NCBI RefSeq assembly: GCF_013761175.1
Contig: NZ_JACDUR010000004.1
Coordinates: 620,001-684,000, forward strand
Direction of reading: 5' to 3'
Length of the DNA: 64,000 nucleotides
Origin: Nonomuraea soli
GTDB lineage: Bacteria; Actinomycetota; Actinomycetes; Streptosporangiales; Streptosporangiaceae
The position numbers and the translations under genes were made by a program. A model generated the notes under the pieces. The model worked only from the letters and a program-made list of their open reading frames with translations, did no database searches and had not been told where the DNA came from. Positions 1 through 64,000 of this stretch are shown piece by piece (the stretch's first letter is position 1; each line of letters opens with the position of its first letter).

Positions 1-1
1 C

Positions 2-2458
2 GCGCAGACCTACTTCCGTTCCCTGGCCACCAGGGGGGCCGCGGCCGAGGTGCCGGCCCATCTCGACGACGTGATCGCCGCCTGCCGGGCCGCCGGCTAC
101 GACCTGATCATCGTCGAGACCCCCGGCATCGGCCAGGGCGACGCCGGGATCGTGCCGCACGTCGACGTCCCGATCTACGTCATGACGCCCGAGTTCGGCG
201 CGGCCTCCCAGCTGGAGAAGATCGACATGCTCGACTTCGCCGAGGCCGTGGTCATCAACAAGTACGAGCGCCGGGGGGCCGAGGACGCCCTGCGCGACGT
301 GCGCCGCCAGCTCGTGCGCAACCGGGCCGCCTTCGGCGTCTCACCCGACGACATGCCCGTCTTCGGCACCATCGCCGCCCGCTACAACGACGCCGGCGTC
401 ACCGCGCTCTACCAGCACCTGCGCGGCCTGCTCACCGACAAGGGCCTGACCTCGGGTCCCGGCCTGCTGCCGAAGGTCTCCGGCCGCACCTCGCAGACGG
501 CCGCCGCGATCGTCCCGCCCAAGCGGGTGCGCTATCTGGCCGAGATCGCCGAGACGGTCCGCGAATACCACGCCGAGACCGAGCGCCAGGTCGAGATCGC
601 CCGCCGCCGCCAGCAACTGACCGCCGTCCGCGCCCTCCTCGACGCGCCCGAGGGCCAGCTCGACGAGCTCCTGCACCGGGCCGAGGACGAGCTGAGCGAG
701 GAGAGCAGGGGCCTGCTGGAGGAGTGGCCGAGCCTGCGCGAGCAGTACACGGCCGACGAGCTGGTCGTGAAGGTGCGCGACAAGGAGATCCACACCCCGC
801 TGTGGCGCGAGACGCTGAGCGGCAACCGCATCCCGCGCGTCGCCGTCCCCCGGTACCAGGACCACGGCGAGCTGCTGAGCTTCCTGCGGCGTGAGAACCT
901 TCCCGGGCGTTTCCCCTTCACCGCGGGCGTCTTCCCCTTCAAGCGCGACGACGAGGACCCCACCCGCATGTTCGCGGGCGAGGGCGACCCGTTCCGCACC
1001 AACCGCCGTTTCAAGCTCCTGTCGGAGGGCCAGCCGGCCACGCGCCTCTCGACCGCCTTCGACTCGGTGACGCTGTACGGCAACGACCCGGCGCTGCGGC
1101 CCGACATCTACGGCAAGGTCGGCACCTCGGGCGTCTCCATCGCCACGCTCGACGACATGAAGGTGCTCTACGACGGCTTCGACCTGAGCGCTCCGAACAC
1201 GTCGGTGTCGATGACGATCAACGGTCCCGCCCCGACGATCCTGGCGTTCTACCTCAACGCCGCGATCGACCAGGCGGTCGAGCGCTTCGCCGCCGAGCAC
1301 GGCCGCGAGCCGTCCGCCGAGGAGCACCAGGAGCTGAGGGCCAGGACCCTCGCCACCGTGCGGGGCACGGTCCAGGCCGACATCCTGAAGGAGGACCAGG
1401 GCCAGAACACCTGCATCTTCTCCACGGAGTTCAGCCTGCGCATGATGGCCGACATCCAGGAGTGGTTCGTCAGGCAGCGGGTGCGCAACTTCTACTCCGT
1501 CTCGATCTCCGGCTACCACATCGCCGAGGCCGGGGCCAACCCCATCAGCCAGCTGGCCTTCACGCTGGCCAACGGCTTCACCTACGTCGAGGCCTACCTG
1601 GCCAGGCAGATGAAGGTCGACGACTTCGCGCCGAACCTGTCGTTCTTCTTCTCCAACGGCATGGACCCCGAATACAGCGTGCTGGGCCGGGTGGCCAGGC
1701 GTATCTGGGCCGTCGCGATGCGCGAGAGGTACGGCGCGGGCGAGCGGTCGCAGAAGCTGAAGTACCACATCCAGACCAGCGGCCGGTCGCTGCACGCCCA
1801 GGAGATGAACTTCAACGACATCAGGACCACTCTCCAGGCCCTGATCGCGATCTACGACAACTGCAACAGCCTGCACACCAACGCCTACGACGAGGCGGTG
1901 ACGACCCCGAGCGCCGAGTCGGTACGGCGGGCCATGGCGATCCAGCTGATCATCAACCGCGAGTGGGGCCTGGCGCGCAACGAGAACCCGCTCCAGGGCG
2001 CCTTCGTCATCGACGAGCTCACCGACCTGGTCGAGGAGGCGGTGCTGAAGGAGTTCGAGCGGCTGTCGGACCGGGGCGGCGTGCTGGGCGCGATGGAGAC
2101 CGGCTACCAGCGCGGCAAGATCCAGGACGAGTCGATGCTCTACGAGACGCGCAAGCACGACGGCTCGTTGCCGATCATCGGCGTGAACACCTTCCGCGGC
2201 CCCGACGAGGCGCCGCAGAAGAAGCTGGAGCTGGCGCGCGGCACGGAGGAGGAGAAGCAGTCGCAGCTGCGGCGGCTGGAGGCCTTCCACGAGCGCAACC
2301 GCGCCGAGGCCCCGCAGGCGCTGCGGCGGCTGCGGGAGGCGGCGATGTCCGACGGGAACGCCTTCGAGGTGCTGATGGACGTGGCCAGGGTCTGCTCGCT
2401 GGGGCAGATCACCGACGCGCTGTTCGAGGCGGGCGGACAATACCGGCGTAACGTCTGA
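2..2458 (+). CDS. icmF: Fused isobutyryl-CoA/methylmalonyl-CoA-type mutase IcmF, 5' partial
   Basis: Adenosylcobalamin-dependent acyl-CoA mutase fused to its own G-protein chaperone; members interconvert isobutyryl- and n-butyryl-CoA (or related acyl-CoAs) in the cytosol. The frame is open to the window edge, so about 818 residues of a protein usually near 1,070-1,090 are visible; the B12-binding domain and the GTPase P-loop lie outside. Visible first is the rest of the MeaB-like GTPase, with ETPGIGQGD (switch region) and NKYE (the G4 motif as found in IcmF). The mutase domain follows from about residue 290 (RMFAGEGDPFRTNRRF, YGKVGTSGVSIATLDD) and ends in the IcmF-type tail. An internal ATG at 50 is not the start, because the conserved GTPase fold continues upstream of it. 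The M20 gene follows after 22 bp. Substrate specificity cannot be read from what is seen. Confidence 0.93.
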   Translation, partial: AQTYFRSLATRGAAAEVPAHLDDVIAACRAAGYDLIIVETPGIGQGDAGIVPHVDVPIYVMTPEFGAASQLEKIDMLDFAEAVVINKYERRGAEDALRDVRRQLVRNRAAFGVSPDDMPVFGTIAARYNDAGVTALYQHLRGLLTDKGLTSGPGLLPKVSGRTSQTAAAIVPPKRVRYLAEIAETVREYHAETERQVEIARRRQQLTAVRALLDAPEGQLDELLHRAEDELSEESRGLLEEWPSLREQYTADELVVKVRDKEIHTPLWRETLSGNRIPRVAVPRYQDHGELLSFLRRENLPGRFPFTAGVFPFKRDDEDPTRMFAGEGDPFRTNRRFKLLSEGQPATRLSTAFDSVTLYGNDPALRPDIYGKVGTSGVSIATLDDMKVLYDGFDLSAPNTSVSMTINGPAPTILAFYLNAAIDQAVERFAAEHGREPSAEEHQELRARTLATVRGTVQADILKEDQGQNTCIFSTEFSLRMMADIQEWFVRQRVRNFYSVSISGYHIAEAGANPISQLAFTLANGFTYVEAYLARQMKVDDFAPNLSFFFSNGMDPEYSVLGRVARRIWAVAMRERYGAGERSQKLKYHIQTSGRSLHAQEMNFNDIRTTLQALIAIYDNCNSLHTNAYDEAVTTPSAESVRRAMAIQLIINREWGLARNENPLQGAFVIDELTDLVEEAVLKEFERLSDRGGVLGAMETGYQRGKIQDESMLYETRKHDGSLPIIGVNTFRGPDEAPQKKLELARGTEEEKQSQLRRLEAFHERNRAEAPQALRRLREAAMSDGNAFEVLMDVARVCSLGQITDALFEAGGQYRRNV

Positions 2459-2480
2459 GGCGGCAGGGTATCCCCCGGAA

Positions 2481-3734
2481 ATGGGGGATATCTTCGCGCG
2501 CCTGCCCGAGCTCGGTGACGGACTGGCCGAGCTCTACAAGGACCTGCACACCCATCCCGAGCTGTCGTTCGCCGAACACCGCACCGCGGGCGTGGTCGCC
2601 GGGCGGCTGCGCGCCCTCGGCCTGGAGGTGACCGAGGGCGTCGGGCGCACCGGAGTGGTGGGCCTGCTGCGCAACGGCGACGGCCCGACCGTGCTGCTGC
2701 GCGCCGACTTCGACGCGCTGCCCGTGGAGGAACGCACCGGCCTGCCGTACGCCAGCACGGCCCGCGGCACCGACCCCGACGGCAACGACGTGCCGGTCAT
2801 GCACGCCTGCGGCCACGACGTGCACGTGACGTGCCTCATCGGCGCCCTCGACCTGCTGGCGGGCGATCGCGAGAGCTGGTCGGGCACGGTCATGGCGGTC
2901 TTCCAGCCGGCCGAGGAGCTCGGCTCGGGCGCCCAGGCCATGGTCGACGACCGGCTCTTCGAGCGGTTCGGCACCCCTGACGTTGTGCTCGGCCAGCACG
3001 TCGCACCCGCTCCCGCGGGATGGGTCGGCATCCACGCCGGCCCCGCCTTCGCCGGCTCCGACGGGCTCAGGGTCACCCTGTACGGCAAGGGCGGGCACGG
3101 CTCCCGGCCGGAGACCACGATCGACCCGGTCGTGATGGCCGCCGCGACGATCATGAGGTTGCAGACGATCGTGTCGCGGGAGGTGGCGGGCGGCGAGACC
3201 GCCGTCGTCACCGTGGGCTCCGTCCACGCGGGCACCAAGGAGAACATCATCCCCGACGAGGCGGAGCTCAAGCTCAACATCCGCAGCTACACCGAGCCCG
3301 TCAGGGCCAAGGTGCTGGGCGCCGTCGAGCGCATCGTCAAGGCCGAGGCGGCCGCCGCGGGGGCGCTCAAGGATCCCGTGATCGAGTCGCTGCACGGCTT
3401 CCCGGCACTCGTCAACGACGTCACGGCCACCGCCAGGGTCGAGTCCGTGCTGAAGGCGACGTTCGGCGAGGACAAGGTGATCGATCCGGGGGCGGTGACC
3501 GGCAGCGAGGACGTCGGGGTGTTCGCCACCGCGGCCGGTGTGCCGCTCGCGTACTGGCTGCTGGGCGGCATCGACCCGGAGACCTACCTGAAGGCCCTCC
3601 AGGCGGGCACGGTCGAGCAGGACATCCCCGCCAACCACTCACCGCTGTTCGCGCCGGTGATCGAGCCGACGCTCGGCACGGGGGTGAAGGCGCTGGTCGC
3701 GGTGGCGTTTGAGTGGTTGTCGCCGCACCGCTAG
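2481..3734 (+). CDS. M20 family amidohydrolase/carboxypeptidase
   Basis: Metal-dependent amidohydrolase of the M20D type (hippurate hydrolase, IAA-amino-acid hydrolase, N-acyl-amino-acid deacylase group), 417 residues, the normal family length. Seen: DLHTHPELSF near the N-terminus, the metal/catalytic segment MHACGHDVHVT around residue 110, FQPAEELGSGA with the catalytic Glu pair around 145, the dimerisation domain with GKGGHGSRPE (residues about 200-210), and a C-terminal GSEDVGVF metal-ligand segment. No signal peptide, so probably cytosolic. The start ATG gives the usual family N-terminus, although the ribosome-binding site is weak. Lies 22 bp after icmF and is probably co-transcribed. The natural substrate is unknown. 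Confidence 0.9.
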   Translation: MGDIFARLPELGDGLAELYKDLHTHPELSFAEHRTAGVVAGRLRALGLEVTEGVGRTGVVGLLRNGDGPTVLLRADFDALPVEERTGLPYASTARGTDPDGNDVPVMHACGHDVHVTCLIGALDLLAGDRESWSGTVMAVFQPAEELGSGAQAMVDDRLFERFGTPDVVLGQHVAPAPAGWVGIHAGPAFAGSDGLRVTLYGKGGHGSRPETTIDPVVMAAATIMRLQTIVSREVAGGETAVVTVGSVHAGTKENIIPDEAELKLNIRSYTEPVRAKVLGAVERIVKAEAAAAGALKDPVIESLHGFPALVNDVTATARVESVLKATFGEDKVIDPGAVTGSEDVGVFATAAGVPLAYWLLGGIDPETYLKALQAGTVEQDIPANHSPLFAPVIEPTLGTGVKALVAVAFEWLSPHR

Positions 3735-3744
3735 GCTTCCCGCC

Positions 3745-4173
3745 ATGTTTCGGCGTTTTATCCCTATGGTGGCGCTCGCCGGGCTGGTAGCCGCCTGCGG
3801 CGGAACCGGCGACATGGGCGCGCAGCTGGCCAAGGACGGCGACAAGATCCTTGCCGAGGGCGGGTGGCAGGAGCCGTCCGTCACCAGCAAGGCGGAGGAG
3901 TGCAACGACGGCTGGGTCGTCTACCGGGCCTCGGCTGTCCTGCCGACCGAGGAAACCGACCTGGAGAAGGCGCTGGGTGGGGCCACCACGATCGTCAACG
4001 AGCGGCTGAGCAGCGCGGGGTACACCGCCGACCCCGCCAACGCGCAGGCGCTCCCGCTCAACGGCGGGCTCAAGCTCAACTACTCCAAGGCCGGCGTGAA
4101 CTTCAAGATCACCCTGACCCGGCCGGGGGAGAAGGGCGTCGGTGTGATGCTGCAGGGCTCGACCGCCTGTTAG
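3745..4173 (+). CDS. Small putative lipoprotein of unknown function
   Basis: 142-residue protein starting with a basic N-region (MFRRF), a short hydrophobic stretch and a lipobox-like VAAC at about residues 15-18, so probably a lipid-anchored extracellular protein. The mature part holds two Cys (EECNDGW and the final TAC) that could form a disulfide. I chose the ATG at 3745, because the in-frame TTG upstream lies inside the M20 gene and would spoil the signal peptide. I do not recognise a named family. It follows the M20 gene by 10 bp and precedes the ATPase by 13 bp. Confidence 0.75.
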   Translation: MFRRFIPMVALAGLVAACGGTGDMGAQLAKDGDKILAEGGWQEPSVTSKAEECNDGWVVYRASAVLPTEETDLEKALGGATTIVNERLSSAGYTADPANAQALPLNGGLKLNYSKAGVNFKITLTRPGEKGVGVMLQGSTAC

Positions 4174-4186
4174 CTAGGCTGATGAA

Positions 4187-5329
4187 GTGATCACGACCCT
4201 GGCGGTGGAGAACTATCGCTCGCTGCGCCGCCTGGTGATCGAGATCGGCTCCCTCACCGTCGTCACCGGGGCCAACGGCAGCGGCAAGTCCAACCTCTAC
4301 CGCGCGCTGCGCCTGCTCTCCGATGCCGGGCGCAACGGCGCCGTGGCGGCGCTGGCCCGCGAGGGCGGGCTGGAGTCCACCCTGTGGGCCGGCCCCGAGC
4401 AGGGCGCCCGCCGGGGGCGTGCCGTCCAGGGCACGGTACGCAGCTCCTCCGTCAGCCTCAAGCTCGGCTTCGCCGGCGACGACCTCGGGTACGCCGTCGA
4501 CTTCGGGCTGCCCGTCGGAGGCGAGGCCAGGTCGGCGTTCAACCTCGACCCCGAGATCAAGAGCGAGGCCGTCTGGGGCGGGCCGATCCTGCGCCCGGCC
4601 ACCCTGCTCGCCGAACGCCACGGGCCCGTGGCCCGCGTCCGCGGCGACGACGGCTGGGAGCACGTGCCCTACCGGCTGCAGGCCTTCGACAGCGTGCTGG
4701 CCGAGGTGGCCGACCTGGACCTGCTGATGATCCGCGAGCGTATCCGCTCCTGGCGCTTCTACGACCACCTGCGCACCGACGCCGAGGCACCCGCGCGGAT
4801 GGCGCAGATCGGCACCCGCACGCCCGTGCTCGGTCACGACGGCGCCGACCTGGCCGCCGCGCTGCAGACCATCATCGAGATCGGCGACGCCGACGCGCTC
4901 GACAAGGCCGTCTCCGACGCCTTCCCCGGCAGCGCCGTCCAGGTGGCCCAGATCGGCGGCGGCCGCCTGGAGCTTCAGCTGCGCCAGCACGGGCTGCTGC
5001 GGCCGCTCAGCGGGGCCGAGCTGTCGGACGGGACGCTGCGCTACCTGCTGCTGGTGGCCGCGCTGCTGACCCCGCGCCCTCCCGCCCTGCTGGTGCTCAA
5101 CGAACCGGAGACGAGCCTCCACCCGGATCTGCTCGAACCCCTGGCCGAGCTGGTGTCCACCGCCGCGGGCAAGACCCAGCTGGTCCTGGTCAGCCATGCC
5201 CGGCCGCTGGTGGCGGCGCTGGCCGAGCGCGGCGCGTCGGTCGTCGAGCTGGTCAAGGAGCTGGGCGAGACCCGGGTCGAGGGCTACGGCCCGCTCGACG
5301 GCCCGGCGTGGACCTGGCCGAAACGCTGA
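4187..5329 (+). CDS. AAA/ABC-type ATPase (COG4637/RecF-like)
   Basis: Single-protein SMC/RecF-like ATPase of 380 residues. Seen: N-terminal ENYRSLRRL, Walker A GANGSGKS at residues 28-35, an ABC-type signature LSDGTLR near 282, and a Walker B region LLVLNEPETSLHP near 299, followed by a switch-like VSHARPLV. In this family Asn often replaces the usual Asp of LDEP, so LNEP is not necessarily a defect. Related proteins are called predicted ATPases and some act with nucleases, but no nuclease partner is adjacent here. GTG start. Ends 46 bp from the convergent SARP gene. Cellular role unknown. Confidence 0.85.
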   Translation: MITTLAVENYRSLRRLVIEIGSLTVVTGANGSGKSNLYRALRLLSDAGRNGAVAALAREGGLESTLWAGPEQGARRGRAVQGTVRSSSVSLKLGFAGDDLGYAVDFGLPVGGEARSAFNLDPEIKSEAVWGGPILRPATLLAERHGPVARVRGDDGWEHVPYRLQAFDSVLAEVADLDLLMIRERIRSWRFYDHLRTDAEAPARMAQIGTRTPVLGHDGADLAAALQTIIEIGDADALDKAVSDAFPGSAVQVAQIGGGRLELQLRQHGLLRPLSGAELSDGTLRYLLLVAALLTPRPPALLVLNEPETSLHPDLLEPLAELVSTAAGKTQLVLVSHARPLVAALAERGASVVELVKELGETRVEGYGPLDGPAWTWPKR

Positions 5330-5375
5330 TCCTCGGGGCGAGCCGATATTGGCCCGTTCCAAAACCCCGCCCGTC

Positions 5376-6182
5376 TCACCCGCAGAGCGAGCAGTGGGTG
5401 CGGCGGCGCGCATGGCGGCGCACGTGCCCGCGCGGAGCGCCGGAGAGTGAGGCGTCGCTGGTGAGGATGGCCAGCTCCAGCCGCCGCAGATCGGCGGAGG
5501 GCTCCAGGCCGAGGTTCTCGGTCAGATAGCGCCGTCCGTCACGGTAGGCCTGGAGCGCGTCGGCCTGCCGTCCGGCCCGGTACAGGGCGATCATCAGCTG
5601 GCCGCGGAAACGTTCCTGGAGCGGGTACTCCTTCACCAGCACCGACAGCTCGCCGATCAGGTCGGCATGCCGGGCCAGGCGCAGGTCGGCGTCGATGCAG
5701 TCGCCCAGGGCCGCCAGCCGTTCCTCGTTGAGCCGGGTGGCCTCCTGGTGTAGCAGCGGGGTGTCCTCCAGGCCGTGCAGGGCGGGCCCGCGCCACAACC
5801 GCAGCGCGCTGTGCAGGAGCTGGCTGGCCTCGCTGACCCGCCCGGCGGCCAGGTGGCGCCGGCCGTCGAAGACGAAACGTTCGAAGCGGTGGGCGTCGAC
5901 GGCTTCCGCGGGGGCGTGCAGGGCGTAGCCCGAGGAGCGCCGGACGATCACCTCGCGGGCGCCCAGGATGCGTCGCAGGCGATGTAACTGCAGGCGCAGC
6001 CGGGTGCTGCCCAGCTCGCCCGCCTCCGGTCCCCAGAGCGCGTCGATGAGCACGTCGGTGTGGACGACCGTGCCCGCCCGGCACAGCAGGAGTGCCAGCA
6101 GCGCCTGCTGCTTGACCGACCGCACGGGCAGTTGGGAATCGCCGTCTATGACTTCGAGAGCACCCAATATTCCGAATCGCAC
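5376..6182 (-). CDS. SARP-type (BTAD) transcriptional regulator
   Basis: 268-residue Streptomyces antibiotic regulatory protein: an OmpR-like winged-helix DNA-binding domain (residues about 1-92, from VRFGILGALEVIDG to RSSGYAL) then a bacterial transcriptional activation domain (about 97-240). There is no C-terminal ATPase, so it is of the short SARP class. I chose the GTG at 6182 because it is preceded by AGGAG at a good distance and gives the typical SARP N-terminus; a longer frame to 6305 exists but adds non-family sequence. The tail is Arg/His-rich (RRHARRRTH) and ends CSLCG. Divergent from the exopolysaccharide operon; the intervening DNA holds three 11-bp-spaced repeats, so it probably activates that operon (inference). 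Confidence 0.88.
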   Translation of the reverse strand: MRFGILGALEVIDGDSQLPVRSVKQQALLALLLCRAGTVVHTDVLIDALWGPEAGELGSTRLRLQLHRLRRILGAREVIVRRSSGYALHAPAEAVDAHRFERFVFDGRRHLAAGRVSEASQLLHSALRLWRGPALHGLEDTPLLHQEATRLNEERLAALGDCIDADLRLARHADLIGELSVLVKEYPLQERFRGQLMIALYRAGRQADALQAYRDGRRYLTENLGLEPSADLRRLELAILTSDASLSGAPRGHVRRHARRRTHCSLCG

Positions 6183-6231
6183 GGCTCGCTCCTGGATCCT
6201 CACAAAGATTTTTGGACTAAAGGAGGATAAA

Positions 6232-6252
6232 GCCTGCACGGAGAGTGCAGGC
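6232..6252. promoter_or_regulatory. Inverted repeat in the SARP/exopolysaccharide divergent promoter
   Basis: Perfect 8-bp inverted repeat GCCTGCAC-GGAGA-GTGCAGGC in the 161-bp region between the divergent start codons at 6182 and 6344. It could be an operator or a hairpin in the leader of either transcript. No factor can be assigned from sequence. Confidence 0.5.
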
Positions 6253-6263
6253 GCTGTTCCGGA

Positions 6264-6293
6264 GAGAAACCGACGGGAAACTGAAGTGAAACT
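6264..6293 (+). promoter_or_regulatory. Three direct repeats with 11-bp period, candidate SARP-binding site
   Basis: GNGAAACY occurs at 6264-6271, 6275-6282 and 6286-6293, exactly 11 bp apart. SARP regulators classically bind direct heptamer repeats on one helical face with an 11-bp period just upstream of the -10 region of their targets. The array lies 50 bp before the first exopolysaccharide gene and beside a SARP gene. The -10 box itself is not clear. Confidence 0.62.
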
Positions 6294-6343
6294 CCCTGAT
6301 CTCACACTGACTTCATCATTCGCTCCATGTCGGAGATAAATCC

Positions 6344-8434
6344 ATGAAAAAAGGCTATTTGGCGTGGACAGCCCTCCCGATGTTGCTAAGCCTCACATCG
6401 GTTCCAGCCACCCATATCTCCCCTAAGCCGAATATCGGGCAAAGCGTCTCGCATGACGGTCACGACCACGGCGCACCCGACCGCGGGGAGGTCGCCAGGC
6501 CGAAGCCGGAGAAGGGCAAGGCGCTGCCCAAGGTGAAGCTCGCCCCCATCGAGGTCACCTCCGACGCCCAGGCCAGGACCCTGGCCGCGCCCGTCACCAA
6601 CAAGGTGGGCCTGCGCGCCCTCGTGGTCGCCGTCGACGGCGACGACTTCGGCCTGGCCACCTGGAAGGCGGTGCTGGACCGCGTCGGCATGCCGTACGAC
6701 GTCGTCCAGACCAGAACCGAGGCGCTGCCCGAGCTCCTGCGCGCCGACGGCGCCGGCAAGTACAACGCGATCCTGCTCACCAACAACTCGCTGCTCTACC
6801 ACGACGGCAGCGGCTTCGTCAGCGGCCTGGACGCCCAGGAATGGAACGCTCTATGGGCCTACGAGCGTGACTTCGCGGTGCGGCAGGTCTCGCTCTACAC
6901 CGCCTACGGCAGCTTCCCCGAGGACTACTGCCTGCGCCCCGGCACGGAGAACGGCAACGCGACCAACGCCACCCTCACCACGCAGGGCGCGCCCGTCTTC
7001 GACTACCTCAAGTCGAACGTGTCGATCCCGATCACGCTCTCCTACGTCTACCGCTCCGCGCTGCAGCCGGGCTGCGCCGCCGAGCCGATCCTGCAGTCGG
7101 GCAGCGACGTGCTGGGCGTCAAGAGCACCAGCACCGACGGACGCGAGCGCATGGCGCTGACCTTCACCTCCAACCAGTACCTGCCCCAGGCCGACCTGCT
7201 GACCTACGGCCTGCTGCGGTGGGCGACGCGCGGGCTCATGCTCGGCGAGCGCAAGCACTACCTGAACGTGGACGTGGACGACTGGTTCAACTCCACCGAC
7301 CACCTGCTGGCCGACGGGACGATCTCCCCCACCCCCTTCCGCATCACCCAGGGCGACGCCTCCAGCACGCTCTCCCAGCAGAACGCCTTCCGCGCGGCCA
7401 ACCCGCTGGCCTCCGGCTTCAAGCTCAACATCGCCTACAACGGCGAGGGCGCCAACCCGAACGGGCTCGTCCTGTGCCTGCTCAACCTGGGCGGTGAGCC
7501 GCTGAGCAACTGGTCGAAGTGCAACCAGGCGCAGTTCACGTGGATCAACCACACGATGACCCACCCGAAGATGAACGACACCGACTACACGACCAGCCTC
7601 AACGAGATCAACCAGAACCTCACGCGGGCACAGCAGATGGGCATCCCGGTCGACAGGACCGTCCTGAAGACCGGAGAGTACTCCGGCCTGGGCGTCTACC
7701 ACCCGGACCCCAACAACGACATCGACCCGCCCACGGACTTCGGCCTGGCCGCCTCCAACCCGAACCTGCTGCAGGCGGCCAAGGACGCCGGCGTGAAGTA
7801 CCTGCACGGCAACATGTCGTTCAACAGCCACAAGCCGAGCTGCTTCAACTGCGGCATCTACCATCCGCTGGAGCAGTCGCTGCTGATCGTGCCCGACTGG
7901 CCCGTCAACGTCGCCTACCACGTCACCAACCAGGCGGAGGAGACGACCTTCTACAACTCCTACTACGGCCCGCATGGCAAGTTCCCCTACTGGCCGGTCA
8001 ACCAGACCTACACCCAGATCGTCGACCACGAGTCGAACGTCGGCCTCCAGCACGTCATGTCGGGCTCGGTCTATTCGCACACCTTCCACCAGGGCAACCT
8101 GCGGAACTACGGCGGCAACAAGAACCTGACCTTCGACTGGATCAACGCCGTCGTCAACAAGTACAAGTCGTACTACAACGTCCCGCTCGTCACGCCGAAC
8201 TGGGGCGGCCTGGCCGGCTACGTCGCCGGCCGCAACGCCCACTTCTCGGCCCTCACCGCCGGCGCCGACGCCGTCTACGACCGTACGGCAGGCACGATCA
8301 CCTTCACCTCGCCCGCCAACGGCTCGGTGCTGGCCACCAACGCCGGAGGCGCCGCCTACGGCACCGACAAGACCGCGACCATCGCGCTCACCGCCAACAC
8401 CCCTGTGACCGTCGCGGCGAGTCCACGCCCGTGA
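6344..8434 (+). CDS. Agd3-like exopolysaccharide deacetylase (CBM87-CE18 type), secreted
   Basis: 696-residue exported protein. N-terminus MKKGYLAW plus a hydrophobic stretch is a plausible Sec signal, followed by a His/Pro/Lys-rich linker to about residue 85. Next comes an alpha/beta region (residues about 86-300) resembling the CBM87 domain of fungal Agd3, then a NodB-like barrel: LNVDVDDWF (about 306-314; Asp metal/base motif), HTMTHP (about 403-408; HxxxH metal ligands) and KTGEYSGL (about 442). This architecture matches CE18 deacetylases that partly de-N-acetylate galactosaminogalactan, making it cationic and adhesive. First gene of the operon, with GGAG before the ATG. The 5' end is unusually AT-rich. 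Substrate assignment rests on family resemblance and on the neighbouring PelF-like and GH114-like genes. Confidence 0.78.
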   Translation: MKKGYLAWTALPMLLSLTSVPATHISPKPNIGQSVSHDGHDHGAPDRGEVARPKPEKGKALPKVKLAPIEVTSDAQARTLAAPVTNKVGLRALVVAVDGDDFGLATWKAVLDRVGMPYDVVQTRTEALPELLRADGAGKYNAILLTNNSLLYHDGSGFVSGLDAQEWNALWAYERDFAVRQVSLYTAYGSFPEDYCLRPGTENGNATNATLTTQGAPVFDYLKSNVSIPITLSYVYRSALQPGCAAEPILQSGSDVLGVKSTSTDGRERMALTFTSNQYLPQADLLTYGLLRWATRGLMLGERKHYLNVDVDDWFNSTDHLLADGTISPTPFRITQGDASSTLSQQNAFRAANPLASGFKLNIAYNGEGANPNGLVLCLLNLGGEPLSNWSKCNQAQFTWINHTMTHPKMNDTDYTTSLNEINQNLTRAQQMGIPVDRTVLKTGEYSGLGVYHPDPNNDIDPPTDFGLAASNPNLLQAAKDAGVKYLHGNMSFNSHKPSCFNCGIYHPLEQSLLIVPDWPVNVAYHVTNQAEETTFYNSYYGPHGKFPYWPVNQTYTQIVDHESNVGLQHVMSGSVYSHTFHQGNLRNYGGNKNLTFDWINAVVNKYKSYYNVPLVTPNWGGLAGYVAGRNAHFSALTAGADAVYDRTAGTITFTSPANGSVLATNAGGAAYGTDKTATIALTANTPVTVAASPRP

Positions 8435-9822
8435 CATCGAAGGTAACTCTGGTATCCGAGGGCACCTACCCGTTCGCCATGGGCGGTGTGAGCGTCTGGA
8501 TGGACCAGCTCATCCGGGGCATGCCCGACTACACGTGGGACGTCGTGACGCTCACGGTGGACGGCGCGGAACGCCCGGTCTGGGACCTCCCGGACAACCT
8601 CGACCAGGTCATCTCGCTGCCCCTGTGGGTGAGCACCCTCCGGCGCTCTTCTCGAGCGCCGGAGGCGTCCTTCCACACGGCCTACGGGGAGTTCCTGAGG
8701 ATGATCCTCACCCCGGCCGTCATGGGGGAGGGCAGCAGGCAGTTCATCGGCGTGCTCGAGGAGCTGTCGAGCTTCCCCGACCTGCTCGGCGCGATCACCA
8801 GCACCGAGGCGCTGACCCAGCTGATGGACTGCTGGTACTGGAACCGGCTCGACGGCATCAACCTGGCCGACGCCATCACCGCCGCCAACCTGCTGGGGCA
8901 CATGCTGCGCCCGCTGGCCGCCGAGCCGATCAGGACCGACCTGACGCACGTGGCCATGAACGGGCTGAGCATGCTGGTGGCGATGGCCGCCAAGTGGAGG
9001 TACGGCACGCCCATCGTGCTCTCCGAGCACGGCGTCTACCTGCGCGAGCGTTACCTGCAGTACCTGACGGAGCCGGTCAGCCACCCCGTGCGGGTCATGC
9101 TCCTCAGCTTCTTCCGCCGCCTGGCCGGCGCCTCCTACGCGATCGCCGACCGCATCGCGCCGCACTCCTCCTACAACAAACGCTGGCAGGTGCGCGGCGG
9201 CGCGGACCCCTCGCGGATCCACGTCATGTACAACGGCGTCGACCCCACCGACTTCCCGCTGGCCACCGGCGAACCCGACCGGCCGACCCTGGTCTTCATG
9301 GGGCGCATCGACCCGCTCAAGGACCTGCACACCCTGATCCGCGCCTTCGCGATCATCAGGGAGAAGCTGCCCGACGCCGTGCTGCGCATGTTCGGCGGCA
9401 CCCCCGAGGGCAACGAGACCTACCACGCGAGCTGCCAGGCGCTCATCGAGGAACTGGGCCTCGTGGGCTCCGCCATCCTGGAAGGCAGGGTCACCTCGCC
9501 CGTCCACGCCTACCACGCGGGCCACATCGTGATGCTGACCAGCATCTCGGAAGGCTTCCCCTACACCGTCGTGGAGGCCATGGCCTGCGGCAGGGCGACC
9601 GTGTGCACCAACGTCGGAGGCGTGGCGGAGGCGGTGGCCGAGGCCGGGATCGTCGTGGCGCCCCGTGACCACGTCGCCGTCGCCGAGGCGGCCGTACGGC
9701 TGCTGACCGACGCGCCGATGCGCGCCCGCATGGGCGCCCTGGCCCGCAAGCGTGTCCTCGAACGTTTCACCCTGCAGCAGTCTCTTGACGACTATCGCCA
9801 GGTCTACCAGGAGTTACTGTGA
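8431..9822 (+). CDS. PelF-like GT4 glycosyltransferase
   Basis: 463 residues; GTG start overlapping the previous stop by 4 bp. The opening VTLVSEGTYPFAMGGVSVW and the roughly 250-residue N-terminal domain are characteristic of PelF (DUF3492). The C-terminal GT-B half carries NGVDPTDF, FMGRIDPLKDL and the donor-site segment SISEGFPYTVVEAMACG. PelF-type enzymes are cytosolic polymerases of GalNAc/GlcNAc-containing Pel, using UDP-HexNAc. There is no PelD or other c-di-GMP receptor in the window, so control probably differs from Gram-negative pel systems. Works with the membrane protein that starts 4 bp before its stop. Confidence 0.82.
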   Translation: MTSKVTLVSEGTYPFAMGGVSVWMDQLIRGMPDYTWDVVTLTVDGAERPVWDLPDNLDQVISLPLWVSTLRRSSRAPEASFHTAYGEFLRMILTPAVMGEGSRQFIGVLEELSSFPDLLGAITSTEALTQLMDCWYWNRLDGINLADAITAANLLGHMLRPLAAEPIRTDLTHVAMNGLSMLVAMAAKWRYGTPIVLSEHGVYLRERYLQYLTEPVSHPVRVMLLSFFRRLAGASYAIADRIAPHSSYNKRWQVRGGADPSRIHVMYNGVDPTDFPLATGEPDRPTLVFMGRIDPLKDLHTLIRAFAIIREKLPDAVLRMFGGTPEGNETYHASCQALIEELGLVGSAILEGRVTSPVHAYHAGHIVMLTSISEGFPYTVVEAMACGRATVCTNVGGVAEAVAEAGIVVAPRDHVAVAEAAVRLLTDAPMRARMGALARKRVLERFTLQQSLDDYRQVYQELL

Positions 9823-11108
9823 GCGATGAACTGGCCGATCAATTACGGCCGAAGCTCGTCCACGCCGTCGAGCCGCTCCAGGTGGCCGCCGCGCTGGAAT
9901 CCGAAGGCCTCAACGACAAGATCGCCCGCGACCGATACGGGCACACCGACGTCTTCTCCCTCGCGGAGGAGGTCTACGCCCGGCTGGCCCGGGAGGCGCG
10001 GCCGCCGGTGGAGCCCGCGCCCCGCCGTCCCCGCATGCTCGCCCAGCTCAGCCACGGCCTGCTGTACGGCATGCCGGGCGCCCTGCTGCCGGCCACCTCG
10101 GCGCTGGTCGGCGCCCAGTGGCTGATGCCGGGCCTGGTCCTCACCACCGGAGCCGGCTGGATCCTCGGGGGCTGCATGGCCCGCATGGTGTACGGCAAGC
10201 CTGACTCCGCCTGGACGGTCGTCGTCTACGGCCTGGTGGCCGGAGCCGTGGCCGCGCTGGCCATCGGGCTGCTGGTCCAGGGCCCACCGGCGCTGCTGGC
10301 GCTCTGCGTCGTACAGATCACCTTCCAGCTCTGCTCCGGCATGCTGCTCATCCACCACCAGGAGGCGCTGCTGGCCGTCCTGATGGGACCGGGAGTCGTC
10401 GCGGGCGTCACCTATCTCGTCATTGGCACGCCGTTCGCCGCGATCGTCGCGGTGGTCGTCGGCACGCTGTGCATCGCGGGCGTCACGGGAGCGGCCCTCG
10501 TGCTCACCTCACGGCAACGCGCGCCGCTCGCCGTACCCAGAGGTCTGCTCCTCGGTCTCGTGCACAGCCTGCTGACCGCGCTCTTCCTGCTCCAGGCCGA
10601 GGCCCGCTACGTGGTGGGCCGCCCCGACATCGCCATCGCCGGCGCCGGGCTGGTGCTCGGCATGGGGGTGCTGGAGTTCCGCGCCCACTGCTTCGAGACC
10701 GACGTCCGCTCGGTGATCAGGCAGGTGTGCTACCCGGCCGAGTTCACCCGCCACGGCCACCGGCTGCTGCTCGCCGGGCTGGGCATCTGCCTGGCGGTCC
10801 TGACCGTGTTGTCGGCGCCGCCGCTGCTGCTGGTCTCGATCACGGCGGAGGGCGCGGTCATGGCCCTGGCGCACGTCGTGCTCGGCGGCGCCTACTTCCT
10901 GGCCTTCCTGCTGGCCAACCAGGGCAGAGTCGTCGAGCTCTGCCTGGCGCAGGGGGCCGCCCTGCTCATCCATCCAGGCCTGCGGCTGGTCGCCCCCGTC
11001 CCGGTGCTCTCGGACACCCTGCTCTTCCTGGCCGCCTGCCTGCTCTTCCTCTGCCTCCTGCTCGTCCTGATGGCCGCCCGCCTCAGAGACGTGTGGGCCT
11101 ACCGATAG
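9819..11108 (+). CDS. Polytopic membrane protein, candidate polysaccharide export component
   Basis: 429 residues. The first ~68 residues are soluble and cytosol-like (charged, with a conserved-looking RDRYGHTDVFSLAEEVY segment); about 10-12 hydrophobic membrane segments follow from MLAQLSHGLLYG to the C-terminus. It sits immediately after the PelF-like gene (GTGA overlap), the position where pel operons place PelG, a 12-TM MATE/PST-like transporter. I cannot see clear PelG motifs, so the export role is inference from topology and position. The next gene starts 10 bp downstream behind TAGGAG. Confidence 0.65.
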   Translation: MSDELADQLRPKLVHAVEPLQVAAALESEGLNDKIARDRYGHTDVFSLAEEVYARLAREARPPVEPAPRRPRMLAQLSHGLLYGMPGALLPATSALVGAQWLMPGLVLTTGAGWILGGCMARMVYGKPDSAWTVVVYGLVAGAVAALAIGLLVQGPPALLALCVVQITFQLCSGMLLIHHQEALLAVLMGPGVVAGVTYLVIGTPFAAIVAVVVGTLCIAGVTGAALVLTSRQRAPLAVPRGLLLGLVHSLLTALFLLQAEARYVVGRPDIAIAGAGLVLGMGVLEFRAHCFETDVRSVIRQVCYPAEFTRHGHRLLLAGLGICLAVLTVLSAPPLLLVSITAEGAVMALAHVVLGGAYFLAFLLANQGRVVELCLAQGAALLIHPGLRLVAPVPVLSDTLLFLAACLLFLCLLLVLMAARLRDVWAYR

Positions 11109-11118
11109 GAGCATTCTC

Positions 11119-11847
11119 ATGCATGTCGTCATCCTCGCCGGTGGCAAGGGGGTGCGCCTGCGCCCCTACACCTCCGCCCTGCCCAAGCCACTCGTGCCGA
11201 TCGGGGAGGAGTACGCCATCCTCGACATCATCCTGCGGCAGCTCGTCTCCCAGGGCTTCACCAGCGCGACCCTGGCCGTGGGCCACCTCAGCCCGCTGAT
11301 CAGGGCCTTCGTCGGCGACGGCTCACGATGGGGGCTCCAGGTCGACTACACCGAGGAGGTCAAGCCGCTGTCCACCATCGGGCCGCTGTTCTCCATCCGC
11401 GACCGGCTGCCCGAGCACTTCCTCGTCATGAACGGGGACGTGCTGACCACGCTCAACTACGCCTCGCTGCTGACCTCGCACGGGCTGAGCGGAGCGCCGC
11501 TGACCGTGGCCACGGCGCCGCGCGTCGTCAAGATCGACTTCGGGGTGCTGGAGGCGGGATCGGGATTCATCACCGGATTCCGGGAGAAGCCGCTGCTGTC
11601 CTACCTGGTCAGCATGGGTGTCTACGCGCTGTCGCGCAGCGCCATCGACGACTACCCCGAGGGCATGTCGTTCGGCTTCGACGAGCTGGTGCTCGACCTG
11701 CTGGCCAGGCAGAGCCCGCCGGCCGTCTTCGAGTTCGACGGGTACTGGCTCGACATCGGGCGGCCCGACGACTACGACGAGGCCAACGCCCGCTTCGAGG
11801 AGTACAGGGGGCTGCTGCTGCCGCCGGAGAAGGAGCCGGTGGCATGA
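11119..11847 (+). CDS. Sugar-1-phosphate nucleotidyltransferase
   Basis: 242-residue NTP-transferase domain protein that would activate a sugar phosphate to an NDP-sugar for the polymer. Seen: LAGGKGVRLRPYT (nucleotide-binding loop, residues 6-18), LPKPLVPIG, the metal-site MNGDVLT near 107, and FREKP near 156. It lacks a C-terminal left-handed beta-helix, so it is the short single-domain form (glucose-1-P thymidylyl- or mannose-1-P guanylyl-like). Strong TAGGAG ribosome-binding site. Nucleotide and sugar specificity cannot be decided. Confidence 0.85.
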   Translation: MHVVILAGGKGVRLRPYTSALPKPLVPIGEEYAILDIILRQLVSQGFTSATLAVGHLSPLIRAFVGDGSRWGLQVDYTEEVKPLSTIGPLFSIRDRLPEHFLVMNGDVLTTLNYASLLTSHGLSGAPLTVATAPRVVKIDFGVLEAGSGFITGFREKPLLSYLVSMGVYALSRSAIDDYPEGMSFGFDELVLDLLARQSPPAVFEFDGYWLDIGRPDDYDEANARFEEYRGLLLPPEKEPVA

Positions 11848-12755
11848 GCGACACCTCGGGGGGCCCGCGCCGGGTGCTGCTCTTCGGCGCCTCCGGCTTC
11901 ATCGGCCGCTGGGTGCGCGCCCAGCTCGACGGCGACCCGCGCGTGTCCGAGCTGCACTGCCCGGGCCGCGCCCGGCTCGACCTGCTCACCGCCGGCGCCG
12001 CCGAGGTCGCCGACCTGCTGGCCGAGACCCGGCCCGACCTGATACTCAACTGCATGGGCAAACTCACCGGACCGCCCGACGTGCTGCTGCGCGCCAACGC
12101 CGGTGTCGTCGCCCTGCTCCTGCACGCCATGGCCGAGGTCACTCCGACCGCTCGCCTGGTACGGCTCGGCTCGGCCGCCGAATACGGCGCCTGCGTTCCC
12201 GGCTACACCATCCAGGAGGACGACGCCGCCCTGCCGCTCAGCGACTACGGCGTCAGCCACCTCGCCGGCTCCGGCCTCGTCCGCAACAGCGCGCTCGACG
12301 CCGTATCGCTGCGCGTCTTCAACCCCGTCGGCCCCGGCACCTCCGACGCCAGCGTCCTGGGCCGGGCCCGCGACCTCCTGCGGGAGGCGGTCGCCACCGG
12401 CGCCTCCTCGATCAGCCTCGGCTCGCTGGCCGCCATGCGCGACTTCATCGACGTCAGAGACGTCGCCGACGCCGTCGTGGCCGCCGCCTTCGCCCCCTCC
12501 ACACCCGAGCGGATCTTCAACGTGGGCAGCGGCCAGGCGCTCCCGGTCAGGGTCCCGGTGGCGCTGCTCGCCCGCGAACACGGCTTCGACGGCGACATCC
12601 ACGAGAGCGAGCCCAGCTCGGCCCGCTCCGCCGCCGTGCAATGGAGCCAGGCCGACATCGGCCGCGCCCGCCGCCTCCTCGGCTGGGAGCCGAAACGCAC
12701 GCTCGAGACCTCCATCCGTGACATGACACAGCTAGGGAGCACGATCAATGCCTAA
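11844..12755 (+). CDS. NAD(P)-dependent sugar-nucleotide epimerase/reductase with altered catalytic Lys
   Basis: 303-residue extended SDR. Rossmann motif GASGFIG near residues 15-21, LRLGSAAEYG (the catalytic-Ser segment) and DYGVSHLAG, where the usual YxxxK reads YxxxH. The C-terminal substrate half contains VFNPVGPG and RDFIDVRDV. Normal members act as NDP-sugar 4-epimerases, dehydratases or reductases; Lys-to-His would weaken or change the proton relay, or the gene could serve a binding or altered reaction. Starts with a 4-bp overlap and overlaps the dehydrogenase downstream by 8 bp. Confidence 0.82.
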   Translation: MSDTSGGPRRVLLFGASGFIGRWVRAQLDGDPRVSELHCPGRARLDLLTAGAAEVADLLAETRPDLILNCMGKLTGPPDVLLRANAGVVALLLHAMAEVTPTARLVRLGSAAEYGACVPGYTIQEDDAALPLSDYGVSHLAGSGLVRNSALDAVSLRVFNPVGPGTSDASVLGRARDLLREAVATGASSISLGSLAAMRDFIDVRDVADAVVAAAFAPSTPERIFNVGSGQALPVRVPVALLAREHGFDGDIHESEPSSARSAAVQWSQADIGRARRLLGWEPKRTLETSIRDMTQLGSTINA

Positions 12756-14001
12756 GACCGTCGCCGTCGTCGGCATGGGGTACGTGGGCCTCACGCTCAC
12801 CGCCGCCATGGCCCGCAACGGTTACACCGTGTACGGCGTGGACGCCAACCCGTCCGTTGTCGAGGCGCTGTCCAACGGGCGCATCCACGTGTTCGAGCCC
12901 GGCGTGGCCGAAGTGTTCGCCGAGCACCTCGGCACCCGGATCCACGTCGGCTCGGCCATCCCGGACCAGCCGCTGGACGCCGCCATCCTGGCCGTCTCCA
13001 CCCCCGTCGTGAACCAGAAGCCCGACCTGTCGAACCTCGAGGCCGCCGCCGTACACGTGGCCGAGAAGTGCCGGCCCGACACCCTCGTGGTCGTACGGAG
13101 CACCGTGCCCGTCGGCACCAGCCGTACGGTCGTCCTGCCCCGCCTGTGGCAGGACGCCCGGCTGATCATGGCGCCCGAGCGGACCATCCAGGGCCAGGCC
13201 CTGCGCGAACTCGTGGAGCTGCCCCAGGTCATCGGCGGGCTCGACAGCCCCAGCCTGGCCGCCGGCATCGACCTGTTCGAAGGCCTGGCCGACCAGATCG
13301 TCCCCGTGTCGAGCCTGGAGACGGCCGAGCTGGTCAAACTCTCCAACAACTGCCACACCGACCTGATCTACGCCTACGGCAACGAGGTCGCGCTCATCGC
13401 CGAGCAGCACGGGCTCGACCCGCTGGAGGTCATCGCCGCCACCAACCTCGACTACCCGCGGCCCGACCTGGCCAAGCCCGGCTACGTGGGCGGCGGCTGC
13501 CTGTCGAAGGACCCCTACATCATGCTCGCCAGCGGCGCCTCCTCCCTCGTGCGCTCCGCCCGTGAGCTCAACGAGCGCCTGCCCGCCCACGTCGCCTCCC
13601 GCATGGTCGACCTCATCCGCGAGGAGTTCGGCACCTGCGAAGGCATCCGCCTCTCGGTGCTCGGCTGGGCCTACAAGGGCTGGCCCGCCACCGACGACAT
13701 GCGCGGAACCCCCATCGAGGTGATGATGCCGATCTTCCAGGTCGCCGGGCTGATCGTCCAAGGCCACGACCCGCTCGTGCCGGAGGAGGTGATCAGGCAG
13801 TACGGCGGGCAGCCGATGAGCCTGGACAAGGCCGTCTCCTCCGCCGACGCGCTACTGGTGATCAACGACCACCCCGACTACCGCGAGCTGTCGATCGAGG
13901 AAGCACAGGCCAAGGTGGTCTTCGACTCCTGGCGCATCCTCGACGAGGAGACCGTGCTGGAGCGGGGCGCCCGCTACGCCGGGATCGGATACGCCCGATG
14001 A
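12748..14001 (+). CDS. UDP-sugar 6-dehydrogenase (UDP-ManNAc/GalNAc/Glc dehydrogenase family)
   Basis: 417-residue nucleotide-sugar dehydrogenase that oxidises C6 of a UDP-hexose(-NAc) to the uronic acid with two NAD+. Seen: Rossmann GMGYVGL (residues 9-15), RSTVPVGTS, KLSNNCHTD in the central helix, the catalytic-Cys loop GYVGGGCLSKDP near 247-258, and GWAYKGWPATDDMRGTP in the C-terminal domain (usual GLAFKxxxxDxRxSP). It implies that an acidic sugar is made for the polymer or for an attached glycan. Embedded in the overlapping operon. Confidence 0.88.
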   Translation: MPKTVAVVGMGYVGLTLTAAMARNGYTVYGVDANPSVVEALSNGRIHVFEPGVAEVFAEHLGTRIHVGSAIPDQPLDAAILAVSTPVVNQKPDLSNLEAAAVHVAEKCRPDTLVVVRSTVPVGTSRTVVLPRLWQDARLIMAPERTIQGQALRELVELPQVIGGLDSPSLAAGIDLFEGLADQIVPVSSLETAELVKLSNNCHTDLIYAYGNEVALIAEQHGLDPLEVIAATNLDYPRPDLAKPGYVGGGCLSKDPYIMLASGASSLVRSARELNERLPAHVASRMVDLIREEFGTCEGIRLSVLGWAYKGWPATDDMRGTPIEVMMPIFQVAGLIVQGHDPLVPEEVIRQYGGQPMSLDKAVSSADALLVINDHPDYRELSIEEAQAKVVFDSWRILDEETVLERGARYAGIGYAR

Positions 14002-14918
14002 GGGCCCTGCTGCTGGGCGGCGCCGGCTTCATCGGCCTGCACCTGGCCCGCCGCCTCCTCGCCGACGGCCACTCCGTCACCATCGTCGACGACTTCTCGC
14101 GCGGCAAGCACGACTTCGGCGACCTCGGCGACGTGCGCTCCCTCGACCTGACCCTGGCCTCCTCCTACTCCACCCTGGACAAGGACGGCTGGGACCAGAT
14201 CTACATGCTGGCCGCCATCGTCGGCGTCAGGAACGTCGAAGCCGACCCCGGCCGCGTCCTGCGCGTCAACTCCCTGGCCCTGCTCCACCTGCTCGACTGG
14301 ATCAAACCGGGGCAGCGCCTGTTCTTCGCCTCCACCAGCGAGGCCTACGCCGGAGGCGTCTCGGCAGGACTCGTCCCCGTACCCACCCCGGAAACGGTGC
14401 CGCTCCTGATCGAGGACGTCGGCTCGGCACGCTACAGCTACGCCATCAGCAAGGCGCTCGGCGAAGCCGCCGTCATCCACAGCCCCGCCGCCGCCGTCGT
14501 CGGACGCTTCCACAACGTCTACGGACCCCGCATGGGCGCCGACCACGTCATCCCCGAACTGTCCCTGCGCGCCCTGCGCGGCGAGGACCCCTTCCGCCTC
14601 TACGGCTCCGACCAGTCACGCGCCTTCTGCTACGTCGACGACGCCGTCGAAGCCATGGTCAGGCTCATGGACGCCGACTTCTCCGGCATCGTCCACATCG
14701 GCAACCCGGAAGAGACCAACATCGGCGACCTGGCCAAACTCGTGCTCCGCGTCGCCGGAGCATCACCGCAGATCGACGCCGTCCCCGCCCCGCCCGGCTC
14801 CGTCGCCCGCCGATGCCCCGACATCTCCCTCCTCCAGCAGGTCACCGGCTTCACCCCCCAGATCTCCCTCGAAGAAGGCGTACGCCGCACCTTCGCCTGG
14901 TACCGGGAGCAGCTGTGA
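13998..14918 (+). CDS. NAD-dependent sugar-nucleotide epimerase/decarboxylase
   Basis: 306-residue extended SDR with GGAGFIG (residues 7-13), an FASTSEAYAG active-site Ser/Thr segment, YSYAISK (the complete YxxxK, unlike its upstream paralogue), GRFHNVYGPRMG and AFCYVDDAVEAM. Closest in look to UDP-GlcNAc/GalNAc 4-epimerases and UDP-glucuronate decarboxylases. A UDP-HexNAc 4-epimerase would supply the UDP-GalNAc needed for a Pel- or GAG-like polymer, as Uge3 does in fungi (inference). ATGA overlap with the dehydrogenase. Confidence 0.85.
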   Translation: MRALLLGGAGFIGLHLARRLLADGHSVTIVDDFSRGKHDFGDLGDVRSLDLTLASSYSTLDKDGWDQIYMLAAIVGVRNVEADPGRVLRVNSLALLHLLDWIKPGQRLFFASTSEAYAGGVSAGLVPVPTPETVPLLIEDVGSARYSYAISKALGEAAVIHSPAAAVVGRFHNVYGPRMGADHVIPELSLRALRGEDPFRLYGSDQSRAFCYVDDAVEAMVRLMDADFSGIVHIGNPEETNIGDLAKLVLRVAGASPQIDAVPAPPGSVARRCPDISLLQQVTGFTPQISLEEGVRRTFAWYREQL

Positions 14919-15607
14919 GGAAGCCGATCTGCTTCTACTACGGCGACAAGGAACTCGAACGGCTGTCCCGCTTCGAGAAAGTCGTCCTCCAGGCCGACTT
15001 CTACTCCCCGCCGGAACTGGCCGAGCTTCGCTCCCGCGGCGTCCACACACTCGGCTACCTGTCCCTGTCCGAGGACGTCGGCCCCGCCGCCCCATGGCAG
15101 CGCGCCGAACGCAACCCCGACTGGGGTGGCGCCTTCGTCCACGTGGGCGACCCCGGCTGGATGGCCCACGTCGTCGACCAGGCCCGCCGCGCCGTCGCCG
15201 GCGGCTTCGCCGGGCTCTTCCTCGACACCCTCAACCTCGAGCAGACCTTTCCCGAGGACCTGCCCCACCTGCTCACCCTCATCGCCGCGATCAGAGAGGA
15301 GGCACGGCCCGACTACCTGCTCGCCAACCGAGGGTTCGCCCTGCTCCCGCAGCTGGCCTCGCTCGTGGACGGGATCCTCTTCGAGTCGTTCTCCGCACGG
15401 TGGGTGGACATGGAGCACTACGCGCCATGGCCCGACGACGTGCTCGCCTTCCACGGGCAGGTGGCGGAGCAGCTGCTGGAGTACGACCTGGACCTCTACG
15501 CGCTGGACTACGCGGACGGGCGGGAGCTGACGGACTTCGCCTACCGGCGGGCGCGGGAGTTCGGCATGTTGTGCTTCGTCAGCGATCGGGCCCTCTCCCG
15601 CCTCTGA
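14915..15607 (+). CDS. GH114-like endo-alpha-1,4-polygalactosaminidase domain protein, no signal peptide
   Basis: 230-residue TIM-barrel protein of the GH114/TM1410 group; the family hydrolyses alpha-1,4-galactosaminidic links (Ega3 in Aspergillus is the model). Seen: VVLQADFYSPPEL early in the barrel, LGYLSLSEDV, GGFAGLFLDTLN with a candidate catalytic Asp near residue 103, ANRGFALLPQL, and ILFESFSARW with a candidate acid Glu near 155. The GTG start overlaps the previous stop by 4 bp. No signal peptide or membrane anchor is visible, so it may act in the cytosol or leave by another route. Last gene of the operon, followed by hairpin-rich repeats. Confidence 0.75.
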   Translation: MRKPICFYYGDKELERLSRFEKVVLQADFYSPPELAELRSRGVHTLGYLSLSEDVGPAAPWQRAERNPDWGGAFVHVGDPGWMAHVVDQARRAVAGGFAGLFLDTLNLEQTFPEDLPHLLTLIAAIREEARPDYLLANRGFALLPQLASLVDGILFESFSARWVDMEHYAPWPDDVLAFHGQVAEQLLEYDLDLYALDYADGRELTDFAYRRAREFGMLCFVSDRALSRL

Positions 15608-15624
15608 CGGCTCGGGCCTCGCAG

Positions 15625-15728
15625 GTCGTGCGCCTTCGGCGCTGGTCGGCCTCGGGCTGTGCCTGGTGGGGGTGGTCCTTCGGCCCACCCCCACACCCCC
15701 TAGGTCGATGGCCCGGGGGCCATCGACA
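15625..15728. repeat. Hairpin-bearing direct repeat, copy 1
   Basis: 104 bp, matching copy 2 (160 bp downstream) at all positions but one (T at 15701). Contains a stem GTGGGGGTGG...CCACCCCCAC around TCCTTCGGC and a second near-palindrome around GGCCCGGGGGCC. It lies in the convergent gap between the GH114 and Fic genes, so the hairpins could terminate transcription from both sides. No gene is supported at 15608-15994. Confidence 0.85.
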
Positions 15729-15784
15729 ACCCGTCCGTAGTTCTCGCCCCTCGCCCCCCTTCCACGGGCATGGGCCTCGCGGGG

Positions 15785-15888
15785 GTCGTGCGCCTTCGGC
15801 GCTGGTCGGCCTCGGGCTGTGCCTGGTGGGGGTGGTCCTTCGGCCCACCCCCACACCCCCGAGGTCGATGGCCCGGGGGCCATCGACA
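15785..15888. repeat. Hairpin-bearing direct repeat, copy 2
   Basis: Second copy of the 104-bp unit with the same two inverted repeats; G at 15861 is the only difference. Upstream flanks also share GGGCCTCGC. Lack of drift suggests recent duplication or gene conversion, or a dispersed intergenic repeat family. Confidence 0.85.
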
Positions 15889-15994
15889 CCCCGCTCGGGG
15901 TTCTCGGGCGCGGATGGTCCTTGGCTCAGGGTCGATAGTGTGCGACCGTCCGGCCTTATCGGTCAGGATGAACCGGGGAGCCGAGCAGGCATCC

Positions 15995-17140
15995 TCACGC
16001 CTGGTAGGGATCCACCAGCGAGAACGGAGTCCGTGCGAGTTCCAGCGGAGGCTCAGGAAAGGCGGGCCCCACGGTGTAGAACCGAGCACGGGTCTTCCCG
16101 ACAGGTGTGAGCAGCTGAGCCGTCACCAGGTCGCGAAGGTCACGCTGAGCCTGCTGCACGCTCAACCCCTCGGCCGCCTCGTAGCGGCTGCGCCGTACAC
16201 GCCCGGAGACCGCGACGTCGTGGAGTGCGGTGACCACCCGCTCGTCCAGCCCGCGATGCCGGGCGAACTCCTCGAGGAGAACCCACACCCGGTTGGAGCG
16301 GTCGAGCCGGGCGTGTACCGATTGAGCCTGCTGGTGGTAGGCGGTGAGGTTGAAGCGGATCCACTCCGACACGTCTTGATCGGGGTGGTAGGTCACACCT
16401 CGGCGGGCGAGCACGGAGTAGTACTCCCACGTGTTGCCCGGGCGGCCCAGCCAGGCCTCGATGGAGGAGAATTCCGGCGCCAGGGTGCCGTCTCTGGAGA
16501 TGAGCAGGGTCTGCAGGGAGCGTGACATCCGGCCGTTGCCGTCGGCCCAGGGGTGGATCGAGACCAGGTGCAGGTGCGACATGGCCGCTCGGATCAGGGG
16601 GCTGGTGCCGTCGTCGGTGTTGAGCCAGTCGGTGAGTTCCGACATCAGGCCCGGCACCTGGGATGCCTCGGGGGCGGTGTAGGCGGCGATGCTGGGGTCG
16701 CGGGCGTCGGTGACGTAGACGGGGCCTCGTCTCCACTGGCCGGCGGGCTTGCGGATGGAGTGGCGGTGGCCCTGGAGCATCCAGTGCAGGGCGTTGATGA
16801 AGCCGGTGCTGTAGGCGAAGTCGGGGGCGTCGTGGAGTGACTGGATGTAGGTCATCATTCGCTGGTAGGCGAGGGTCTCCTCGCGGTTCTCGTCGGTGAC
16901 GTCGACGTCTCGTTCACCCTCCATCAGGTCCTCCACGTCGATGGTGGAGACCTTGAAGCCCTCGATGGAGTTGGACGCGGCGATCGCGTCGGCGGCGAGG
17001 AACTTTCGTAGACCGGCGATCAGCTTGGCGGGAGCGCTGAGGGCATGGTGGTGCAGGTCCCTCCGGGCGGCTTTGATCTCCAGAAGGACTCTGCTGTCTT
17101 CTGATGTGAGGATGGGCGTGCGATAGAGCATTGCTGCCAT
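15995..17140 (-). CDS. Fic family protein with N-terminal inhibitory motif
   Basis: 381-residue Fic/DOC enzyme, which transfers AMP (or another phospho-moiety) to hydroxyl side chains of target proteins. Seen: a Fic_N region with the inhibitory motif SNSIEG (S56xxxE60G61), marking a class II self-inhibited Fic; the core motif HPWADGNGRMSR (residues 196-207) with catalytic His and all anion-binding residues; and a C-terminal winged-helix-like part (QQAQRDLRDLVTAQLL). I chose ATG 17140, since longer frames run into the divergent gene; ATG 17131 is an alternative. Its start is only 15 bp from the divergent receptor gene. No antitoxin-like small partner is seen; target unknown. Confidence 0.87.
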   Translation of the reverse strand: MAAMLYRTPILTSEDSRVLLEIKAARRDLHHHALSAPAKLIAGLRKFLAADAIAASNSIEGFKVSTIDVEDLMEGERDVDVTDENREETLAYQRMMTYIQSLHDAPDFAYSTGFINALHWMLQGHRHSIRKPAGQWRRGPVYVTDARDPSIAAYTAPEASQVPGLMSELTDWLNTDDGTSPLIRAAMSHLHLVSIHPWADGNGRMSRSLQTLLISRDGTLAPEFSSIEAWLGRPGNTWEYYSVLARRGVTYHPDQDVSEWIRFNLTAYHQQAQSVHARLDRSNRVWVLLEEFARHRGLDERVVTALHDVAVSGRVRRSRYEAAEGLSVQQAQRDLRDLVTAQLLTPVGKTRARFYTVGPAFPEPPLELARTPFSLVDPYQA

Positions 17141-17155
17141 GTCTAGGGTGGATGT

Positions 17156-17896
17156 GTGCGAGATGACCTGGGTGTCGATGTCGATGTGCCCGACCGAGTC
17201 GACCGCATCGTGTCGATCGTTCCCTCCCTCACCGAATCGGTGGCCGCAACGGGCAAGCTCGTAGGTGCGACCGACTGGTGCACCCACCCCCATGACCTCG
17301 ATGTCTCAAGGGTCAGGGGCACGAAGAACCCGGATCTGGCGAAGATCGCTGCCCTCAACCCCGATGTGGTTCTCGCCAACTTCGAGGAGAACCGGGAACC
17401 CGACCTTCAAGCCCTCCGTGACCAGGGCATCGCTGTGTGGGTGACCAGGATTCGGACAGTGGAGGAGGCTTTCGAGTCGCTGGCGAGGATGTTCGAGCAT
17501 GCCTGCCGTACGCCCAAGCCCTCCTGGCTGCGTGAGGCTGAGCGGGTCTGGAGCGACTTGCCCCGGCCGGAAACGAGGCGGACGGCGGTCGTTCCGATCT
17601 GGCGCAGGCCATGGATGGTTGTGGGCAGTGGCACGTTCACCGGGGATGTGTTGCGCAGGCTGGGGATCGACAACCTGTATGAGGGGCACGAGGAGCGGTA
17701 TCCGAAGGTGTCCTTGGGTGAGCTTGTCAGCGAAAATCCGGATCTGGTGATTTTGCCGGATGAGCCTTATATGTTCACCGCGGATGACGGGCCCGAGTGT
17801 TTTCCCGGGCAGAAGACCGTGCTGGTCAGCGGGCGCTATCTGACTTGGTACGGCCCGAGTCTGGTCGAGGCGCCGGGGGCGCTCGCGATCGGTTGA
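17156..17896 (+). CDS. Helical-backbone metal receptor (BtuF/TroA-like), cytosolic form
   Basis: 246 residues. The family fold of periplasmic cobalamin/haem/siderophore-binding proteins is recognisable: RIVSIVPSLTESVAATG at residues about 16-32, GTKNPDLAKIAALNPDVVL, an interdomain helix, and the C-terminal PDLVILPDEPYMF. There is no signal peptide or lipobox and no permease or ATPase nearby, which fits the widespread actinobacterial stand-alone cytosolic subgroup. GTG start gives the usual RDDLG opening. The start nearly abuts that of the divergent fic gene. Ligand unknown. Confidence 0.8.
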   Translation: MRDDLGVDVDVPDRVDRIVSIVPSLTESVAATGKLVGATDWCTHPHDLDVSRVRGTKNPDLAKIAALNPDVVLANFEENREPDLQALRDQGIAVWVTRIRTVEEAFESLARMFEHACRTPKPSWLREAERVWSDLPRPETRRTAVVPIWRRPWMVVGSGTFTGDVLRRLGIDNLYEGHEERYPKVSLGELVSENPDLVILPDEPYMFTADDGPECFPGQKTVLVSGRYLTWYGPSLVEAPGALAIG

Positions 17897-17939
17897 GCAG
17901 GCCGGAGGGATCCGGCCCGCTCAACACGCGACGAATCGA

Positions 17940-18674
17940 TCAGTCGAACAGTTCCTCGGCGGTGGACACGTCGAAGGCCTCCACGAACCATCGCCTCAGG
18001 ACGTCGGGGTCGGTGCAGGACTCGATGCGGGCGCGGGCGTCGTCGCTGACCTCGACCTCGTTGTGGGCGAGGACCCCCAGAAGCGCTTCCGCCAGCCCCT
18101 TCGCCAGCCCCTTCGCCACGCCCTCGCGCTCGAGAACCGTCTGGTAGTCGATGCTCCTCATGCTCATCATTCTGCTCCAATAGTCGAACGCTGTCGTTCC
18201 CCGGAGCCCCGCCTCCGCGAAGGCGGCAAGTTCCGTGGCGAGGTCGGTCGGGATGGTGGCCAGGGCGATGCAGAGCACCTCCAGGATCGCCTCGGCCTCC
18301 GGTCGCTCCGCGTGGACGAGTGCGGAGAAGACGGTGAGAACCAGGTCACTGCATGCCTGGTCGAAGTCGGTGACGGCCGGAAGGTCGTCAGGACCTATAG
18401 CGAGCGGGCAGACGATCAGGCAGGGTCGATCAGGCAGCCCGATGTAGTGGAACCTCCGGGCCCAGCCTGCGGTCTTCGCGTCGCGCGAGATCACCAGCAG
18501 GATCGGCTGCGCGTCGTACTTGGCCGTGACGTAGCTGACGTAGTAGGCCCAGGCCGCGGGCTTGTGCTTGTCCTCGCAGCCTTGGGCTTCGACGATGAGG
18601 ACGTACGGTCCGTCATCGGTGTCGAGGACGAGCACGGTGTCGCCGCGCCTGATGACGACCTTCGCCTCCGCCAT
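17940..18674 (-). CDS. Rpn/PD-(D/E)XK nuclease-like protein, N-terminally shortened
   Basis: 244 residues resembling actinobacterial Rpn-type (recombination-promoting nuclease/transposase-like) proteins: VLDTDDGPYVLIVEAQGCED holds the candidate nuclease core, then WAYYVSYVTAKY, ILLVISRDAKTAGWARRF, and a KGLAKGLAEALLG repeat typical of the C-terminal half. Relatives have about 30-50 more residues before this. An in-frame stop (18702-18704) lies just upstream, while a different frame carries MLPYSPDSE, so the 5' end may be frameshifted or lost. Probably a decaying copy, or a short form starting at ATG 18674. Confidence 0.68.
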   Translation of the reverse strand: MAEAKVVIRRGDTVLVLDTDDGPYVLIVEAQGCEDKHKPAAWAYYVSYVTAKYDAQPILLVISRDAKTAGWARRFHYIGLPDRPCLIVCPLAIGPDDLPAVTDFDQACSDLVLTVFSALVHAERPEAEAILEVLCIALATIPTDLATELAAFAEAGLRGTTAFDYWSRMMSMRSIDYQTVLEREGVAKGLAKGLAEALLGVLAHNEVEVSDDARARIESCTDPDVLRRWFVEAFDVSTAEELFD

Positions 18675-18775
18675 CTCCTCGTCGAGAACCTGAACGGAAG
18701 GCTATCGGATGACTACTCTCCGAATCTGGTGAATACGGCAGCATGATCGCCACATAGCCGGGTAGCCAGGTCAGG

Positions 18776-20284
18776 GTGCCCATCAAGCCGGAGGAGTGGT
18801 TCCTGACCGCGCAGGAGCGCGGCAACCCCGCGACCAAGCTGGAGCCTTGGACGACGGGGAACCTCGTGCGCCCGCTCATCCACGGAGCCACCTACTTCTC
18901 AGAACTCAAGGCCTGCATCGACGCCCTCGAGAAGGACGACCTGCTGCTGTTCTCCGACTGGCGGGGCGATCCCGACGAGCGGCTGACCGAGGACGGGCCG
19001 GGGGTGGCCGAGGTCATGGCGCAGGCGTCCGCGAGGGGTGCCCTGGTCAGGGGTCTGATCTGGCGTTCGCACCTCGACAAGCTGCGCTTCAGCGCGGCCG
19101 AGAACCGGCATCTGGGCGAGAAGATCGAGGAGGCCGGTGGCCAGGCGCTGCTGGACACGCGGGTACGGCCGGGCGGTTCGCATCACCAGAAGTTCGTGAT
19201 CGTCCGGCATGACCGGCGCCCGCAGGACGACGTGGCGTTCGTCGGCGGCATCGATCTGTGTCACAGCCGCCGCGACGACGCGAGTCACCGGGGTGACCCG
19301 CAGGCGGCGCCGATGCCTGATGTGTACGGCGAGCGCCCGCCCTGGCACGACGTGCAGGTGGCGATCAAGGGTCCGGCCGTGGCCGAGGTGGAGAAGGTGT
19401 TCTGCGAGCGCTGGGAGGATCCGGCGCCGGAGACGCGTCAGCCGTTCAGGAGGCTGCGCGACCATTTCTCGCACATGGACGACGTGCCGCCGCTGCCCAA
19501 GCCGGGGCCGCCGCCCGCTCCGGCCGGGCCGCATGCCGTACAGCTGCTCAGGACCTATCCGTATCGCAGGCTCGCCTATCCGTTCGCCCCGCTGGGGGAG
19601 TTCAGTGTGGCCAGGGCCTACGGGAAGGTGCTGGGGAACGCGCGTGACCTGGTCTACCTGGAGGACCAGTACCTGTGGTCCACCGAGGTGATCGAGCCGT
19701 TCGCGCGGGCGCTGCGGGAGTCGCCGGAGCTCAGGATGATCATCGTGGTCCCGCGTTACCCGGACCAGGACGGCTGGCTGGCGGGGCCGGCGAGCCAGAT
19801 CGGGCGGGCCGACGCGCTGGTCAGGCTGCAGCGGGCCGGCGGCGACCGGGTGGCGGTGTACGACCTGGAGAACCATGACGGCGTGCCGGTCTACGTGCAC
19901 GCCAAGGTCTGCGTGGTCGACGACACGTGGGCCTCGGTCGGCTCCGACAACGTGAACCTGCGCTCGTGGAGTTACGACTCCGAGCTGAGCTGCGCGGTGC
20001 TCGATCACAGTTTCGCCCGCGGCCTGCGGCGCACGCTGGCCGCCGAGCACCTGGACGACGACGACCCGCCCGAGGACGTCTTCGAGGCGTTCAGGGAGTC
20101 GGCCGACCGGCTGGAGTCGTGGCACGAGTCCGGGTGCAAGGGCCCGCGTCCGCCGGGACGGCTGCGCCCGCACCCTTCGACCGAACTGACCCGGTGGCGC
20201 CGCAGGCTCGTCTACCCCCTGTACAAGGTGGCGGTGGATCCCGACGGGCGCCCGCCGGCGCTGAGGAGATCGGGAAGCTTCTGA
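18776..20284 (+). CDS. Phospholipase D-like protein
   Basis: 502-residue PLD-superfamily protein with two HKD half-sites: HHQKFVIVRHD near residues 136-146 and VHAKVCVVDDTWASVGSDN near 372-390, giving the paired His/Lys catalytic centre for phosphodiester hydrolysis or transfer. No signal peptide, so likely intracellular or membrane-peripheral. The central region has a Pro-rich linker (PPLPKPGPPPAPAGP). The stop overlaps the start of the PAP2 gene by 1 bp, so the two probably act on lipids together: PLD makes phosphatidate and PAP2 dephosphorylates it (inference). Confidence 0.87.
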   Translation: MPIKPEEWFLTAQERGNPATKLEPWTTGNLVRPLIHGATYFSELKACIDALEKDDLLLFSDWRGDPDERLTEDGPGVAEVMAQASARGALVRGLIWRSHLDKLRFSAAENRHLGEKIEEAGGQALLDTRVRPGGSHHQKFVIVRHDRRPQDDVAFVGGIDLCHSRRDDASHRGDPQAAPMPDVYGERPPWHDVQVAIKGPAVAEVEKVFCERWEDPAPETRQPFRRLRDHFSHMDDVPPLPKPGPPPAPAGPHAVQLLRTYPYRRLAYPFAPLGEFSVARAYGKVLGNARDLVYLEDQYLWSTEVIEPFARALRESPELRMIIVVPRYPDQDGWLAGPASQIGRADALVRLQRAGGDRVAVYDLENHDGVPVYVHAKVCVVDDTWASVGSDNVNLRSWSYDSELSCAVLDHSFARGLRRTLAAEHLDDDDPPEDVFEAFRESADRLESWHESGCKGPRPPGRLRPHPSTELTRWRRRLVYPLYKVAVDPDGRPPALRRSGSF

Positions 20285-21003
20285 TGGCCAAGAACCTCAC
20301 TGTCAACCTGACCCTGGCCTCCGCCGTGGTGGCGGCGGTCAGCATCCCCTTCCTGCTGATCACGATCCTGGTGAAGGTGGTCTTCCCGCCCCTTCACCGG
20401 CTGGACCGGACGGTCGCCGAGGCCATGAACGCCTACGGGCTGGCACGCCCGCTCCGCACGCAGCTGATCAACGTGTGGAGCGAGGTCTTCGGGCCGTGGC
20501 CGTGGCGGATCGCCGTCCTGGCGCTGGCCGCTTGGGTGGCCTATCGCGGCGCCAGGCGGCTGGCCGTCTGGGCGGTCACCACGATCACGGTCGGCGGCCT
20601 GCTCAACCTGGCGCTGAAGGCGCTCACCGACCGCGCGAGGCCGGTCTTCCCCGATCCGCTGGCGCTCGCGCCGGGCGAGTCGTTCCCGTCGGGCCACGCG
20701 ATGACGGCCACGATGGGCGCCGGGATCGTCGTGCTGATGCTGCTGCCGGTGATGACGCGAAGGCTGCGGATCTGGGCGTGGGTGATCGCGGGCTTCCTGG
20801 CCCTGTCGGTCGCCTACACCCGCGTCGCCCTGGGCGTGCACTGGGTGAGCGACGCCGTGGGAGGGGTACTGCTGGGCATCGCCGTCATCGCGGCGACCAC
20901 GATCGCCTTCGAGCGCTGGCGCCGTGACAGCGGCCGCCGTCCCGCCGAGCCGGTCGTGGAAGGAGTGGAACCCGAAGCGGCAAAGGAGATCTCCCATCAC
21001 TAG
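20284..21003 (+). CDS. PAP2 family lipid phosphatase
   Basis: 239-residue membrane phosphatase with about six hydrophobic segments. The three-part PAP2 signature is complete: KALTDRARP, FPSGHAMTA, and RVALGVHWVSDA with the catalytic His and Asp. Likely dephosphorylates phosphatidate or undecaprenyl pyrophosphate at the membrane. ATG overlaps the PLD stop by 1 bp. Ends in HH. Confidence 0.88.
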   Translation: MAKNLTVNLTLASAVVAAVSIPFLLITILVKVVFPPLHRLDRTVAEAMNAYGLARPLRTQLINVWSEVFGPWPWRIAVLALAAWVAYRGARRLAVWAVTTITVGGLLNLALKALTDRARPVFPDPLALAPGESFPSGHAMTATMGAGIVVLMLLPVMTRRLRIWAWVIAGFLALSVAYTRVALGVHWVSDAVGGVLLGIAVIAATTIAFERWRRDSGRRPAEPVVEGVEPEAAKEISHH

Positions 21004-21673
21004 GCACGGGCACGTCATCGACTATCTGAAATCCCTCGTGGCGCCTCTCCTGGGATTGCTCCTGGTCACCTTCGCCGTCGGCAAGGCGGCCATGGGGCTG
21101 AACTCGGTGGAGACCCCCGCCATGCGCGACATCGCCCAGGAGCGCACGGCCGACCTGAACACCCTCACCGACTTCGGCAGCAGCCTGTCGGACACCCCGT
21201 ACATCGTGGGCTTCACCGCTCTGTTCGCGATCGTCTTCCGCCTGGTGTTCAAACGCTGGCTGGAGTCGGTCTTCCTGATCCTGGCCGTGTGGTCGCAGTC
21301 GCTGGTCTTCCTGGCCACGACCGAGCTCGTCGGCCGCTCCCGGCCGCCGGTGGAGCACCTGGATCCGGCGCCGCCCACCTCCAGCTGGCCATCGGGGCAC
21401 GTCAGCGCCGCCGTCTGCTTCTACGGCGCGATGACGGTGATCCTGCTCATGCGCACGCCACGAGCCTGGCACCCGCTGTGGTGGACGATCGGCATCCTGG
21501 CGCCCGCGGCGGTGGCGCTGTCGCGGATCTACCGGGGCATGCACTTCTTCAGCGACGTGCTGTGGGGCGTGCTGCTCGGGCTGGTCTGCCTGTTCGTGGT
21601 GCGCCGGGCGATCCTGGTCAGGAAAGAGCGGCATCCACGGTTGACGGCGACAGCACATGCTCCATCACCATGA
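20924..21673 (+). CDS. Second PAP2 family lipid phosphatase, start uncertain
   Basis: About 225-249 residues, with the PAP2 signature VGRSRPP, WPSGHVSAAV and RIYRGMHFFSDVLWG and several membrane segments. The listed GTG start overlaps the previous PAP2 gene by 80 bp and adds an unlikely Arg/Lys/Trp-rich leader. A strong AAAGGAG at 20982-20988 sits 7 nt before an in-frame ATC (20996), which may be the true, rare start. The 3' end overlaps the convergent ROK gene by 56 bp. Probably co-transcribed with PLD and the first PAP2. Confidence 0.78.
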   Translation: MTAAAVPPSRSWKEWNPKRQRRSPITRHGHVIDYLKSLVAPLLGLLLVTFAVGKAAMGLNSVETPAMRDIAQERTADLNTLTDFGSSLSDTPYIVGFTALFAIVFRLVFKRWLESVFLILAVWSQSLVFLATTELVGRSRPPVEHLDPAPPTSSWPSGHVSAAVCFYGAMTVILLMRTPRAWHPLWWTIGILAPAAVALSRIYRGMHFFSDVLWGVLLGLVCLFVVRRAILVRKERHPRLTATAHAPSP

Positions 21674-22754
21674 CCGCGGTGCCCACGATGCCCGCCCGCT
21701 CGCCGAGTGAGGCCGTGACGATCTCCAGGTTGCGCGTGGTGTACGGCAGGCTGCGGCGGTAGACGCTCTCGCGGATGCCGGTCAGGTAGTGCTCGCCGGT
21801 CTCGGCCATGTCGCCGGCGAGCACGAGCACCCCGGGATTGAGCAGGCTGACCGCGGTGGCCAGCACGACGCCGAGCGTGCGGCCCGCCTCCTGGGTGCGG
21901 GCGATGGCCGCCGGGTCGCCGGCGTGCACCTGGCGCACCACGGCGCGGCTGGATTCCAGGCCGAGGTCGCCGGCCAGCGCGAACCCGCTGGCGAGCGAGG
22001 CCACGCAGCCGCGCGAGCCGCAGGTGCACACCCGGTCGTCGGTCTCGCGCAGCCGTACGTGGCCGATGTTGCCCGCCGCCTCGTCGACGCCGCGGTAGAT
22101 CGCGCCGTCGAGCACGATGCCCGCCCCGATGCCGGTGGAGACCTTGACCAGCAGCAACGACCGGCAGTGGCGCCACTTGGACCACCACTCGCCCAGCGCC
22201 ATGGCCTTGGCGTCGTTCTCCACGAGGATCGGCACGTCGAAGCTCTGGCGGATGGCCTCCTTGATCGGGTGGTCGTCCCAGCCGGGCATCAGGAAGGACC
22301 TGATCACCCGGCCGGTCTCGTGGTCGACCGAGCCGGGCAGGTCGAGGCCGATGCCGCAGACCTGGGCGGCCGAGCGTCCGGTGCGGTCGAGCAGGCGCTG
22401 GAACGCCTGCCGTACCCAGGTCAGCACCCGGTCGGGGCCCAGCTCGATGGGCATCTCGGTGAACTCCTCGGCCAGCGGGCGGGCCGCGAGGTCGGTCAGC
22501 GCCGCCCTGGCGTGGTGGGCCCCGAGGTCGGCCACGAGGACCAGGTGGTTGCTGGAGTCGACGTCGAGCACGCTGGGCGGGCGACCGCCGCCGGAGGAGG
22601 CCACGCCGGACTCGTGGATGTAGCCCCCGTCGATCAGCCGGTCGACCCGGTCGGTGATCGTCGAGCGGGACAGGCCCGTGAACTCGATCAGCTCCTTGCG
22701 GGTACGGCAGGAGCCCTCCCTGATCAGCTGGAGGACCTGTCCTGCCGTCAACAT
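21618..22754 (-). CDS. ROK family transcriptional regulator (NagC/XylR type)
   Basis: 378 residues: an N-terminal winged helix (residues about 1-65; TRKELIEFTGLSRSTITDRVDRLI) followed by a ROK sugar-kinase-like domain with LVADLGAHHARAAL (nucleotide-site-like), GIGLDLPGSVD, and the zinc motif CTCGSRGC near residue 243. Such proteins repress sugar uptake operons until the sugar binds. It is the last gene of the isomerase-SBP-permease operon, 3 bp after malG, so it likely controls that operon; a candidate operator lies at 26813-26824. Confidence 0.9.
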   Translation of the reverse strand: MLTAGQVLQLIREGSCRTRKELIEFTGLSRSTITDRVDRLIDGGYIHESGVASSGGGRPPSVLDVDSSNHLVLVADLGAHHARAALTDLAARPLAEEFTEMPIELGPDRVLTWVRQAFQRLLDRTGRSAAQVCGIGLDLPGSVDHETGRVIRSFLMPGWDDHPIKEAIRQSFDVPILVENDAKAMALGEWWSKWRHCRSLLLVKVSTGIGAGIVLDGAIYRGVDEAAGNIGHVRLRETDDRVCTCGSRGCVASLASGFALAGDLGLESSRAVVRQVHAGDPAAIARTQEAGRTLGVVLATAVSLLNPGVLVLAGDMAETGEHYLTGIRESVYRRSLPYTTRNLEIVTASLGERAGIVGTAVMVMEHVLSPSTVDAALS

Positions 22755-22757
22755 GCC

Positions 22758-23603
22758 TTATCCCTTCTCCGCACCGGCTGTGAGACCCTCCGTGAGCAGC
22801 CGTTCGCTGGCGAAGAACAGCACCACGATGGGAAGTGTCAGAACCACCGATCCTGCCATGAGAACCGTGGTCGGGATCTCGATACTCCCCGCCAGCTGCG
22901 ACAACCCGAGCGAGACCGTCCACCGGTCACGCCGTTCGACCAGGAAGAGCAGCGCGAACAGGAACTCGTTCCAGGCGATCATGAACGCGTACAGGCCGGT
23001 CGCCATGAGCGAGGGTTTCGACAGCGGCAGCACGACCCGCCAGATCGTCTCGACGCGTCCGCAGCCGTCGATCGCCGCCGCCTCCTCGACGCTCGCCGGG
23101 ACGGTCTCGAAGTAGTTGCGCAGCATGTACACGGTGACCGGCACGGTCTGCGCGATGTAGACGAGGATCAGCCCCGGCAGCGAGCCGCGCAGCCCGATCA
23201 TCGTGAAGAGCACGAAGAGCGGGATGGCCAGCACGATCGCCGGGAACAGGTAGACGGCCAGGAACAGGAAGTGCACCTGGCGGCGCCCGAAGAAGTCCAG
23301 CCTGGCCACCGCGTAGGCGCCGGGGATGGAGATCAGCAGGGTCACCACGACCGACGCGACGGCCACGATGGCGCTGTTGGCCATGAAGGTGAGGAAGCCC
23401 TGCCTGGTCAGCACGTCGCGGTAGGTGGCGAGGGTCCACCGCTCGGGCAGCAGCGAGCCGGGGTCCAGGATGAGCTCCTGGATGTCGCGCACCGACAACA
23501 TGACCATGTAGAAGAACGGGAAGGCGGTGACGAGGAAGAGCACCGCGATGGTGATCGGCCGCAGCACCCTGAACAGCGCGCGCTCGAACCTATCTCTGCT
23601 CAT
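22758..23603 (-). CDS. Carbohydrate ABC transporter permease (MalG/CUT1 type)
   Basis: 281-residue inner-membrane permease with six hydrophobic segments and the EAA loop VEEAAAIDGCGRVETIWRVV (ATPase contact) around residues 170-190. Overlaps the MalF-type gene by 14 bp. No ATPase gene is present in the operon; CUT1 systems of actinomycetes commonly share one MsiK ATPase encoded elsewhere. Confidence 0.93.
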   Translation of the reverse strand: MSRDRFERALFRVLRPITIAVLFLVTAFPFFYMVMLSVRDIQELILDPGSLLPERWTLATYRDVLTRQGFLTFMANSAIVAVASVVVTLLISIPGAYAVARLDFFGRRQVHFLFLAVYLFPAIVLAIPLFVLFTMIGLRGSLPGLILVYIAQTVPVTVYMLRNYFETVPASVEEAAAIDGCGRVETIWRVVLPLSKPSLMATGLYAFMIAWNEFLFALLFLVERRDRWTVSLGLSQLAGSIEIPTTVLMAGSVVLTLPIVVLFFASERLLTEGLTAGAEKG

Positions 23604-24498
23604 CGGCGCTCCCGAACGACCGCAGGTAGACGATGAGGAAGACGACGAGCACCAGGGCGAGCACGATGGCCTGGGCGGCCGAGGCGCCGATGTCGTCGCG
23701 GGCGGTCAGGAAGTTGTAGACGCGCACGCTGACCACCTCGGTGCCCGCTCCGCCGCCGGTGAGCAGGTAGACGTCGTCGAACTTGGTGAAGGTGAAGACG
23801 AAGCGCAGCACGCTGAGCAGGGCGACGATCCGCCACAGCTGCGGCATGATCACGTAGCGGAACCGCTGGGTGGGTGTGGCCCCGTCGACCGTCGCCGCCT
23901 CCTCCAGCTCGTGCGGCATCGCCTGCAGCCGCGCCAGGATGAACAGGAAGGCGAAGGGGAAGTAGCGCCAGGCCTCGAAGAGGATGACCGTGATCAGCGC
24001 GACCGGCACCTCCATGCCCAGGAAGGTGCCCTTGGCCTGGGTGAGGAAGGCGACGGGCTCGGCCAGCCACGTGTTGACGATGCCGAACTGCGGGTTGAGC
24101 ATCACCTCCCACAGGAACGCCACCGCCACCACCGGCGCGATGTACGGCACCAGGATGCTGGCCCTGATGATGGTGCGGCCGGGGAAGCGGTCACGCAGGG
24201 CGAGCGCCGCGACCAGGCCGATGACGATCGACAGGGCGGTCCCGGCGATCGTGTAGATGAGCGTGTTGACCAGCGAGCCCCAGAAGCCCGGCTCGGCCAG
24301 CACGTAGGTGAAGTTCTCCAGGGTGTAGTTGCCGAACAGGCCCGCCCGCCTGATGTTGATCAGGCGGACGTCCTGGAAGGCCAGCATGATGGCCCATAAC
24401 AGCGGCACCACCACGACGACCAGCGTGATGATCAGCGTGGGGGAGATGAGGGCCAGGCCGGCCCTCGCCTCCTGCTGCCGTAGGGTGCGGACCCTCAT
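23590..24498 (-). CDS. Carbohydrate ABC transporter permease (MalF/CUT1 type)
   Basis: 302-residue permease; ATG at 24498 overlaps the binding-protein stop (ATGA). Six hydrophobic segments, and the EAA loop LEEAATVDGATPTQRFRYV near residue 200. Pairs with the MalG-type subunit encoded downstream. Confidence 0.92.
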   Translation of the reverse strand: MRVRTLRQQEARAGLALISPTLIITLVVVVVPLLWAIMLAFQDVRLINIRRAGLFGNYTLENFTYVLAEPGFWGSLVNTLIYTIAGTALSIVIGLVAALALRDRFPGRTIIRASILVPYIAPVVAVAFLWEVMLNPQFGIVNTWLAEPVAFLTQAKGTFLGMEVPVALITVILFEAWRYFPFAFLFILARLQAMPHELEEAATVDGATPTQRFRYVIMPQLWRIVALLSVLRFVFTFTKFDDVYLLTGGGAGTEVVSVRVYNFLTARDDIGASAAQAIVLALVLVVFLIVYLRSFGSADEQR

Positions 24499-25865
24499 TC
24501 GCGGATCCCGCGCTTGATGGTCTCCACATCGGTCTTGGCCTGGGCGGCGGCGGCCTGTGCGGTGAGTGAGCCGTCGACGATCCCGGCCAGCGCCTTGGGC
24601 ACCGGCAGCTCGCCCATGGTGGCGCCGACCAGCTTGCCCTGGCCCTGCGGGATGCCCCAGCGGGCGAAGGTGTCGGGCGAGGTGCGCAGCGCCTCCAGCA
24701 CGTCGGCCGGGTAGATCTCCGACAGCGGCTTCTTGGTGTCGACCCCGGCGGGCAGCTTGTCCCACTTGTCGGCGAAGGTGGTGCGGGTCGGGAACTTGCC
24801 CTCGGGCGCCATGCCCAGCCAGCGCTCGTAGCCCTCGTTCATCAGGTAGGACACGAACTTCTGCGCGGGGTCGGCGGAGGCGTCACGCGTGATCACCCAG
24901 GAGACGATCTCGCCGTACTGCGCGGGCGCGCTCCCGTCGGGCCCCTTCAACGCGGTGACGACACCGGTGTTCTTGGCCAGCCACTCCTTGTTGGCCCTGC
25001 ACTCCTGGCAGGAGGGCAGGGCGTCGTTCCGCAGCGAGGCCATCTCGTCGAGGATGAACGACGACCAGATCATCATGGCCGCCTTCCCCGAGAAGTAGGT
25101 GGCCCGGGTGGAGTCGACGTCCTGCATGCCCTTCACGGAGTACTGCGAGGCGACCTTGGCGTAGAACTCGAAGGCACGCACGCAGTTCGGCGAGTCGAGG
25201 GCGACGTTTCCCGACTGGTCGACCAGTTCGCAGCCGTTGGCGAGCGCCACGTGCTCGAAGCTCTGCGCGGTGAAGGAGTCCTTGGGGGCGATCGCCATGG
25301 TGATGCCGGCCGTACCTCCGGTGTTGAGCTTGGCGGCCGCCGCCTCCAGCGCCTCGTAGGTGTCGGGCGGAGCCAGGCCCGCCTTCTCGAACAGGTCCTT
25401 GCGGTAGAGGATGAGCTGCGCCCACCCGTCGCTCGGCACCGCCAGCAGCTTGCCGCCGGCGGTGTTGAGCTCCAGGGCGCGCTTGGAGAAGGTGTCGCGC
25501 CCGAGCTGGTCCACCACCTTGGCGGGCGTCTCGGTGTCGAGCAGGTCGTTGGCCTCCAGCTCGCGCACCGCCGACAGCGGCAGCGCCCCGATCACGTCGG
25601 GCAGGGTGCCCGCCGCCGCCGCGGAGGTCACGGTCTGGCTGAACTGGTCTTCCGCGACGCCCACCAGCTCGACCTTGATGCCGGTCTTCTGGGTGAACTC
25701 GTCGACGATCTTCTGCTGGACCGCGATGCGGTCGGCCAGGTTCTCCTCGGTCCAGACGGTGATCTGGTTGTCCGCCTGCTCGCCGGGCTGCCCGTCGTCG
25801 CCGCACGCGCTGATGGCCAGGGCGAGTAACGCGGCGGAGAAGACGGCGGTGACCCTGTTCGGCAT
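24495..25865 (-). CDS. Extracellular sugar-binding lipoprotein of ABC transporter
   Basis: 456-residue family 1 solute-binding protein with a lipoprotein signal (FSAALLALAISAC; Cys at about residue 21). The mature part shows ITVWTEENLADRIAVQQKIVDEF and GKAAMMIWSSF, the usual CUT1 pattern. First transporter gene, 34 bp after the isomerase gene. Substrate probably the sugar or glycoside processed by the neighbouring isomerases, dehydrogenases and GH63 enzyme. Confidence 0.92.
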   Translation of the reverse strand: MPNRVTAVFSAALLALAISACGDDGQPGEQADNQITVWTEENLADRIAVQQKIVDEFTQKTGIKVELVGVAEDQFSQTVTSAAAAGTLPDVIGALPLSAVRELEANDLLDTETPAKVVDQLGRDTFSKRALELNTAGGKLLAVPSDGWAQLILYRKDLFEKAGLAPPDTYEALEAAAAKLNTGGTAGITMAIAPKDSFTAQSFEHVALANGCELVDQSGNVALDSPNCVRAFEFYAKVASQYSVKGMQDVDSTRATYFSGKAAMMIWSSFILDEMASLRNDALPSCQECRANKEWLAKNTGVVTALKGPDGSAPAQYGEIVSWVITRDASADPAQKFVSYLMNEGYERWLGMAPEGKFPTRTTFADKWDKLPAGVDTKKPLSEIYPADVLEALRTSPDTFARWGIPQGQGKLVGATMGELPVPKALAGIVDGSLTAQAAAAQAKTDVETIKRGIRE

Positions 25866-25899
25866 GGCACGCTCCTCACTTTTGAAGGATGAGCCGCCT

Positions 25900-26778
25900 T
25901 TACCCCCTTACGAGAGGCCGCAACGTGTGGTACGCGATTTCGAGACCGGCTTGAACCCGACTCGTGCTCCCGCTCCACACCGGATCCTCATGCTCCACAG
26001 AGACCACACCGTCGTATCCGCCCTCCTGGAGGGCGTCGATCACGCCGGTCCAGTCGACGCAGCCGCGCCCCGGCACCCGGTAGCGGTACCAGCCCTTCTC
26101 GCCGCTGACCGGGCCGTAGAAGCCCCACCGGTCGATCGCCCGGCCGAGGATCTCGGTGTCCTTGGCCTGCACGTGCGCGATGTGGTCGATGTACGGCCGG
26201 ACGGCGGCGACGGGATCGATGCCCACGGCGACGCAGTGGGAGGGGTCGAAGTTGAGCTTCAGCCCGAGGGTGAACATCCATTCCCACAGCTCGGGGGAGT
26301 AGGCGAGGTTGCCGGGATGGCCGTCCTGGTGCCACGACTTCATGGGGCAGTTCTCGATCACCAGCTCGACGCCGTGCCGCGTGGCGTGCTCGACGAGCGG
26401 GCCGAAGACGTCGGTGGCCTTGCGAAGGTTGTCGGCGACGCTCAGTGACGGATCGCGCCCGACGAAGGTGCCGACCGTGGGGCAGCCGAGGGCTGCCGCG
26501 GCCTCGACGCACCGCCGTACATGGGCGTTGACCTGCGTGGAGGCGAGGTTGTTGTCGTAGTAGGCGAGCGAAGAAAGCGTCAGCCCGGTGTCATCGAAGA
26601 TCTTCCTGACGCGCGTGTGTTCGGCGTCGTCGAAGGCGTCGGGTCTGATGTGATTTCGGTCATCCGTTGTCGGCCACGCAGCGACCTCCAGGGCTTCGAA
26701 GCCCTGGTCGGCTGCCCACCGCGCGATGGCGGAAAGGCCGGTTTCCGGAAGACATGCAGTCAGGAAGCCCAATTTCAT
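25900..26778 (-). CDS. Sugar phosphate isomerase/epimerase-like TIM barrel
   Basis: 292-residue AP-endonuclease-2/IolE-like fold. Seen: MKLGFLTACLP, an ALEVAAWP metal-side strand, VIENCPM, FDPSHCVAVGID, HVQAKDTE and CVDWTGVIDAL, which hold the metal ligands typical of the family. I chose ATG 26778 behind GGAG; longer frames lack a ribosome-binding site. First gene of the operon with the ABC transporter and ROK repressor, so likely modifies the imported sugar. Exact reaction unknown. Confidence 0.87.
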   Translation of the reverse strand: MKLGFLTACLPETGLSAIARWAADQGFEALEVAAWPTTDDRNHIRPDAFDDAEHTRVRKIFDDTGLTLSSLAYYDNNLASTQVNAHVRRCVEAAAALGCPTVGTFVGRDPSLSVADNLRKATDVFGPLVEHATRHGVELVIENCPMKSWHQDGHPGNLAYSPELWEWMFTLGLKLNFDPSHCVAVGIDPVAAVRPYIDHIAHVQAKDTEILGRAIDRWGFYGPVSGEKGWYRYRVPGRGCVDWTGVIDALQEGGYDGVVSVEHEDPVWSGSTSRVQAGLEIAYHTLRPLVRG

Positions 26779-26812
26779 AAGCCATCTCCAGCAGAAGTCG
26801 TACACTTATAAC

Positions 26813-26824
26813 TGGCAAATGCCA
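26813..26824. promoter_or_regulatory. Palindrome TGGCAAATGCCA, candidate ROK operator
   Basis: Interrupted palindrome (TGGCA-AA-TGCCA) in the 81-bp gap between divergent starts at 26778 and 26860. The nearest regulator is the ROK protein at the end of the left operon, so a shared operator for both operons is plausible. TTGACT at 26830-26835 could be a -35 box for the rightward operon, but no good -10 is seen. Confidence 0.5.
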
Positions 26825-26859
26825 AACTTTTGACTGATCGAAAAGCGTAAGTGTGGGGA

Positions 26860-27894
26860 ATGCGCGTCATCACTATTGAAGAACCTGGCGTCGTCGGCGT
26901 GCGTGTGGAACGCTCCGGCGATCTCGAGCCGGGCCACGTGCGAGTGCGGACGATCTACTCCGGAGTCTCCGCCGGCACGGAGTTGACCGCCTACCGGGGC
27001 ACCAACCCCTACCTGTCCCGCCAGTGGGACACCGAGCGACGCCTGTTCGTCGAGGGCCACACTCACGCCTACCCGCTGGCCGGCTGGGGTTACCAGGAGG
27101 TCGGGGAGGTCGTCGAGGCCGCGCCCGACGTCACGGACCCGCCCGTGGGCAGCCTGGTGTGGGGCGTCTGGGGCCACCGCGAGGAGGCGGTGCTCCCGGC
27201 AGGGAAGCTCGCCGGCCACGTCATCCCGCCGGGTGCCGACCCGATCGCGGGCGTCTTCGCGCGGGTCGGCGCCATCGCGCTCAACGCCGTGCACGCCGCC
27301 GACATCCACCTGGGCGACCAGGTCGCGATCTTCGGCCAGGGCGTCATCGGCCTGCTCGCCACCCGCCTGGCCCAGCTCAGCGGCGCCCGCGTCGTGGCCG
27401 CCGAGGGCATCCCGGCCCGGCTGGAACTGGCCAAGGCCTTCGGCGCCGCCGAGACCTTCGACATCCTCACCGGCTCGTGCGCCGAGTTCGTGCGCAAGCG
27501 CATCAGCGGCGCCGACACCGCCATCGAGCTGTCGGGCAACGTGCGCGGCCTGCACGAGGCCATCAGGACCGTACGGCAGGGCGGCCGGGTGGTGGCGGCC
27601 GGCTTCTACCAGGGCGACGCCATGGGCCTGCGGCTCGGCGAGGAGTTCCACCACAACCAGGTGCAGCTGGTCTCCAGCCAGATCGGCGGGGTCGCCTCGT
27701 GGCTGTCGCACCGCTGGGACGTGGAGCGCCTGCAGCGCACCTTCATGGAGCTCGTCCACCGGGGCGAGGTCGACGTGCTCCGGCTGGTCACCCATGTGAT
27801 GCCCGCCGACGACGCCTCCGCGGCGTTCGAACTGCTCGACCACCACGCTGCGGAGGTGCTGCAGCTGGTGTTCAGATTTGGAGAGACACCGTGA
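26860..27894 (+). CDS. MDR-family dehydrogenase lacking the usual zinc site
   Basis: 344-residue medium-chain dehydrogenase/reductase: GroES-like N-domain with YSGVSAGTELTAYRG in place of the zinc/Cys loop, then a Rossmann domain with IFGQGVIGLLA (about residues 157-167). Such proteins are often labelled threonine-dehydrogenase-like or bacteriochlorophyllide-dehydrogenase-like. Clearly paralogous to the gene at 29873-30970 (shared SGVSAGTEL, NPYL, QVGEVVE/EVGEVVE). GGGGA before ATG 26860. Likely oxidises a sugar or polyol derivative; substrate unknown. Confidence 0.85.
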   Translation: MRVITIEEPGVVGVRVERSGDLEPGHVRVRTIYSGVSAGTELTAYRGTNPYLSRQWDTERRLFVEGHTHAYPLAGWGYQEVGEVVEAAPDVTDPPVGSLVWGVWGHREEAVLPAGKLAGHVIPPGADPIAGVFARVGAIALNAVHAADIHLGDQVAIFGQGVIGLLATRLAQLSGARVVAAEGIPARLELAKAFGAAETFDILTGSCAEFVRKRISGADTAIELSGNVRGLHEAIRTVRQGGRVVAAGFYQGDAMGLRLGEEFHHNQVQLVSSQIGGVASWLSHRWDVERLQRTFMELVHRGEVDVLRLVTHVMPADDASAAFELLDHHAAEVLQLVFRFGETP

Positions 27895-28676
27895 AGCTCG
27901 CCGTACAGGAACAGCTGCTGCCCGGACGGACCCTGCAGGAGAAGTTCGCCTTCGCGGTGGACGCCGGGTTCGACGCCATCGAACTGCGCGGCAAGGGCGA
28001 CTTCCACTTCGCCACCCGCCTCACCGAGCTCAAGCGGGCGCTGGGCGACGGGGTGGTGATGCCGACGGTGTGCGTGGACATGCCGCACTTCATCGGCGAC
28101 TTCGACCCGGCCAAGCGCAAGGACGCCGTGCAGCAGCTCAGGTCGCAGCTGAGCGTGATCGGCGAGCTCGGCGGCATCGGCGTCATGACCCCGGCCTCCT
28201 GGGGCCAGTTCTCCCGCCGCCTGCCGCCGTTCGAGCCGCCGCGCGGCGCGGAGGAGGACCGCGAGGTCCTGGCCGAGGCGCTGGGCCAGCTCGGCGAGCA
28301 CGCGCAGCGCAACGGCGTGCTGATCATGCTGGAGCCGCTGAACCGTTATGAGAACCACATGGTCAACACGCTCGCGGAAGCGGTTTCCTACTGCGCCATG
28401 GACTCCATCAGGATCGTGGGCGACACCTACCACATGAACATCGAGGAGGACGACCCCTGCCGTTCCCTCGTGGAGGCCGCGCCGTACCTGGCCCACATGC
28501 AGATCAGCGAGTCGAACCGCAACCAGCCCGGCACCGGCCACGTCGACTGGGCCGCCGAGCTGGCCACTCTCGACGCCATCGGCTACGACGGCTACCTCGC
28601 CCTGGAGTGCAGGCTCCGTGGCGAGCCCGAGATCGTCCTTCCGCAGACAGCAGCCTTCATCAGGAAATTCCTATGA
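27891..28676 (+). CDS. Hydroxypyruvate isomerase/sugar epimerase-like TIM barrel
   Basis: 261 residues, GTGA overlap with the dehydrogenase. Family features: FDAIELRGKGDF, LIMLEPLNRYENHMVN (Glu metal ligand), VGDTYHMNIEED (Asp/His ligands), QISESNRNQPGTGHVDW, and a closing DGYLALECRL. Belongs to the same superfamily as the isomerase at 25900 but to a different subgroup (Hyi/tagatose-epimerase-like). Its ATGA overlap with the GH63 gene shows co-transcription. Confidence 0.87.
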   Translation: MKLAVQEQLLPGRTLQEKFAFAVDAGFDAIELRGKGDFHFATRLTELKRALGDGVVMPTVCVDMPHFIGDFDPAKRKDAVQQLRSQLSVIGELGGIGVMTPASWGQFSRRLPPFEPPRGAEEDREVLAEALGQLGEHAQRNGVLIMLEPLNRYENHMVNTLAEAVSYCAMDSIRIVGDTYHMNIEEDDPCRSLVEAAPYLAHMQISESNRNQPGTGHVDWAAELATLDAIGYDGYLALECRLRGEPEIVLPQTAAFIRKFL

Positions 28677-30004
28677 TTCTCCGCGACGCCGTCCGAGTCC
28701 TGGTCGCCAACTGGGACGGTTCCCACACCGTCCCGAGCCGCAGGCTCTACCCCCACCAGTGGAGCTGGGACTCCGCCTTCGTGGCCATCGGCAACGCCCG
28801 CTGGTCGCCTCGACGGGCCAGGGCCGAGCTGCTCACCCTGTTCGGGGCCCAGTGGCGCGACGGCAGGGTGCCGCACATCGTCTTCAACCCCGCGGTGCCC
28901 GAGGGCGCCTACTTCCCCGGCCCCGAGTTCTGGGAGGTGCGCGCCCCGTCCGGCACCGCCACCTCCGGCATCGTGCAACCGCCGGTCCACGCGCTGGCGG
29001 CCTGGAGGGTCCACCAGGCCGCCCCCGACAGTCCCGACAGCAGGGCCTTCCTCTCGCGGATCTACCCGCGCCTGGTCGCCCAGCAGCAGTTCCTGCGTAC
29101 GGCACGGCGCAGCCAGGAGGGCCTGGTCTCGATCGTGCACCCGTGGGAGTCGGGCATGGACAACAGCCCGGCGTGGGACCGGGTGCTGGCCGAGGTGGAG
29201 GCGGGTCCGATGGGCGCGGTGCGCCGCGACCTGGCCCACGTCAGCGCGGAGGAGCGCCCCACCGACCGCGACTACGAGCGCTACGCCGCGCTCGCCCGCG
29301 CCTACCGCGACACCGGTTACCGCCGCGCGGGCGCCTTCGAGGTGGAGTGCCCCCTGTTCAACGCCGCCTACGCGGTGGCCGAGCACCACCTCGCCCTCAT
29401 CGCCGAGCGGATCGGGTGCGACCCCGAGCCGCACGAGCAGGAGGCGGCGGCGATGACCTCGGCGATGGTCGAGCACCTCTACGACGACGGCCTGTTCCAC
29501 GCGCGCGACCCGCGCAGCGGCAGGCTGCTGCGCTCGCACAGCGCCGCCGGGCTGGTGCCGCTCATGCTGCCCGGCCTGCCGCGCGAGGTGGCCAGCGCCC
29601 TCATCGGCTCCGCGCTCGACCGCTTCGAGGTCAAGGGCGGGCTGATCCCCAGCTTCGCTCCCGGCGCGCCCGAGTTCGACGCCGCACGCTACTGGCGCGG
29701 GCCGAGCTGGATCAACCTCACCTGGCTGATCTGGCAGGGCCTGCGCGAGCGCCGCCCCGACCTGGGCGCGCTGGTCGCCGACGGGATGGTCAGGGCGGTC
29801 ACGCACGCCGGGTTCCGCGAGTACTTCGACCCGTTCACCCTGGAGGGCCACGGCTGCCGCGACTTCAGCTGGTCAGCCGCTCTCGTGCTGGACATCGCGG
29901 CGGAGCACGGCCTGGACGGTGTGCCTGCGGCGAGTGGCCAGGTCATACAGGAGATCGGGCGCCTCGTCGAAGGCGACCACGTCGGTGATCACGTGCTCGC
30001 CTAG
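28673..30004 (+). CDS. GH63-like glycoside hydrolase (glucosylglycerate/mannosylglycerate hydrolase type)
   Basis: 443-residue (alpha/alpha)6 enzyme of the short bacterial GH63 group, the length of mycobacterial glucosylglycerate hydrolase. Seen: RLYPHQWSWDSAF near residues 24-36, HPWESGMDNSPAWD near 157-170 with the general-acid Asp, RYWRGPSWINLTWL, and YFDPFTLEGHGCRDFSWSAAL with the probable base Glu near 393. No signal peptide, so it acts inside the cell. The nearby gpgS gene makes glucosyl-3-phosphoglycerate, supporting glucosylglycerate as substrate (inference). The last 132 bp overlap the convergent dehydrogenase gene, so the final ~40 residues may be a read-on tail. Confidence 0.83.
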   Translation: MILRDAVRVLVANWDGSHTVPSRRLYPHQWSWDSAFVAIGNARWSPRRARAELLTLFGAQWRDGRVPHIVFNPAVPEGAYFPGPEFWEVRAPSGTATSGIVQPPVHALAAWRVHQAAPDSPDSRAFLSRIYPRLVAQQQFLRTARRSQEGLVSIVHPWESGMDNSPAWDRVLAEVEAGPMGAVRRDLAHVSAEERPTDRDYERYAALARAYRDTGYRRAGAFEVECPLFNAAYAVAEHHLALIAERIGCDPEPHEQEAAAMTSAMVEHLYDDGLFHARDPRSGRLLRSHSAAGLVPLMLPGLPREVASALIGSALDRFEVKGGLIPSFAPGAPEFDAARYWRGPSWINLTWLIWQGLRERRPDLGALVADGMVRAVTHAGFREYFDPFTLEGHGCRDFSWSAALVLDIAAEHGLDGVPAASGQVIQEIGRLVEGDHVGDHVLA

Positions 30005-30970
30005 CTCGTCGCCGTGCTCGCGCAGGAGCTGGATCGTCTCGTGCGACAGCCGCTCGCGGTCCCACGAGTGGGCCAGGCCACGCGGCACCCGGCCGATCTG
30101 GGCGCACCTGAGGGCCAGCCCGTTGTGGTGGAACTCCTCGCCGAGCCGTACCTCGTGGGCGCCGTCGGTGTAGAAGGCCAGGTCGATCACGGCGCCCTGG
30201 GGGCGCAGGAGCTTCAGCGCCAGGGCCAGCGCCCTGGCCTGACCCCGGCACTGGAAGACGACGTCGGCGCCGCGGTCGTTGGGTCCGTGGCGCCAGCGGC
30301 GCTTCAGCTCCAGGGCGGGATCGCCGCTGAGGGTCAGGAAGCCGAGCCGGTCGGCGATTGCGAGCCGGTCGGGCGTCTCGTCGAGCACCGCCACCTCCGC
30401 CGCGCCGTACGCCCTGGCGAACTGCGCGACGAGCAGGCCGACCACGCCCGCGCCCGTCACCGCCACCCTGCGCCCGCGCACCCCGTCGCCCAGGCTCCGC
30501 ACGGACTGGCCGTGCAGGTCGTGGGCGGCGTGCAGCAGGCCGTTGGCGCAGATCGGGCCCATGTGGGCCACGTAGATGCCCATCAGCGGGTCGAAGCCGG
30601 GAGGCAGTTCGACGAAGCGGTCGGTCATCGGGTCGGCGACGTAGCCGGTGCGGTGGCCGTAGGCCATCGCCACCCGCGCGCCGGGCTTCAGCATCGAGGT
30701 CCTGCTCTCGACGACCTCGCCGACCTGCATGTAGCCGATGCCGCGCACCGGGTAGGCCGCTCCTGGCGTGCCCTCGGTGAACAGCCCGAGTGACGGGTCC
30801 CAGACCGACTTCAGGTAGGGGTTGACGCCCTTGACGAAGGTCAGCTCCGTGCCCGCCGAGACGCCGCTGAACAGCGTCTCCACGCGGAAGCCCCCGTCAG
30901 GGATGTCGGCCGGTTTCTCCTCGACCCAGCTGATCTCGCCGGGCCCGTCGATGCTCAGCACCTTGTTCAC
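29873..30970 (-). CDS. MDR-family dehydrogenase, paralogue
   Basis: 365-residue MDR protein, GTG start overlapping the stop of the Gfo/Idh/MocA gene. FSGVSAGTELTFVKGVNPYL replaces the zinc loop; VAVTGAGVVGLLVAQFARAYG is the Rossmann turn. It carries a 15-20-residue insertion before the Rossmann domain (LHGQSVRSLGDGVRG) relative to its paralogue. Convergent with and overlapping the GH63 gene. Probably works with the oxidoreductase upstream on a sugar substrate. Confidence 0.84.
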   Translation of the reverse strand: MNKVLSIDGPGEISWVEEKPADIPDGGFRVETLFSGVSAGTELTFVKGVNPYLKSVWDPSLGLFTEGTPGAAYPVRGIGYMQVGEVVESRTSMLKPGARVAMAYGHRTGYVADPMTDRFVELPPGFDPLMGIYVAHMGPICANGLLHAAHDLHGQSVRSLGDGVRGRRVAVTGAGVVGLLVAQFARAYGAAEVAVLDETPDRLAIADRLGFLTLSGDPALELKRRWRHGPNDRGADVVFQCRGQARALALALKLLRPQGAVIDLAFYTDGAHEVRLGEEFHHNGLALRCAQIGRVPRGLAHSWDRERLSHETIQLLREHGDELGEHVITDVVAFDEAPDLLYDLATRRRHTVQAVLRRDVQHESG

Positions 30971-31905
30971 AGCGTCACCGGTCCCTCCTCGAGAGCCGAG
31001 CGGGCCAGCGCCAGCGCCAGCCGATGCGTCCGTACCGCCTCTTCGTACGGCACGCGCACATCGGCGGGCTCGCCCCGCACGGCGTTGACGAACTCGCGGT
31101 CCACCCGGACCTTGGCCTGCCCATCGTCCTCGTGAACGGCCTGCCCGTCGACCACCAGGCTCGTCTCGCTGATCTCCAGCGACAGGCCCTGGGCGTGGAT
31201 CTCCAGGTCGGCCCGGTGTTTGCGCTCCAGCGCGCACGTGGTGGCCAGCAGCCCGGCGGCGCCGCCACGGAAGCGCAGCACCGCCCCGGTCGCCCAGTCG
31301 ACGCCGTCGGCCGTGCTGGGCACGGCGTGCACCATGCTCACCTCGCCGGCCAGGACACGGGCCAGATCCAGGACGTGGACGGCCTGCTCGACGATCTGGC
31401 CGCCTGACATCTCGCGGTCGATCCACCACGGCACCGGCGGCACCTTGTCCAGCCAGTGCCCGGCGACCAGGCGGATCTCGCGGTCCCGCAGCAGATCCTG
31501 CGCGCGCTCCAGGACGTGCAAATAGCGCCAGTGATGGCCGACCGCGGAAGGCAGGCCGCGGCGTGAGAGTTCGGCCGCGATCTTTTCTGCGGTGGCGAGA
31601 TCCACCGCCAGCGGCTTTTCTACGAAAATCGGCAGATTGCACGACAGCGAGTCAAGCTCCGGGTTACCGTGCGCGAAAGGAGGAACGCAGACGTAGACCG
31701 CATCGATCTCGCCGGCATCCAGGAGGTCGGCATGGCCGCCGTAGGCGGGGGCGCCATGCCGTGAGGCCAATGCCTCGGCTTTGTGGGGATCCGTGTCGGC
31801 GACGCCCACGATCGTCACGTCGGGGAAAGCGGAAAGGACGTCCGCGTGGCGGGCGGCGACATTTCCGGCGCCGATGATGCCGATACGAACTTTTTCGAGG
31901 GACAT
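30967..31905 (-). CDS. Gfo/Idh/MocA family oxidoreductase
   Basis: 312 residues: N-terminal Rossmann fold with IGIIGAGNVAARHADVL, the FVEKPLAVD motif (Lys of the EKP catalytic motif) near residue 93, and HHWRYLHVL; C-terminal beta-sheet domain with RDREIRLVAGHW. NAD(P)-dependent oxidation or reduction of a sugar or inositol derivative. ATG 31905 gives good spacing from GTGGGA; ATG 31914 is an alternative. Divergent from gpgS and overlapping the MDR gene by 4 bp. Confidence 0.87.
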   Translation of the reverse strand: MSLEKVRIGIIGAGNVAARHADVLSAFPDVTIVGVADTDPHKAEALASRHGAPAYGGHADLLDAGEIDAVYVCVPPFAHGNPELDSLSCNLPIFVEKPLAVDLATAEKIAAELSRRGLPSAVGHHWRYLHVLERAQDLLRDREIRLVAGHWLDKVPPVPWWIDREMSGGQIVEQAVHVLDLARVLAGEVSMVHAVPSTADGVDWATGAVLRFRGGAAGLLATTCALERKHRADLEIHAQGLSLEISETSLVVDGQAVHEDDGQAKVRVDREFVNAVRGEPADVRVPYEEAVRTHRLALALARSALEEGPVTL

Positions 31906-32006
31906 GGTCGGCATATCCCACTTCTGCGACGCAGCAAACGGGATGTTCGAAAGACGCACCCAGGGGCAGGGAAACGGCGGCCATCACCTCTTGAGGGGTT
32001 GACTGC

Positions 32007-32960
32007 ATGAAAAGAGATTCCCTGGCGCGTGCCAGGCAGTGGCTGGGCCCCCGCACGACCCACGCGGCCGACTGGCCGCTCGACGTGCTGCGCCTGGCCA
32101 AGGGCACGACCACGGTCAGCGTCGTGCTGCCCGCGAGGAACGAGGAGAACACGGTCGGGAAGATCGTGTCGGTGATCCGCCGTGATCTGGCGGATCTGGT
32201 GGACGAGATCCTGGTCGTCGACTCGCGCTCTACCGATTCCACCGCGGCCGTGGCCGCGAAGGCGGGAGCCCGGGTCGTGCACCAGGACGACGTGCTGCCG
32301 GACATGCCATATATGTCGGGGAAGGGGGAGGCGCTGTGGAAAGGGCTGGCAGCCTCGACCGGTGATCTGGTCGTCTTCATCGACGCCGATCTGCGCAACT
32401 TCGGGGCCCACTTCGTCTCGGGCCTGCTCGGCCCGCTGCTCACCGATCCATCGGTGCACTACGTCAAGGCCGCCTACGACCGGCCGCTCGGCGACAAGCG
32501 CGGCGAGGGCGGCCGGGTGACGGAACTCCTGGCCAGGCCCATGCTCAACCTGTTCTGGCCCGAGCTGGCCGGGTTCGTCCAGCCGCTGGGCGGCGAGTAC
32601 GCCGGACGGCGCGAGACCCTGGAGCGGGTGCCGTTCGTCACCGAATACGGGGTCGAGACGGCGCTGCTCATCGACCTGCTCGGGCTCGTCGGACTGGACG
32701 CGATGGCCCAGGTGGACCTGGGCAGCCGCGAGCACAGCCACCAGTCCACCACCGCGCTGGGCAGGATGGCCGGGCAGATCATGCTCACCGCGTGGTCCCG
32801 GCTGGAACGCGAGGGGCGCATCGTCGCCTCCGAGGCTCCCGCCTCGCTGCTGATGCAGTTCAGCGCCGAGCGGGAGGTGACCGTCACCGACGTCGCCGTG
32901 GCCGAACGGCCGCCGCTGGCCTCGGTGTTCGACAGCGTCATGGAGGAGGGGGCGGCCTGA
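32007..32960 (+). CDS. gpgS: Glucosyl-3-phosphoglycerate synthase
   Basis: 317-residue GT81/GT2-like enzyme forming glucosyl-3-phosphoglycerate from NDP-glucose and 3-phosphoglycerate. Seen: VVLPARNEENTVGKIV (residues 39-54), VVDSRSTDSTA, the metal-binding FIDADLRNFG near 126, and FVQPLGGEYAGRR with the conserved acceptor-site segment. The product leads to glucosylglycerate or to methylglucose polysaccharide primers. No GpgP phosphatase is adjacent. Stop and start of the following GT4 gene overlap by 1 bp. Confidence 0.88.
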   Translation: MKRDSLARARQWLGPRTTHAADWPLDVLRLAKGTTTVSVVLPARNEENTVGKIVSVIRRDLADLVDEILVVDSRSTDSTAAVAAKAGARVVHQDDVLPDMPYMSGKGEALWKGLAASTGDLVVFIDADLRNFGAHFVSGLLGPLLTDPSVHYVKAAYDRPLGDKRGEGGRVTELLARPMLNLFWPELAGFVQPLGGEYAGRRETLERVPFVTEYGVETALLIDLLGLVGLDAMAQVDLGSREHSHQSTTALGRMAGQIMLTAWSRLEREGRIVASEAPASLLMQFSAEREVTVTDVAVAERPPLASVFDSVMEEGAA

Positions 32961-34072
32961 TGAAGGTGCTGATGAACGCCGGGCCGTGGCTGCCCGTCCC
33001 TCCGGCCGGATACGGCGGCATCGAGAACGTCGTCGCCACGCTCGTGCCCGCGCTGCGCGCCAAGGGGGTCGAGATCGTGCTCGCCTCCGTGGGCACGTCC
33101 GGCCTGGAGGTGGAGGAGCGGATCTCGGCCTTCGACGAGGGCCAGTTCCGCGAGCTGCAGAAGCCGTACAACCAGGTCATGGGCCTGGCCCACGCCCACC
33201 AGGCGCGGGTGGTGGCCGAGTTACGGCGCCGCGACGACATCGACCTGGTCCACGACCACCTGGAGGTCGTCGGCCCCGCCGTCCTGGCGGCCGCGGGAGG
33301 CCCACCCGTCCTGCACACGCTCCACTGGGACCTGCGCAAGCACCCGGCCTTCTACGGCTCGTGGCCCAAGGAGATCGCGGTCAACGGGGTCTCGCGGTCC
33401 CAGATCGCCCGTGCCCCCGCCGCGCTGCGCGACGCCTCGCTCGGCGCCGTCCACCTGGCCACCCCGCTGGCCGGAAGCACGCTGCGGGCCGAGACCAACG
33501 ACCACCTGATCGTGCTGGGCCGCGTCTGCTCGCTCAAGGGCCAGCACATCGCCGCCCGCATCTGCCAGAAGCTCGGCCTCGGGCTCGTCCTGGCCGGACC
33601 GGTCAGCGGGCTCAACACCGCCGCCGAGCTGGAGGCGGTCGCGGGCGACCCGGAACATCCGCTGCACGGTCACCCCGACGTGCGCTACCACCTCGAAGAG
33701 GTCTCCCGCTATCTCGACGGCGACCTGGTGCGGTGGATCGGTGGCGTGGGCGGCGACGAGCGCGACCGGCTCTACGCCTCCGCCCGCGCCGCGCTCTTCC
33801 CCATCCAGTGGGACGAGCCGGGCGGCACCGCGGTCGTCGAGGCCATGGCCCTGGGAGTGCCGCCGATCGGGCTGCGGCGCGGCTGCCTGCCCGAGCTGAT
33901 CGACCACGGCCGCACCGGCTTCCTCGCCGACACCGAGGAGGAACTGGCCGAGCTGGTGCTGCGCGCCCACGAGATCGATCCGGAGGAGTGCCGCCGCGAG
34001 GCCCGCGAGCGGTTCTCACCCGAGATCATGGCCGAGCAGTACCTCCGGCTCTACGAGCGCGTGCTCGCCTGA
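32960..34072 (+). CDS. GT4 family glycosyltransferase
   Basis: 370-residue GT-B enzyme: N-terminal VPPAGYGGIENVVATL glycine-rich loop, LVHDHLEV, HTLHWDLRKHP, VLGRVCSLKGQHIAA, and the donor-site FPIQWDEPGGTAVVEAMALG. Cytosolic, retaining mechanism expected. Fused transcriptionally to gpgS, so it may extend glucosylglycerate or act in a related glycan; no acceptor can be assigned. Confidence 0.86.
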   Translation: MKVLMNAGPWLPVPPAGYGGIENVVATLVPALRAKGVEIVLASVGTSGLEVEERISAFDEGQFRELQKPYNQVMGLAHAHQARVVAELRRRDDIDLVHDHLEVVGPAVLAAAGGPPVLHTLHWDLRKHPAFYGSWPKEIAVNGVSRSQIARAPAALRDASLGAVHLATPLAGSTLRAETNDHLIVLGRVCSLKGQHIAARICQKLGLGLVLAGPVSGLNTAAELEAVAGDPEHPLHGHPDVRYHLEEVSRYLDGDLVRWIGGVGGDERDRLYASARAALFPIQWDEPGGTAVVEAMALGVPPIGLRRGCLPELIDHGRTGFLADTEEELAELVLRAHEIDPEECRREARERFSPEIMAEQYLRLYERVLA

Positions 34073-34094
34073 GTCCGGTCCCCGCGGTTGCGGT

Positions 34095-34889
34095 TCACGC
34101 GTAACCGCGGGGAAGCACGGTCACCGGGCACGTCGAGGCACGCACGACCTTGACGGCCGCCTCGCCCACGAAGACCCGGTGCGCCTGGGCGTCCTCGCTG
34201 GCCGCGCAGACCAGCAGCTCGCCGGGCAGCCACTCGATGGCCTGCATCGCCGCCGGCACGTCGAAGCCCTCGGCGATCTCCGCCTCCGCCTCCAGCCCGC
34301 TGCTCTCCCATGCCAGCCGTACGGCAAGCGCCAGATCGTCGCGCAGCCGGTCGTCCTCGCCGGTGCGCAGGTCGAGCGTGACCAGCCGCAGCGGCACCCC
34401 GAGCCGGAGCGCCGCCTGCGCCACCCGCTCCACCGCCTCGTCGGCCTGCGGGCGGCGCACGTACATGAGCGTCAGCCGCTCCGGGTCCTCGGGCGGTTCG
34501 TAGCCGTCGGGGACGAGCATCACCGCCTCGGGCGACAGGTGCAGCAGGTGGTCGGCGGTGCTGCCGACCGAGATGCGCCCGTGCTGGCCGCCCGCGGCCG
34601 AGCCGATGACCACCAGATCCGCCCGGATCCTGCTCGACAGCACGCCCAGCCCGCGCCCCGCGCCGCGGCTCTCGAAGGCCAGATACTCGGCCGGCACGTC
34701 GCCGAGCCGCATCGCCGCGTGCGCGAGATTGGCCTGCGCCTCCACCGCCAGGCCCGGACTCTTCGGCGGGTAGACGGTCGCCACCGTCAGCTCCCCGCCG
34801 GTCACCCGGGTGATCGCGGCTCCCATCGCCAGCGCCTCACGTCCTCCGGAGTCGTGGGTGTATCCGACCACGACGTGCTCACCGATCAC
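34095..34889 (-). CDS. Universal stress protein, tandem USP domains
   Basis: 264 residues with two USP-like halves. The first half has VVGYTHDSGGREAL and the nucleotide-site pattern IGSAAGGQHGRISVGSTADHL; the second half is more divergent and ends VKVVRASTCPVTVLP. GTG 34889 has AGGGAGG at a proper distance and gives the classic start; longer frames do not. Role in stress or dormancy physiology is known for the family only. Divergent from the small gene at 34968. Confidence 0.83.
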   Translation of the reverse strand: MIGEHVVVGYTHDSGGREALAMGAAITRVTGGELTVATVYPPKSPGLAVEAQANLAHAAMRLGDVPAEYLAFESRGAGRGLGVLSSRIRADLVVIGSAAGGQHGRISVGSTADHLLHLSPEAVMLVPDGYEPPEDPERLTLMYVRRPQADEAVERVAQAALRLGVPLRLVTLDLRTGEDDRLRDDLALAVRLAWESSGLEAEAEIAEGFDVPAAMQAIEWLPGELLVCAASEDAQAHRVFVGEAAVKVVRASTCPVTVLPRGYA

Positions 34890-34967
34890 AAACGCCTCCC
34901 TACCCCTGCTGAGCAGGGAATACGCGGCATCAGCCACCAGTTGTACACAAGTGGAGGCGATTGAGAG

Positions 34968-35270
34968 TTGAAGATCACACTCGACACCCGGATCCAAGGT
35001 TCACTCGGTCTGATGACGCTCCAGGAAGCCGTCGCCCACCTGCGCGCCCGAGACCTCACCTGCCTCGTCGATCCGGTTCTGCTCGACGGCAAGGTGGCCG
35101 TCTTCACCGAATGCGTCGAGCACGGCTACACCCCGCTCCGCAGCGAGATCATGGCCGCGTACTTCGTGGCGGAACGCGACGCCGCGCAGGACGCCTTCGA
35201 CGGCGGGCTGATCACCGAGGGCGAGCTGCGGCAGAAGCTCGCGGACCTGTCCCGCCAGCTGCTCAGCTGA
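34968..35270 (+). CDS. Small hypothetical protein
   Basis: 100 residues, TTG start 10 nt after GTGGAGG; ATG 35013 (85 residues) is an alternative. No signal peptide or membrane segment; the C-terminal half is helical and acidic (FVAERDAAQDAFDGG...). I do not recognise a family. Coding is supported by third-position GC and by its tight position, 12 bp before the dehydratase gene. Confidence 0.65.
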   Translation: MKITLDTRIQGSLGLMTLQEAVAHLRARDLTCLVDPVLLDGKVAVFTECVEHGYTPLRSEIMAAYFVAERDAAQDAFDGGLITEGELRQKLADLSRQLLS

Positions 35271-35282
35271 GATGATCGCGGC

Positions 35283-36194
35283 ATGGACCTCGACGACATC
35301 AGGGCCGCCGCCTCCCGCATAGCCGGCGCCGTCGTGCGCACCCCGCTGGTGCGATGCGGCGAGCTGTGGATCAAGCCGGAGAGCCTGCAGCCCATCGGGG
35401 CCTTCAAACTGCGCGGCGCCTACAACGCCCTGGCCGAGCTGAGGCCCGCGGGCGTCGTGACGCACTCGTCGGGCAACCACGGCCAGGCGCTGGCTTACGC
35501 GGCCAAGTCGTTCGGCATCCCCTGCGTCGTCGTGGTGCCGGAGGGCGCCCCAGCCGTCAAGACCACAGCCATCGCGGGCCACGGGGCCGAGCTGGTGATC
35601 GTCCCGCCCGACCAGCGGGTGATCGCCGCCGAGAAGCTCGCCACCGAACGCGGGCTCACCATGATCCCGCCCTACGACCACCCGTCGATCATCGCCGGGC
35701 AGGGGACCATCGGCCTGGAGATCGTCGAGGACCTGCCCGACGTCGAGGTCGTGCTCATCCCGGTCAGCGGCGGCGGCCTCGCCTCCGGCATCGCCACCGC
35801 CGTCAAACTCCTGCGCCCCGATGTAGCGGTCTACGGCGTGGAACCCGAACTCGCCGCCGACGCCCTCGAATCGCTGACGCTCGGCAGGCGCGTGTCATGG
35901 GACACCTCGCGCACCTTCCGCACCATCGCCGACGGCCTGCGCGCCGACCTGTCCGACCTGACCTTCTCGATCCTGCGCGAGCGCCTCGACGGCATCGTGA
36001 CCGTCACCGAGGACCAGATCAAGCACGCCATGCGGCACCTGGCGCTCAAGGGCCGCCTCGTCGCCGAGCCCAGCGGCGCCGTCGCCACCGCCGCCCATCT
36101 GGAGGGCAAGGTAGGCCAGGGCAGGACGGTCGCGATCCTCTCGGGCGGCAACGTCGACCCGGAGCTGTTCGGCCAGGTGATCCAGGGCGGCTGA
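35283..36194 (+). CDS. Threonine/serine dehydratase-like PLP enzyme
   Basis: 303-residue fold-type II PLP enzyme (threonine ammonia-lyase/serine racemase group). Seen: PESLQPIGAFKLRGAYNAL with the PLP Lys near residue 41, HSSGNHGQALAYAA, the phosphate-binding loop PVSGGGLASG near 160, and a closing ILSGGNVDPELF. Lacks the ACT-like regulatory domain of biosynthetic IlvA, so it is catabolic or a racemase. ATG start with weak ribosome-binding site. Confidence 0.9.
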   Translation: MDLDDIRAAASRIAGAVVRTPLVRCGELWIKPESLQPIGAFKLRGAYNALAELRPAGVVTHSSGNHGQALAYAAKSFGIPCVVVVPEGAPAVKTTAIAGHGAELVIVPPDQRVIAAEKLATERGLTMIPPYDHPSIIAGQGTIGLEIVEDLPDVEVVLIPVSGGGLASGIATAVKLLRPDVAVYGVEPELAADALESLTLGRRVSWDTSRTFRTIADGLRADLSDLTFSILRERLDGIVTVTEDQIKHAMRHLALKGRLVAEPSGAVATAAHLEGKVGQGRTVAILSGGNVDPELFGQVIQGG

Positions 36195-36197
36195 GCG

Positions 36198-36779
36198 TCA
36201 GACCCGCACCCAGTCGTGCCTGTCGAGGAACCCGCGCTCCCCGTTGGCGTACTCCGCGAAGGCCCGCCGTACCTCCTCCAGGTCGCCGACCATGGCCCGC
36301 CGCATGAAGCCTTCCTTGTACTCCAGCTCGTAGCCGGGCGAGACCTGGATGAAGTGCTGCCCGAACACCACGAGCGCGGCGAACGGATTGCCCGGCGACA
36401 ACGTGCCCAGAAAGTCACGCACCAGCCCCAGGTCCGGGTTGACCACGATCATCCCGTCACCCGTGTGCAGCTGCATCTCCGGATAGACGCCGAGCGGTCC
36501 GCGGTTGTGCACCAGATCCCGCTGCGGGTCGTAGCAGACCAGCCCCTGCGCCGCCGCGGCGGCGAACACCCGGTTGGAGACCTCGTCCATCTCCTCGGGT
36601 TCCATCGTCACCAGCACCGCGTCGGGGTACTCGACGGCGTGCCCGGGGAACTCCTTGGCGAAGGCCGCCAGCAGCGAACCACCGGGCCCGCCCTCGCGCA
36701 CGGCCAGATACCTCGCCCGCGCCCGGTCCCTCGAGATCGACTGCTCGGCCGCCGCCCAGCACATCAGCTCAACGCTCAT
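36198..36779 (-). CDS. Conserved-looking hypothetical protein
   Basis: 193 residues, start at ATG 36779 (an ATG at 36800 overlaps the mscL 3' end). Globular, with no membrane segment or signal. Contains LVTMEPEEMDEVSNRVFAAA and a YDPQRDLVHNRG stretch. I do not recognise the family. Convergent with the dehydratase gene, 3 bp apart, and 17 bp after mscL on the same strand. Confidence 0.7.
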   Translation of the reverse strand: MSVELMCWAAAEQSISRDRARARYLAVREGGPGGSLLAAFAKEFPGHAVEYPDAVLVTMEPEEMDEVSNRVFAAAAAQGLVCYDPQRDLVHNRGPLGVYPEMQLHTGDGMIVVNPDLGLVRDFLGTLSPGNPFAALVVFGQHFIQVSPGYELEYKEGFMRRAMVGDLEEVRRAFAEYANGERGFLDRHDWVRV

Positions 36780-36796
36780 TCGATGATTGTGGCAGC

Positions 36797-37219
36797 TCAC
36801 ACGTCCGGCTTCTCAGAAGCGGGAACCAGCTCCACCGTGCAGTGGGCACACCGGCGCGCCTCGAGCGGGATCTCGCTCAGGCACTCGGGGCACTCCTTGG
36901 TGGTCGCCTGCTTCTCACCCTCGAACAGGCGCACCAGCCTGCTCATCGGGGTGACGATCAGCCAGTAGACGACGGCCGCCATGATGACGAAGGCGAGCAG
37001 GTTGTTCAGGAAGTCGCCGTACTTGAAGACGCTGCCGTTGATCGTGAAGGAGTACTCGGCGAAGTTCGGCTGGCGCCCGCCGGTGATCGCTCCGATGAAC
37101 GGGGTGATGAGGTCCTTGACCAGGGCTGTGATGAGGCTGCTGAAAGCCGCGCCGATGATGACGCCGACGGCCAGCTCGACGATGTTGCCTCGCAGGAGGA
37201 ATTTCTTGAAGCCACCCAT
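36797..37219 (-). CDS. mscL: Large-conductance mechanosensitive channel with C-terminal zinc ribbon
   Basis: 140 residues. MscL core: FLLRGNIVELAVGVIIGAAF (TM1 region, residues 7-26), LITPFIGAITGG, a periplasmic loop, and TM2 (LLAFVIMAAVVYWLIV) to about residue 90. The C-terminal cytosolic part differs from the E. coli helix bundle: it carries CPEC...CAHC, a zinc-ribbon-like knuckle (about residues 110-128). Releases solutes on hypo-osmotic shock. Confidence 0.93.
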   Translation of the reverse strand: MGGFKKFLLRGNIVELAVGVIIGAAFSSLITALVKDLITPFIGAITGGRQPNFAEYSFTINGSVFKYGDFLNNLLAFVIMAAVVYWLIVTPMSRLVRLFEGEKQATTKECPECLSEIPLEARRCAHCTVELVPASEKPDV

Positions 37220-37259
37220 GACTGTGCGCCCTTGCCACGAGCGGTCGGGTCAAACCCCC

Positions 37260-37457
37260 TCAGATGCTGTCGAAGCTGCCCTCCTTGATGGCGTCGCGGA
37301 AGTTCTCCCACTCCGTTGTGGTGAACGACAGGACTGCTCCGCCGGCATCCTTGCTGTCTCGAACGAGGACGGACCCGCCGTCTCTGGCGACCTCGACGCA
37401 GTTGCCGTTGTTGCAGGAAAGCCATTCCAGCTCGTCGGGAGCCTGGGAGGGACTCAT
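37260..37457 (-). CDS. DUF397 protein (Scr2-like)
   Basis: 65 residues, the typical single DUF397 domain: WLSCNNGNCVEVA near residues 12-24, VLVRDSKD, and the closing FTTTEWENF motif. Such proteins are partnered with Scr1-type HTH regulators in actinomycetes and are sometimes treated as a toxin-antitoxin-like pair. Second such gene after the regulator at 37840. Confidence 0.88.
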   Translation of the reverse strand: MSPSQAPDELEWLSCNNGNCVEVARDGGSVLVRDSKDAGGAVLSFTTTEWENFRDAIKEGSFDSI

Positions 37458-37552
37458 GCGCTACCTCGCTGAGGGATCGACTGCAACGCGCAAGACGCAA
37501 TCTTAACCCGGATGTTTCGCCCAAAGTTATTGAAGGGACGCAATACAGCAAA

Positions 37553-37581
37553 AGGGGTGGATGTGGTAGACATCCACCCCT
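37553..37581 (-). terminator. Rho-independent-type terminator
   Basis: Perfect 11-bp stem AGGGGTGGATG / CATCCACCCCT with a 7-nt loop, followed on the minus strand by TTT. Lies 16 bp beyond the stop of the DUF397 gene at 37597, so it ends the Scr1-DUF397 transcript and separates the second DUF397 gene. Confidence 0.8.
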
Positions 37582-37596
37582 CGAAAAGTCTGGCTG

Positions 37597-37788
37597 TTAG
37601 GCCTTTTTGAGCCTTTGGAGGAAATATTCCCAATCGTCCTGGTCGACAGAGAGAATAGGCCCATTGTCGTCCTTTGTGTCGCGGAGTCCAATTCGCCCGT
37701 CCGGCAGGGCTGCCACAGCAACGCAGCTACCGTTGTTGCACTTCGAGGCAACCCTCCAGGCGGGTTCCCTCTGTGGGGTCGGGGTCAT
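37597..37788 (-). CDS. DUF397 protein (Scr2-like), second copy
   Basis: 63 residues; ATG 37788 behind AGGAG (7-nt spacing). Same pattern as its paralogue: ASKCNNGSCVAVAAL, IGLRDTKDDNGPIL, VDQDDWEYFL. Lies 51 bp after the Scr1-type regulator and before a strong terminator, so it is the direct operon partner of that regulator. Confidence 0.88.
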   Translation of the reverse strand: MTPTPQREPAWRVASKCNNGSCVAVAALPDGRIGLRDTKDDNGPILSVDQDDWEYFLQRLKKA

Positions 37789-37839
37789 TGTTGCTCCTGT
37801 GACAGGTGTGATTCTCGAGAAAATCCTAGCGCCCACTGT

Positions 37840-38688
37840 TCATGCCAGTGTTTCGAACCACCGACCCTGCGCCAGAATGCGCGCGACCGACTCCTGCGGG
37901 CTCAGCGCCACGGCGCGCAAGTGATCGAGTACCTCGTTGAAGCGCTCGAGTTGTCTGGGTCGTTCCGTGAAGATCTGGCCTGCCAGCGTCTCCATGTACA
38001 CCGTGTCCGCCAGGCTCGCCTCCGGCGCGAACTCCAGCAGCATGAACGCGCTGTCCAGCCCCATGTGCGCCCCATTCGTGTAGGGCACGACCTGGATCGT
38101 GATGTGCGGTTGCTCAGCGGCCATGGCCACCTGCGCGAGCTGTTGGGCCATGACGGCAGGGCCCCCGATGTGGCGGTGGAGCGCGGACTCATCCAGCACC
38201 ACCCAGTAACGCGGCGGGTTCGCCTTGGAGAGGATCTCCTGGCGCTTCATGCGGCCGTCGACCCGCGCATCGAGGACGTCGGGCTCGATCTGCGGCAGAT
38301 ACCCCTTGATGATCGCCCTGGCGTAGTCGGGCGTCTGCAACAGCCCGGGAATCGTGGTCGTCTCGTACTCCGAGATCGCCACGGCGTCGTTCTCCAGCCC
38401 TGGCAGCGGCCGGAAGTCGACGTCCTCCAGTTCCTGCCACCAGCCCTGCTCGTGGGCCTCTCTGGCCAGCTTCATCAGCGGGCCGTCCGGTACGCCGTAC
38501 AGCTCACACAGTGCGCGTACGTCACGGAGGCTCGGCCGCCGCTTCGCCGTTTCGATGCGGCTGATCTGACCGGGAGACAGCAGCACCCGATCGGCCACAT
38601 CCTTGATGTTGAGCCCTACCTGCTCCCGCAGCTCTCGCAGCTGCCGGGCGAGTTGCCGCTGGCGAAGGGTGGGATTGGCGCCCGCCAT
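37840..38688 (-). CDS. Scr1/DUF5753 XRE-type transcriptional regulator
   Basis: 282 residues: an XRE helix-turn-helix (about residues 12-70; NIKDVADRVLLSPGQISRIETAKRRPS in family terms, recognition helix in SPGQISRIE) then the DUF5753 domain (IPGLLQTPDYARAII, VLDESALHRHIGG, QVVPYTNGAHMG). Partner of the DUF397 gene 51 bp downstream. Divergent from the genes at 38802 with a perfect palindrome between. Confidence 0.9.
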   Translation of the reverse strand: MAGANPTLRQRQLARQLRELREQVGLNIKDVADRVLLSPGQISRIETAKRRPSLRDVRALCELYGVPDGPLMKLAREAHEQGWWQELEDVDFRPLPGLENDAVAISEYETTTIPGLLQTPDYARAIIKGYLPQIEPDVLDARVDGRMKRQEILSKANPPRYWVVLDESALHRHIGGPAVMAQQLAQVAMAAEQPHITIQVVPYTNGAHMGLDSAFMLLEFAPEASLADTVYMETLAGQIFTERPRQLERFNEVLDHLRAVALSPQESVARILAQGRWFETLA

Positions 38689-38758
38689 GCGCCAGAGGCT
38701 ACACCTCGACAGGTTCCGCGCGCCCGGCAGTTAGGAAATCGTCACCGGTACGTTCCTT

Positions 38759-38770
38759 TGGCAATTGCCA
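38759..38770. promoter_or_regulatory. Perfect palindrome TGGCAATTGCCA, candidate operator
   Basis: 12-bp perfect palindrome in the 113-bp divergent region, followed by a further TTGGCA half-site (38771-38776). Position, 32 bp before ATG 38802, suits an operator for the rightward genes. The factor is unknown; the Scr1 regulator is the nearest candidate. Confidence 0.5.
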
Positions 38771-38801
38771 TTGGCACGACAAATCCGGGTAAAGACCCAT
38801 C

Positions 38802-39044
38802 ATGGACGCCAACAACCTCGCTCTGAACTGGCGCAGGTCCTTACTGGACCTGCTGGACGAATGGATCTTCGCCGCGCTCGACAGGCACGCGCGATGCCAG
38901 GGATGGGAGATCCGCCGCCCCGCACCCTTCATCCGGGTCTACCGCAATCCCGCCGTGGGAAGGTGCCGCGCGTGCGCGGGTGAGGGGTTCGACGACCGCG
39001 GGCTGTGCCGCGCCTGTCTCGGCTCGGGGCGGGGGCGGCCGTGA
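38802..39044 (+). CDS. Small protein with DnaJ-type CxxCxGxG zinc knuckles
   Basis: 80 residues. The N-terminal half is helical; the C-terminal end has CRACAGEGF and CRACLGSGRG, a pair of CxxCxGxG knuckles as in DnaJ zinc fingers. Its stop overlaps the GTG of the next gene (GTGA). The same small zinc-knuckle gene ahead of an FtsK-like gene is typical of actinomycete integrative elements (from memory of such loci, inference). Confidence 0.72.
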   Translation: MDANNLALNWRRSLLDLLDEWIFAALDRHARCQGWEIRRPAPFIRVYRNPAVGRCRACAGEGFDDRGLCRACLGSGRGRP

Positions 39045-39520
39045 CGAAGCGGAGGCTGCTCGACGAGCTGAACCGTGCGACCACCCCCACAGCGCGACCG
39101 AACGTCCTGGTCGCGCTGTGGCGGTGGAGGTACGAACTGGGCGCGGCGATCACCATCGTGCTCGTCGTGACGACCGTGGGACCGCTGCCGCTGGCCGTAC
39201 CGCTTCTGCTGCTCCTCTGGCCACCCGGAAGGTCGGAGGTGTGGGGGCGGATCCGGTGCGTGATCGTCGCGCACCGGATCCGTGTCGGGTTCGTGCAGGC
39301 CTACCTCGTCAACCGCAGGGGGCAGATCCCGGTGATCGCGTGGTGCGCGCCGGCGCCGTGGGGGGAGCGGGCGTGGGTGTGGTGCCGGGCGGGGATCACG
39401 CCCGGCGAGATCGCCGACAGGCCCGAGGTGATCGCGACGGCCTGCTGGGCGCACTCGGTCGAGGTGCTGCCGCACCCGCGCAAGCCGCACTGGGTGCTTC
39501 TCGAAATAGTGCGGGGCTAG
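39041..39520 (+). CDS. Putative integrative-element protein resembling FtsK/TraB N-terminal region
   Basis: 159 residues, GTG start. One strong hydrophobic hairpin (about residues 28-62; AAITIVLVVTTVGPLPLAVPL) followed by RIRVGFVQAYLVNRRGQIPVIAW, PWGERAWVWCRAG and ATACWAHSVEVLPHPRKPHW. This pattern resembles the membrane leader region of FtsK/TraB-type DNA translocases of pSAM2-like elements, but no ATPase follows: the frame ends and glgX starts 131 bp later. Either a stand-alone membrane protein or a truncated remnant. Confidence 0.65.
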   Translation: MTKRRLLDELNRATTPTARPNVLVALWRWRYELGAAITIVLVVTTVGPLPLAVPLLLLLWPPGRSEVWGRIRCVIVAHRIRVGFVQAYLVNRRGQIPVIAWCAPAPWGERAWVWCRAGITPGEIADRPEVIATACWAHSVEVLPHPRKPHWVLLEIVRG

Positions 39521-39651
39521 AAGCGGCCCTGCTGGAGCTCGGTCATCTGGTGATCGTGGCGCATGAGGTGTGACTGGAGGGGAACACCGCTCTAGGCAGT
39601 CGCCGAGTCCTGGGCGAACATGAACGAGAGAGCCGGCAAGGGAGCCCCTGC

Positions 39652-41737
<2,086 letters not shown>

Positions 41738-41745
<8 letters not shown>

Positions 41746-43879
41746 GCCCGTCTCGACCTACCGGCTGCAGCTAACGCCCGACTTCGGCTTCGCCCGGGTC
41801 GCCGAGCTGGCGCCGTACCTGCGCGACCTGGGCGTCAGCCACGTCTACCTCTCGCCGATCCTCCAGGCGGTCCCCGAGTCGAGGCACGGGTACGACGTCA
41901 CCGACCACTCGCGCATCCGCGAGGAGTTCGGCGGGGCCAAGGGCTTCAAGGAGATGGCCGGGCAACTGGCGGCGCACGATCTGGGCATCGTGGTCGACAT
42001 CGTGCCCAACCATATGACCGTCCCCGTGCCGGAGTCGGGCAACCTCCAGCTCTGGGAGGTGCTGAAGGACGGCTCGGCGTCGCGTTTCGCCCGGTGGTTC
42101 GACATCGACTGGGCCGGCGGGAAGGTCGCGATGCCGGTGATCGGTGACGCGACAGAACCGGTCGAGGACGGCGAGGTCGTGAGATATCACGATCACGAGT
42201 TCCCGGTGGGCGGCCACTACCGCCTGGTCGACTGGCGGCAGGGCCCCGGGTACCGGCGCTTCTTCGACGTCTCCAGTCTCATCGGCCTGCGGGTGGAGGA
42301 CCCTGAGGTCTTCTTCGCCACCCACGAGGTGATCTTCTGGCTGATCGACGAGGGCCTGATCGACGGGTTACGGGTCGACCACCCTGACGGGCTGGCCGAC
42401 CCGCAGGGCTACCTGGAGGCCCTGCGCCGCAGGAGCGGCGGCCTGTGGACGGTCGTGGAGAAGATCCTCATCGGCGAGGAACGCCTGCCCGAGGAGTGGG
42501 CCTGCCACGGCACGACAGGCTACGAAGTGCTCAACCGCGTCACCAGGCTGTTCACCGACGCCTCCCACGAGGCCGAGCTGGTGGGCCTCTACGCCGAGTT
42601 CACCGGCTGGCCCGCCGAGTACGAGCCCGTCATGATCGCGGCCAAGCGCGAGGTCGTCGACCTGTTCTTCCAGGCGGAGGTGAGCAGGCTGGCCAGGTCG
42701 GCCGGCGTCGACCCGGCCGCGGTCGCGGAGCTGCTCGTGGCCATGCCGGTCTACCGCGCCTACGTCCGCCCCGGCGGCAAGCCGTCGCCGGAGGCCGTCG
42801 CCATCGTCCAGCGGGCCGCCGCGAGCTGCTCGCCCGCCGTCCTGTCGCTCGTCGAGCAGGTGCTGTACGGCTCGGCCGACGTGGTCACCCGCTTCCAGCA
42901 GACCACGGGCCCGGTGATGGCCAAGGGCGTGGAGGACACGGCCCTGTACCGCTGGTTCCCCCTGTCGTGCCTCAACGAGGTGGGCGGCGAGCCGGATCAG
43001 TTCGGCCTCGGCCTCGACGACTTCCACGCCTACGCGGCCACGCTGCGCCCCACGAGCATGACCACGCTCTCCACCCACGACACCAAACGCTCCGAGGACG
43101 TGCGCGCCCGCCTGGCCGTCCTGTCGGAGCTGCCGCAGGAGTGGGCGGCGCAGGTGCGCGAGTGGTCGGCTCGGGTGAGCTTCGACCCGCACCTCGACTA
43201 CCTGGCCTGGCAGAACCTCGCCGCCGCCTGGCCGATCACCGCCGAGCGTTTCACCGACTACCTGCTCAAGGCGGCCAGGGAGGCCAAGACCCGCACCTCG
43301 TGGGTACGCCAGGACCACGACTACGAGGAGGGGCTGCGCTCCTTCGCGGCCGAGGCGGTCCGGCTGCCGATCGGCGAGTTCACCGAGCGCCTGGATCCGC
43401 ACGCGATGGTCAACTCGCTGGGGCAGAAGCTCGTCCAGCTCATGCTGCCCGGCGTGCCCGACGTCTACCAGGGCAACGAGACGACCGACTTCTCCCTGGT
43501 CGACCCCGACAACCGCCGCCCGGTCGGCTACCCGCGCGTGCCCGCCTGCGCCTGGGACGAGGCCAAGCTCCGATTGACCCGCCAGGCGCTGCTGCTGCGC
43601 CGCAGGCTCGATCCGGCTCTGCCGTACGAGGGGATGGCGGCGGAGGGCGCGGCGGCGGAGCACGTGATCGCCTTCGCGCGCGGGCGGGCCGCCGTCGCGG
43701 TGGCCACCCGCCTTCCCGTACGGCTGGCACGGCGCGGCGGCTGGGGCGGCACGAGCCTCATGCTGCCGCCGGGCAGCTGGAGAGACCTCATGACGGGCGC
43801 GACACACACCGGCAAGATCCCGCTCGCGCACCTGCTCGGTCGTTATCCTGTCGCACTCCTGGAGAGACATGATCTTTGA
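41738..43879 (+). CDS. treY: Malto-oligosyltrehalose synthase TreY
   Basis: 713-residue GH13 enzyme that turns the reducing-end alpha-1,4 linkage of maltodextrins into alpha,alpha-1,1 (trehalosyl). Seen: STYRLQLTPDFGF, GVSHVYLSPIL, VDIVPNHM, DGLRVDHPDGLADP (nucleophile), VVEKIL (acid Glu), and STHDTKRSEDVRAR. GTG start inside the glgX end (8-bp overlap); overlaps treZ by 11 bp. Confidence 0.96.
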
Positions 43880-45572
43880 AGTCTGGGCGCCACGGGCGTC
43901 GCGCGTCGAGATCCTCCCCTGGCAGCGGGAGCTGCGTGCCGAGGGAGGTGGCTGGTGGTCGGTGGAGGTGCCGGAAGCGGGGCACGGCAGCGACTACCGT
44001 TACATGATCGACGGCGACGGCCCGTACCCGGACCCGAGATCGCGGCGCCAGCCCGAAGGCATCTTCGGGCCCAGCCGCGTCTACGACCACGCCAGGTTCA
44101 CCTGGGAGGACCACGAGTGGAAGGGCCGCGACCTGCGCGGCTCGGTGATCTACGAGCTCCACGTGGGCGCCTTCACCCCCGAGGGCACCTTCGCGGCGGC
44201 GATCGGCAAGCTGGAGCACCTGGTCGAGCTGGGTGTCGACTTCGTGGAGATCATGCCGGTCGCCCCGGTGCCCGGCGGGCGCAACTGGGGCTACGACGGC
44301 GTCGACCTGTACGCGGTGAACGAGACCTACGGCGGCCCCGACGGCCTGAAGATGCTGGTCGACGCCTGCCACCGGGCCGGGCTCGGGGTCATACTCGACG
44401 TCGTCTACAACCACTTGGGGCCGTCGGGCAACTTCCTGCATCCCTTCGGGCCCTACCTGACCGGGACCCAGGGGAGCTACTGGGGCGAGGCGGTCAACCT
44501 CGACGGGCCGGACTCCGACGAGGTGCGGCGCTACTTCATGGACAACGCCGTTCAGTGGCTGCGTGACTACCACATCGACGGGCTGCGGCTCGACGCCGTG
44601 CACGCCCTGCACGACCGGCGGGCCGTGCACTTCCTGGCCGAGCTCGCGGACGAGATCGACGCGCTCTCCTGTCACCTGGGGCGCCCGCTGACCCTGATCG
44701 CCGAGTCCGATCTCAACGACCCGCGCATGATCATGCCGCGCGAGGCCGGCGGGTACGGCATGGCGGCCCAGTGGAGCGACGACCTGCACCACGCGATCCA
44801 CGCCGCGGTGACCGGCGAGAACCACGGCTACTATGCCGACTTCGCGCCGCTGGCCTCGCTGGCCAAGGCGCTGACCAGCGGGTTCGTCCACGATGGTGGA
44901 TACTCCGGATTCCGCCGCCGCAGCCACGGCAAGCCGTTCACCGGTCCGGGACACCGGCTGGTGTGCTGCTCGCAGAATCACGACCAGATCGGCAACAGGC
45001 CGCGCGGCGACCGGATGACGCCCGCGCAGCTGCGCCTGGCCGCCGGGATCCTGCTGGCCTCGCCGTACACACCGATGTTGTTCATGGGGGAGGAGTGGGG
45101 GACCCGCAGCCCCTTCCTGTTCTTCACCGACCACGTCGAGCCGGCGCTGCGCGAGGGCGAGGGGGAGCGCCGGCGCCGCGAGTTCGAGGGATTCGGGTAT
45201 GAATGGGATGCGCCGGACCCGGGCGACGAGGAGAGCTTCCTGCGATCCAAGGTCGACTGGAGCGAGTTGAAGGAGGAGGAGCACTGGTCGCTGCTGTGCT
45301 GGTATCGCGACCTGATTGCGCTCCGTAAGGCGCTGCCCGAGCTTACTGACCCGCGCCTTGACCGGGTCAGGGTGGAGTTCGACGAGGCGGCGCGCTGGTT
45401 GCGGATGGGCCGGCAGTCACTCTCCGTAGTAGTAAATTTTTGTCCGGATTCTGTGACATTACCCCTCTCTGAGACCCCTATCCTACTGATCGCTGAAGAG
45501 GGTGTTTCTGCAGATCAGGGGGCTTTGCGAATACCCGGGCAAAGCATGGTGATCTACCGCTCGGTGACGTGA
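43869..45572 (+). CDS. treZ: Malto-oligosyltrehalose trehalohydrolase TreZ
   Basis: 567-residue GH13 enzyme that releases trehalose from maltooligosyltrehalose. Seen: the N-terminal Ig-like domain, DVVYNHLGPSGNFL, DGLRLDAVHAL, LIAESDLNDPR and CCSQNHDQIGNRPRGDR. Codons in the last ~45 residues (45425-45520) are markedly less GC-rich than the rest. Completes the trehalose route from glycogen. Confidence 0.96.
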   Translation: MIFEVWAPRASRVEILPWQRELRAEGGGWWSVEVPEAGHGSDYRYMIDGDGPYPDPRSRRQPEGIFGPSRVYDHARFTWEDHEWKGRDLRGSVIYELHVGAFTPEGTFAAAIGKLEHLVELGVDFVEIMPVAPVPGGRNWGYDGVDLYAVNETYGGPDGLKMLVDACHRAGLGVILDVVYNHLGPSGNFLHPFGPYLTGTQGSYWGEAVNLDGPDSDEVRRYFMDNAVQWLRDYHIDGLRLDAVHALHDRRAVHFLAELADEIDALSCHLGRPLTLIAESDLNDPRMIMPREAGGYGMAAQWSDDLHHAIHAAVTGENHGYYADFAPLASLAKALTSGFVHDGGYSGFRRRSHGKPFTGPGHRLVCCSQNHDQIGNRPRGDRMTPAQLRLAAGILLASPYTPMLFMGEEWGTRSPFLFFTDHVEPALREGEGERRRREFEGFGYEWDAPDPGDEESFLRSKVDWSELKEEEHWSLLCWYRDLIALRKALPELTDPRLDRVRVEFDEAARWLRMGRQSLSVVVNFCPDSVTLPLSETPILLIAEEGVSADQGALRIPGQSMVIYRSVT

Positions 45573-45736
45573 CCGTTATATACGTCCGTAGCTGACTGTT
45601 ACATTTATCCAGGTACTCTGCCGATTGTCGTCATAGGCGCGTCAAGGGAGTTTCAAGGCGCGAGACGGCGTCAACGTTGCGGGGGTGGCCCACTGATGGG
45701 GGCCCTCTGACCCCCGTTCAGCGCGATCGGAGGGTG

Positions 45737-46717
45737 ATGGGCAGGTACCTGCTGCGCAGGTTGGCGATGAATGTCGTCTTGGTGGCGATCGCGGCCAGTC
45801 TGGCCTACATGCTCGCCGCCACGACCATGAACCCCCGTGCCTCTTATGAGGGACGCCAGCCGCCGGTTCCCGTGGAAGTGATCGACCGCACGCTCGACAA
45901 CTACAACCTCAACGACAAGACCCCCGTGCTCGAGCGCTACGTTCGCTGGGCATCGGGCGTGGTCACCGGAGACTTCGGATCGAAGTGGAACGGCGGCTCC
46001 GTCGGCGAGGAGATGGGCAGGCGGATCGGGGTCAGCCTCCGGCTGCTGTTCATCGGAACCATCGTCGGGTTCGCCCTGGGCGTCGCGTTGGGCGCCTATT
46101 CCGCGGTCAGACAGTACAAGCTCAGCGACCGGGTGATCGGCGTTGGATCCTTCGTGGTCATGGCGATCCCCGTGTTCGTCATGGCCACGATGCTGGCCAT
46201 CGCGACCTACAACCTCAACCGCGGGCTGGGCTTCACGCTGATCGAGTACACGGGTGAGTACAACCCCAACGTCACCGGCTTCTGGCCGCTGCTGTTCAAC
46301 CGCCTGAACCACCTGATCCTGCCGACCATCTCGCTGAGCCTGGGCGCCATCGCCTTCTACAGCCGCATCCAGCGCAACATGATGCTCGACGTGCTGGGCC
46401 AGGACTTCGTCCGCACGGCCATGGCCAAGGGCCTGCGCCGCCGTACCGCCCTGTTCCGCCACGCGCTGCGCACCGCGCTGATCCCCTCGGCCACCTACTT
46501 CGCCTTCGCCTTCGGCACCATGTTCGTCGGCGCCACCTTCACCGAGAAGATCTTCGCCTGGCACGGTATGGGCGCCTGGCTGGTGGACTCCATCCAGCAG
46601 AACGACGTCAACTCGGTCGCGGCCGTCGCGCTGTTCACCGCCGCCTGCATCCTCATCGCGGCGTTCATCTCCGACCTGCTGGTGGCGGCCCTCGATCCTC
46701 GGGTGCGGGTGAGCTAG
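45737..46717 (+). CDS. Peptide/nickel-type ABC transporter permease (DppB type)
   Basis: 326-residue permease: N-terminal MGRYLLRRLAMNVVLV anchor, extracytoplasmic loop, then the transmembrane domain with IQRNMMLDVLGQDFVRTAMAKG, the EAA-like ATPase contact. ATG 45737 has GGAGGG close upstream. The 164-bp region before it holds the operon promoter (AT-richer stretch at 45574-45640); no clear boxes could be assigned. Confidence 0.92.
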   Translation: MGRYLLRRLAMNVVLVAIAASLAYMLAATTMNPRASYEGRQPPVPVEVIDRTLDNYNLNDKTPVLERYVRWASGVVTGDFGSKWNGGSVGEEMGRRIGVSLRLLFIGTIVGFALGVALGAYSAVRQYKLSDRVIGVGSFVVMAIPVFVMATMLAIATYNLNRGLGFTLIEYTGEYNPNVTGFWPLLFNRLNHLILPTISLSLGAIAFYSRIQRNMMLDVLGQDFVRTAMAKGLRRRTALFRHALRTALIPSATYFAFAFGTMFVGATFTEKIFAWHGMGAWLVDSIQQNDVNSVAAVALFTAACILIAAFISDLLVAALDPRVRVS

Positions 46718-47557
46718 ATGCGTTCCAAGGTTGTTCTCGGCCGGATGCTCAAGAACCGGCAGGCCCGCTACGGCATGATCGCCTTCGTGGCCCTGGTCCT
46801 GCTGGCCTACGTGGGACCGTTCGTCGGCCCCTACGACTGGACTGACAAGGACTTCCTGTCCTTCCTGGTGCCGCCGGGCGGCGACCACTGGTGGGGCACC
46901 ACCACCATCGGCCAGGACATGTACGCGCTGACGCTGCGCGGCATGCAGAAGTCGATCGTCATCGGCGTGCTGACCGCGCTCATCGCCACCACCCTCGCGG
47001 CCATCGTCGGCGCCTTCGCCGGCTACTTCGGCGGCTGGATCGACAAGGCCCTCATGTGGGGCGTCGACCTGCTGCTGGTGCTGCCCTCCTTCCTGGTCAT
47101 CGCGATCATCTCGCCGCGGCTGAAGGAGAGCTCCTGGCTCTGGTTCGTGGTGCTGCTGGCGGTGTTCACCTGGATGATCACCTCCCGGGTGGTCCGCAGC
47201 ATGACGCTCTCCCTGCGCGAGCGTGAGTACGTGCAGGCCGCGGTCTACATGGGCATCCCGCGCTGGAAGATCATCCTCAAGCACATCGTGCCCAACCTGT
47301 CGTCGCTGCTGATCATCGACTACACGCTCAACGTGAGCGGCGCGGTCATCGGCGAGGCGGCCCTGTCGTTCTTCGGCTTCGGCATCCAGCCGCCCGAGGT
47401 CTCCCTCGGCACCCTCATCGCGGAAGGCGCCCGCAACGCCACCGGATACCCGTGGCTGTTCGCCTTCCCCGCCGGACTGCTGGTCCTGCTGGTCCTGAGC
47501 ATCAACCTCATCGGCGACGGCCTGCGCGACGCACTCGACCCGGGGAGCAATTCTTGA
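46718..47557 (+). CDS. Peptide/nickel-type ABC transporter permease (DppC type)
   Basis: 279 residues, starting immediately after the DppB-type stop. Membrane segments plus [22 protein letters not shown] (ATPase-contact loop) and [17 protein letters not shown] near the end. Second half of the permease heterodimer. Confidence 0.93.
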
Positions 47558-49626
47558 GCCCGATTCTTGAGGTCAACGACCTCACGGTCACCTTCCCCGG
47601 CGGCATCCAGGCCGTCCGTGGCGTCAGCTACCAGGTCTCGCGCGGCGAGGTCCTGGGCATCGTGGGCGAGTCGGGATCCGGCAAGTCGGTCACCTCGCTC
47701 GCCGTCATGGGCCTGCTGCCCCGCAACGCCGTCGTCAGCGGCTCGGTGAAGCTGCACGGCAAGGAACTGCTGGGCATGGACGAGGGCGACCTCGTCAAGG
47801 TGCGCGGCAAGGCGATCAGCATGATCTTCCAGGATCCGCTGTCGGCCTTCACACCCGTCTACACCATCGGCAACCAGCTGGCCGAGGCCGTCCGCATCCA
47901 CCAGAAGGTGGGCAAGGACGCCGCCGCCAAGAAGGCCGTCGAGCTGCTCGACCTGGTCGGCATCCCGCACCCGGCGATCCGCGCCAAGTCCTTCCCGCAC
48001 GAGTTCTCCGGCGGTATGCGGCAGCGCGCGATGATCGCCATGGCCATCGCCAACGACCCCGACCTGCTCATCTGCGACGAGCCGACCACCGCGCTCGACG
48101 TGACGATCCAGGCCCAGATCCTCGAGGTCCTCAAGACCGCGCAGCAGGAGACCGGCGCCGGCATCGTGATGATCACGCACGACCTCGGCGTCGTCGCCGG
48201 CATGGCCGACCGCGTGATGGTCATGTACGCGGGCAAGCCGGTCGAGGAAGGCGCGGTCGACGACATCTACTACCGGCCGCGCATGCCGTACACGATGGGT
48301 CTGCTGGCCTCCATCCCGCGCGTCGACGGAGCCGAGGGCCCGCTGGTGCCGATCGAGGGCAACCCGCCCTCGCCCAAGAACCTGCCGACGGGATGCCCCT
48401 TCGCGCCGCGCTGCCCGATGCGGGTGGACGCGTGCGAGGAGGAGGAGCCGCCGCTGGTGGCCATCGGCGGCGACCGGCACGTGGCCTGCATCCGCTCCCG
48501 CGAGATCGAGCACAAGAACCTCACCGGCCAGGACGTCTTCCCCACCCCGGTCATCGAGCACGCCCCCATCGAGCGGGTGCCGCGCGAGCAGCGCACCACG
48601 GTGCTGGAGCTGGAGAACCTCATCAGGCACTACCCCCTGATGAAGGGCGCGGTGTTCAAGCGCCGCGTCGGCACCGTGCACGCGGTCGACGGCATCAGCT
48701 TCGACATCGTCGAGGGTGAGACGCTGGCGCTGGTGGGCGAGTCGGGCTGCGGCAAGACCACGACGCTGCAGCAGATCATGCAGCTGCAGCCGCCGCAGGA
48801 CGGCCGCATCGTGGTGCTCGGCAAGGACAGCTCCAAGCTCGACAAGGGCACGCGCAAGGCCCTGCGCCGCGACCTGCAGATCGTCTTCCAGGACCCGATG
48901 GCCGCGCTCGACCCGCGCATGCCGGTGAGCGACATCATCGCCGAGCCGCTGCGCGCCCACGGCCACAAGGACACCGACGCCAAGGTCAAGGAGCTGCTGG
49001 AGCTCGTGGGCCTGTCGGCCACCGACGGCGACCGTTACCCGCAGCACTTCTCCGGCGGCCAGCGCCAGCGCATCGGCATCGCCCGCGCGCTCGCGCTGGA
49101 GCCGAAGCTGCTGGTGCTCGACGAGCCGGTCTCCGCGCTCGACGTGTCCATCCAGGCGGGTGTCATCAACCTGCTGGAGGACCTGAAGGGCCGCCTGGGT
49201 CTTTCGTACCTGTTCGTGGCACACGACCTGGCCGTGGTCCGTCACCTGGCGGACCGGGTCGCGGTCATGTACCTGGGCCGGATCGCCGAGCTCGGCTCGG
49301 TGGACCGTGTCTACGACCACCCTGCCCATCCCTACACGCAGGCACTGCTGTCGGCAATTCCGTTGCCCGACCCTGAGATGGAGCGTACGCGTAAGCGCAT
49401 CCTCCTCGAAGGTGACCTGCCAAGCCCGGCTGACCCCCCATCAGGTTGCCGGTTCCGCACCCGTTGCCCGAAGTTCGCGCGCCTGAGCGAGCACGAGCGG
49501 ACGCGGTGTGTGGAGGAAGAGCCCGTAGTAATCCGGTTGGCGAACGCTGGCGACCATGGCGCCGCCTGCCACTACGCGGAAGAGATCGAGGTCATCACGG
49601 CCTCGGACGATCAGGAGGAACAGTGA
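47554..49626 (+). CDS. Fused dipeptide/oligopeptide ABC transporter ATPase (DppD-DppF type)
   Basis: 690 residues with two complete nucleotide-binding domains. Domain 1: [29 protein letters not shown]. Domain 2 (from about residue 350): [29 protein letters not shown]. Each is followed by the oligopeptide-transporter C-terminal Cys-rich segment ([20 protein letters not shown]). TTG start behind GGGGAG, overlapping the previous stop (TTGA). The two ATPases are usually separate genes; the fusion is common in actinomycetes. Confidence 0.93.
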
Positions 49627-51332
49627 AGGTTCGTTACCGGGCCGCGGCGGCGACCGCCGTCCTGGCCATGGCCGTCGCGGCTTGCGGCGGGGGCGGCACC
49701 ACCACCAACAACAACGGCCAGCCCAACGCCGCCCAGTCTGAGGCGAACAAGAAGATCACCGAGGAGATGCCCGGCATCTCCATCGCCCCGGTCGACTACG
49801 CGCAGGTCAAGGACGGCGGCACGCTGACGCTGCCCAAGGGCCAGTGGCCGTCGCAGTGGAACCCGTGGCACGTCGACGGCAACCAGTCCGACACCAACGA
49901 CATGCTCGAGACCCTGCTGCCGCAGTTCGAGATCTCGAACGACAAGGCCGAGTTCACGGCCAACAAGGACTACCTCGACTCCGTCAACCTGGACACCTCG
50001 TCCGGCAAGCAGGTCGTGACCTACAAGATCGCCGAGAAGGCGACCTGGTCCGACGGCACGCCGATCACGTGGGCCGACTTCGAGGCCGCCTGGAAGGCGC
50101 AGAACGGCTCGGACAAGAAGTACAAGCCGGCCTCCACCCAGGGCTTCGACCGCATGGAGTCGGTCGTCAAGGGCGCCACCGACAAGGACGTCATCGTGAC
50201 GTTCAAGGAGAACTACCCCGAGTGGCACGGCCTGTTCAACGGCCTCATCCCGGCGAAGTACCTGTCGGACGTCAAGGAGTACGACAGCGCCTACCTGCAG
50301 AAGGTTCCGGTCACCGCCGGCCCCTTCAAGGTGGAGAAGATCGACGAGGCCACCAAGACCCTCACCGTCGTCCGTGACGACAAGTGGTGGGGCCAGAAGG
50401 CCAAGCTCGACAAGATCATCTTCCGTGTGATCGAGACCCCGGCCGCCCAGGTCAACGCGTTCGCCAACGGCGAGCTCGACGCCGTCGACATCCCCCCGGG
50501 CAGCCCGGCCGACCTCAAGCGCGCCAAGGAAGTCCCCAACGCGGACATCCGCAAGGCCTTCGCGCCGAACTGGCGTCACATCACGGTCAACAACCAGTCC
50601 GAGTTCCTCAAGGAGAAGTCGGTCCGGCAGGCCGTCGCCTACGCGATCAACCGTGACGTCATCGCCCAGTCCGACCTGAAGGACATGGACTGGCCGATCG
50701 CCACGCTGAACAACCACGTGTTCATGAACAACCACAAGGGTTACGTGGACAACGCCGGTGACCTCGGCAAGTACAACCTCGACAAGGCCAAGCAGCTCCT
50801 CGACGCGGCCGGCTGGAAGCAGGAAGGCGAGTACCGGAAGAAGGACGGCAAGGAGTTCTCGCTGAACTTCGTCGTCCCGGCCGGCGTCCCCTACGCCAAG
50901 ACCGAGGGCGAGCTCACCCAGGCGATGCTGAAGGAGGCGGGGATCAAGCTGACGATCAACGCCGTTCCTGACGACAAGTTCTTCACGGACTTCATCATCA
51001 AGGGCGACTTCGACCTGGTGCCGTTCTCCTGGATCGGCACGCCGCAGCCCATCGGTGGCCTGCAGCAGATCTACAAGTCGGGCTCCGAGTCCAACTTCCC
51101 GAAGGCCTCCGACCCGGCGGTGGACGCGGCCATCGACGCGGCCGTCGGCGAGATGGACCCGGCCAAGGCGATCGAGCTGGCCAACGCGGCCGACAAGCTG
51201 ATCTTCGACATGGTGCACACCATCCCGCTGTACCAGCGCCCCGACATCGTGGCGGCCAAGAAGACGCTGGCCAACTACGGCTCGTTCGGGTACCAGTCGG
51301 AGGACTGGACCTCGGTCGGCTTCACCGGCTGA
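49623..51332 (+). CDS. ABC transporter family 5 substrate-binding lipoprotein
   Basis: 569 residues; GTG start overlaps the ATPase stop. Signal [19 protein letters not shown] with lipobox Cys near residue 20, then a low-complexity Asn/Gly linker. The mature part shows the SBP_bac_5 pattern ([30 protein letters not shown]). Binds oligopeptides or another ligand of the family at the membrane face. Last gene before a strong terminator. Confidence 0.93.
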
Positions 51333-51345
51333 TCTAGCTCTACCT

Positions 51346-51381
51346 GAAACCCCTGGCAGGCATCGTCCTGCCGGGGGTTTC
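51346..51381 (+). terminator. Strong intrinsic terminator of the peptide ABC operon
   Basis: GAAACCCCTGGCAGG...CCTGCCGGGGGTTTC, a 14-15-bp stem with one imperfect position around the 6-nt loop CATCGT, starting 14 bp after the binding-protein stop and followed by CCCCTTT. Confidence 0.85.
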
Positions 51382-51790
51382 CCCTTTGCGGGCCCGCCTT
51401 CCCGGCGGCGCCCGCGCCGTGCCCGCCCTGTTTGGGGGCGGTGCTCACTGTTACCGGCGATGCTCGCCCCTTGCCGGCGGTCGGTGATCGCCCCCAGCCC
51501 AGTCCCCGCCTTCCCTTCTCTGCCGCGTCCTCTGCCCTTGCCCCCCGTCCTCTGCCCTTGCCCCTGCCCATCCCCCTGCCCATGCCCCTGTCCCTGCCCG
51601 TGCCCCTCCCTCCCCCTTCCTCCCTCCCTCTCCCTAGGCCTCACTCACCTCGACAACCTGACACGGCGGCCATTCGAGAGGCTTTGTCCTGTGGAAAACC
51701 ACCCCCATCCACAGAACCCCATTCGGCCCCCACCACTCGCCCCTCCCTTCCCCATCCTGGGCCCAGTTGCTTTGCTCTGGAGGCCCCGTC
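51382..51790. other. Non-coding, pyrimidine-rich intergenic region
   Basis: 409 bp without a supported gene. From about 51535 to 51640 the plus strand is almost pure pyrimidine with degenerate 6-bp CCCCTG/CCCATG repeats. Translations here are low-complexity Pro/Leu/Ser and not credible genes. The end holds GGAGG at 51779-51783, the ribosome-binding site of the next gene. Confidence 0.7.
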
Positions 51791-53467
51791 ATGGAGATCA
51801 CCTACGCCCTGCCCTCGATGCTGGCGTCACTCTTCGTCGTCGTGCTTGAGCGCTCGCCCCTGGCGGTCGACTCTGTCCTGCCGTGGCGCATAGGCCGCCC
51901 CTTCCGGCGACCCGCCCGCGCCGCCCTCGGCAGCCCCCTGCTCACCATCACCCACCACGCCTCCACCTGGCGTCCCGCCGGCGCCGACCTGTCCCCGGAA
52001 GACCGCCGCCTCGTCCGCCGCTCCCGCGCCCACGTCCTGGTCTCCTGTACGGCACCGCCCCGCGCCCTGCCCTTCTCCCTCCAGGTGGCCAGAGCCGCAG
52101 CCCGCGCCATCTCCTCGGAGGGCACCGGCCTGGTCGTCGACACGATCATCGGCCGCCCCCTCTTCCAATGCGACGGCTGCCCGGCGGAGCGCCCCACCTT
52201 CCAGCTGGACGACGAGTGGGTCGCCTGGGACGTCACGGTCAACGACCACGCCACCTGCCCCCCGTGGAACCCCGCCGACCACCTGGCCTGCACCTGCCTG
52301 CGCGTCACCACCCGAGGCCTGCGCCGTTTCGCCCTCCCCGAACTCACCCTCGACGGCGCCGCCTGCTCCCACAACCTGTGCGCGGTCACCCTCCTCCGAG
52401 CCGTGGCCCAGCAGTTCGTCTCCGACCACTTCGCCTTCCTCACCACCCACCCCGCCGCCACCACCCGCACCATCGACGACCACCTCCTGGTCTCCGCCGA
52501 TTCCCCCCTCTCATCGGCCCCCTTCCAGGTCCGCCTCACCCCCTGCGAAGACCCCGGCGGCACCCTCGGCCGCCTCCGCGTCCACCCATCCCCAGGAGCC
52601 GGCGCCCTCGCATGCCTCAAGGTCGGCCCGCCATCAGGCTTCACCGGCACCCTTAACGAGTGGCTCTGCGCCACCCAACGCGTGGAGCTCACCAGCCACA
52701 CCGCCCGCACCCAGCCCTCGCCACAGGAGGTGCCATCCCCAAGCCGCCCAAGACTGATCCCCCTCCCGCCCAAGGCCCTGGCGCCACCCCAGCCCCTCAT
52801 CCCATCTCAGGCCCTCGCTCCACCCCAGCCCCTCGGTCCACCCCAGCCCCTGGCTTCGCCCCAGGCCCAGGGTTCGCCCCAGGCATTCATCTCACCCCAG
52901 CCCCTCACCCCATCTCAGGCCCTCGGTCCACTCCAGCCCTTCACCCCTTCCCGGCCCCTCACCCCTTCTCAGCCCTTCGCCCCTCCCCAACCCCACAGCC
53001 CACCCCGACCCCCCGCCCTATCCCCGCAGCTCGCGCCCGAACGAGGTCCCCACGCCCGCCTCACGCGGGTGCCACAGCCCGCCCGCCCAACGCAGGTGGC
53101 GCAGGCTGGCCCAATGCGGACGGCAGAGATCGGCCTCACGCCGATACCGCAAGGTGGCCCCACAACCGTCGAGCAGGGCAGCCCCGCGCCGGAACCGCAC
53201 GGCGGCCCCGAGTCAGCACCCCATGGCAGCCCGACCGCAGTGCCACAGAGCGGCTTCGAGTGGCCGGTGCTGCCCGGCGGCTCCGCGCCGGTGCTCTGGG
53301 TGAATCCAGCGCCCGTGCCCCCAACCAGCGCGGGGTCGGCACCATCGGCCGGCTCCATGCCAGCGCCGAGGGCCGTGATCGTGCCGGAGGACGCCCATGT
53401 GCAAAACGCCGTCGAACCCGTGCGGCGACGCCGGTGGGGTCGCGTTGGCAGGCGCGACGCCGCATGA
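51791..53467 (+). CDS. Large hypothetical protein with Pro/Gln-rich repeat tail
   Basis: 558 residues, start ATG 51791 with GGAGG 7 nt upstream. Residues 1-305 look globular, with Cys pairs (CDGCP near 130; CTCLR and CSHNLC further on) and no signal peptide. From about 325 to 405 there are about 13 copies of a 6-residue unit (PLxPxQ, encoded by an 18-bp repeat), then about 150 residues of degenerate Pro/Gly repeats, ending in a basic RRRRWGRVGRR segment. I do not recognise the N-terminal family. The repeats may flex or bind partners; the basic end could bind nucleic acid or membrane (speculation). Confidence 0.72.
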   Translation: MEITYALPSMLASLFVVVLERSPLAVDSVLPWRIGRPFRRPARAALGSPLLTITHHASTWRPAGADLSPEDRRLVRRSRAHVLVSCTAPPRALPFSLQVARAAARAISSEGTGLVVDTIIGRPLFQCDGCPAERPTFQLDDEWVAWDVTVNDHATCPPWNPADHLACTCLRVTTRGLRRFALPELTLDGAACSHNLCAVTLLRAVAQQFVSDHFAFLTTHPAATTRTIDDHLLVSADSPLSSAPFQVRLTPCEDPGGTLGRLRVHPSPGAGALACLKVGPPSGFTGTLNEWLCATQRVELTSHTARTQPSPQEVPSPSRPRLIPLPPKALAPPQPLIPSQALAPPQPLGPPQPLASPQAQGSPQAFISPQPLTPSQALGPLQPFTPSRPLTPSQPFAPPQPHSPPRPPALSPQLAPERGPHARLTRVPQPARPTQVAQAGPMRTAEIGLTPIPQGGPTTVEQGSPAPEPHGGPESAPHGSPTAVPQSGFEWPVLPGGSAPVLWVNPAPVPPTSAGSAPSAGSMPAPRAVIVPEDAHVQNAVEPVRRRRWGRVGRRDAA

Positions 53468-53494
53468 GCAACCATCCCACTCGCCAGAAGCTGT

Positions 53495-53588
53495 CGCCTT
53501 CTGTACGCACGCGCCTTCTGTACGCACGCGCCTTCTGTGCGTCACGCGTCCCCTGTATGGCACGCGTCCCCTATACGGCACGCGTCCA
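53495..53588. repeat. Tandem repeat array, 17-18-bp unit
   Basis: Five to six degenerate copies of (C)GCCTTCTGTACGCACG-like units in the 193-bp gap between the hypothetical gene and the sensor-like gene; successive copies drift to CGTCCCCTGTATGGCACG. No gene supported here. Confidence 0.75.
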
Positions 53589-53660
53589 GCAGTCGCGGAC
53601 CCAGGCTCCCGGCGATCCCCGGACCAGGCCTTCGACGATTTCGAGCCAGGCGTACGGCAA

Positions 53661-54353
53661 TCAGGGACGCGGAACCCCGGCAAACAACAATGCCGGGTCC
53701 GTCGACCCCGAGTACACCAGCCGCGGGCGGAGCAGAAAATCCGCATACGCGGTGGAAGCGGTGGCGCACCAGGTGATGATCTTGGGCAGAGTCACGGCGA
53801 ACCCAAGCCCGGCCAGCACACACAGCACCGGCCACAGCGTGAACGGCAGCGCCCACGCGTACAGCGGGTAGGCGAGCCCAGCTAGAGACAGCAGCCACCA
53901 CAGGACCACAGTGAGCGCGCCGCCAGCGGTGACGACGAAGCCGGTGAGACAGAAGGCAAGATTCCGCCATGCACGCGCACCGAAGAGAGCACGGGCGGGG
54001 GATCTCTCAGCGAAGGGGGAGGCGAAAGACGTGCGCCCAAGCGCCCCAGGACTGGCAGCGGATGTGTGGAGCCTGACACTGGAGGCACGGGCCGCAACGA
54101 AAGCAAAGGGGTCTGCGTAGGGACGAATGTGACGGGCCGTGAGCTCACTGCCGGCCATGCAGGTCAGCGCCAGGACGGCAGGCGCGGCGACGGAGCCGAG
54201 AAGGGAAAGCGGTCCGAGACCGGTGGCGAGGAAGGGCAGGAGAAACAGCACCCCGGTCGCCGCGACCCCCGTGGCGGCGACAGCGAAGCGGAAGGCCGCT
54301 CCGCTCGTCTCGGAAAGGAGATCCGCTGTGTCCCGGAAGATCGACTGCCCCAT
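53661..54353 (-). CDS. Putative membrane protein, sensor-domain-like
   Basis: 230 residues with about four hydrophobic segments in two pairs (roughly residues 22-70 and 135-190) separated by a cytosolic-looking loop. The segment RAWRNLAFCLTGFVVTAGGA recalls the putative sensor domain (PF13796) found ahead of actinobacterial histidine kinases; no kinase domain follows. ATG 54353 is preferred over ATG 54401; neither has a clear ribosome-binding site. Function unknown. Confidence 0.62.
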   Translation of the reverse strand: MGQSIFRDTADLLSETSGAAFRFAVAATGVAATGVLFLLPFLATGLGPLSLLGSVAAPAVLALTCMAGSELTARHIRPYADPFAFVAARASSVRLHTSAASPGALGRTSFASPFAERSPARALFGARAWRNLAFCLTGFVVTAGGALTVVLWWLLSLAGLAYPLYAWALPFTLWPVLCVLAGLGFAVTLPKIITWCATASTAYADFLLRPRLVYSGSTDPALLFAGVPRP

Positions 54354-54550
54354 GCAGTCAACGGTAGGCAGCGGTGAAGAGCGTAGCCATGACGCCAGCA
54401 ACCGAGTCAGGGTAGGGAAAACCCCACCATCCGCCTGTACCTGCCACCCCTGTCGCGCCGTTCAGCCGGTGGCGGCGCTCCTCCGCGTTGGCATGCGCGC
54501 ACGTCAGGACACCGGAGGAGGCGAGGGGCGTGACTCCTGCGTGCAGGTCC

Positions 54551-54640
54551 GCCGATCGTACGTCCGCCGATCGTACGTCCGCCGGTGGTACGTCCGCCGG
54601 TGGTACGTCGGCCGGTGGTACGTCCGCTGGTCGTACGTCG
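54551..54640. repeat. 15-bp tandem repeat array (6 copies)
   Basis: Units GCCGATCGTACGTCC at 54551 and 54566, GCCGGTGGTACGTCC/G at 54581, 54596 and 54611, and GCTGGTCGTACGTCG at 54626, with half-copies either side. Every unit contains GTACGT. The surrounding 54402-54803 region has no credible gene. Confidence 0.9.
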
Positions 54641-54674
54641 GCTGGCTCGTCCGGTCTCCGCTACCTGTCCGGCC

Positions 54675-54764
54675 TCTGCGTCACGTCTGCCCTACGCGTC
54701 ACGTCTGCCCTACGCGTTACGCCCGGCCTACGCGTTACGCCCGGCCTACGCGTTACGCCCGGCC
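54675..54764. repeat. 18-bp tandem repeat array (5 copies)
   Basis: Units TMTGCGTCACGTCTGCCC/TACGCGTCACGTCTGCCC (54675, 54693) then three identical TACGCGTTACGCCCGGCC (54711, 54729, 54747). Directly follows the 15-bp array with a different period, so two independent expansions sit side by side. Confidence 0.9.
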
Positions 54765-54803
54765 TCTGCGACCGACTGGCCCACGTGACCCGCCCCCGCG
54801 CCG

Positions 54804-55091
54804 CTACAGGTGACGTTCCAGCGACTCCACCTTGCTCGTCATCCCGTCCGTGACCCCCGCCCGGATGTCCGCCTTGAGAACGAGCCCCACCCGAGGCGCC
54901 ACCTCGCCCACCGCCTCCACAGCCTGCTTGATGACCGCCATGACCTCGTCCCACTCACCCTCGACGGTGGTGAACATGGCGTCGGTGTGGTTCGGCAGTC
55001 CGCTGGCGCGGACGACCTTGACGGCGCGGGCGACGGGTTCGGCGACGGCCTCGCCGACGCCGAGCGGGGTGATGGAGAAGGCGACGATCAT
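54804..55091 (-). CDS. MTH1187-family thiamine-binding protein
   Basis: 95 residues of the DUF77/MTH1187 (YkoF-like thiamine-binding) family: [23 protein letters not shown] at the start, a central [20 protein letters not shown], and a [12 protein letters not shown] strand. Small ferredoxin-like subunit forming oligomers. ATGA overlap with the MarR gene upstream, so the two are co-expressed. Confidence 0.88.
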
Positions 55092-55507
55092 GCCTTCGAT
55101 GATACGAACTTCGCCAGCAGCCGCTCCAGCTCCGCCTGTTCGCTTGTCGACAGGGTGGAGAAGATCTGCGCGCTGACCGATGACTGCAACTGCTCGATGG
55201 TGACGAGTGCCTCCGTGCCTGCGGGGGTGAGGTCGAGGCGGGTGGCGCGTCGGTCGGCGGGGTCGGGGTGGCGGGTGAGGAGGCCTTCGGATTCGAGGGC
55301 GTCCACCAGCGGCGTCACGGCTCGGGCGGTGACGCCCATGGCGGATGCGGCTTCGGCCATCTTGAGGCGCGGCGCGGAGCCGACGGTGGTCAGGAGGCGG
55401 ACCCTGGCCGGCGACAGGCCGTGCTCGCCGAAGGCGGCGGTGCCGCGCTGGGAGAACAACCGTGAGGCTGCCATCAGAAGTTCTCCGAGACGGGCCGCGT
55501 CGGCCAT
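55088..55507 (-). CDS. MarR family transcriptional regulator
   Basis: 139 residues with a MarR winged helix: [37 protein letters not shown] (HTH) and [21 protein letters not shown] (the wing with the DRR motif). Divergent from an NmrA-like reductase gene; paired 12-bp repeats between them are a likely operator. Confidence 0.92.
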
Positions 55508-55521
55508 GGACGACTCCTTAG

Positions 55522-55548
55522 TGAAAGAGGTAATAATGAAAGAGGTAA
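55522..55548. promoter_or_regulatory. Direct repeat TGAAAGAGGTAA x2, candidate MarR-controlled operator
   Basis: Identical 12-bp copies at 55522-55533 and 55537-55548 (15-bp period) in the 59-bp gap between the divergent marR and reductase genes, with the reductase ribosome-binding site GGGAGGG following. Position implies control of both promoters. Confidence 0.6.
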
Positions 55549-55566
55549 CTATCTGGGAGGGTAACG

Positions 55567-56367
55567 ATGCGGACCATTGTGGTGGCGGGCGCGACCGGGA
55601 ACCAGGGTGGCGCGGCCGTCGAGGCGCTGTTAGCCGGTGGGTGGCGGGTGCGGGCGCTTACGCGTGACGTCGAATCGGGGAAGGCCAGGGCGCTGGAGGG
55701 AAAGGGGGCGGAGGTCTGGGAGGGTGACTTCGGGCGGCCGGACACTCTGGTGAGGGCGTTCGAGGGGGCCTATGGGGTCTTTTCTGTGCAGACGCGCGGG
55801 AAGGCTGAGGTGCGGCAGGGTGTCGCGGTGGCCGAGGCTGCCAGGAGGGCAGGCGTCGAGCATCTCGTCTATACGAGCGTCGGGGGCGTCGAGCGTGTGC
55901 GCGGGATCCCGCATTTCGATACGAAATGGGAGATCGAGCGACACATCGTCGCCAGCGGCCCGCCGTACACGTTTCTGCGGCCCTCGACCTTCATGGAGAC
56001 GTTCGCGGTGAAGGGCGCGGGGATCGGGCTGTCGATGATGGCGGCGACGCTGGGGGAGCACGGGACGCTGCAGATGGTGGCGGCGCGTGACATCGGGGTG
56101 TTCGCGCGGATCGCCTTCGACAAGCGGCTCGTCGGCCAGAGCCTGGAGTTGGCCGGCGACGAGCTGACCGTGCCGCGCATCGGCGAGATCGCGGGCGTGC
56201 CGTACAGGAAGATCCCCAGGAGCCTGCTCAGGCTCATGGGGAAGGAGGGCCGGATGTTCTTCTGGTTCGCCGAGTCGGGCTATCAGGCGGACATCGCGGC
56301 CCTGCGTGCGCTGCACCCCGGCCTGCTCACGTTCGGAGCGTGGCGCGAGGAGCAGCGCAGCGTCTGA
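55567..56367 (+). CDS. NmrA-like NAD(P)-binding protein
   Basis: 266-residue atypical SDR: VVAGATGNQGGAAVEALLAGGWRVRALTR is the Rossmann entrance (first 30 residues), then VYTSVGGVER and FLRPSTFMETF. Family members are redox sensors or quinone/NADPH reductases. Lacks a standard YxxxK. Strong GGGAGGG ribosome-binding site. Its 3' end runs into a 42-bp minisatellite whose units resemble the last coding segment. Confidence 0.88.
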   Translation: MRTIVVAGATGNQGGAAVEALLAGGWRVRALTRDVESGKARALEGKGAEVWEGDFGRPDTLVRAFEGAYGVFSVQTRGKAEVRQGVAVAEAARRAGVEHLVYTSVGGVERVRGIPHFDTKWEIERHIVASGPPYTFLRPSTFMETFAVKGAGIGLSMMAATLGEHGTLQMVAARDIGVFARIAFDKRLVGQSLELAGDELTVPRIGEIAGVPYRKIPRSLLRLMGKEGRMFFWFAESGYQADIAALRALHPGLLTFGAWREEQRSV

Positions 56368-56390
56368 CGGACCTTGACCTGGACCTTGTC

Positions 56391-56600
56391 CTCGGTGCGG
56401 TGCATGGAGGAGCTGCGCAGCGTCGGTCCCGTCTCGGTGCGGCGCGTGCAGCAGGTGCGCCGCGTCCGACGGGTCTCGGTGCGGCGCGTGCAGCAGGTGC
56501 GCCGCGTCCGACGGGTCTTGGTGTGGCGTGCGCAGCAAAGGCGCCGCGTCCGACGAGCCCCGGTGCCGCGCGTGGAGCGGCGGCGCAGCACCTGGCGGGC
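56391..56600. repeat. 42-bp tandem repeat array (5 copies)
   Basis: Units at 56391, 56433, 56475, 56517 and 56559; the second and third are identical, the outer ones diverged. Each unit has a GTGCGGCGCG...GCGCCGCGTC core. The array starts 24 bp after the reductase stop and ends 1 bp before the stop of the opposite-strand acidic-protein gene. All six frames give only repetitive Arg/Ala/Val, so no gene is called. Confidence 0.92.
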
Positions 56601-56601
56601 C

Positions 56602-56928
56602 TCAGTGGTCGTGGGCGTGGTCGTGCTCTTCGTCTTCGTCCTCGGGACCGTCGGACGGCTCGACACCCAGCACGGCCTCGCGCGGCTCCACCTCGTCGAT
56701 GTGCTCGACCAGGCCGAGCACGTGGTCGGGCTCGATGAGCCACTGCAGTGCGGTCGCGCCGGTCTCGTCGGCGCTCACCAGCTCGGCCTGCTCCTTGCGC
56801 TCCTCGTCGGTGAGGTCGGCCTCCGGGTGGTGGATCTCCTTCAGGGCCGCGGCCTGAAGCGCGTCGACGTCGATCACCTCGACGGTCAGCTCCACAGTCA
56901 GGCGCAGGAACTTCGGTTCATCACTCAT
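56602..56928 (-). CDS. Small acidic protein with His/Asp-rich tail
   Basis: 108 residues, start ATG 56928. N-terminal half forms a beta-rich stretch (FLRLTVELTVEVIDVDAL), middle is helical (DLTDEERKEQAEL), and the tail is EDEDEEHDHAHDH, a potential metal-binding end. Family not recognised. Sits 11 bp after ung on the same strand and is probably co-transcribed. Confidence 0.72.
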   Translation of the reverse strand: MSDEPKFLRLTVELTVEVIDVDALQAAALKEIHHPEADLTDEERKEQAELVSADETGATALQWLIEPDHVLGLVEHIDEVEPREAVLGVEPSDGPEDEDEEHDHAHDH

Positions 56929-56939
56929 GGTTCCAGAGC

Positions 56940-57617
56940 CTAGGGCAGTTTCCAGTCGACGGGGGCGGCGCCTTGCTGGACGAGTAGCTGATTGGACCGG
57001 CTGAACGGGCGCGAGTTGAAGAATCCGCTGCGTGCCGACAGCGGCGACGGGTGGGCGGACTCCACCAGGGGGACGCCGCCGAGCATGGGGGCGAGGTTGC
57101 GCGCGTCGCGCCCCCACAGGATGGCGACCATGGGCTTGCCGCGCCCGACCAGCGCCTTGATCGCCTGCTCGGTGACCTGCTCCCAGCCCTTGCCGCGGTG
57201 GGAGGCGGGCTTGCCCGGCATGACGGTGAGCACCCGGTTGAGCAGGAGCACGCCCTGCTCGGTCCACGGGGTGAGGTCGCCGTTGGAGGGAGCGGGGTGA
57301 CCGAGGTCGGCCATGTACTCCTTGTAGATGTTGACGAGGCTGCCCGGCAGCGGGCGCACGTCGGCGGCGACGGAGAACGACATCCCGATGGGGTGCCCCG
57401 GCGTCGGGTAGGGGTCCTGGCCCATGATCAGCACCTTGACGTCGTCGAAGGGCTGCTGGAAAGCGCGCAGGACGTGGGGGCCGGAAGGGAGGTACTGCCG
57501 GCCTTCGGCGATCTCCTTGCGGAGGAACTCACCCATGGCGGCGATCTGGTCGGCGACGGGCTCCAACGCCTTGGCCCAACCGGCTTCAACGACTTCATGC
57601 AGGGGACGAGCGGCCAT
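56940..57617 (-). CDS. ung: Uracil-DNA glycosylase (family 1)
   Basis: 225 residues; removes uracil from DNA. Seen: the water-activating motif [18 protein letters not shown] near residues 66-83, [18 protein letters not shown], and the DNA-intercalation loop [12 protein letters not shown] near 190. Standard length. Confidence 0.95.
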
Positions 57618-57687
57618 GGCCGTTCAGCCTAACGGCGAAAGGTACGGCTTGCGCCGGGAACGCCGGGCGCGAGCCGTACCAGAATGA

Positions 57688-59055
57688 TCACAAGGCGGGC
57701 TTGCCCGGCTTGAACAGCCACGCGTCGAAGAGGACGTCCAACTGCTGTCCTGAGATTTCCTCGCTCAGACTGATGAAGCGGGCGGTGTCGGCGTTGCCGT
57801 ACTTGTAGCGCGCAGCCCACTCCCGCAGAATCGAGAAGAACGCCGTGTCGCCGACGGCCCGGCGCAGGACGTGCAGCGTCATCGCGCCCCTGTCGTAGAC
57901 GGGATCGTGGAAGAGTGCCTCGGGCCCGCCTGGATCGGCGGTCGGCGTCTCCCAGAACGCGTCGTCGGCAGGCACGGCGTAGGCGCGGTCGAACGACGCC
58001 TGGAGGGTGCGCGTGCCGAGCCGGTCGAGCCACAACCATTCGCCGTAGGTCGCGAAGCCCTCGTTGAGCCAGATGTCCTGCCAGCGCGTCGGCGTCACCG
58101 AGTTGCCGAACCACTGGTGGGCGAGCTCGTGCGCGAGCAGCGACTCGCTCGGCACGACCGGGTAGATCGGCCGGGTCTGGGTCTCCAGCGCGTAGCCGAC
58201 GTTCGGCTCGTGGTCGATGATGCCGCCGGTCGAGCTGAACGGGTAGGGCCCGAACAGGCCGCTGAAGTAGTCGAGCACGGGCGCGTGCCGTGACGGGAAG
58301 CTCCCGGCCTTGCCGGCCATCTTCGGGTCGACGGCGGTGATGGTGCGGTAGCCGCCGATGGAGGCGTCGCCGAGCTCGAACTTGCCGATGGTGACGGTGG
58401 TCAGGTAGGAGGCCATCGGCTCGCGGGCGTCCCACACGAACGTCGTGCGCCCGCCGCCGGAGCTCCTGGAGGTCAGGTCGCCGTTGGCGACGGCGACGCG
58501 CGTGTCGGGCACGGTGACCGTGAAGCGGTAGGTCGCCTTGTCGGTCATGTGGTGGTTGCCCGGGTACCAGGTCATCGCGCCCTGCGGCTCGTTGGCGTTG
58601 TAGACGCCGTCGCTGGTGCGGATCCAGCCGTCGCGCGCGCCGTCGGGGTCGAGCACGTGGGTGGGCTTGCCGTCGTAGCGCACCACGGTGGTGAAGGACT
58701 GGCCGGAGGAGAGCGAGGCGCTGACGACCAGTTCGTCTCCGGCGCGCGAGAAGGCCGCCGCCGCGCCGTTCACCGTCACCGAGCGCACTGTCAGGCTCCC
58801 GGCCAGGTCGAGGTTGAAGGCGCTCAGAGCCTGGGTGGCGCGGGCGGAGATGGTGGCGGAGGCGGCGAGGGCGTCGGAGCTCGGGTTGTAGTCGAGGGCC
58901 AGGTCGTAGTGGAGGGCGTCGTACCCGCCGTTGCCCTGGCCGGGGAAGTAGGGATCGCCCGCGCCTGGGGCGCCGGGCGCGCTTGTGGCGGCGGAGGAGG
59001 GGGTGAGGGGAAGGGCCAAGAGTGCTGCTGCCGTCAGCGCGACTATCCGCTTCAT
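57688..59055 (-). CDS. Secreted M1 family metallopeptidase
   Basis: 455 residues with a Sec signal (MKRIVALTAAALLALPLTPSSA). M1 aminopeptidase fold with MTWYPGNHHMTDKATYRF and the zinc site HELAHQWFGN...NEGFAT (HExxH plus third ligand Glu). The helical C-terminal domain of large aminopeptidase N is absent, so this is the short extracellular form. Preceded by AAAGAAG. Longer frames to 59289 were rejected because they would put sequence before the signal peptide. Confidence 0.9.
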   Translation of the reverse strand: MKRIVALTAAALLALPLTPSSAATSAPGAPGAGDPYFPGQGNGGYDALHYDLALDYNPSSDALAASATISARATQALSAFNLDLAGSLTVRSVTVNGAAAAFSRAGDELVVSASLSSGQSFTTVVRYDGKPTHVLDPDGARDGWIRTSDGVYNANEPQGAMTWYPGNHHMTDKATYRFTVTVPDTRVAVANGDLTSRSSGGGRTTFVWDAREPMASYLTTVTIGKFELGDASIGGYRTITAVDPKMAGKAGSFPSRHAPVLDYFSGLFGPYPFSSTGGIIDHEPNVGYALETQTRPIYPVVPSESLLAHELAHQWFGNSVTPTRWQDIWLNEGFATYGEWLWLDRLGTRTLQASFDRAYAVPADDAFWETPTADPGGPEALFHDPVYDRGAMTLHVLRRAVGDTAFFSILREWAARYKYGNADTARFISLSEEISGQQLDVLFDAWLFKPGKPAL

Positions 59056-59254
59056 GACACTTCTTTCATCGTTCAGGGGGATATGTGTTGCATACACCTC
59101 ATTGGGGCCGTTGGGAACGGAGGATTTACGAGATTGGCCAGGCCTGGGAGCCTGCCGTACGGCGGAGCGTTGTGCGAGGGCGGCGGCGAGCGCCGGGCCC
59201 TCGGCCCCGTCGATCACGGCCCGGTCGGCCTGCGCCCGTCGGACTCGGCGAGTA

Positions 59255-59293
59255 GCGGGTGCCCGCCTGCCCCCTCGGAAGGCGGGCACCCGC
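59255..59293 (-). terminator. Terminator-like hairpin after the sugar ABC operon
   Basis: Perfect 13-bp stem GCGGGTGCCCGCC / GGCGGGCACCCGC with 13-nt loop, 5 bp beyond the MalG-type stop. Minus-strand transcripts of the ABC operon reach it first. The remaining 59056-59254 is the promoter region of the M1 gene; no gene seen. Confidence 0.75.
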
Positions 59294-59298
59294 GGGGT

Positions 59299-60180
59299 TC
59301 ACTTGACCGAGCCGGCCATCATGCCCTGCACGAAGTACCGCTGGAAGGCGAAGAACAGCACCAGCGGGATGATCAGCGACAGGAACGCGCCGGGCGCGAG
59401 GATGTCGACGTTGGTCCCGAACTGCCGCATCTCCGACTGCAGCGCCTTGGTCATCGGCTGGGACTCGGTGTCGGCGAAGACCAGGGCGATGAGCATGTCG
59501 TTCCACACCCACAGGAACTGGAAGATCCCCAGCGACGCGATCGCCGGCTTGCCCAGCGGGAACACGACACGGGCGAAGATCTTCCACTCGGGTGCGCCGT
59601 CCATGCGGGCGGCCTCCAGGAGCGAGGCGGGGATGCCCACGAAGAAGTTGCGCAGCAGGAAGATCGCGAACGGCAGGCCGAAGGCGACGTGGAAGAGCAC
59701 CACGCCCGGGATCGAGCCGAAGATGCCCAGCCCGCCGTAGAGCGAGGCGATGGGGATCAGTGCGATCTGGATGGGCACGATGAGCAGCCCGACCACGATG
59801 AGGAAGAGCAGGTCGCGTCCGGGGAAGTCCATCCAGGCGAAGGCGTAGGCGGCCATCGCCGCGATGCCGATCACCAGGATCGTGGTGGGCACGGTGATGA
59901 GGACCGTGTTCCAGAACGACGAGGTGAAGCCGGTCGCCAGCAGGCTGCTGTAGGCCTGGAAGGTGAGGTCGGCGGGCTTGGTGAAGACGGTCCACCAGCC
60001 CTCCGCGGCGTTGACGGTCTCGTCGCGCAGCGAGACCACCAGCAGGCCGAGGGTGGGCACCAGCCAGAACAGCCCGATGAGGATCATCACGACCTGGACC
60101 AGTCCGCTGCCCAGCAGATCCACGATCCTGCTCAGGCCGCCGCGCTTGATCTCGCCGGCGTGGGCGCCGGTGCTGCTCAT
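59299..60180 (-). CDS. Carbohydrate ABC transporter permease (MalG/CUT1 type)
   Basis: 293 residues; six hydrophobic segments and the EAA loop LLEAARMDGAPEWKIFARVV. ATG 60180 overlaps the stop of the MalF-type gene (ATGA). No ATPase gene nearby; a shared MsiK is expected. Confidence 0.93.
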   Translation of the reverse strand: MSSTGAHAGEIKRGGLSRIVDLLGSGLVQVVMILIGLFWLVPTLGLLVVSLRDETVNAAEGWWTVFTKPADLTFQAYSSLLATGFTSSFWNTVLITVPTTILVIGIAAMAAYAFAWMDFPGRDLLFLIVVGLLIVPIQIALIPIASLYGGLGIFGSIPGVVLFHVAFGLPFAIFLLRNFFVGIPASLLEAARMDGAPEWKIFARVVFPLGKPAIASLGIFQFLWVWNDMLIALVFADTESQPMTKALQSEMRQFGTNVDILAPGAFLSLIIPLVLFFAFQRYFVQGMMAGSVK

Positions 60181-61691
60181 GTGTCCTCCCTCCGGAAGCG
60201 CCGGATATTCATGATCATGAACGGCAGGACCAGGATCAGCAGGAAGATGGCGATCGCGCTGCCCATGCCCTGGTTGCCGCCGCCCCCGAAGGACACCCGC
60301 CACATCTCCAGGGCCAGCACCATGGCCTCGTCCTGCACGGAGGCCGGGGCGATGATGAAGACCAGGTCGAAGACCTTCAGGGTATTGATGATCATCGTCA
60401 CGAAGACGACGAGCAGCACGGGCGACAGCAGCGGAACGGTGATCTTGCGGAAGACCTGCCACTCGGTGGCGCCGTCGATGCGGGCGGCCTCCAGCGCGTC
60501 ACGCGGGATGGCGGCCAGCCCCGCCGCGATCAGCACCATGGCGAATCCCGCCCACACCCAGACGAACGCCCCGATGATGGCCGGAGTGATGAAGGTCGGG
60601 CCGAGCCAGGACAACCCGCCGTAGCGGGCGGTGAAGTTCGACTGCGGCAGCCGTACCTCGTAGGCGCCCGAGACGCCCTCGAAGGCGAAGGAGCCGTCGT
60701 CGGCGGTCGTGGCCGTGGCCACGACGTTGCCGCCCTGCACGGCCTCCACCGTCATGCCCGGCAGGCCGCGCTCGTTGGGATCGATCTCGCCGTTGCGGCC
60801 GCCGCCGCCCGGGGTGAAGTCGAACCAGACGGCGCCCGAAGCGCCGGCCTTTGCGGGCTGCGCGGACTCCGGCAGGGTGCCCGCCTTGATGCCGACGATG
60901 GGGATGAGCGCGGGCTGACCGGTCGCGACGACCCCGCCGCCCTCGGCCCGTACGGCATCGCCCTCGCGTGGCCGGGCGTCGGGATAGCCCTGGCTGGAGG
61001 AGAAGGTGTCGCCGACGCTGGTCAGGATGGCGTTGGCGACACCCTTGTCCGGGTCCTGCTCGTAGACCAGGCGGAAGATGACGCCCGCGGCCATCAGCGA
61101 GACGGCCATCGGCATGAAGACGATCAGCTTGAACGCGGTCGACCACCGGATGCGCTCGGTCAGCACGGCGAAGATCAGGCCGAGTGTGGTGACCAGGATG
61201 GGGGCGATGACCACCCAGATCAGGTTGTTCCTGATCGTGGTGAGCATGCTGGCGTCGCTGAAGATCGTCATGTAGTTGCCCAGGCCGACGAAGTCCGACG
61301 GCTGGGGCCCCGACAGGCTCCTGACGATGGAGTAGATGATCGGGTAGACCACCCAGACGCCCAGCAGGATCGCGGCGGGCAGCAGGAAGACGTAGGCGAG
61401 CGTGGGGGAGGGGCCCAGGCGCCTGCGCCTGCCCTTCACCGCGGTGGGCGCCGCGGGACCCGCGGTCGCCAGCTCAGGGATGGCGGGCTCCTGACTCGTG
61501 GAGGGGGTGGCGGGCTCCGGGCTCGTGGAGGGGGTGGCGGGCTCCTGTGGGGTGGGAGGGGTGGCGGGCTCCTGGGTCGTTGCGGGGGTGGTGAGCTCGG
61601 GGGACGGCCCGGTGGCGGGCCCGCTCCTCGACGAATCCTGTGAGGAGTCGTCGGAGGGCGGACCCTGGGGGCCGCGCACCTGATCGGTCAC
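60177..61691 (-). CDS. Carbohydrate ABC transporter permease (MalF type) with inserted SdrD_B-like domain
   Basis: 504 residues instead of the usual ~300. Residues 34-80 are a Pro/Thr/Ser-rich cytosolic tail with repeated EPATP units; membrane segments start near 97. Between TM segments (residues about 230-350; 60642-61001) is an extra domain: GAVWFDFTPGGGGRNGEIDPNERGLPGMTVEA...ADDGSFAFEGVSGAYEVRLP in family terms, recalling calcium-binding SdrD_B/Ig-like modules. The EAA loop DALEAARIDGATEWQVFRKI follows near 410. The insert should face outside, beside the binding protein. Confidence 0.9.
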   Translation of the reverse strand: MTDQVRGPQGPPSDDSSQDSSRSGPATGPSPELTTPATTQEPATPPTPQEPATPSTSPEPATPSTSQEPAIPELATAGPAAPTAVKGRRRRLGPSPTLAYVFLLPAAILLGVWVVYPIIYSIVRSLSGPQPSDFVGLGNYMTIFSDASMLTTIRNNLIWVVIAPILVTTLGLIFAVLTERIRWSTAFKLIVFMPMAVSLMAAGVIFRLVYEQDPDKGVANAILTSVGDTFSSSQGYPDARPREGDAVRAEGGGVVATGQPALIPIVGIKAGTLPESAQPAKAGASGAVWFDFTPGGGGRNGEIDPNERGLPGMTVEAVQGGNVVATATTADDGSFAFEGVSGAYEVRLPQSNFTARYGGLSWLGPTFITPAIIGAFVWVWAGFAMVLIAAGLAAIPRDALEAARIDGATEWQVFRKITVPLLSPVLLVVFVTMIINTLKVFDLVFIIAPASVQDEAMVLALEMWRVSFGGGGNQGMGSAIAIFLLILVLPFMIMNIRRFRREDT

Positions 61692-61710
61692 GGCTGGTTC
61701 CTTCCGGGGG

Positions 61711-63027
61711 CTAGTTCTTCCAGGCCTTCTTGGCTTCCGCCTCGAGCTGCGTCTGGATGTTCTTCACGTCCGAGGGGTTGCGCAGCAGGTCCTGCAGGAG
61801 CTTCCACTCGCCCTTGCCGTCGGTGCCGCCGAAGGCGCTGGGCGCCAGGTCGGACATGTCGTAGCGGACCGTCTCACCGGCGCTGATGATCGTCTGGCCG
61901 AGCTGCTTGGTCAGCGGGTCCGGGTAGTTGTCGGGCGAGACGTTGCGGTTGGGCGACAGGTAGCCGGGCAGCTTGGCCCAGACCTCGCCGCCCTCCTTGG
62001 AGGCCAGGAACTCCAGCAGCGCCTGGGCGCCGGGGGAGTCCTTCAGCACCACGGCGATGTCGCCGCCGAGCACGACCGGGGCGGTGTCGCCGATCTTCGG
62101 GAAGGGGAAGGTCTTGGCCTCCTCGCCGACCTTGGCGCCGGACTCGACGGCCGAGACCGCCACGAAGTCCGCCTCGATGACCATGGCCGCCTTCTTCTGG
62201 CCGTAGACCTGGGTGACGCAGGTCGGGAAGTCCGTCTGGAGCGCTCCGCTGGAGCCGCCGTTGACGAACTCCTTCTTGCTGAACAGCTCGCCCATGCGGG
62301 TCAGTGCCACGCCGACGGACTCGTCGGTCCAGGGGATCTCGTGCTTGGACAGCTGGTCGTACTTCTCGGGACCCGCGGTCGACAGGTAGACGTTCTCGAA
62401 CAGGTCGGTCAGCGTCCAGCCGGAGGCGCCGCAGAAGGAGAAGGGCGCGGTGCCGGAGTCGGCGATGGTCTGGGCGGCGGTGACGAGCTCCTGCCAGTTG
62501 GTCGGGGGCTGCACGCCGGCCTCGTCGAAGGCGCTCTGGCGGTACCAGACCAGCGACTTGTGCGCCGCCTTGACCAGCACGCCGTACGGCTTGCCGTCGG
62601 CCGAGCCGAGCTCCTTCCAGTAGTCGGTGTAGTTCTCGTCGAGCTGCTTGACCACCGCGTCGCCGAGCGGCTTGAGGGCGTCCTGGTCGGCGTACTGCTG
62701 CACGAGGCCGGGCTGGGGCAGGATCGCGACGTCGGGCGGGCTGCCGCCCTGGATGCGCGGCCCGAGGTAGGCGCCGGTGTCCTCGCCGGTGGAGGCGTAG
62801 GTGACCTGGGCGCCGGTCTTGTCGGTGAAGGCCTTCAGCACCTGCTCGAAGTTCTTCTGCTCCTCGCCGGTCCACTTCGCGGCGACCTCGATCTTCACCC
62901 CCTCCAGCGTCTTGCCGCCGGCGGCCGCCGAGGGGGAGCCGCCCGCCTGGGTGGGGGTGGTGGTGGGGGCGTTGCCGCAGGCCGCGAGGGCGATCGCGAG
63001 TCCGGCGGCGGTCAGTGCCTTGCGCAT
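61711..63027 (-). CDS. Extracellular sugar-binding lipoprotein (alpha-glucoside type)
   Basis: 438 residues with lipoprotein signal (ALTAAGLAIALAAC; Cys near residue 17), a Thr/Pro linker and the family 1 SBP fold: VEAKWTGEEQKNFEQVLKAF-like start, DVAILPQPGLVQQYA, and C-terminal GYLSPNRNVSPDNYP. 19 bp upstream of the MalF-type gene; feeds the following permeases. Confidence 0.92.
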   Translation of the reverse strand: MRKALTAAGLAIALAACGNAPTTTPTQAGGSPSAAAGGKTLEGVKIEVAAKWTGEEQKNFEQVLKAFTDKTGAQVTYASTGEDTGAYLGPRIQGGSPPDVAILPQPGLVQQYADQDALKPLGDAVVKQLDENYTDYWKELGSADGKPYGVLVKAAHKSLVWYRQSAFDEAGVQPPTNWQELVTAAQTIADSGTAPFSFCGASGWTLTDLFENVYLSTAGPEKYDQLSKHEIPWTDESVGVALTRMGELFSKKEFVNGGSSGALQTDFPTCVTQVYGQKKAAMVIEADFVAVSAVESGAKVGEEAKTFPFPKIGDTAPVVLGGDIAVVLKDSPGAQALLEFLASKEGGEVWAKLPGYLSPNRNVSPDNYPDPLTKQLGQTIISAGETVRYDMSDLAPSAFGGTDGKGEWKLLQDLLRNPSDVKNIQTQLEAEAKKAWKN

Positions 63028-63034
63028 GAATGCC

Positions 63035-64000
63035 TCACTGGGTTTTGAGCACCTCGGAGAGTTCCGCCTTCAACGAGGCCGCCACGTCCGCGGCGGACTC
63101 CGTGTACGGCGGAGCAAGCGCCTTGGCGACGTTGCTGGCGATGACCAGGCTCAACTGGTTGTAGTTGGCGCTGGCCGGCCGCCGCTCGGCCGCCAGGATG
63201 CTCTCCTTGAGCACGGGCAGGTAGGGGAATCGTTCGATCAGCCCGGGATCGTCGTAGAGCTCGGTCCACACCGGCGGGAAGGAGCCGTCGGTCAGGACTC
63301 TGCGCTGGTTGTCCAGGCTGGTGAAGTAGTGGATGAAGGCCTGGGCGGTCTGCTGGTGACGCGAGTGGGCGCTGATGGCCAGGTTGTTGCCGCCCAGCAC
63401 GCTCGGCCCTGGTAGCCGGGTGACGGCGAACTTGCCGCGGACCGCCGAGCCGGGCGCGGTGGCGGGGCCGTAGGCGTGCGGCCAGTTGCGCATGAAGGCC
63501 AGCCGTCCCTGCTGGAAGGCCAGCCGGGACTCCTCCTCCTTGAAGCTCAGCGACTCCTGGGGGATCCAGCCTTCGCGCAGGCCCTGCACGAGGTAGTCGA
63601 GCGCGGTGGTGGCGGTCCCGGTCTCCAGCGTGACCTGGGTGCCCTCGGGGTCGAGGATCCGGCCCCCGGCCGCCTGGACCGCCTCGGAGAAGTTCACGGT
63701 CAGGCCCTCGTAGGCCAGGAACTGGCCCGCGTAGCCGCCGATCGTGTGCTTCTTGCGGATGCCCACGGCCTGCCGCCGCAGCTCCGCCCAGGAGGCGGGC
63801 GGCTTGGCGACCAGGTCGGTGCGGTAGTAGAGCAGTCCCGCGTTGCTGGTGTACGGCACCGCCCAGAGCTTGTCGCGGTAGATCGCGGTCTCGACGACGG
63901 GCGGCAGGAACCTGTCGAGGGGGAAGGCCCCGCGCTCCAGGGGGATGATCCAGCCGTTGTCGGCGAACTCCGCGGTCATGGTGACGTCCAGGCCGAGCAC
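63035..64000 (-). CDS. Extracellular sugar-binding protein, N-terminus outside the window
   Basis: 321 residues of a second family 1 SBP (trehalose/maltose LpqY-like look): LWAVPYTSNAGLLYYRTDL, FQQGRLAFMRNWPHAYGPA, VLGGNNLAISAHSRHQQTAQAF. The frame is open at the edge, so signal peptide and first ~100 residues are missing. Its stop lies 7 bp before the start of the other SBP, so two binding proteins appear to be encoded in one operon. Confidence 0.88.
   Translation of the reverse strand: MLGLDVTMTAEFADNGWIIPLERGAFPLDRFLPPVVETAIYRDKLWAVPYTSNAGLLYYRTDLVAKPPASWAELRRQAVGIRKKHTIGGYAGQFLAYEGLTVNFSEAVQAAGGRILDPEGTQVTLETGTATTALDYLVQGLREGWIPQESLSFKEEESRLAFQQGRLAFMRNWPHAYGPATAPGSAVRGKFAVTRLPGPSVLGGNNLAISAHSRHQQTAQAFIHYFTSLDNQRRVLTDGSFPPVWTELYDDPGLIERFPYLPVLKESILAAERRPASANYNQLSLVIASNVAKALAPPYTESAADVAASLKAELSEVLKTQ

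Follow-up and report, generated by a model that had tools for sequence, protein, structure and literature searches.

A putative SARP-switched operon for a Pel-like N-acetylhexosamine exopolysaccharide with exchangeable donor-sugar modules in Nonomuraea soli

An operon at positions 6344–15607 of the analysed window, a 64,000-nucleotide stretch of the Nonomuraea soli genome (contig NZ_JACDUR010000004.1), fairly probably encodes the synthesis, export and finishing machinery for an N-acetylhexosamine heteropolysaccharide, switched by a SARP regulator. Judging from the encoded enzyme families, the polymer probably consists of an N-deacetylated HexNAc backbone and a second sugar, a pentose or an amino-pentose. 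Such a product would be akin to biofilm polymers known from bacteria and moulds, though with an unusual membrane pump, a different likely switch and an exchangeable supply of the uncommon second sugar. Sequence or models show which families the genes belong to, that MemP, the membrane protein, has a MOP fold, that the gene set is conserved, and that there are a SARP box and a swap of donor modules. The 88 related loci listed in this work represent one machine with exchangeable donor modules, which is new here.

Organisation of the operon

All reading frames were found at the positions given in a preliminary description of this DNA, which spoke of eight overlapping genes. There are eight genes, but they overlap at six of the seven junctions (by 4, 4, 4, 8, 4 and 4 nt), the sole non-overlapping junction being a 10 nt gap between the MemP gene and the nucleotidyltransferase (NTase) gene. 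The true starts of the SDR1 and hydrolase genes, at 11844 and 14915, are located within longer mechanical ORFs, and each overlaps the previous stop codon by 4 nt. The genome-neighbourhood comparison that the preliminary description had recommended revealed the same gene order in tens of Nonomuraea, Spongiactinospora and Micromonosporaceae genomes, a repetition which argues against a chance arrangement; the operon in Nonomuraea is a real gene set. Beyond what had been described before, we observed a divergent SARP regulator gene with its box, the module swap and a further copy of the operon within this genome.

Deacetylase and hydrolases

The first gene (6344–8434, forward strand) encodes an Agd3-like CBM87/CE18 polysaccharide N-deacetylase, as had been proposed, with an N-terminal signal peptide recognised by eye. 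The Pfam profiles Agd3_CE (57.9 bits) and CBM87_Agd3 (45.6 bits) both exceeded their cut-offs of 27.6, and a phmmer comparison with the solved Agd3 structure 6nwz gave an E-value of 7.7e-15. The CE18 motifs described in PMC7229062 include the Asp-Asp pair of CM1, the HxxxH of CM2 and the His of CM4, and all three are present, as D312/D313, H403/H407 and H582; in an alignment of 86 rows, with gaps excluded, the first four residues were kept in 84 of 84 aligned residues and H582 in 86 of 86. The arginine of CM3, which according to the same source is kept by most, but not all, bacterial CE18 homologues, was looked for in residues 301 to 672, where no Arg reached at least 93% conservation.

The last gene (14915–15607, forward strand) had been taken for a GH114-like galactosaminidase, an assignment that was rejected: the Pfam GH114 model scored 19.2 bits (E 7.6e-4) against a cut-off of 27, and a GH114-named solved chain matched at E 1.4e-3 only. 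The best solved relative in phmmer is PelA (5tcb, E 2.8e-18), making the protein a GH166-like glycosidase related to the PelA hydrolase domain. In the alignment, E157 corresponds to the Glu that was replaced by Ala in 5tsy, and D104 and E157 are present in 47 of 47 sequences. A true GH114 (86.6 bits) is encoded in the genome's second operon. The resident hydrolase lacks a signal peptide, and none of 42 GH166 relatives has a strongly hydrophobic N-terminus; this measure is crude, being positive also in 38 of 42 UXS proteins, while among CE18 proteins, whose signal peptides were clipped by the gene caller, only 21 of 52 and 16 of 26 are positive, and it was therefore used solely for absence in GH166 and Sph4.

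The polymer class is deduced from these enzymes, since the CE18 and GH114 counterparts Agd3 and Ega3 are described as acting on galactosaminogalactan (PMC7229062), and the GH166 counterpart PelA as acting on Pel (PMC12022489).

Polymerase and membrane protein

The second gene (8431–9822, forward strand) codes for a cytosolic PelF-type GT4 glycosyltransferase, the presumed polymerase, in agreement with the earlier assignment (NCBIfam NF038011, 155.8 bits against a cut-off of 100; Pfam DUF3492, 164.4 bits); a strongly hydrophobic N-terminus was found in none of 77 relatives. In three genomes of the phylum that have PelG, PelF scored 369–507 bits, and since the value obtained here is far lower, the donor may differ.

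MemP (9819–11108, forward strand), previously noted as a multi-pass membrane protein, is a 12-TM MOP-fold transporter with a conserved N-terminal helical domain (residues 16–58). It shows the 12-TM MATE/Wzx/MurJ fold, the MOP fold also found in WzxE and MurJ, and the MemP-type N-terminal domain adjoins PelF-like genes in all 18 contexts checked. One MemP match, G041 in locus L028, was weak (E 3e-4), with no further operon gene beside it. PelG (PF16933) gave no match at E 10 to MemP and none to 13 MemP relatives, profile comparison of MemP with three PelG sequences yielded a probability of 0.1, and no PelG was found in the whole genome, while the positive control, T. maritima, gave a match. A distant MemP relative, L141, aligned to MemP with a probability of 98.5 in profile comparison and matched PelG over residues 180–533 with 20.8 bits, under the cut-off of 29; MemP may therefore be a remote PelG, and its kinship to PelG appears remote at most. 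Profile searches found no PelD among the operon's own genes, consistent with the previously noted lack of a PelD/c-di-GMP receptor; a genome-wide PelD search was empty, and its control was equally silent. With respect to PelE, all eight operon genes were assigned to other families.

The MOP fold shared with WzxE and MurJ, together with the leaderless GH166, would also suit a cell-wall-linked glycopolymer or a glycoprotein glycan, with MemP flipping a lipid-linked unit like WzxE. We regard this as quite improbable, since no match to a polyprenyl-phosphate sugar transferase, to Wzy or to an LCP ligase was obtained for any of the eight operon genes.

Donor-sugar genes

The sugar-1-phosphate nucleotidyltransferase NTase (11119–11847, forward strand; NTP_transferase, 117.8 bits), correctly named before, has mannose-1-P guanylyltransferase beta as its closest solved protein. 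The predicted UDP-sugar dehydrogenase was likewise supported as a nucleotide-sugar 6-dehydrogenase, UGD (12748–14001, forward strand; TIGR03026, 284 bits, cut-off 189.8), in which K197, N200, C251, K254 and D255 are invariant in 47 of 47 sequences. The two supposed epimerases did not withstand analysis: GalE models remained below cut-off for the operon's SDRs, and neither is of the Uge3/GalE type. SDR1 (11844–12755, forward strand) is a relative of RMD/Preq-type 4-ketoreductases, with GDP-6-deoxy-4-hexulose reductase 2pk3 as the closest solved protein, and lacks their YxxxK signature, His139 standing at the position of the catalytic Lys. SDR2 (13998–14918, forward strand) is UDP-glucuronate decarboxylase (UXS)-like; its active-site residues align to those of the closest solved protein, 4lk3, the Lys pairing with a shifted alignment stretch. 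The STSE, Y148/K152 and R208-A-F-C residues are invariant in 47 of 47 sequences, and we take TSE, YxxxK and Arg to be the UXS active site. The uronic-acid route suggested earlier probably continues to a pentose, since SDR2 is nearest to a UDP-glucuronate decarboxylase and SDR1 is an RMD relative.

The fungal galactosaminogalactan cluster comprises uge3, gtb3, ega3, agd3 and sph3, and Sph4 relatives act on such polymers. This cluster shares with the present family the CE18 deacetylase and, in sister loci, GH114 or Spherulin-4 relatives, whereas a bacterial GT4, a MOP flippase, GH166, other donors and no Uge3-like epimerase are found here. The fungal-type galactosaminogalactan with Uge3-like epimerases and uronic acid envisaged in the preliminary description would agree with the CE18 here and the GH114 in the second operon; it is highly improbable, given that both SDRs are not GalE/Uge3-like, that the resident hydrolase is GH166-like and that UXS would strip the carboxylate.

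A clearly lesser but real possibility is that UDP-xylose or UDP-glucuronate, derived from UDP-glucose, serves as second donor and leads to xylosyl or uronosyl residues rather than an amino-pentose; being a sub-case of the heteropolysaccharide proposed above, it overlaps with it in probability. The relatedness of SDR2 to 4lk3 speaks for it, as does the presence of CalS8 among the nearest relatives of UGD. On the other hand, UGD is nearer to UDP-HexNAc dehydrogenases (4r16, and Cap5O, which is next to CalS8), UDP-glucose needs no dedicated nucleotidyltransferase, and the sister module contains LegB, a GlcNAc-type enzyme whose described substrate is GDP-GlcNAc (PMC7439481). Judged by UGD and UXS themselves, UDP-xylose made from UDP-glucose and an amino sugar are equally possible products.

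Exchange of donor modules

The contig scan was confined to the best 80 of 563 confirmed stretches, so that the class counts describe loci near the query; of the 88 loci, omission of 13 with less than 7 kb downstream left 75 for counts of complete loci. Among these 75, all having at least 7 kb downstream, 69 have either LegB or UGD+UXS as a module within the operon or next to it. L072 (Longispora), where a UGD–UXS block is located about 8 kb away, is additional to these and was rejected as an exception with SDR1 but without UGD/UXS. LegB-grade matches were present in all six class-2 genomes and in none of 17 class-1 genomes. The class-2 SDR is LegB-like, with 446.8 bits just short of the cut-off of 475, and GDP-mannose 4,6-dehydratase was rejected for it (gmd, 94 bits only). 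UXS orthologues (59–100%) were detected in six of six class-1 genomes tested, while nothing above 38% was found in three class-2 and two minimal Meiothermus genomes.

Removal of duplicate genomes from 82 rows left a unique set of 78 loci, in which the catalytic residue of SDR1 is Lys in 31, His in 43 and Arg in 4; Lys occurs in all 31 LegB loci, whereas the 47 remaining SDR1 loci, which are of class 1, have His or Arg. A single unchanged ketoreductase across both classes was rejected, the catalytic Lys being altered. This change follows the division of the PelF tree into classes and is therefore essentially one event, not 47. Five class-3 loci keep the Lys with no LegB beside it, so that the Lys can occur without LegB.

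SDR1, UGD and UXS are jointly missing from L016 and L031, and are found at another locus in both genomes. In Nonomuraea dietziae (the L031 genome), the cluster is split over two distant operons, each with a SARP box, the detached one having the order NTase-SDR1-GH114-UGD-UXS. Minimal CE18-PelF-MemP-GH166 clusters occur in Meiothermus (L073, L074, L077 and L096) and at N. dietziae L031. The second operon of the window genome has NTase and GH114 without SDR1, UGD and UXS, and the second sugar may accordingly be dispensable. Minimal clusters could point to a plain Pel-type GalNAc/GalN homopolymer, with NTase, SDR1, UGD and UXS serving another glycan and merely carried along; this is unlikely in view of the frequency of the modules (69 of 75 loci, plus L072) and of the SARP box shared by the detached N. 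dietziae module.

SARP regulator and box

SARP regulators are known mainly from antibiotic clusters, and an 11-bp repeat period is a hallmark of them. Such a SARP/BTAD regulator (BTAD 162 bits, Trans_reg_C 30.4 bits) is encoded divergently at 5376–6305 on the reverse strand, with a likely start codon, chosen by eye, at 6182. A putative SARP box of three GAAAC repeats with an 11-bp period lies at 6266–6292 (forward strand) and is separated from the start codon of the downstream CE18 gene by 51 nt; both marks of a SARP regulon, a BTAD regulator and 11-bp direct repeats in the target promoter, are present, the box being a prediction. It was first noticed by eye in the window and then tested, the promoter repeat search not having listed it. 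A divergent SARP gene adjoins CE18 in 15 of the 88 listed loci, and all 15 have the box upstream of the deacetylase, compared with two sites in 1.32 Mb from 68 other loci.

Proposed mechanism

In the heteropolysaccharide model, the SARP protein would bind the three GAAAC repeats and switch the operon on. PelF would polymerise in the cytosol, tethered to the membrane via the N-terminal domain of MemP, which would substitute for PelD/PelE, and MemP would move the chain across the membrane. Outside, CE18 would deacetylate it to a cationic, adhesive polymer, and GH114, absent here but probably secreted where encoded in the second operon, would trim it; the leaderless GH166 could trim or recycle the chain inside. 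NTase, UGD and UXS would supply the second donor, a C6-trimmed NDP-sugar (pentose or 2-acetamido-pentose), while in the sister class NTase, LegB and SDR1(Lys) would yield a 6-deoxy-HexNAc. SDR1(His) may perform the C4 step of the UGD/UXS pathway or have an altered chemistry.

More tentatively, and with considerable doubt, one could hypothesise a separate Pel-like machine without recognisable PelD, PelE and PelG, having a MOP flippase on which PelF docks by way of a dedicated N-terminal domain, SARP control and an exchangeable donor cassette, either NTase-LegB-SDR1 with Lys (NDP-6-deoxy-HexNAc) or NTase-UGD-UXS plus SDR1 with His/Arg (NDP-2-acetamido-pentose).

Comparison with known systems

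Bacterial agd3 operons in which Agd3-type components occur together with a glycosyltransferase of the cytosol and a multi-spanning membrane protein, Actinobacteria included, were described by Bamford et al. in 2020 (PMC7229062); a joining of such parts, as seen in the preliminary description, was already published. As here, those operons have a CE18 homologue and both of the partners just named, besides GH114 or Spherulin-4 genes; the section describing them names neither a PelF class for Actinobacteria nor a MOP fold, and mentions no NTase, LegB, UGD or UXS modules, lysine switch, GH166 or SARP. The Gram-positive pelDEA(DA)FG loci (PMC7112168), a type described as occurring in some actinobacteria, share the PelF-type GT4, a separate deacetylase and a PelA-hydrolase-like accessory gene, but in Nonomuraea MemP has no PelG match (its distant relative matches weakly), the operon genes have no PelD match, and a dedicated donor module and a SARP box are added. 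The Bacillus cereus UDP-QuiNAc enzymes Pdeg and Preq, as described in PMC4514872, pair a dehydratase with an RMD-like 4-ketoreductase, like class-2 LegB-SDR1(Lys), whereas class 1 has UGD and UXS in place of the dehydratase and His or Arg in place of the catalytic Lys.

New here are the module swap with SDR1 Lys versus His/Arg, the SARP box, the split N. dietziae cluster and the pairing of the MemP domain with PelF. In the open-licence literature, we found no characterised member of this exopolysaccharide family for Nonomuraea, Micromonosporaceae, Streptomyces/Kitasatospora or Meiothermus and no account of class-3 loci, the relevant work being PMC7229062.

The findings provide gene-to-sugar predictions for the family in these bacteria. 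They suggest that a single MOP protein carrying a docking domain can take the place of the PelD/PelE/PelG membrane complex, and that control by a SARP can extend to a matrix polymer. How a donor cassette and the active site of a reductase change together could be tested cleanly on the Lys/His split. If the separate Pel-like machine is real, it would mean biofilm polymers with deacetylated 6-deoxy-hexosamine or pentosamine, the reductase Lys changing alongside the cassette.

Organisation and classes of the loci

The 88 loci compared comprised the best 80 of 563 from a PelF-alignment search of genome contigs and eight others. Occurrence is patchy: of 200 genomes surveyed in the order, 13 gave a match to the membrane protein MemP, one of these being weak and lacking the other operon genes alongside; among 296 genomes of the phylum, matches numbered 5 for Agd3_CE and 13 for PelF (E 1e-30).

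Two main classes were distinguished in this set of 88, which includes the best 80 of 563. Class 1 loci, typically ordered CE18-PelF-MemP-NTase-SDR1-GH114-UGD-UXS-GH166, occur in the window, Nonomuraea, Spongiactinospora, Micromonosporaceae, some Thermaceae and others. GH114 is missing from the window, L047, L049, L067 and L068, the last two having a divergent UGD-UXS pair, and GH166 was not seen in L042 and L064. Class 2 loci, ordered CE18-PelF-MemP-LegB-NTase-SDR1, are found in Streptomyces, Kitasatospora, Pseudonocardiaceae and others. Minimal sets of CE18-PelF-MemP-GH166 are present in Meiothermus (L073, L074, L077, L096) and N. dietziae (L031). In another PelF-MemP locus, L142 (12968-14338), CE18 was matched by short called pieces only, a pattern that may reflect either decay of the deacetylase gene or an error in gene calling.

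A lysine switch in SDR1

The residue at Tyr+4, counted from the catalytic Tyr of the ketoreductase relative SDR1, is Lys in 31, His in 43 and Arg in 4 of the 78 loci with this gene. LegB, a dehydratase-like SDR, is present in all 31 Lys loci versus none of the 47 His/Arg loci; Sph4 accompanies 25 of the 31. At the genome level, LegB-grade genes were found in six of six class 2 genomes (443–461 bits, all slightly below the curated cut-off of 475) and in none of 17 class 1 genomes, where the best score was 169.8 bits. Three additional loci agree, L140 and L147 combining His with UGD/UXS and L145 Lys with LegB.

When only loci with 7 kb or more of downstream sequence are counted (75 in all), 40 carry SDR1-His with UGD/UXS, 27 SDR1-Lys with LegB, and one SDR1-Arg with UGD/UXS; five lack SDR1 and both modules. 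SDR1-Arg without either module occurs once (L072, with a GH114-UGD-UXS-GH166 block about 8 kb off), as does SDR1-Lys with both modules, in the Deinococci MAG locus L100, a possible intermediate between the classes.

A possible third class is represented by L135–L139, small loci of a PelF-like gene, a short MemP, SDR1 and Sph4, in which CE18, NTase and LegB were not found within the 20 kb read. A gene of about 360–417 codons adjoins in all five, encoding a ThiF-rhodanese protein in the one examined (L136). Since SDR1 has Lys in all five with no adjoining LegB, Lys is the general condition, and His/Arg is what sets class 1 apart. In the midpoint-rooted PelF tree of 88 rows the two main classes form the two sides, with Arg in the basal part of class 1 and His above it; the replacement of Lys is thus essentially one change rather than 47 independent ones.

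A SARP box upstream of CE18

A divergent SARP gene adjoins CE18 in 15 of the 88 loci. The predicted binding site was first spotted by eye in the window (6266-6292), leaving the remaining 14 SARP loci as a test set. Three GAAA(C/T)-type repeats with an 11-bp period lie upstream of CE18 in all 15, matching at 13–15 of 15 positions, a score equalled in 0–1 of 200 mononucleotide shuffles of each 630-bp region. In 37 loci without SARP the repeat score was 9–11, equalled in 0–195 of 200 shuffles (0 in L062). Over whole loci, 17 sites were found in 343 kb of SARP loci, every one upstream of CE18, versus 2 in 1.32 Mb of the 68 other loci. Plausible start codons, though uncertain, follow the box at about 30–91 nt.

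N. dietziae carries NTase-SDR1(His)-GH114-UGD-UXS as an operon apart, near 2.16 Mb, on the same contig as the minimal set L031 at about 7.13 Mb. A box of its own, scoring 13, lies 51 nt upstream of NTase in this detached operon, tying module and polymerase into one presumed regulon with no need for adjacency.

A second operon and neighbouring elements

The genome harbouring the window (10.1 Mb, 21 contigs) carries a second, related operon on another contig (G000:C2, L016 7882-15002), CE18-PelF-MemP-NTase-GH114-GH166, with its own SARP gene and box. It has diverged from the window copy, and on the PelF tree is sister not to that copy but to L039, from another Streptosporangiaceae bacterium. Each operon supplies genes missing from the other.

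Just downstream of the window operon lie two copies (95%) of a 123-bp element, at 15624-15746 and 15784-15906. With 18 matches in the genome, 11 covering at least 80% of its length and three pairs 153–160 bp apart, it is a dispersed repeat family. The Fic-domain protein that follows (15995-17293, minus strand, 60 bits) is, as far as seen, unrelated.

Putative donor-sugar pathways

GDP-GlcNAc is described as the LegB substrate (PMC7439481), and the class 2 NTase-LegB-SDR1 set is therefore best read as leading to an NDP-6-deoxy-HexNAc (QuiNAc or FucNAc). In class 1, UGD would oxidise C6 and UXS would then remove it; the substrate may be either NDP-HexNAc or UDP-Glc. If this route holds, the uronic acid proposed in the preliminary description would be a pathway intermediate only. 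SDR1 may be retained in both classes because both routes include a 4-keto stage. UXS is able to reduce its own 4-keto intermediate, which may have allowed loss of the SDR1 lysine in class 1. Two loci from separate PelF-tree clades, L016 and L031, jointly lack SDR1, UGD and UXS; together with the detached N. dietziae module, this supports a joint SDR1-UGD-UXS pathway independently of the class split.

Hydrolases

A strongly hydrophobic N-terminus was detected in none of 42 GH166, 1 of 21 Sph4 and 24 of 39 GH114 proteins (starts as called), and several GH114 proteins have a lipobox-like Cys, judged by eye. The measure is crude, since even the soluble UXS proteins are positive in 38 of 42 cases, and so the absence of such an N-terminus alone was used. 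Class 1 seems to combine a surface hydrolase (GH114) with a cytosolic one (GH166), whose role could be chain control or recycling. Pseudomonas PelA works in the periplasm (PMC12022489).

Relation to Pel and agd3 systems

The MemP relative encoded at L141 (G222:C20) has the N-terminal domain and also matches PelG below threshold, and may thus link the two proteins. Within the phylum, two canonical PelF-PelG loci (G232:C1, G262:C1) have an Agd3_CE match about 1.1 kb from PelG.

A search of open-licence papers found no study of such a locus. Two papers describe agd3 operons of bacteria in which genes for GH114 or Spherulin-4 accompany a cytosolic GT and a multi-spanning membrane protein (PMC7229062), and Gram-positive pel loci, some actinobacterial, with accessory galE and PelA-hydrolase-like genes (PMC7112168). 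The donor modules, lysine switch, MOP model and SARP are mentioned neither in the section on the agd3 operons nor in that on the pel loci.
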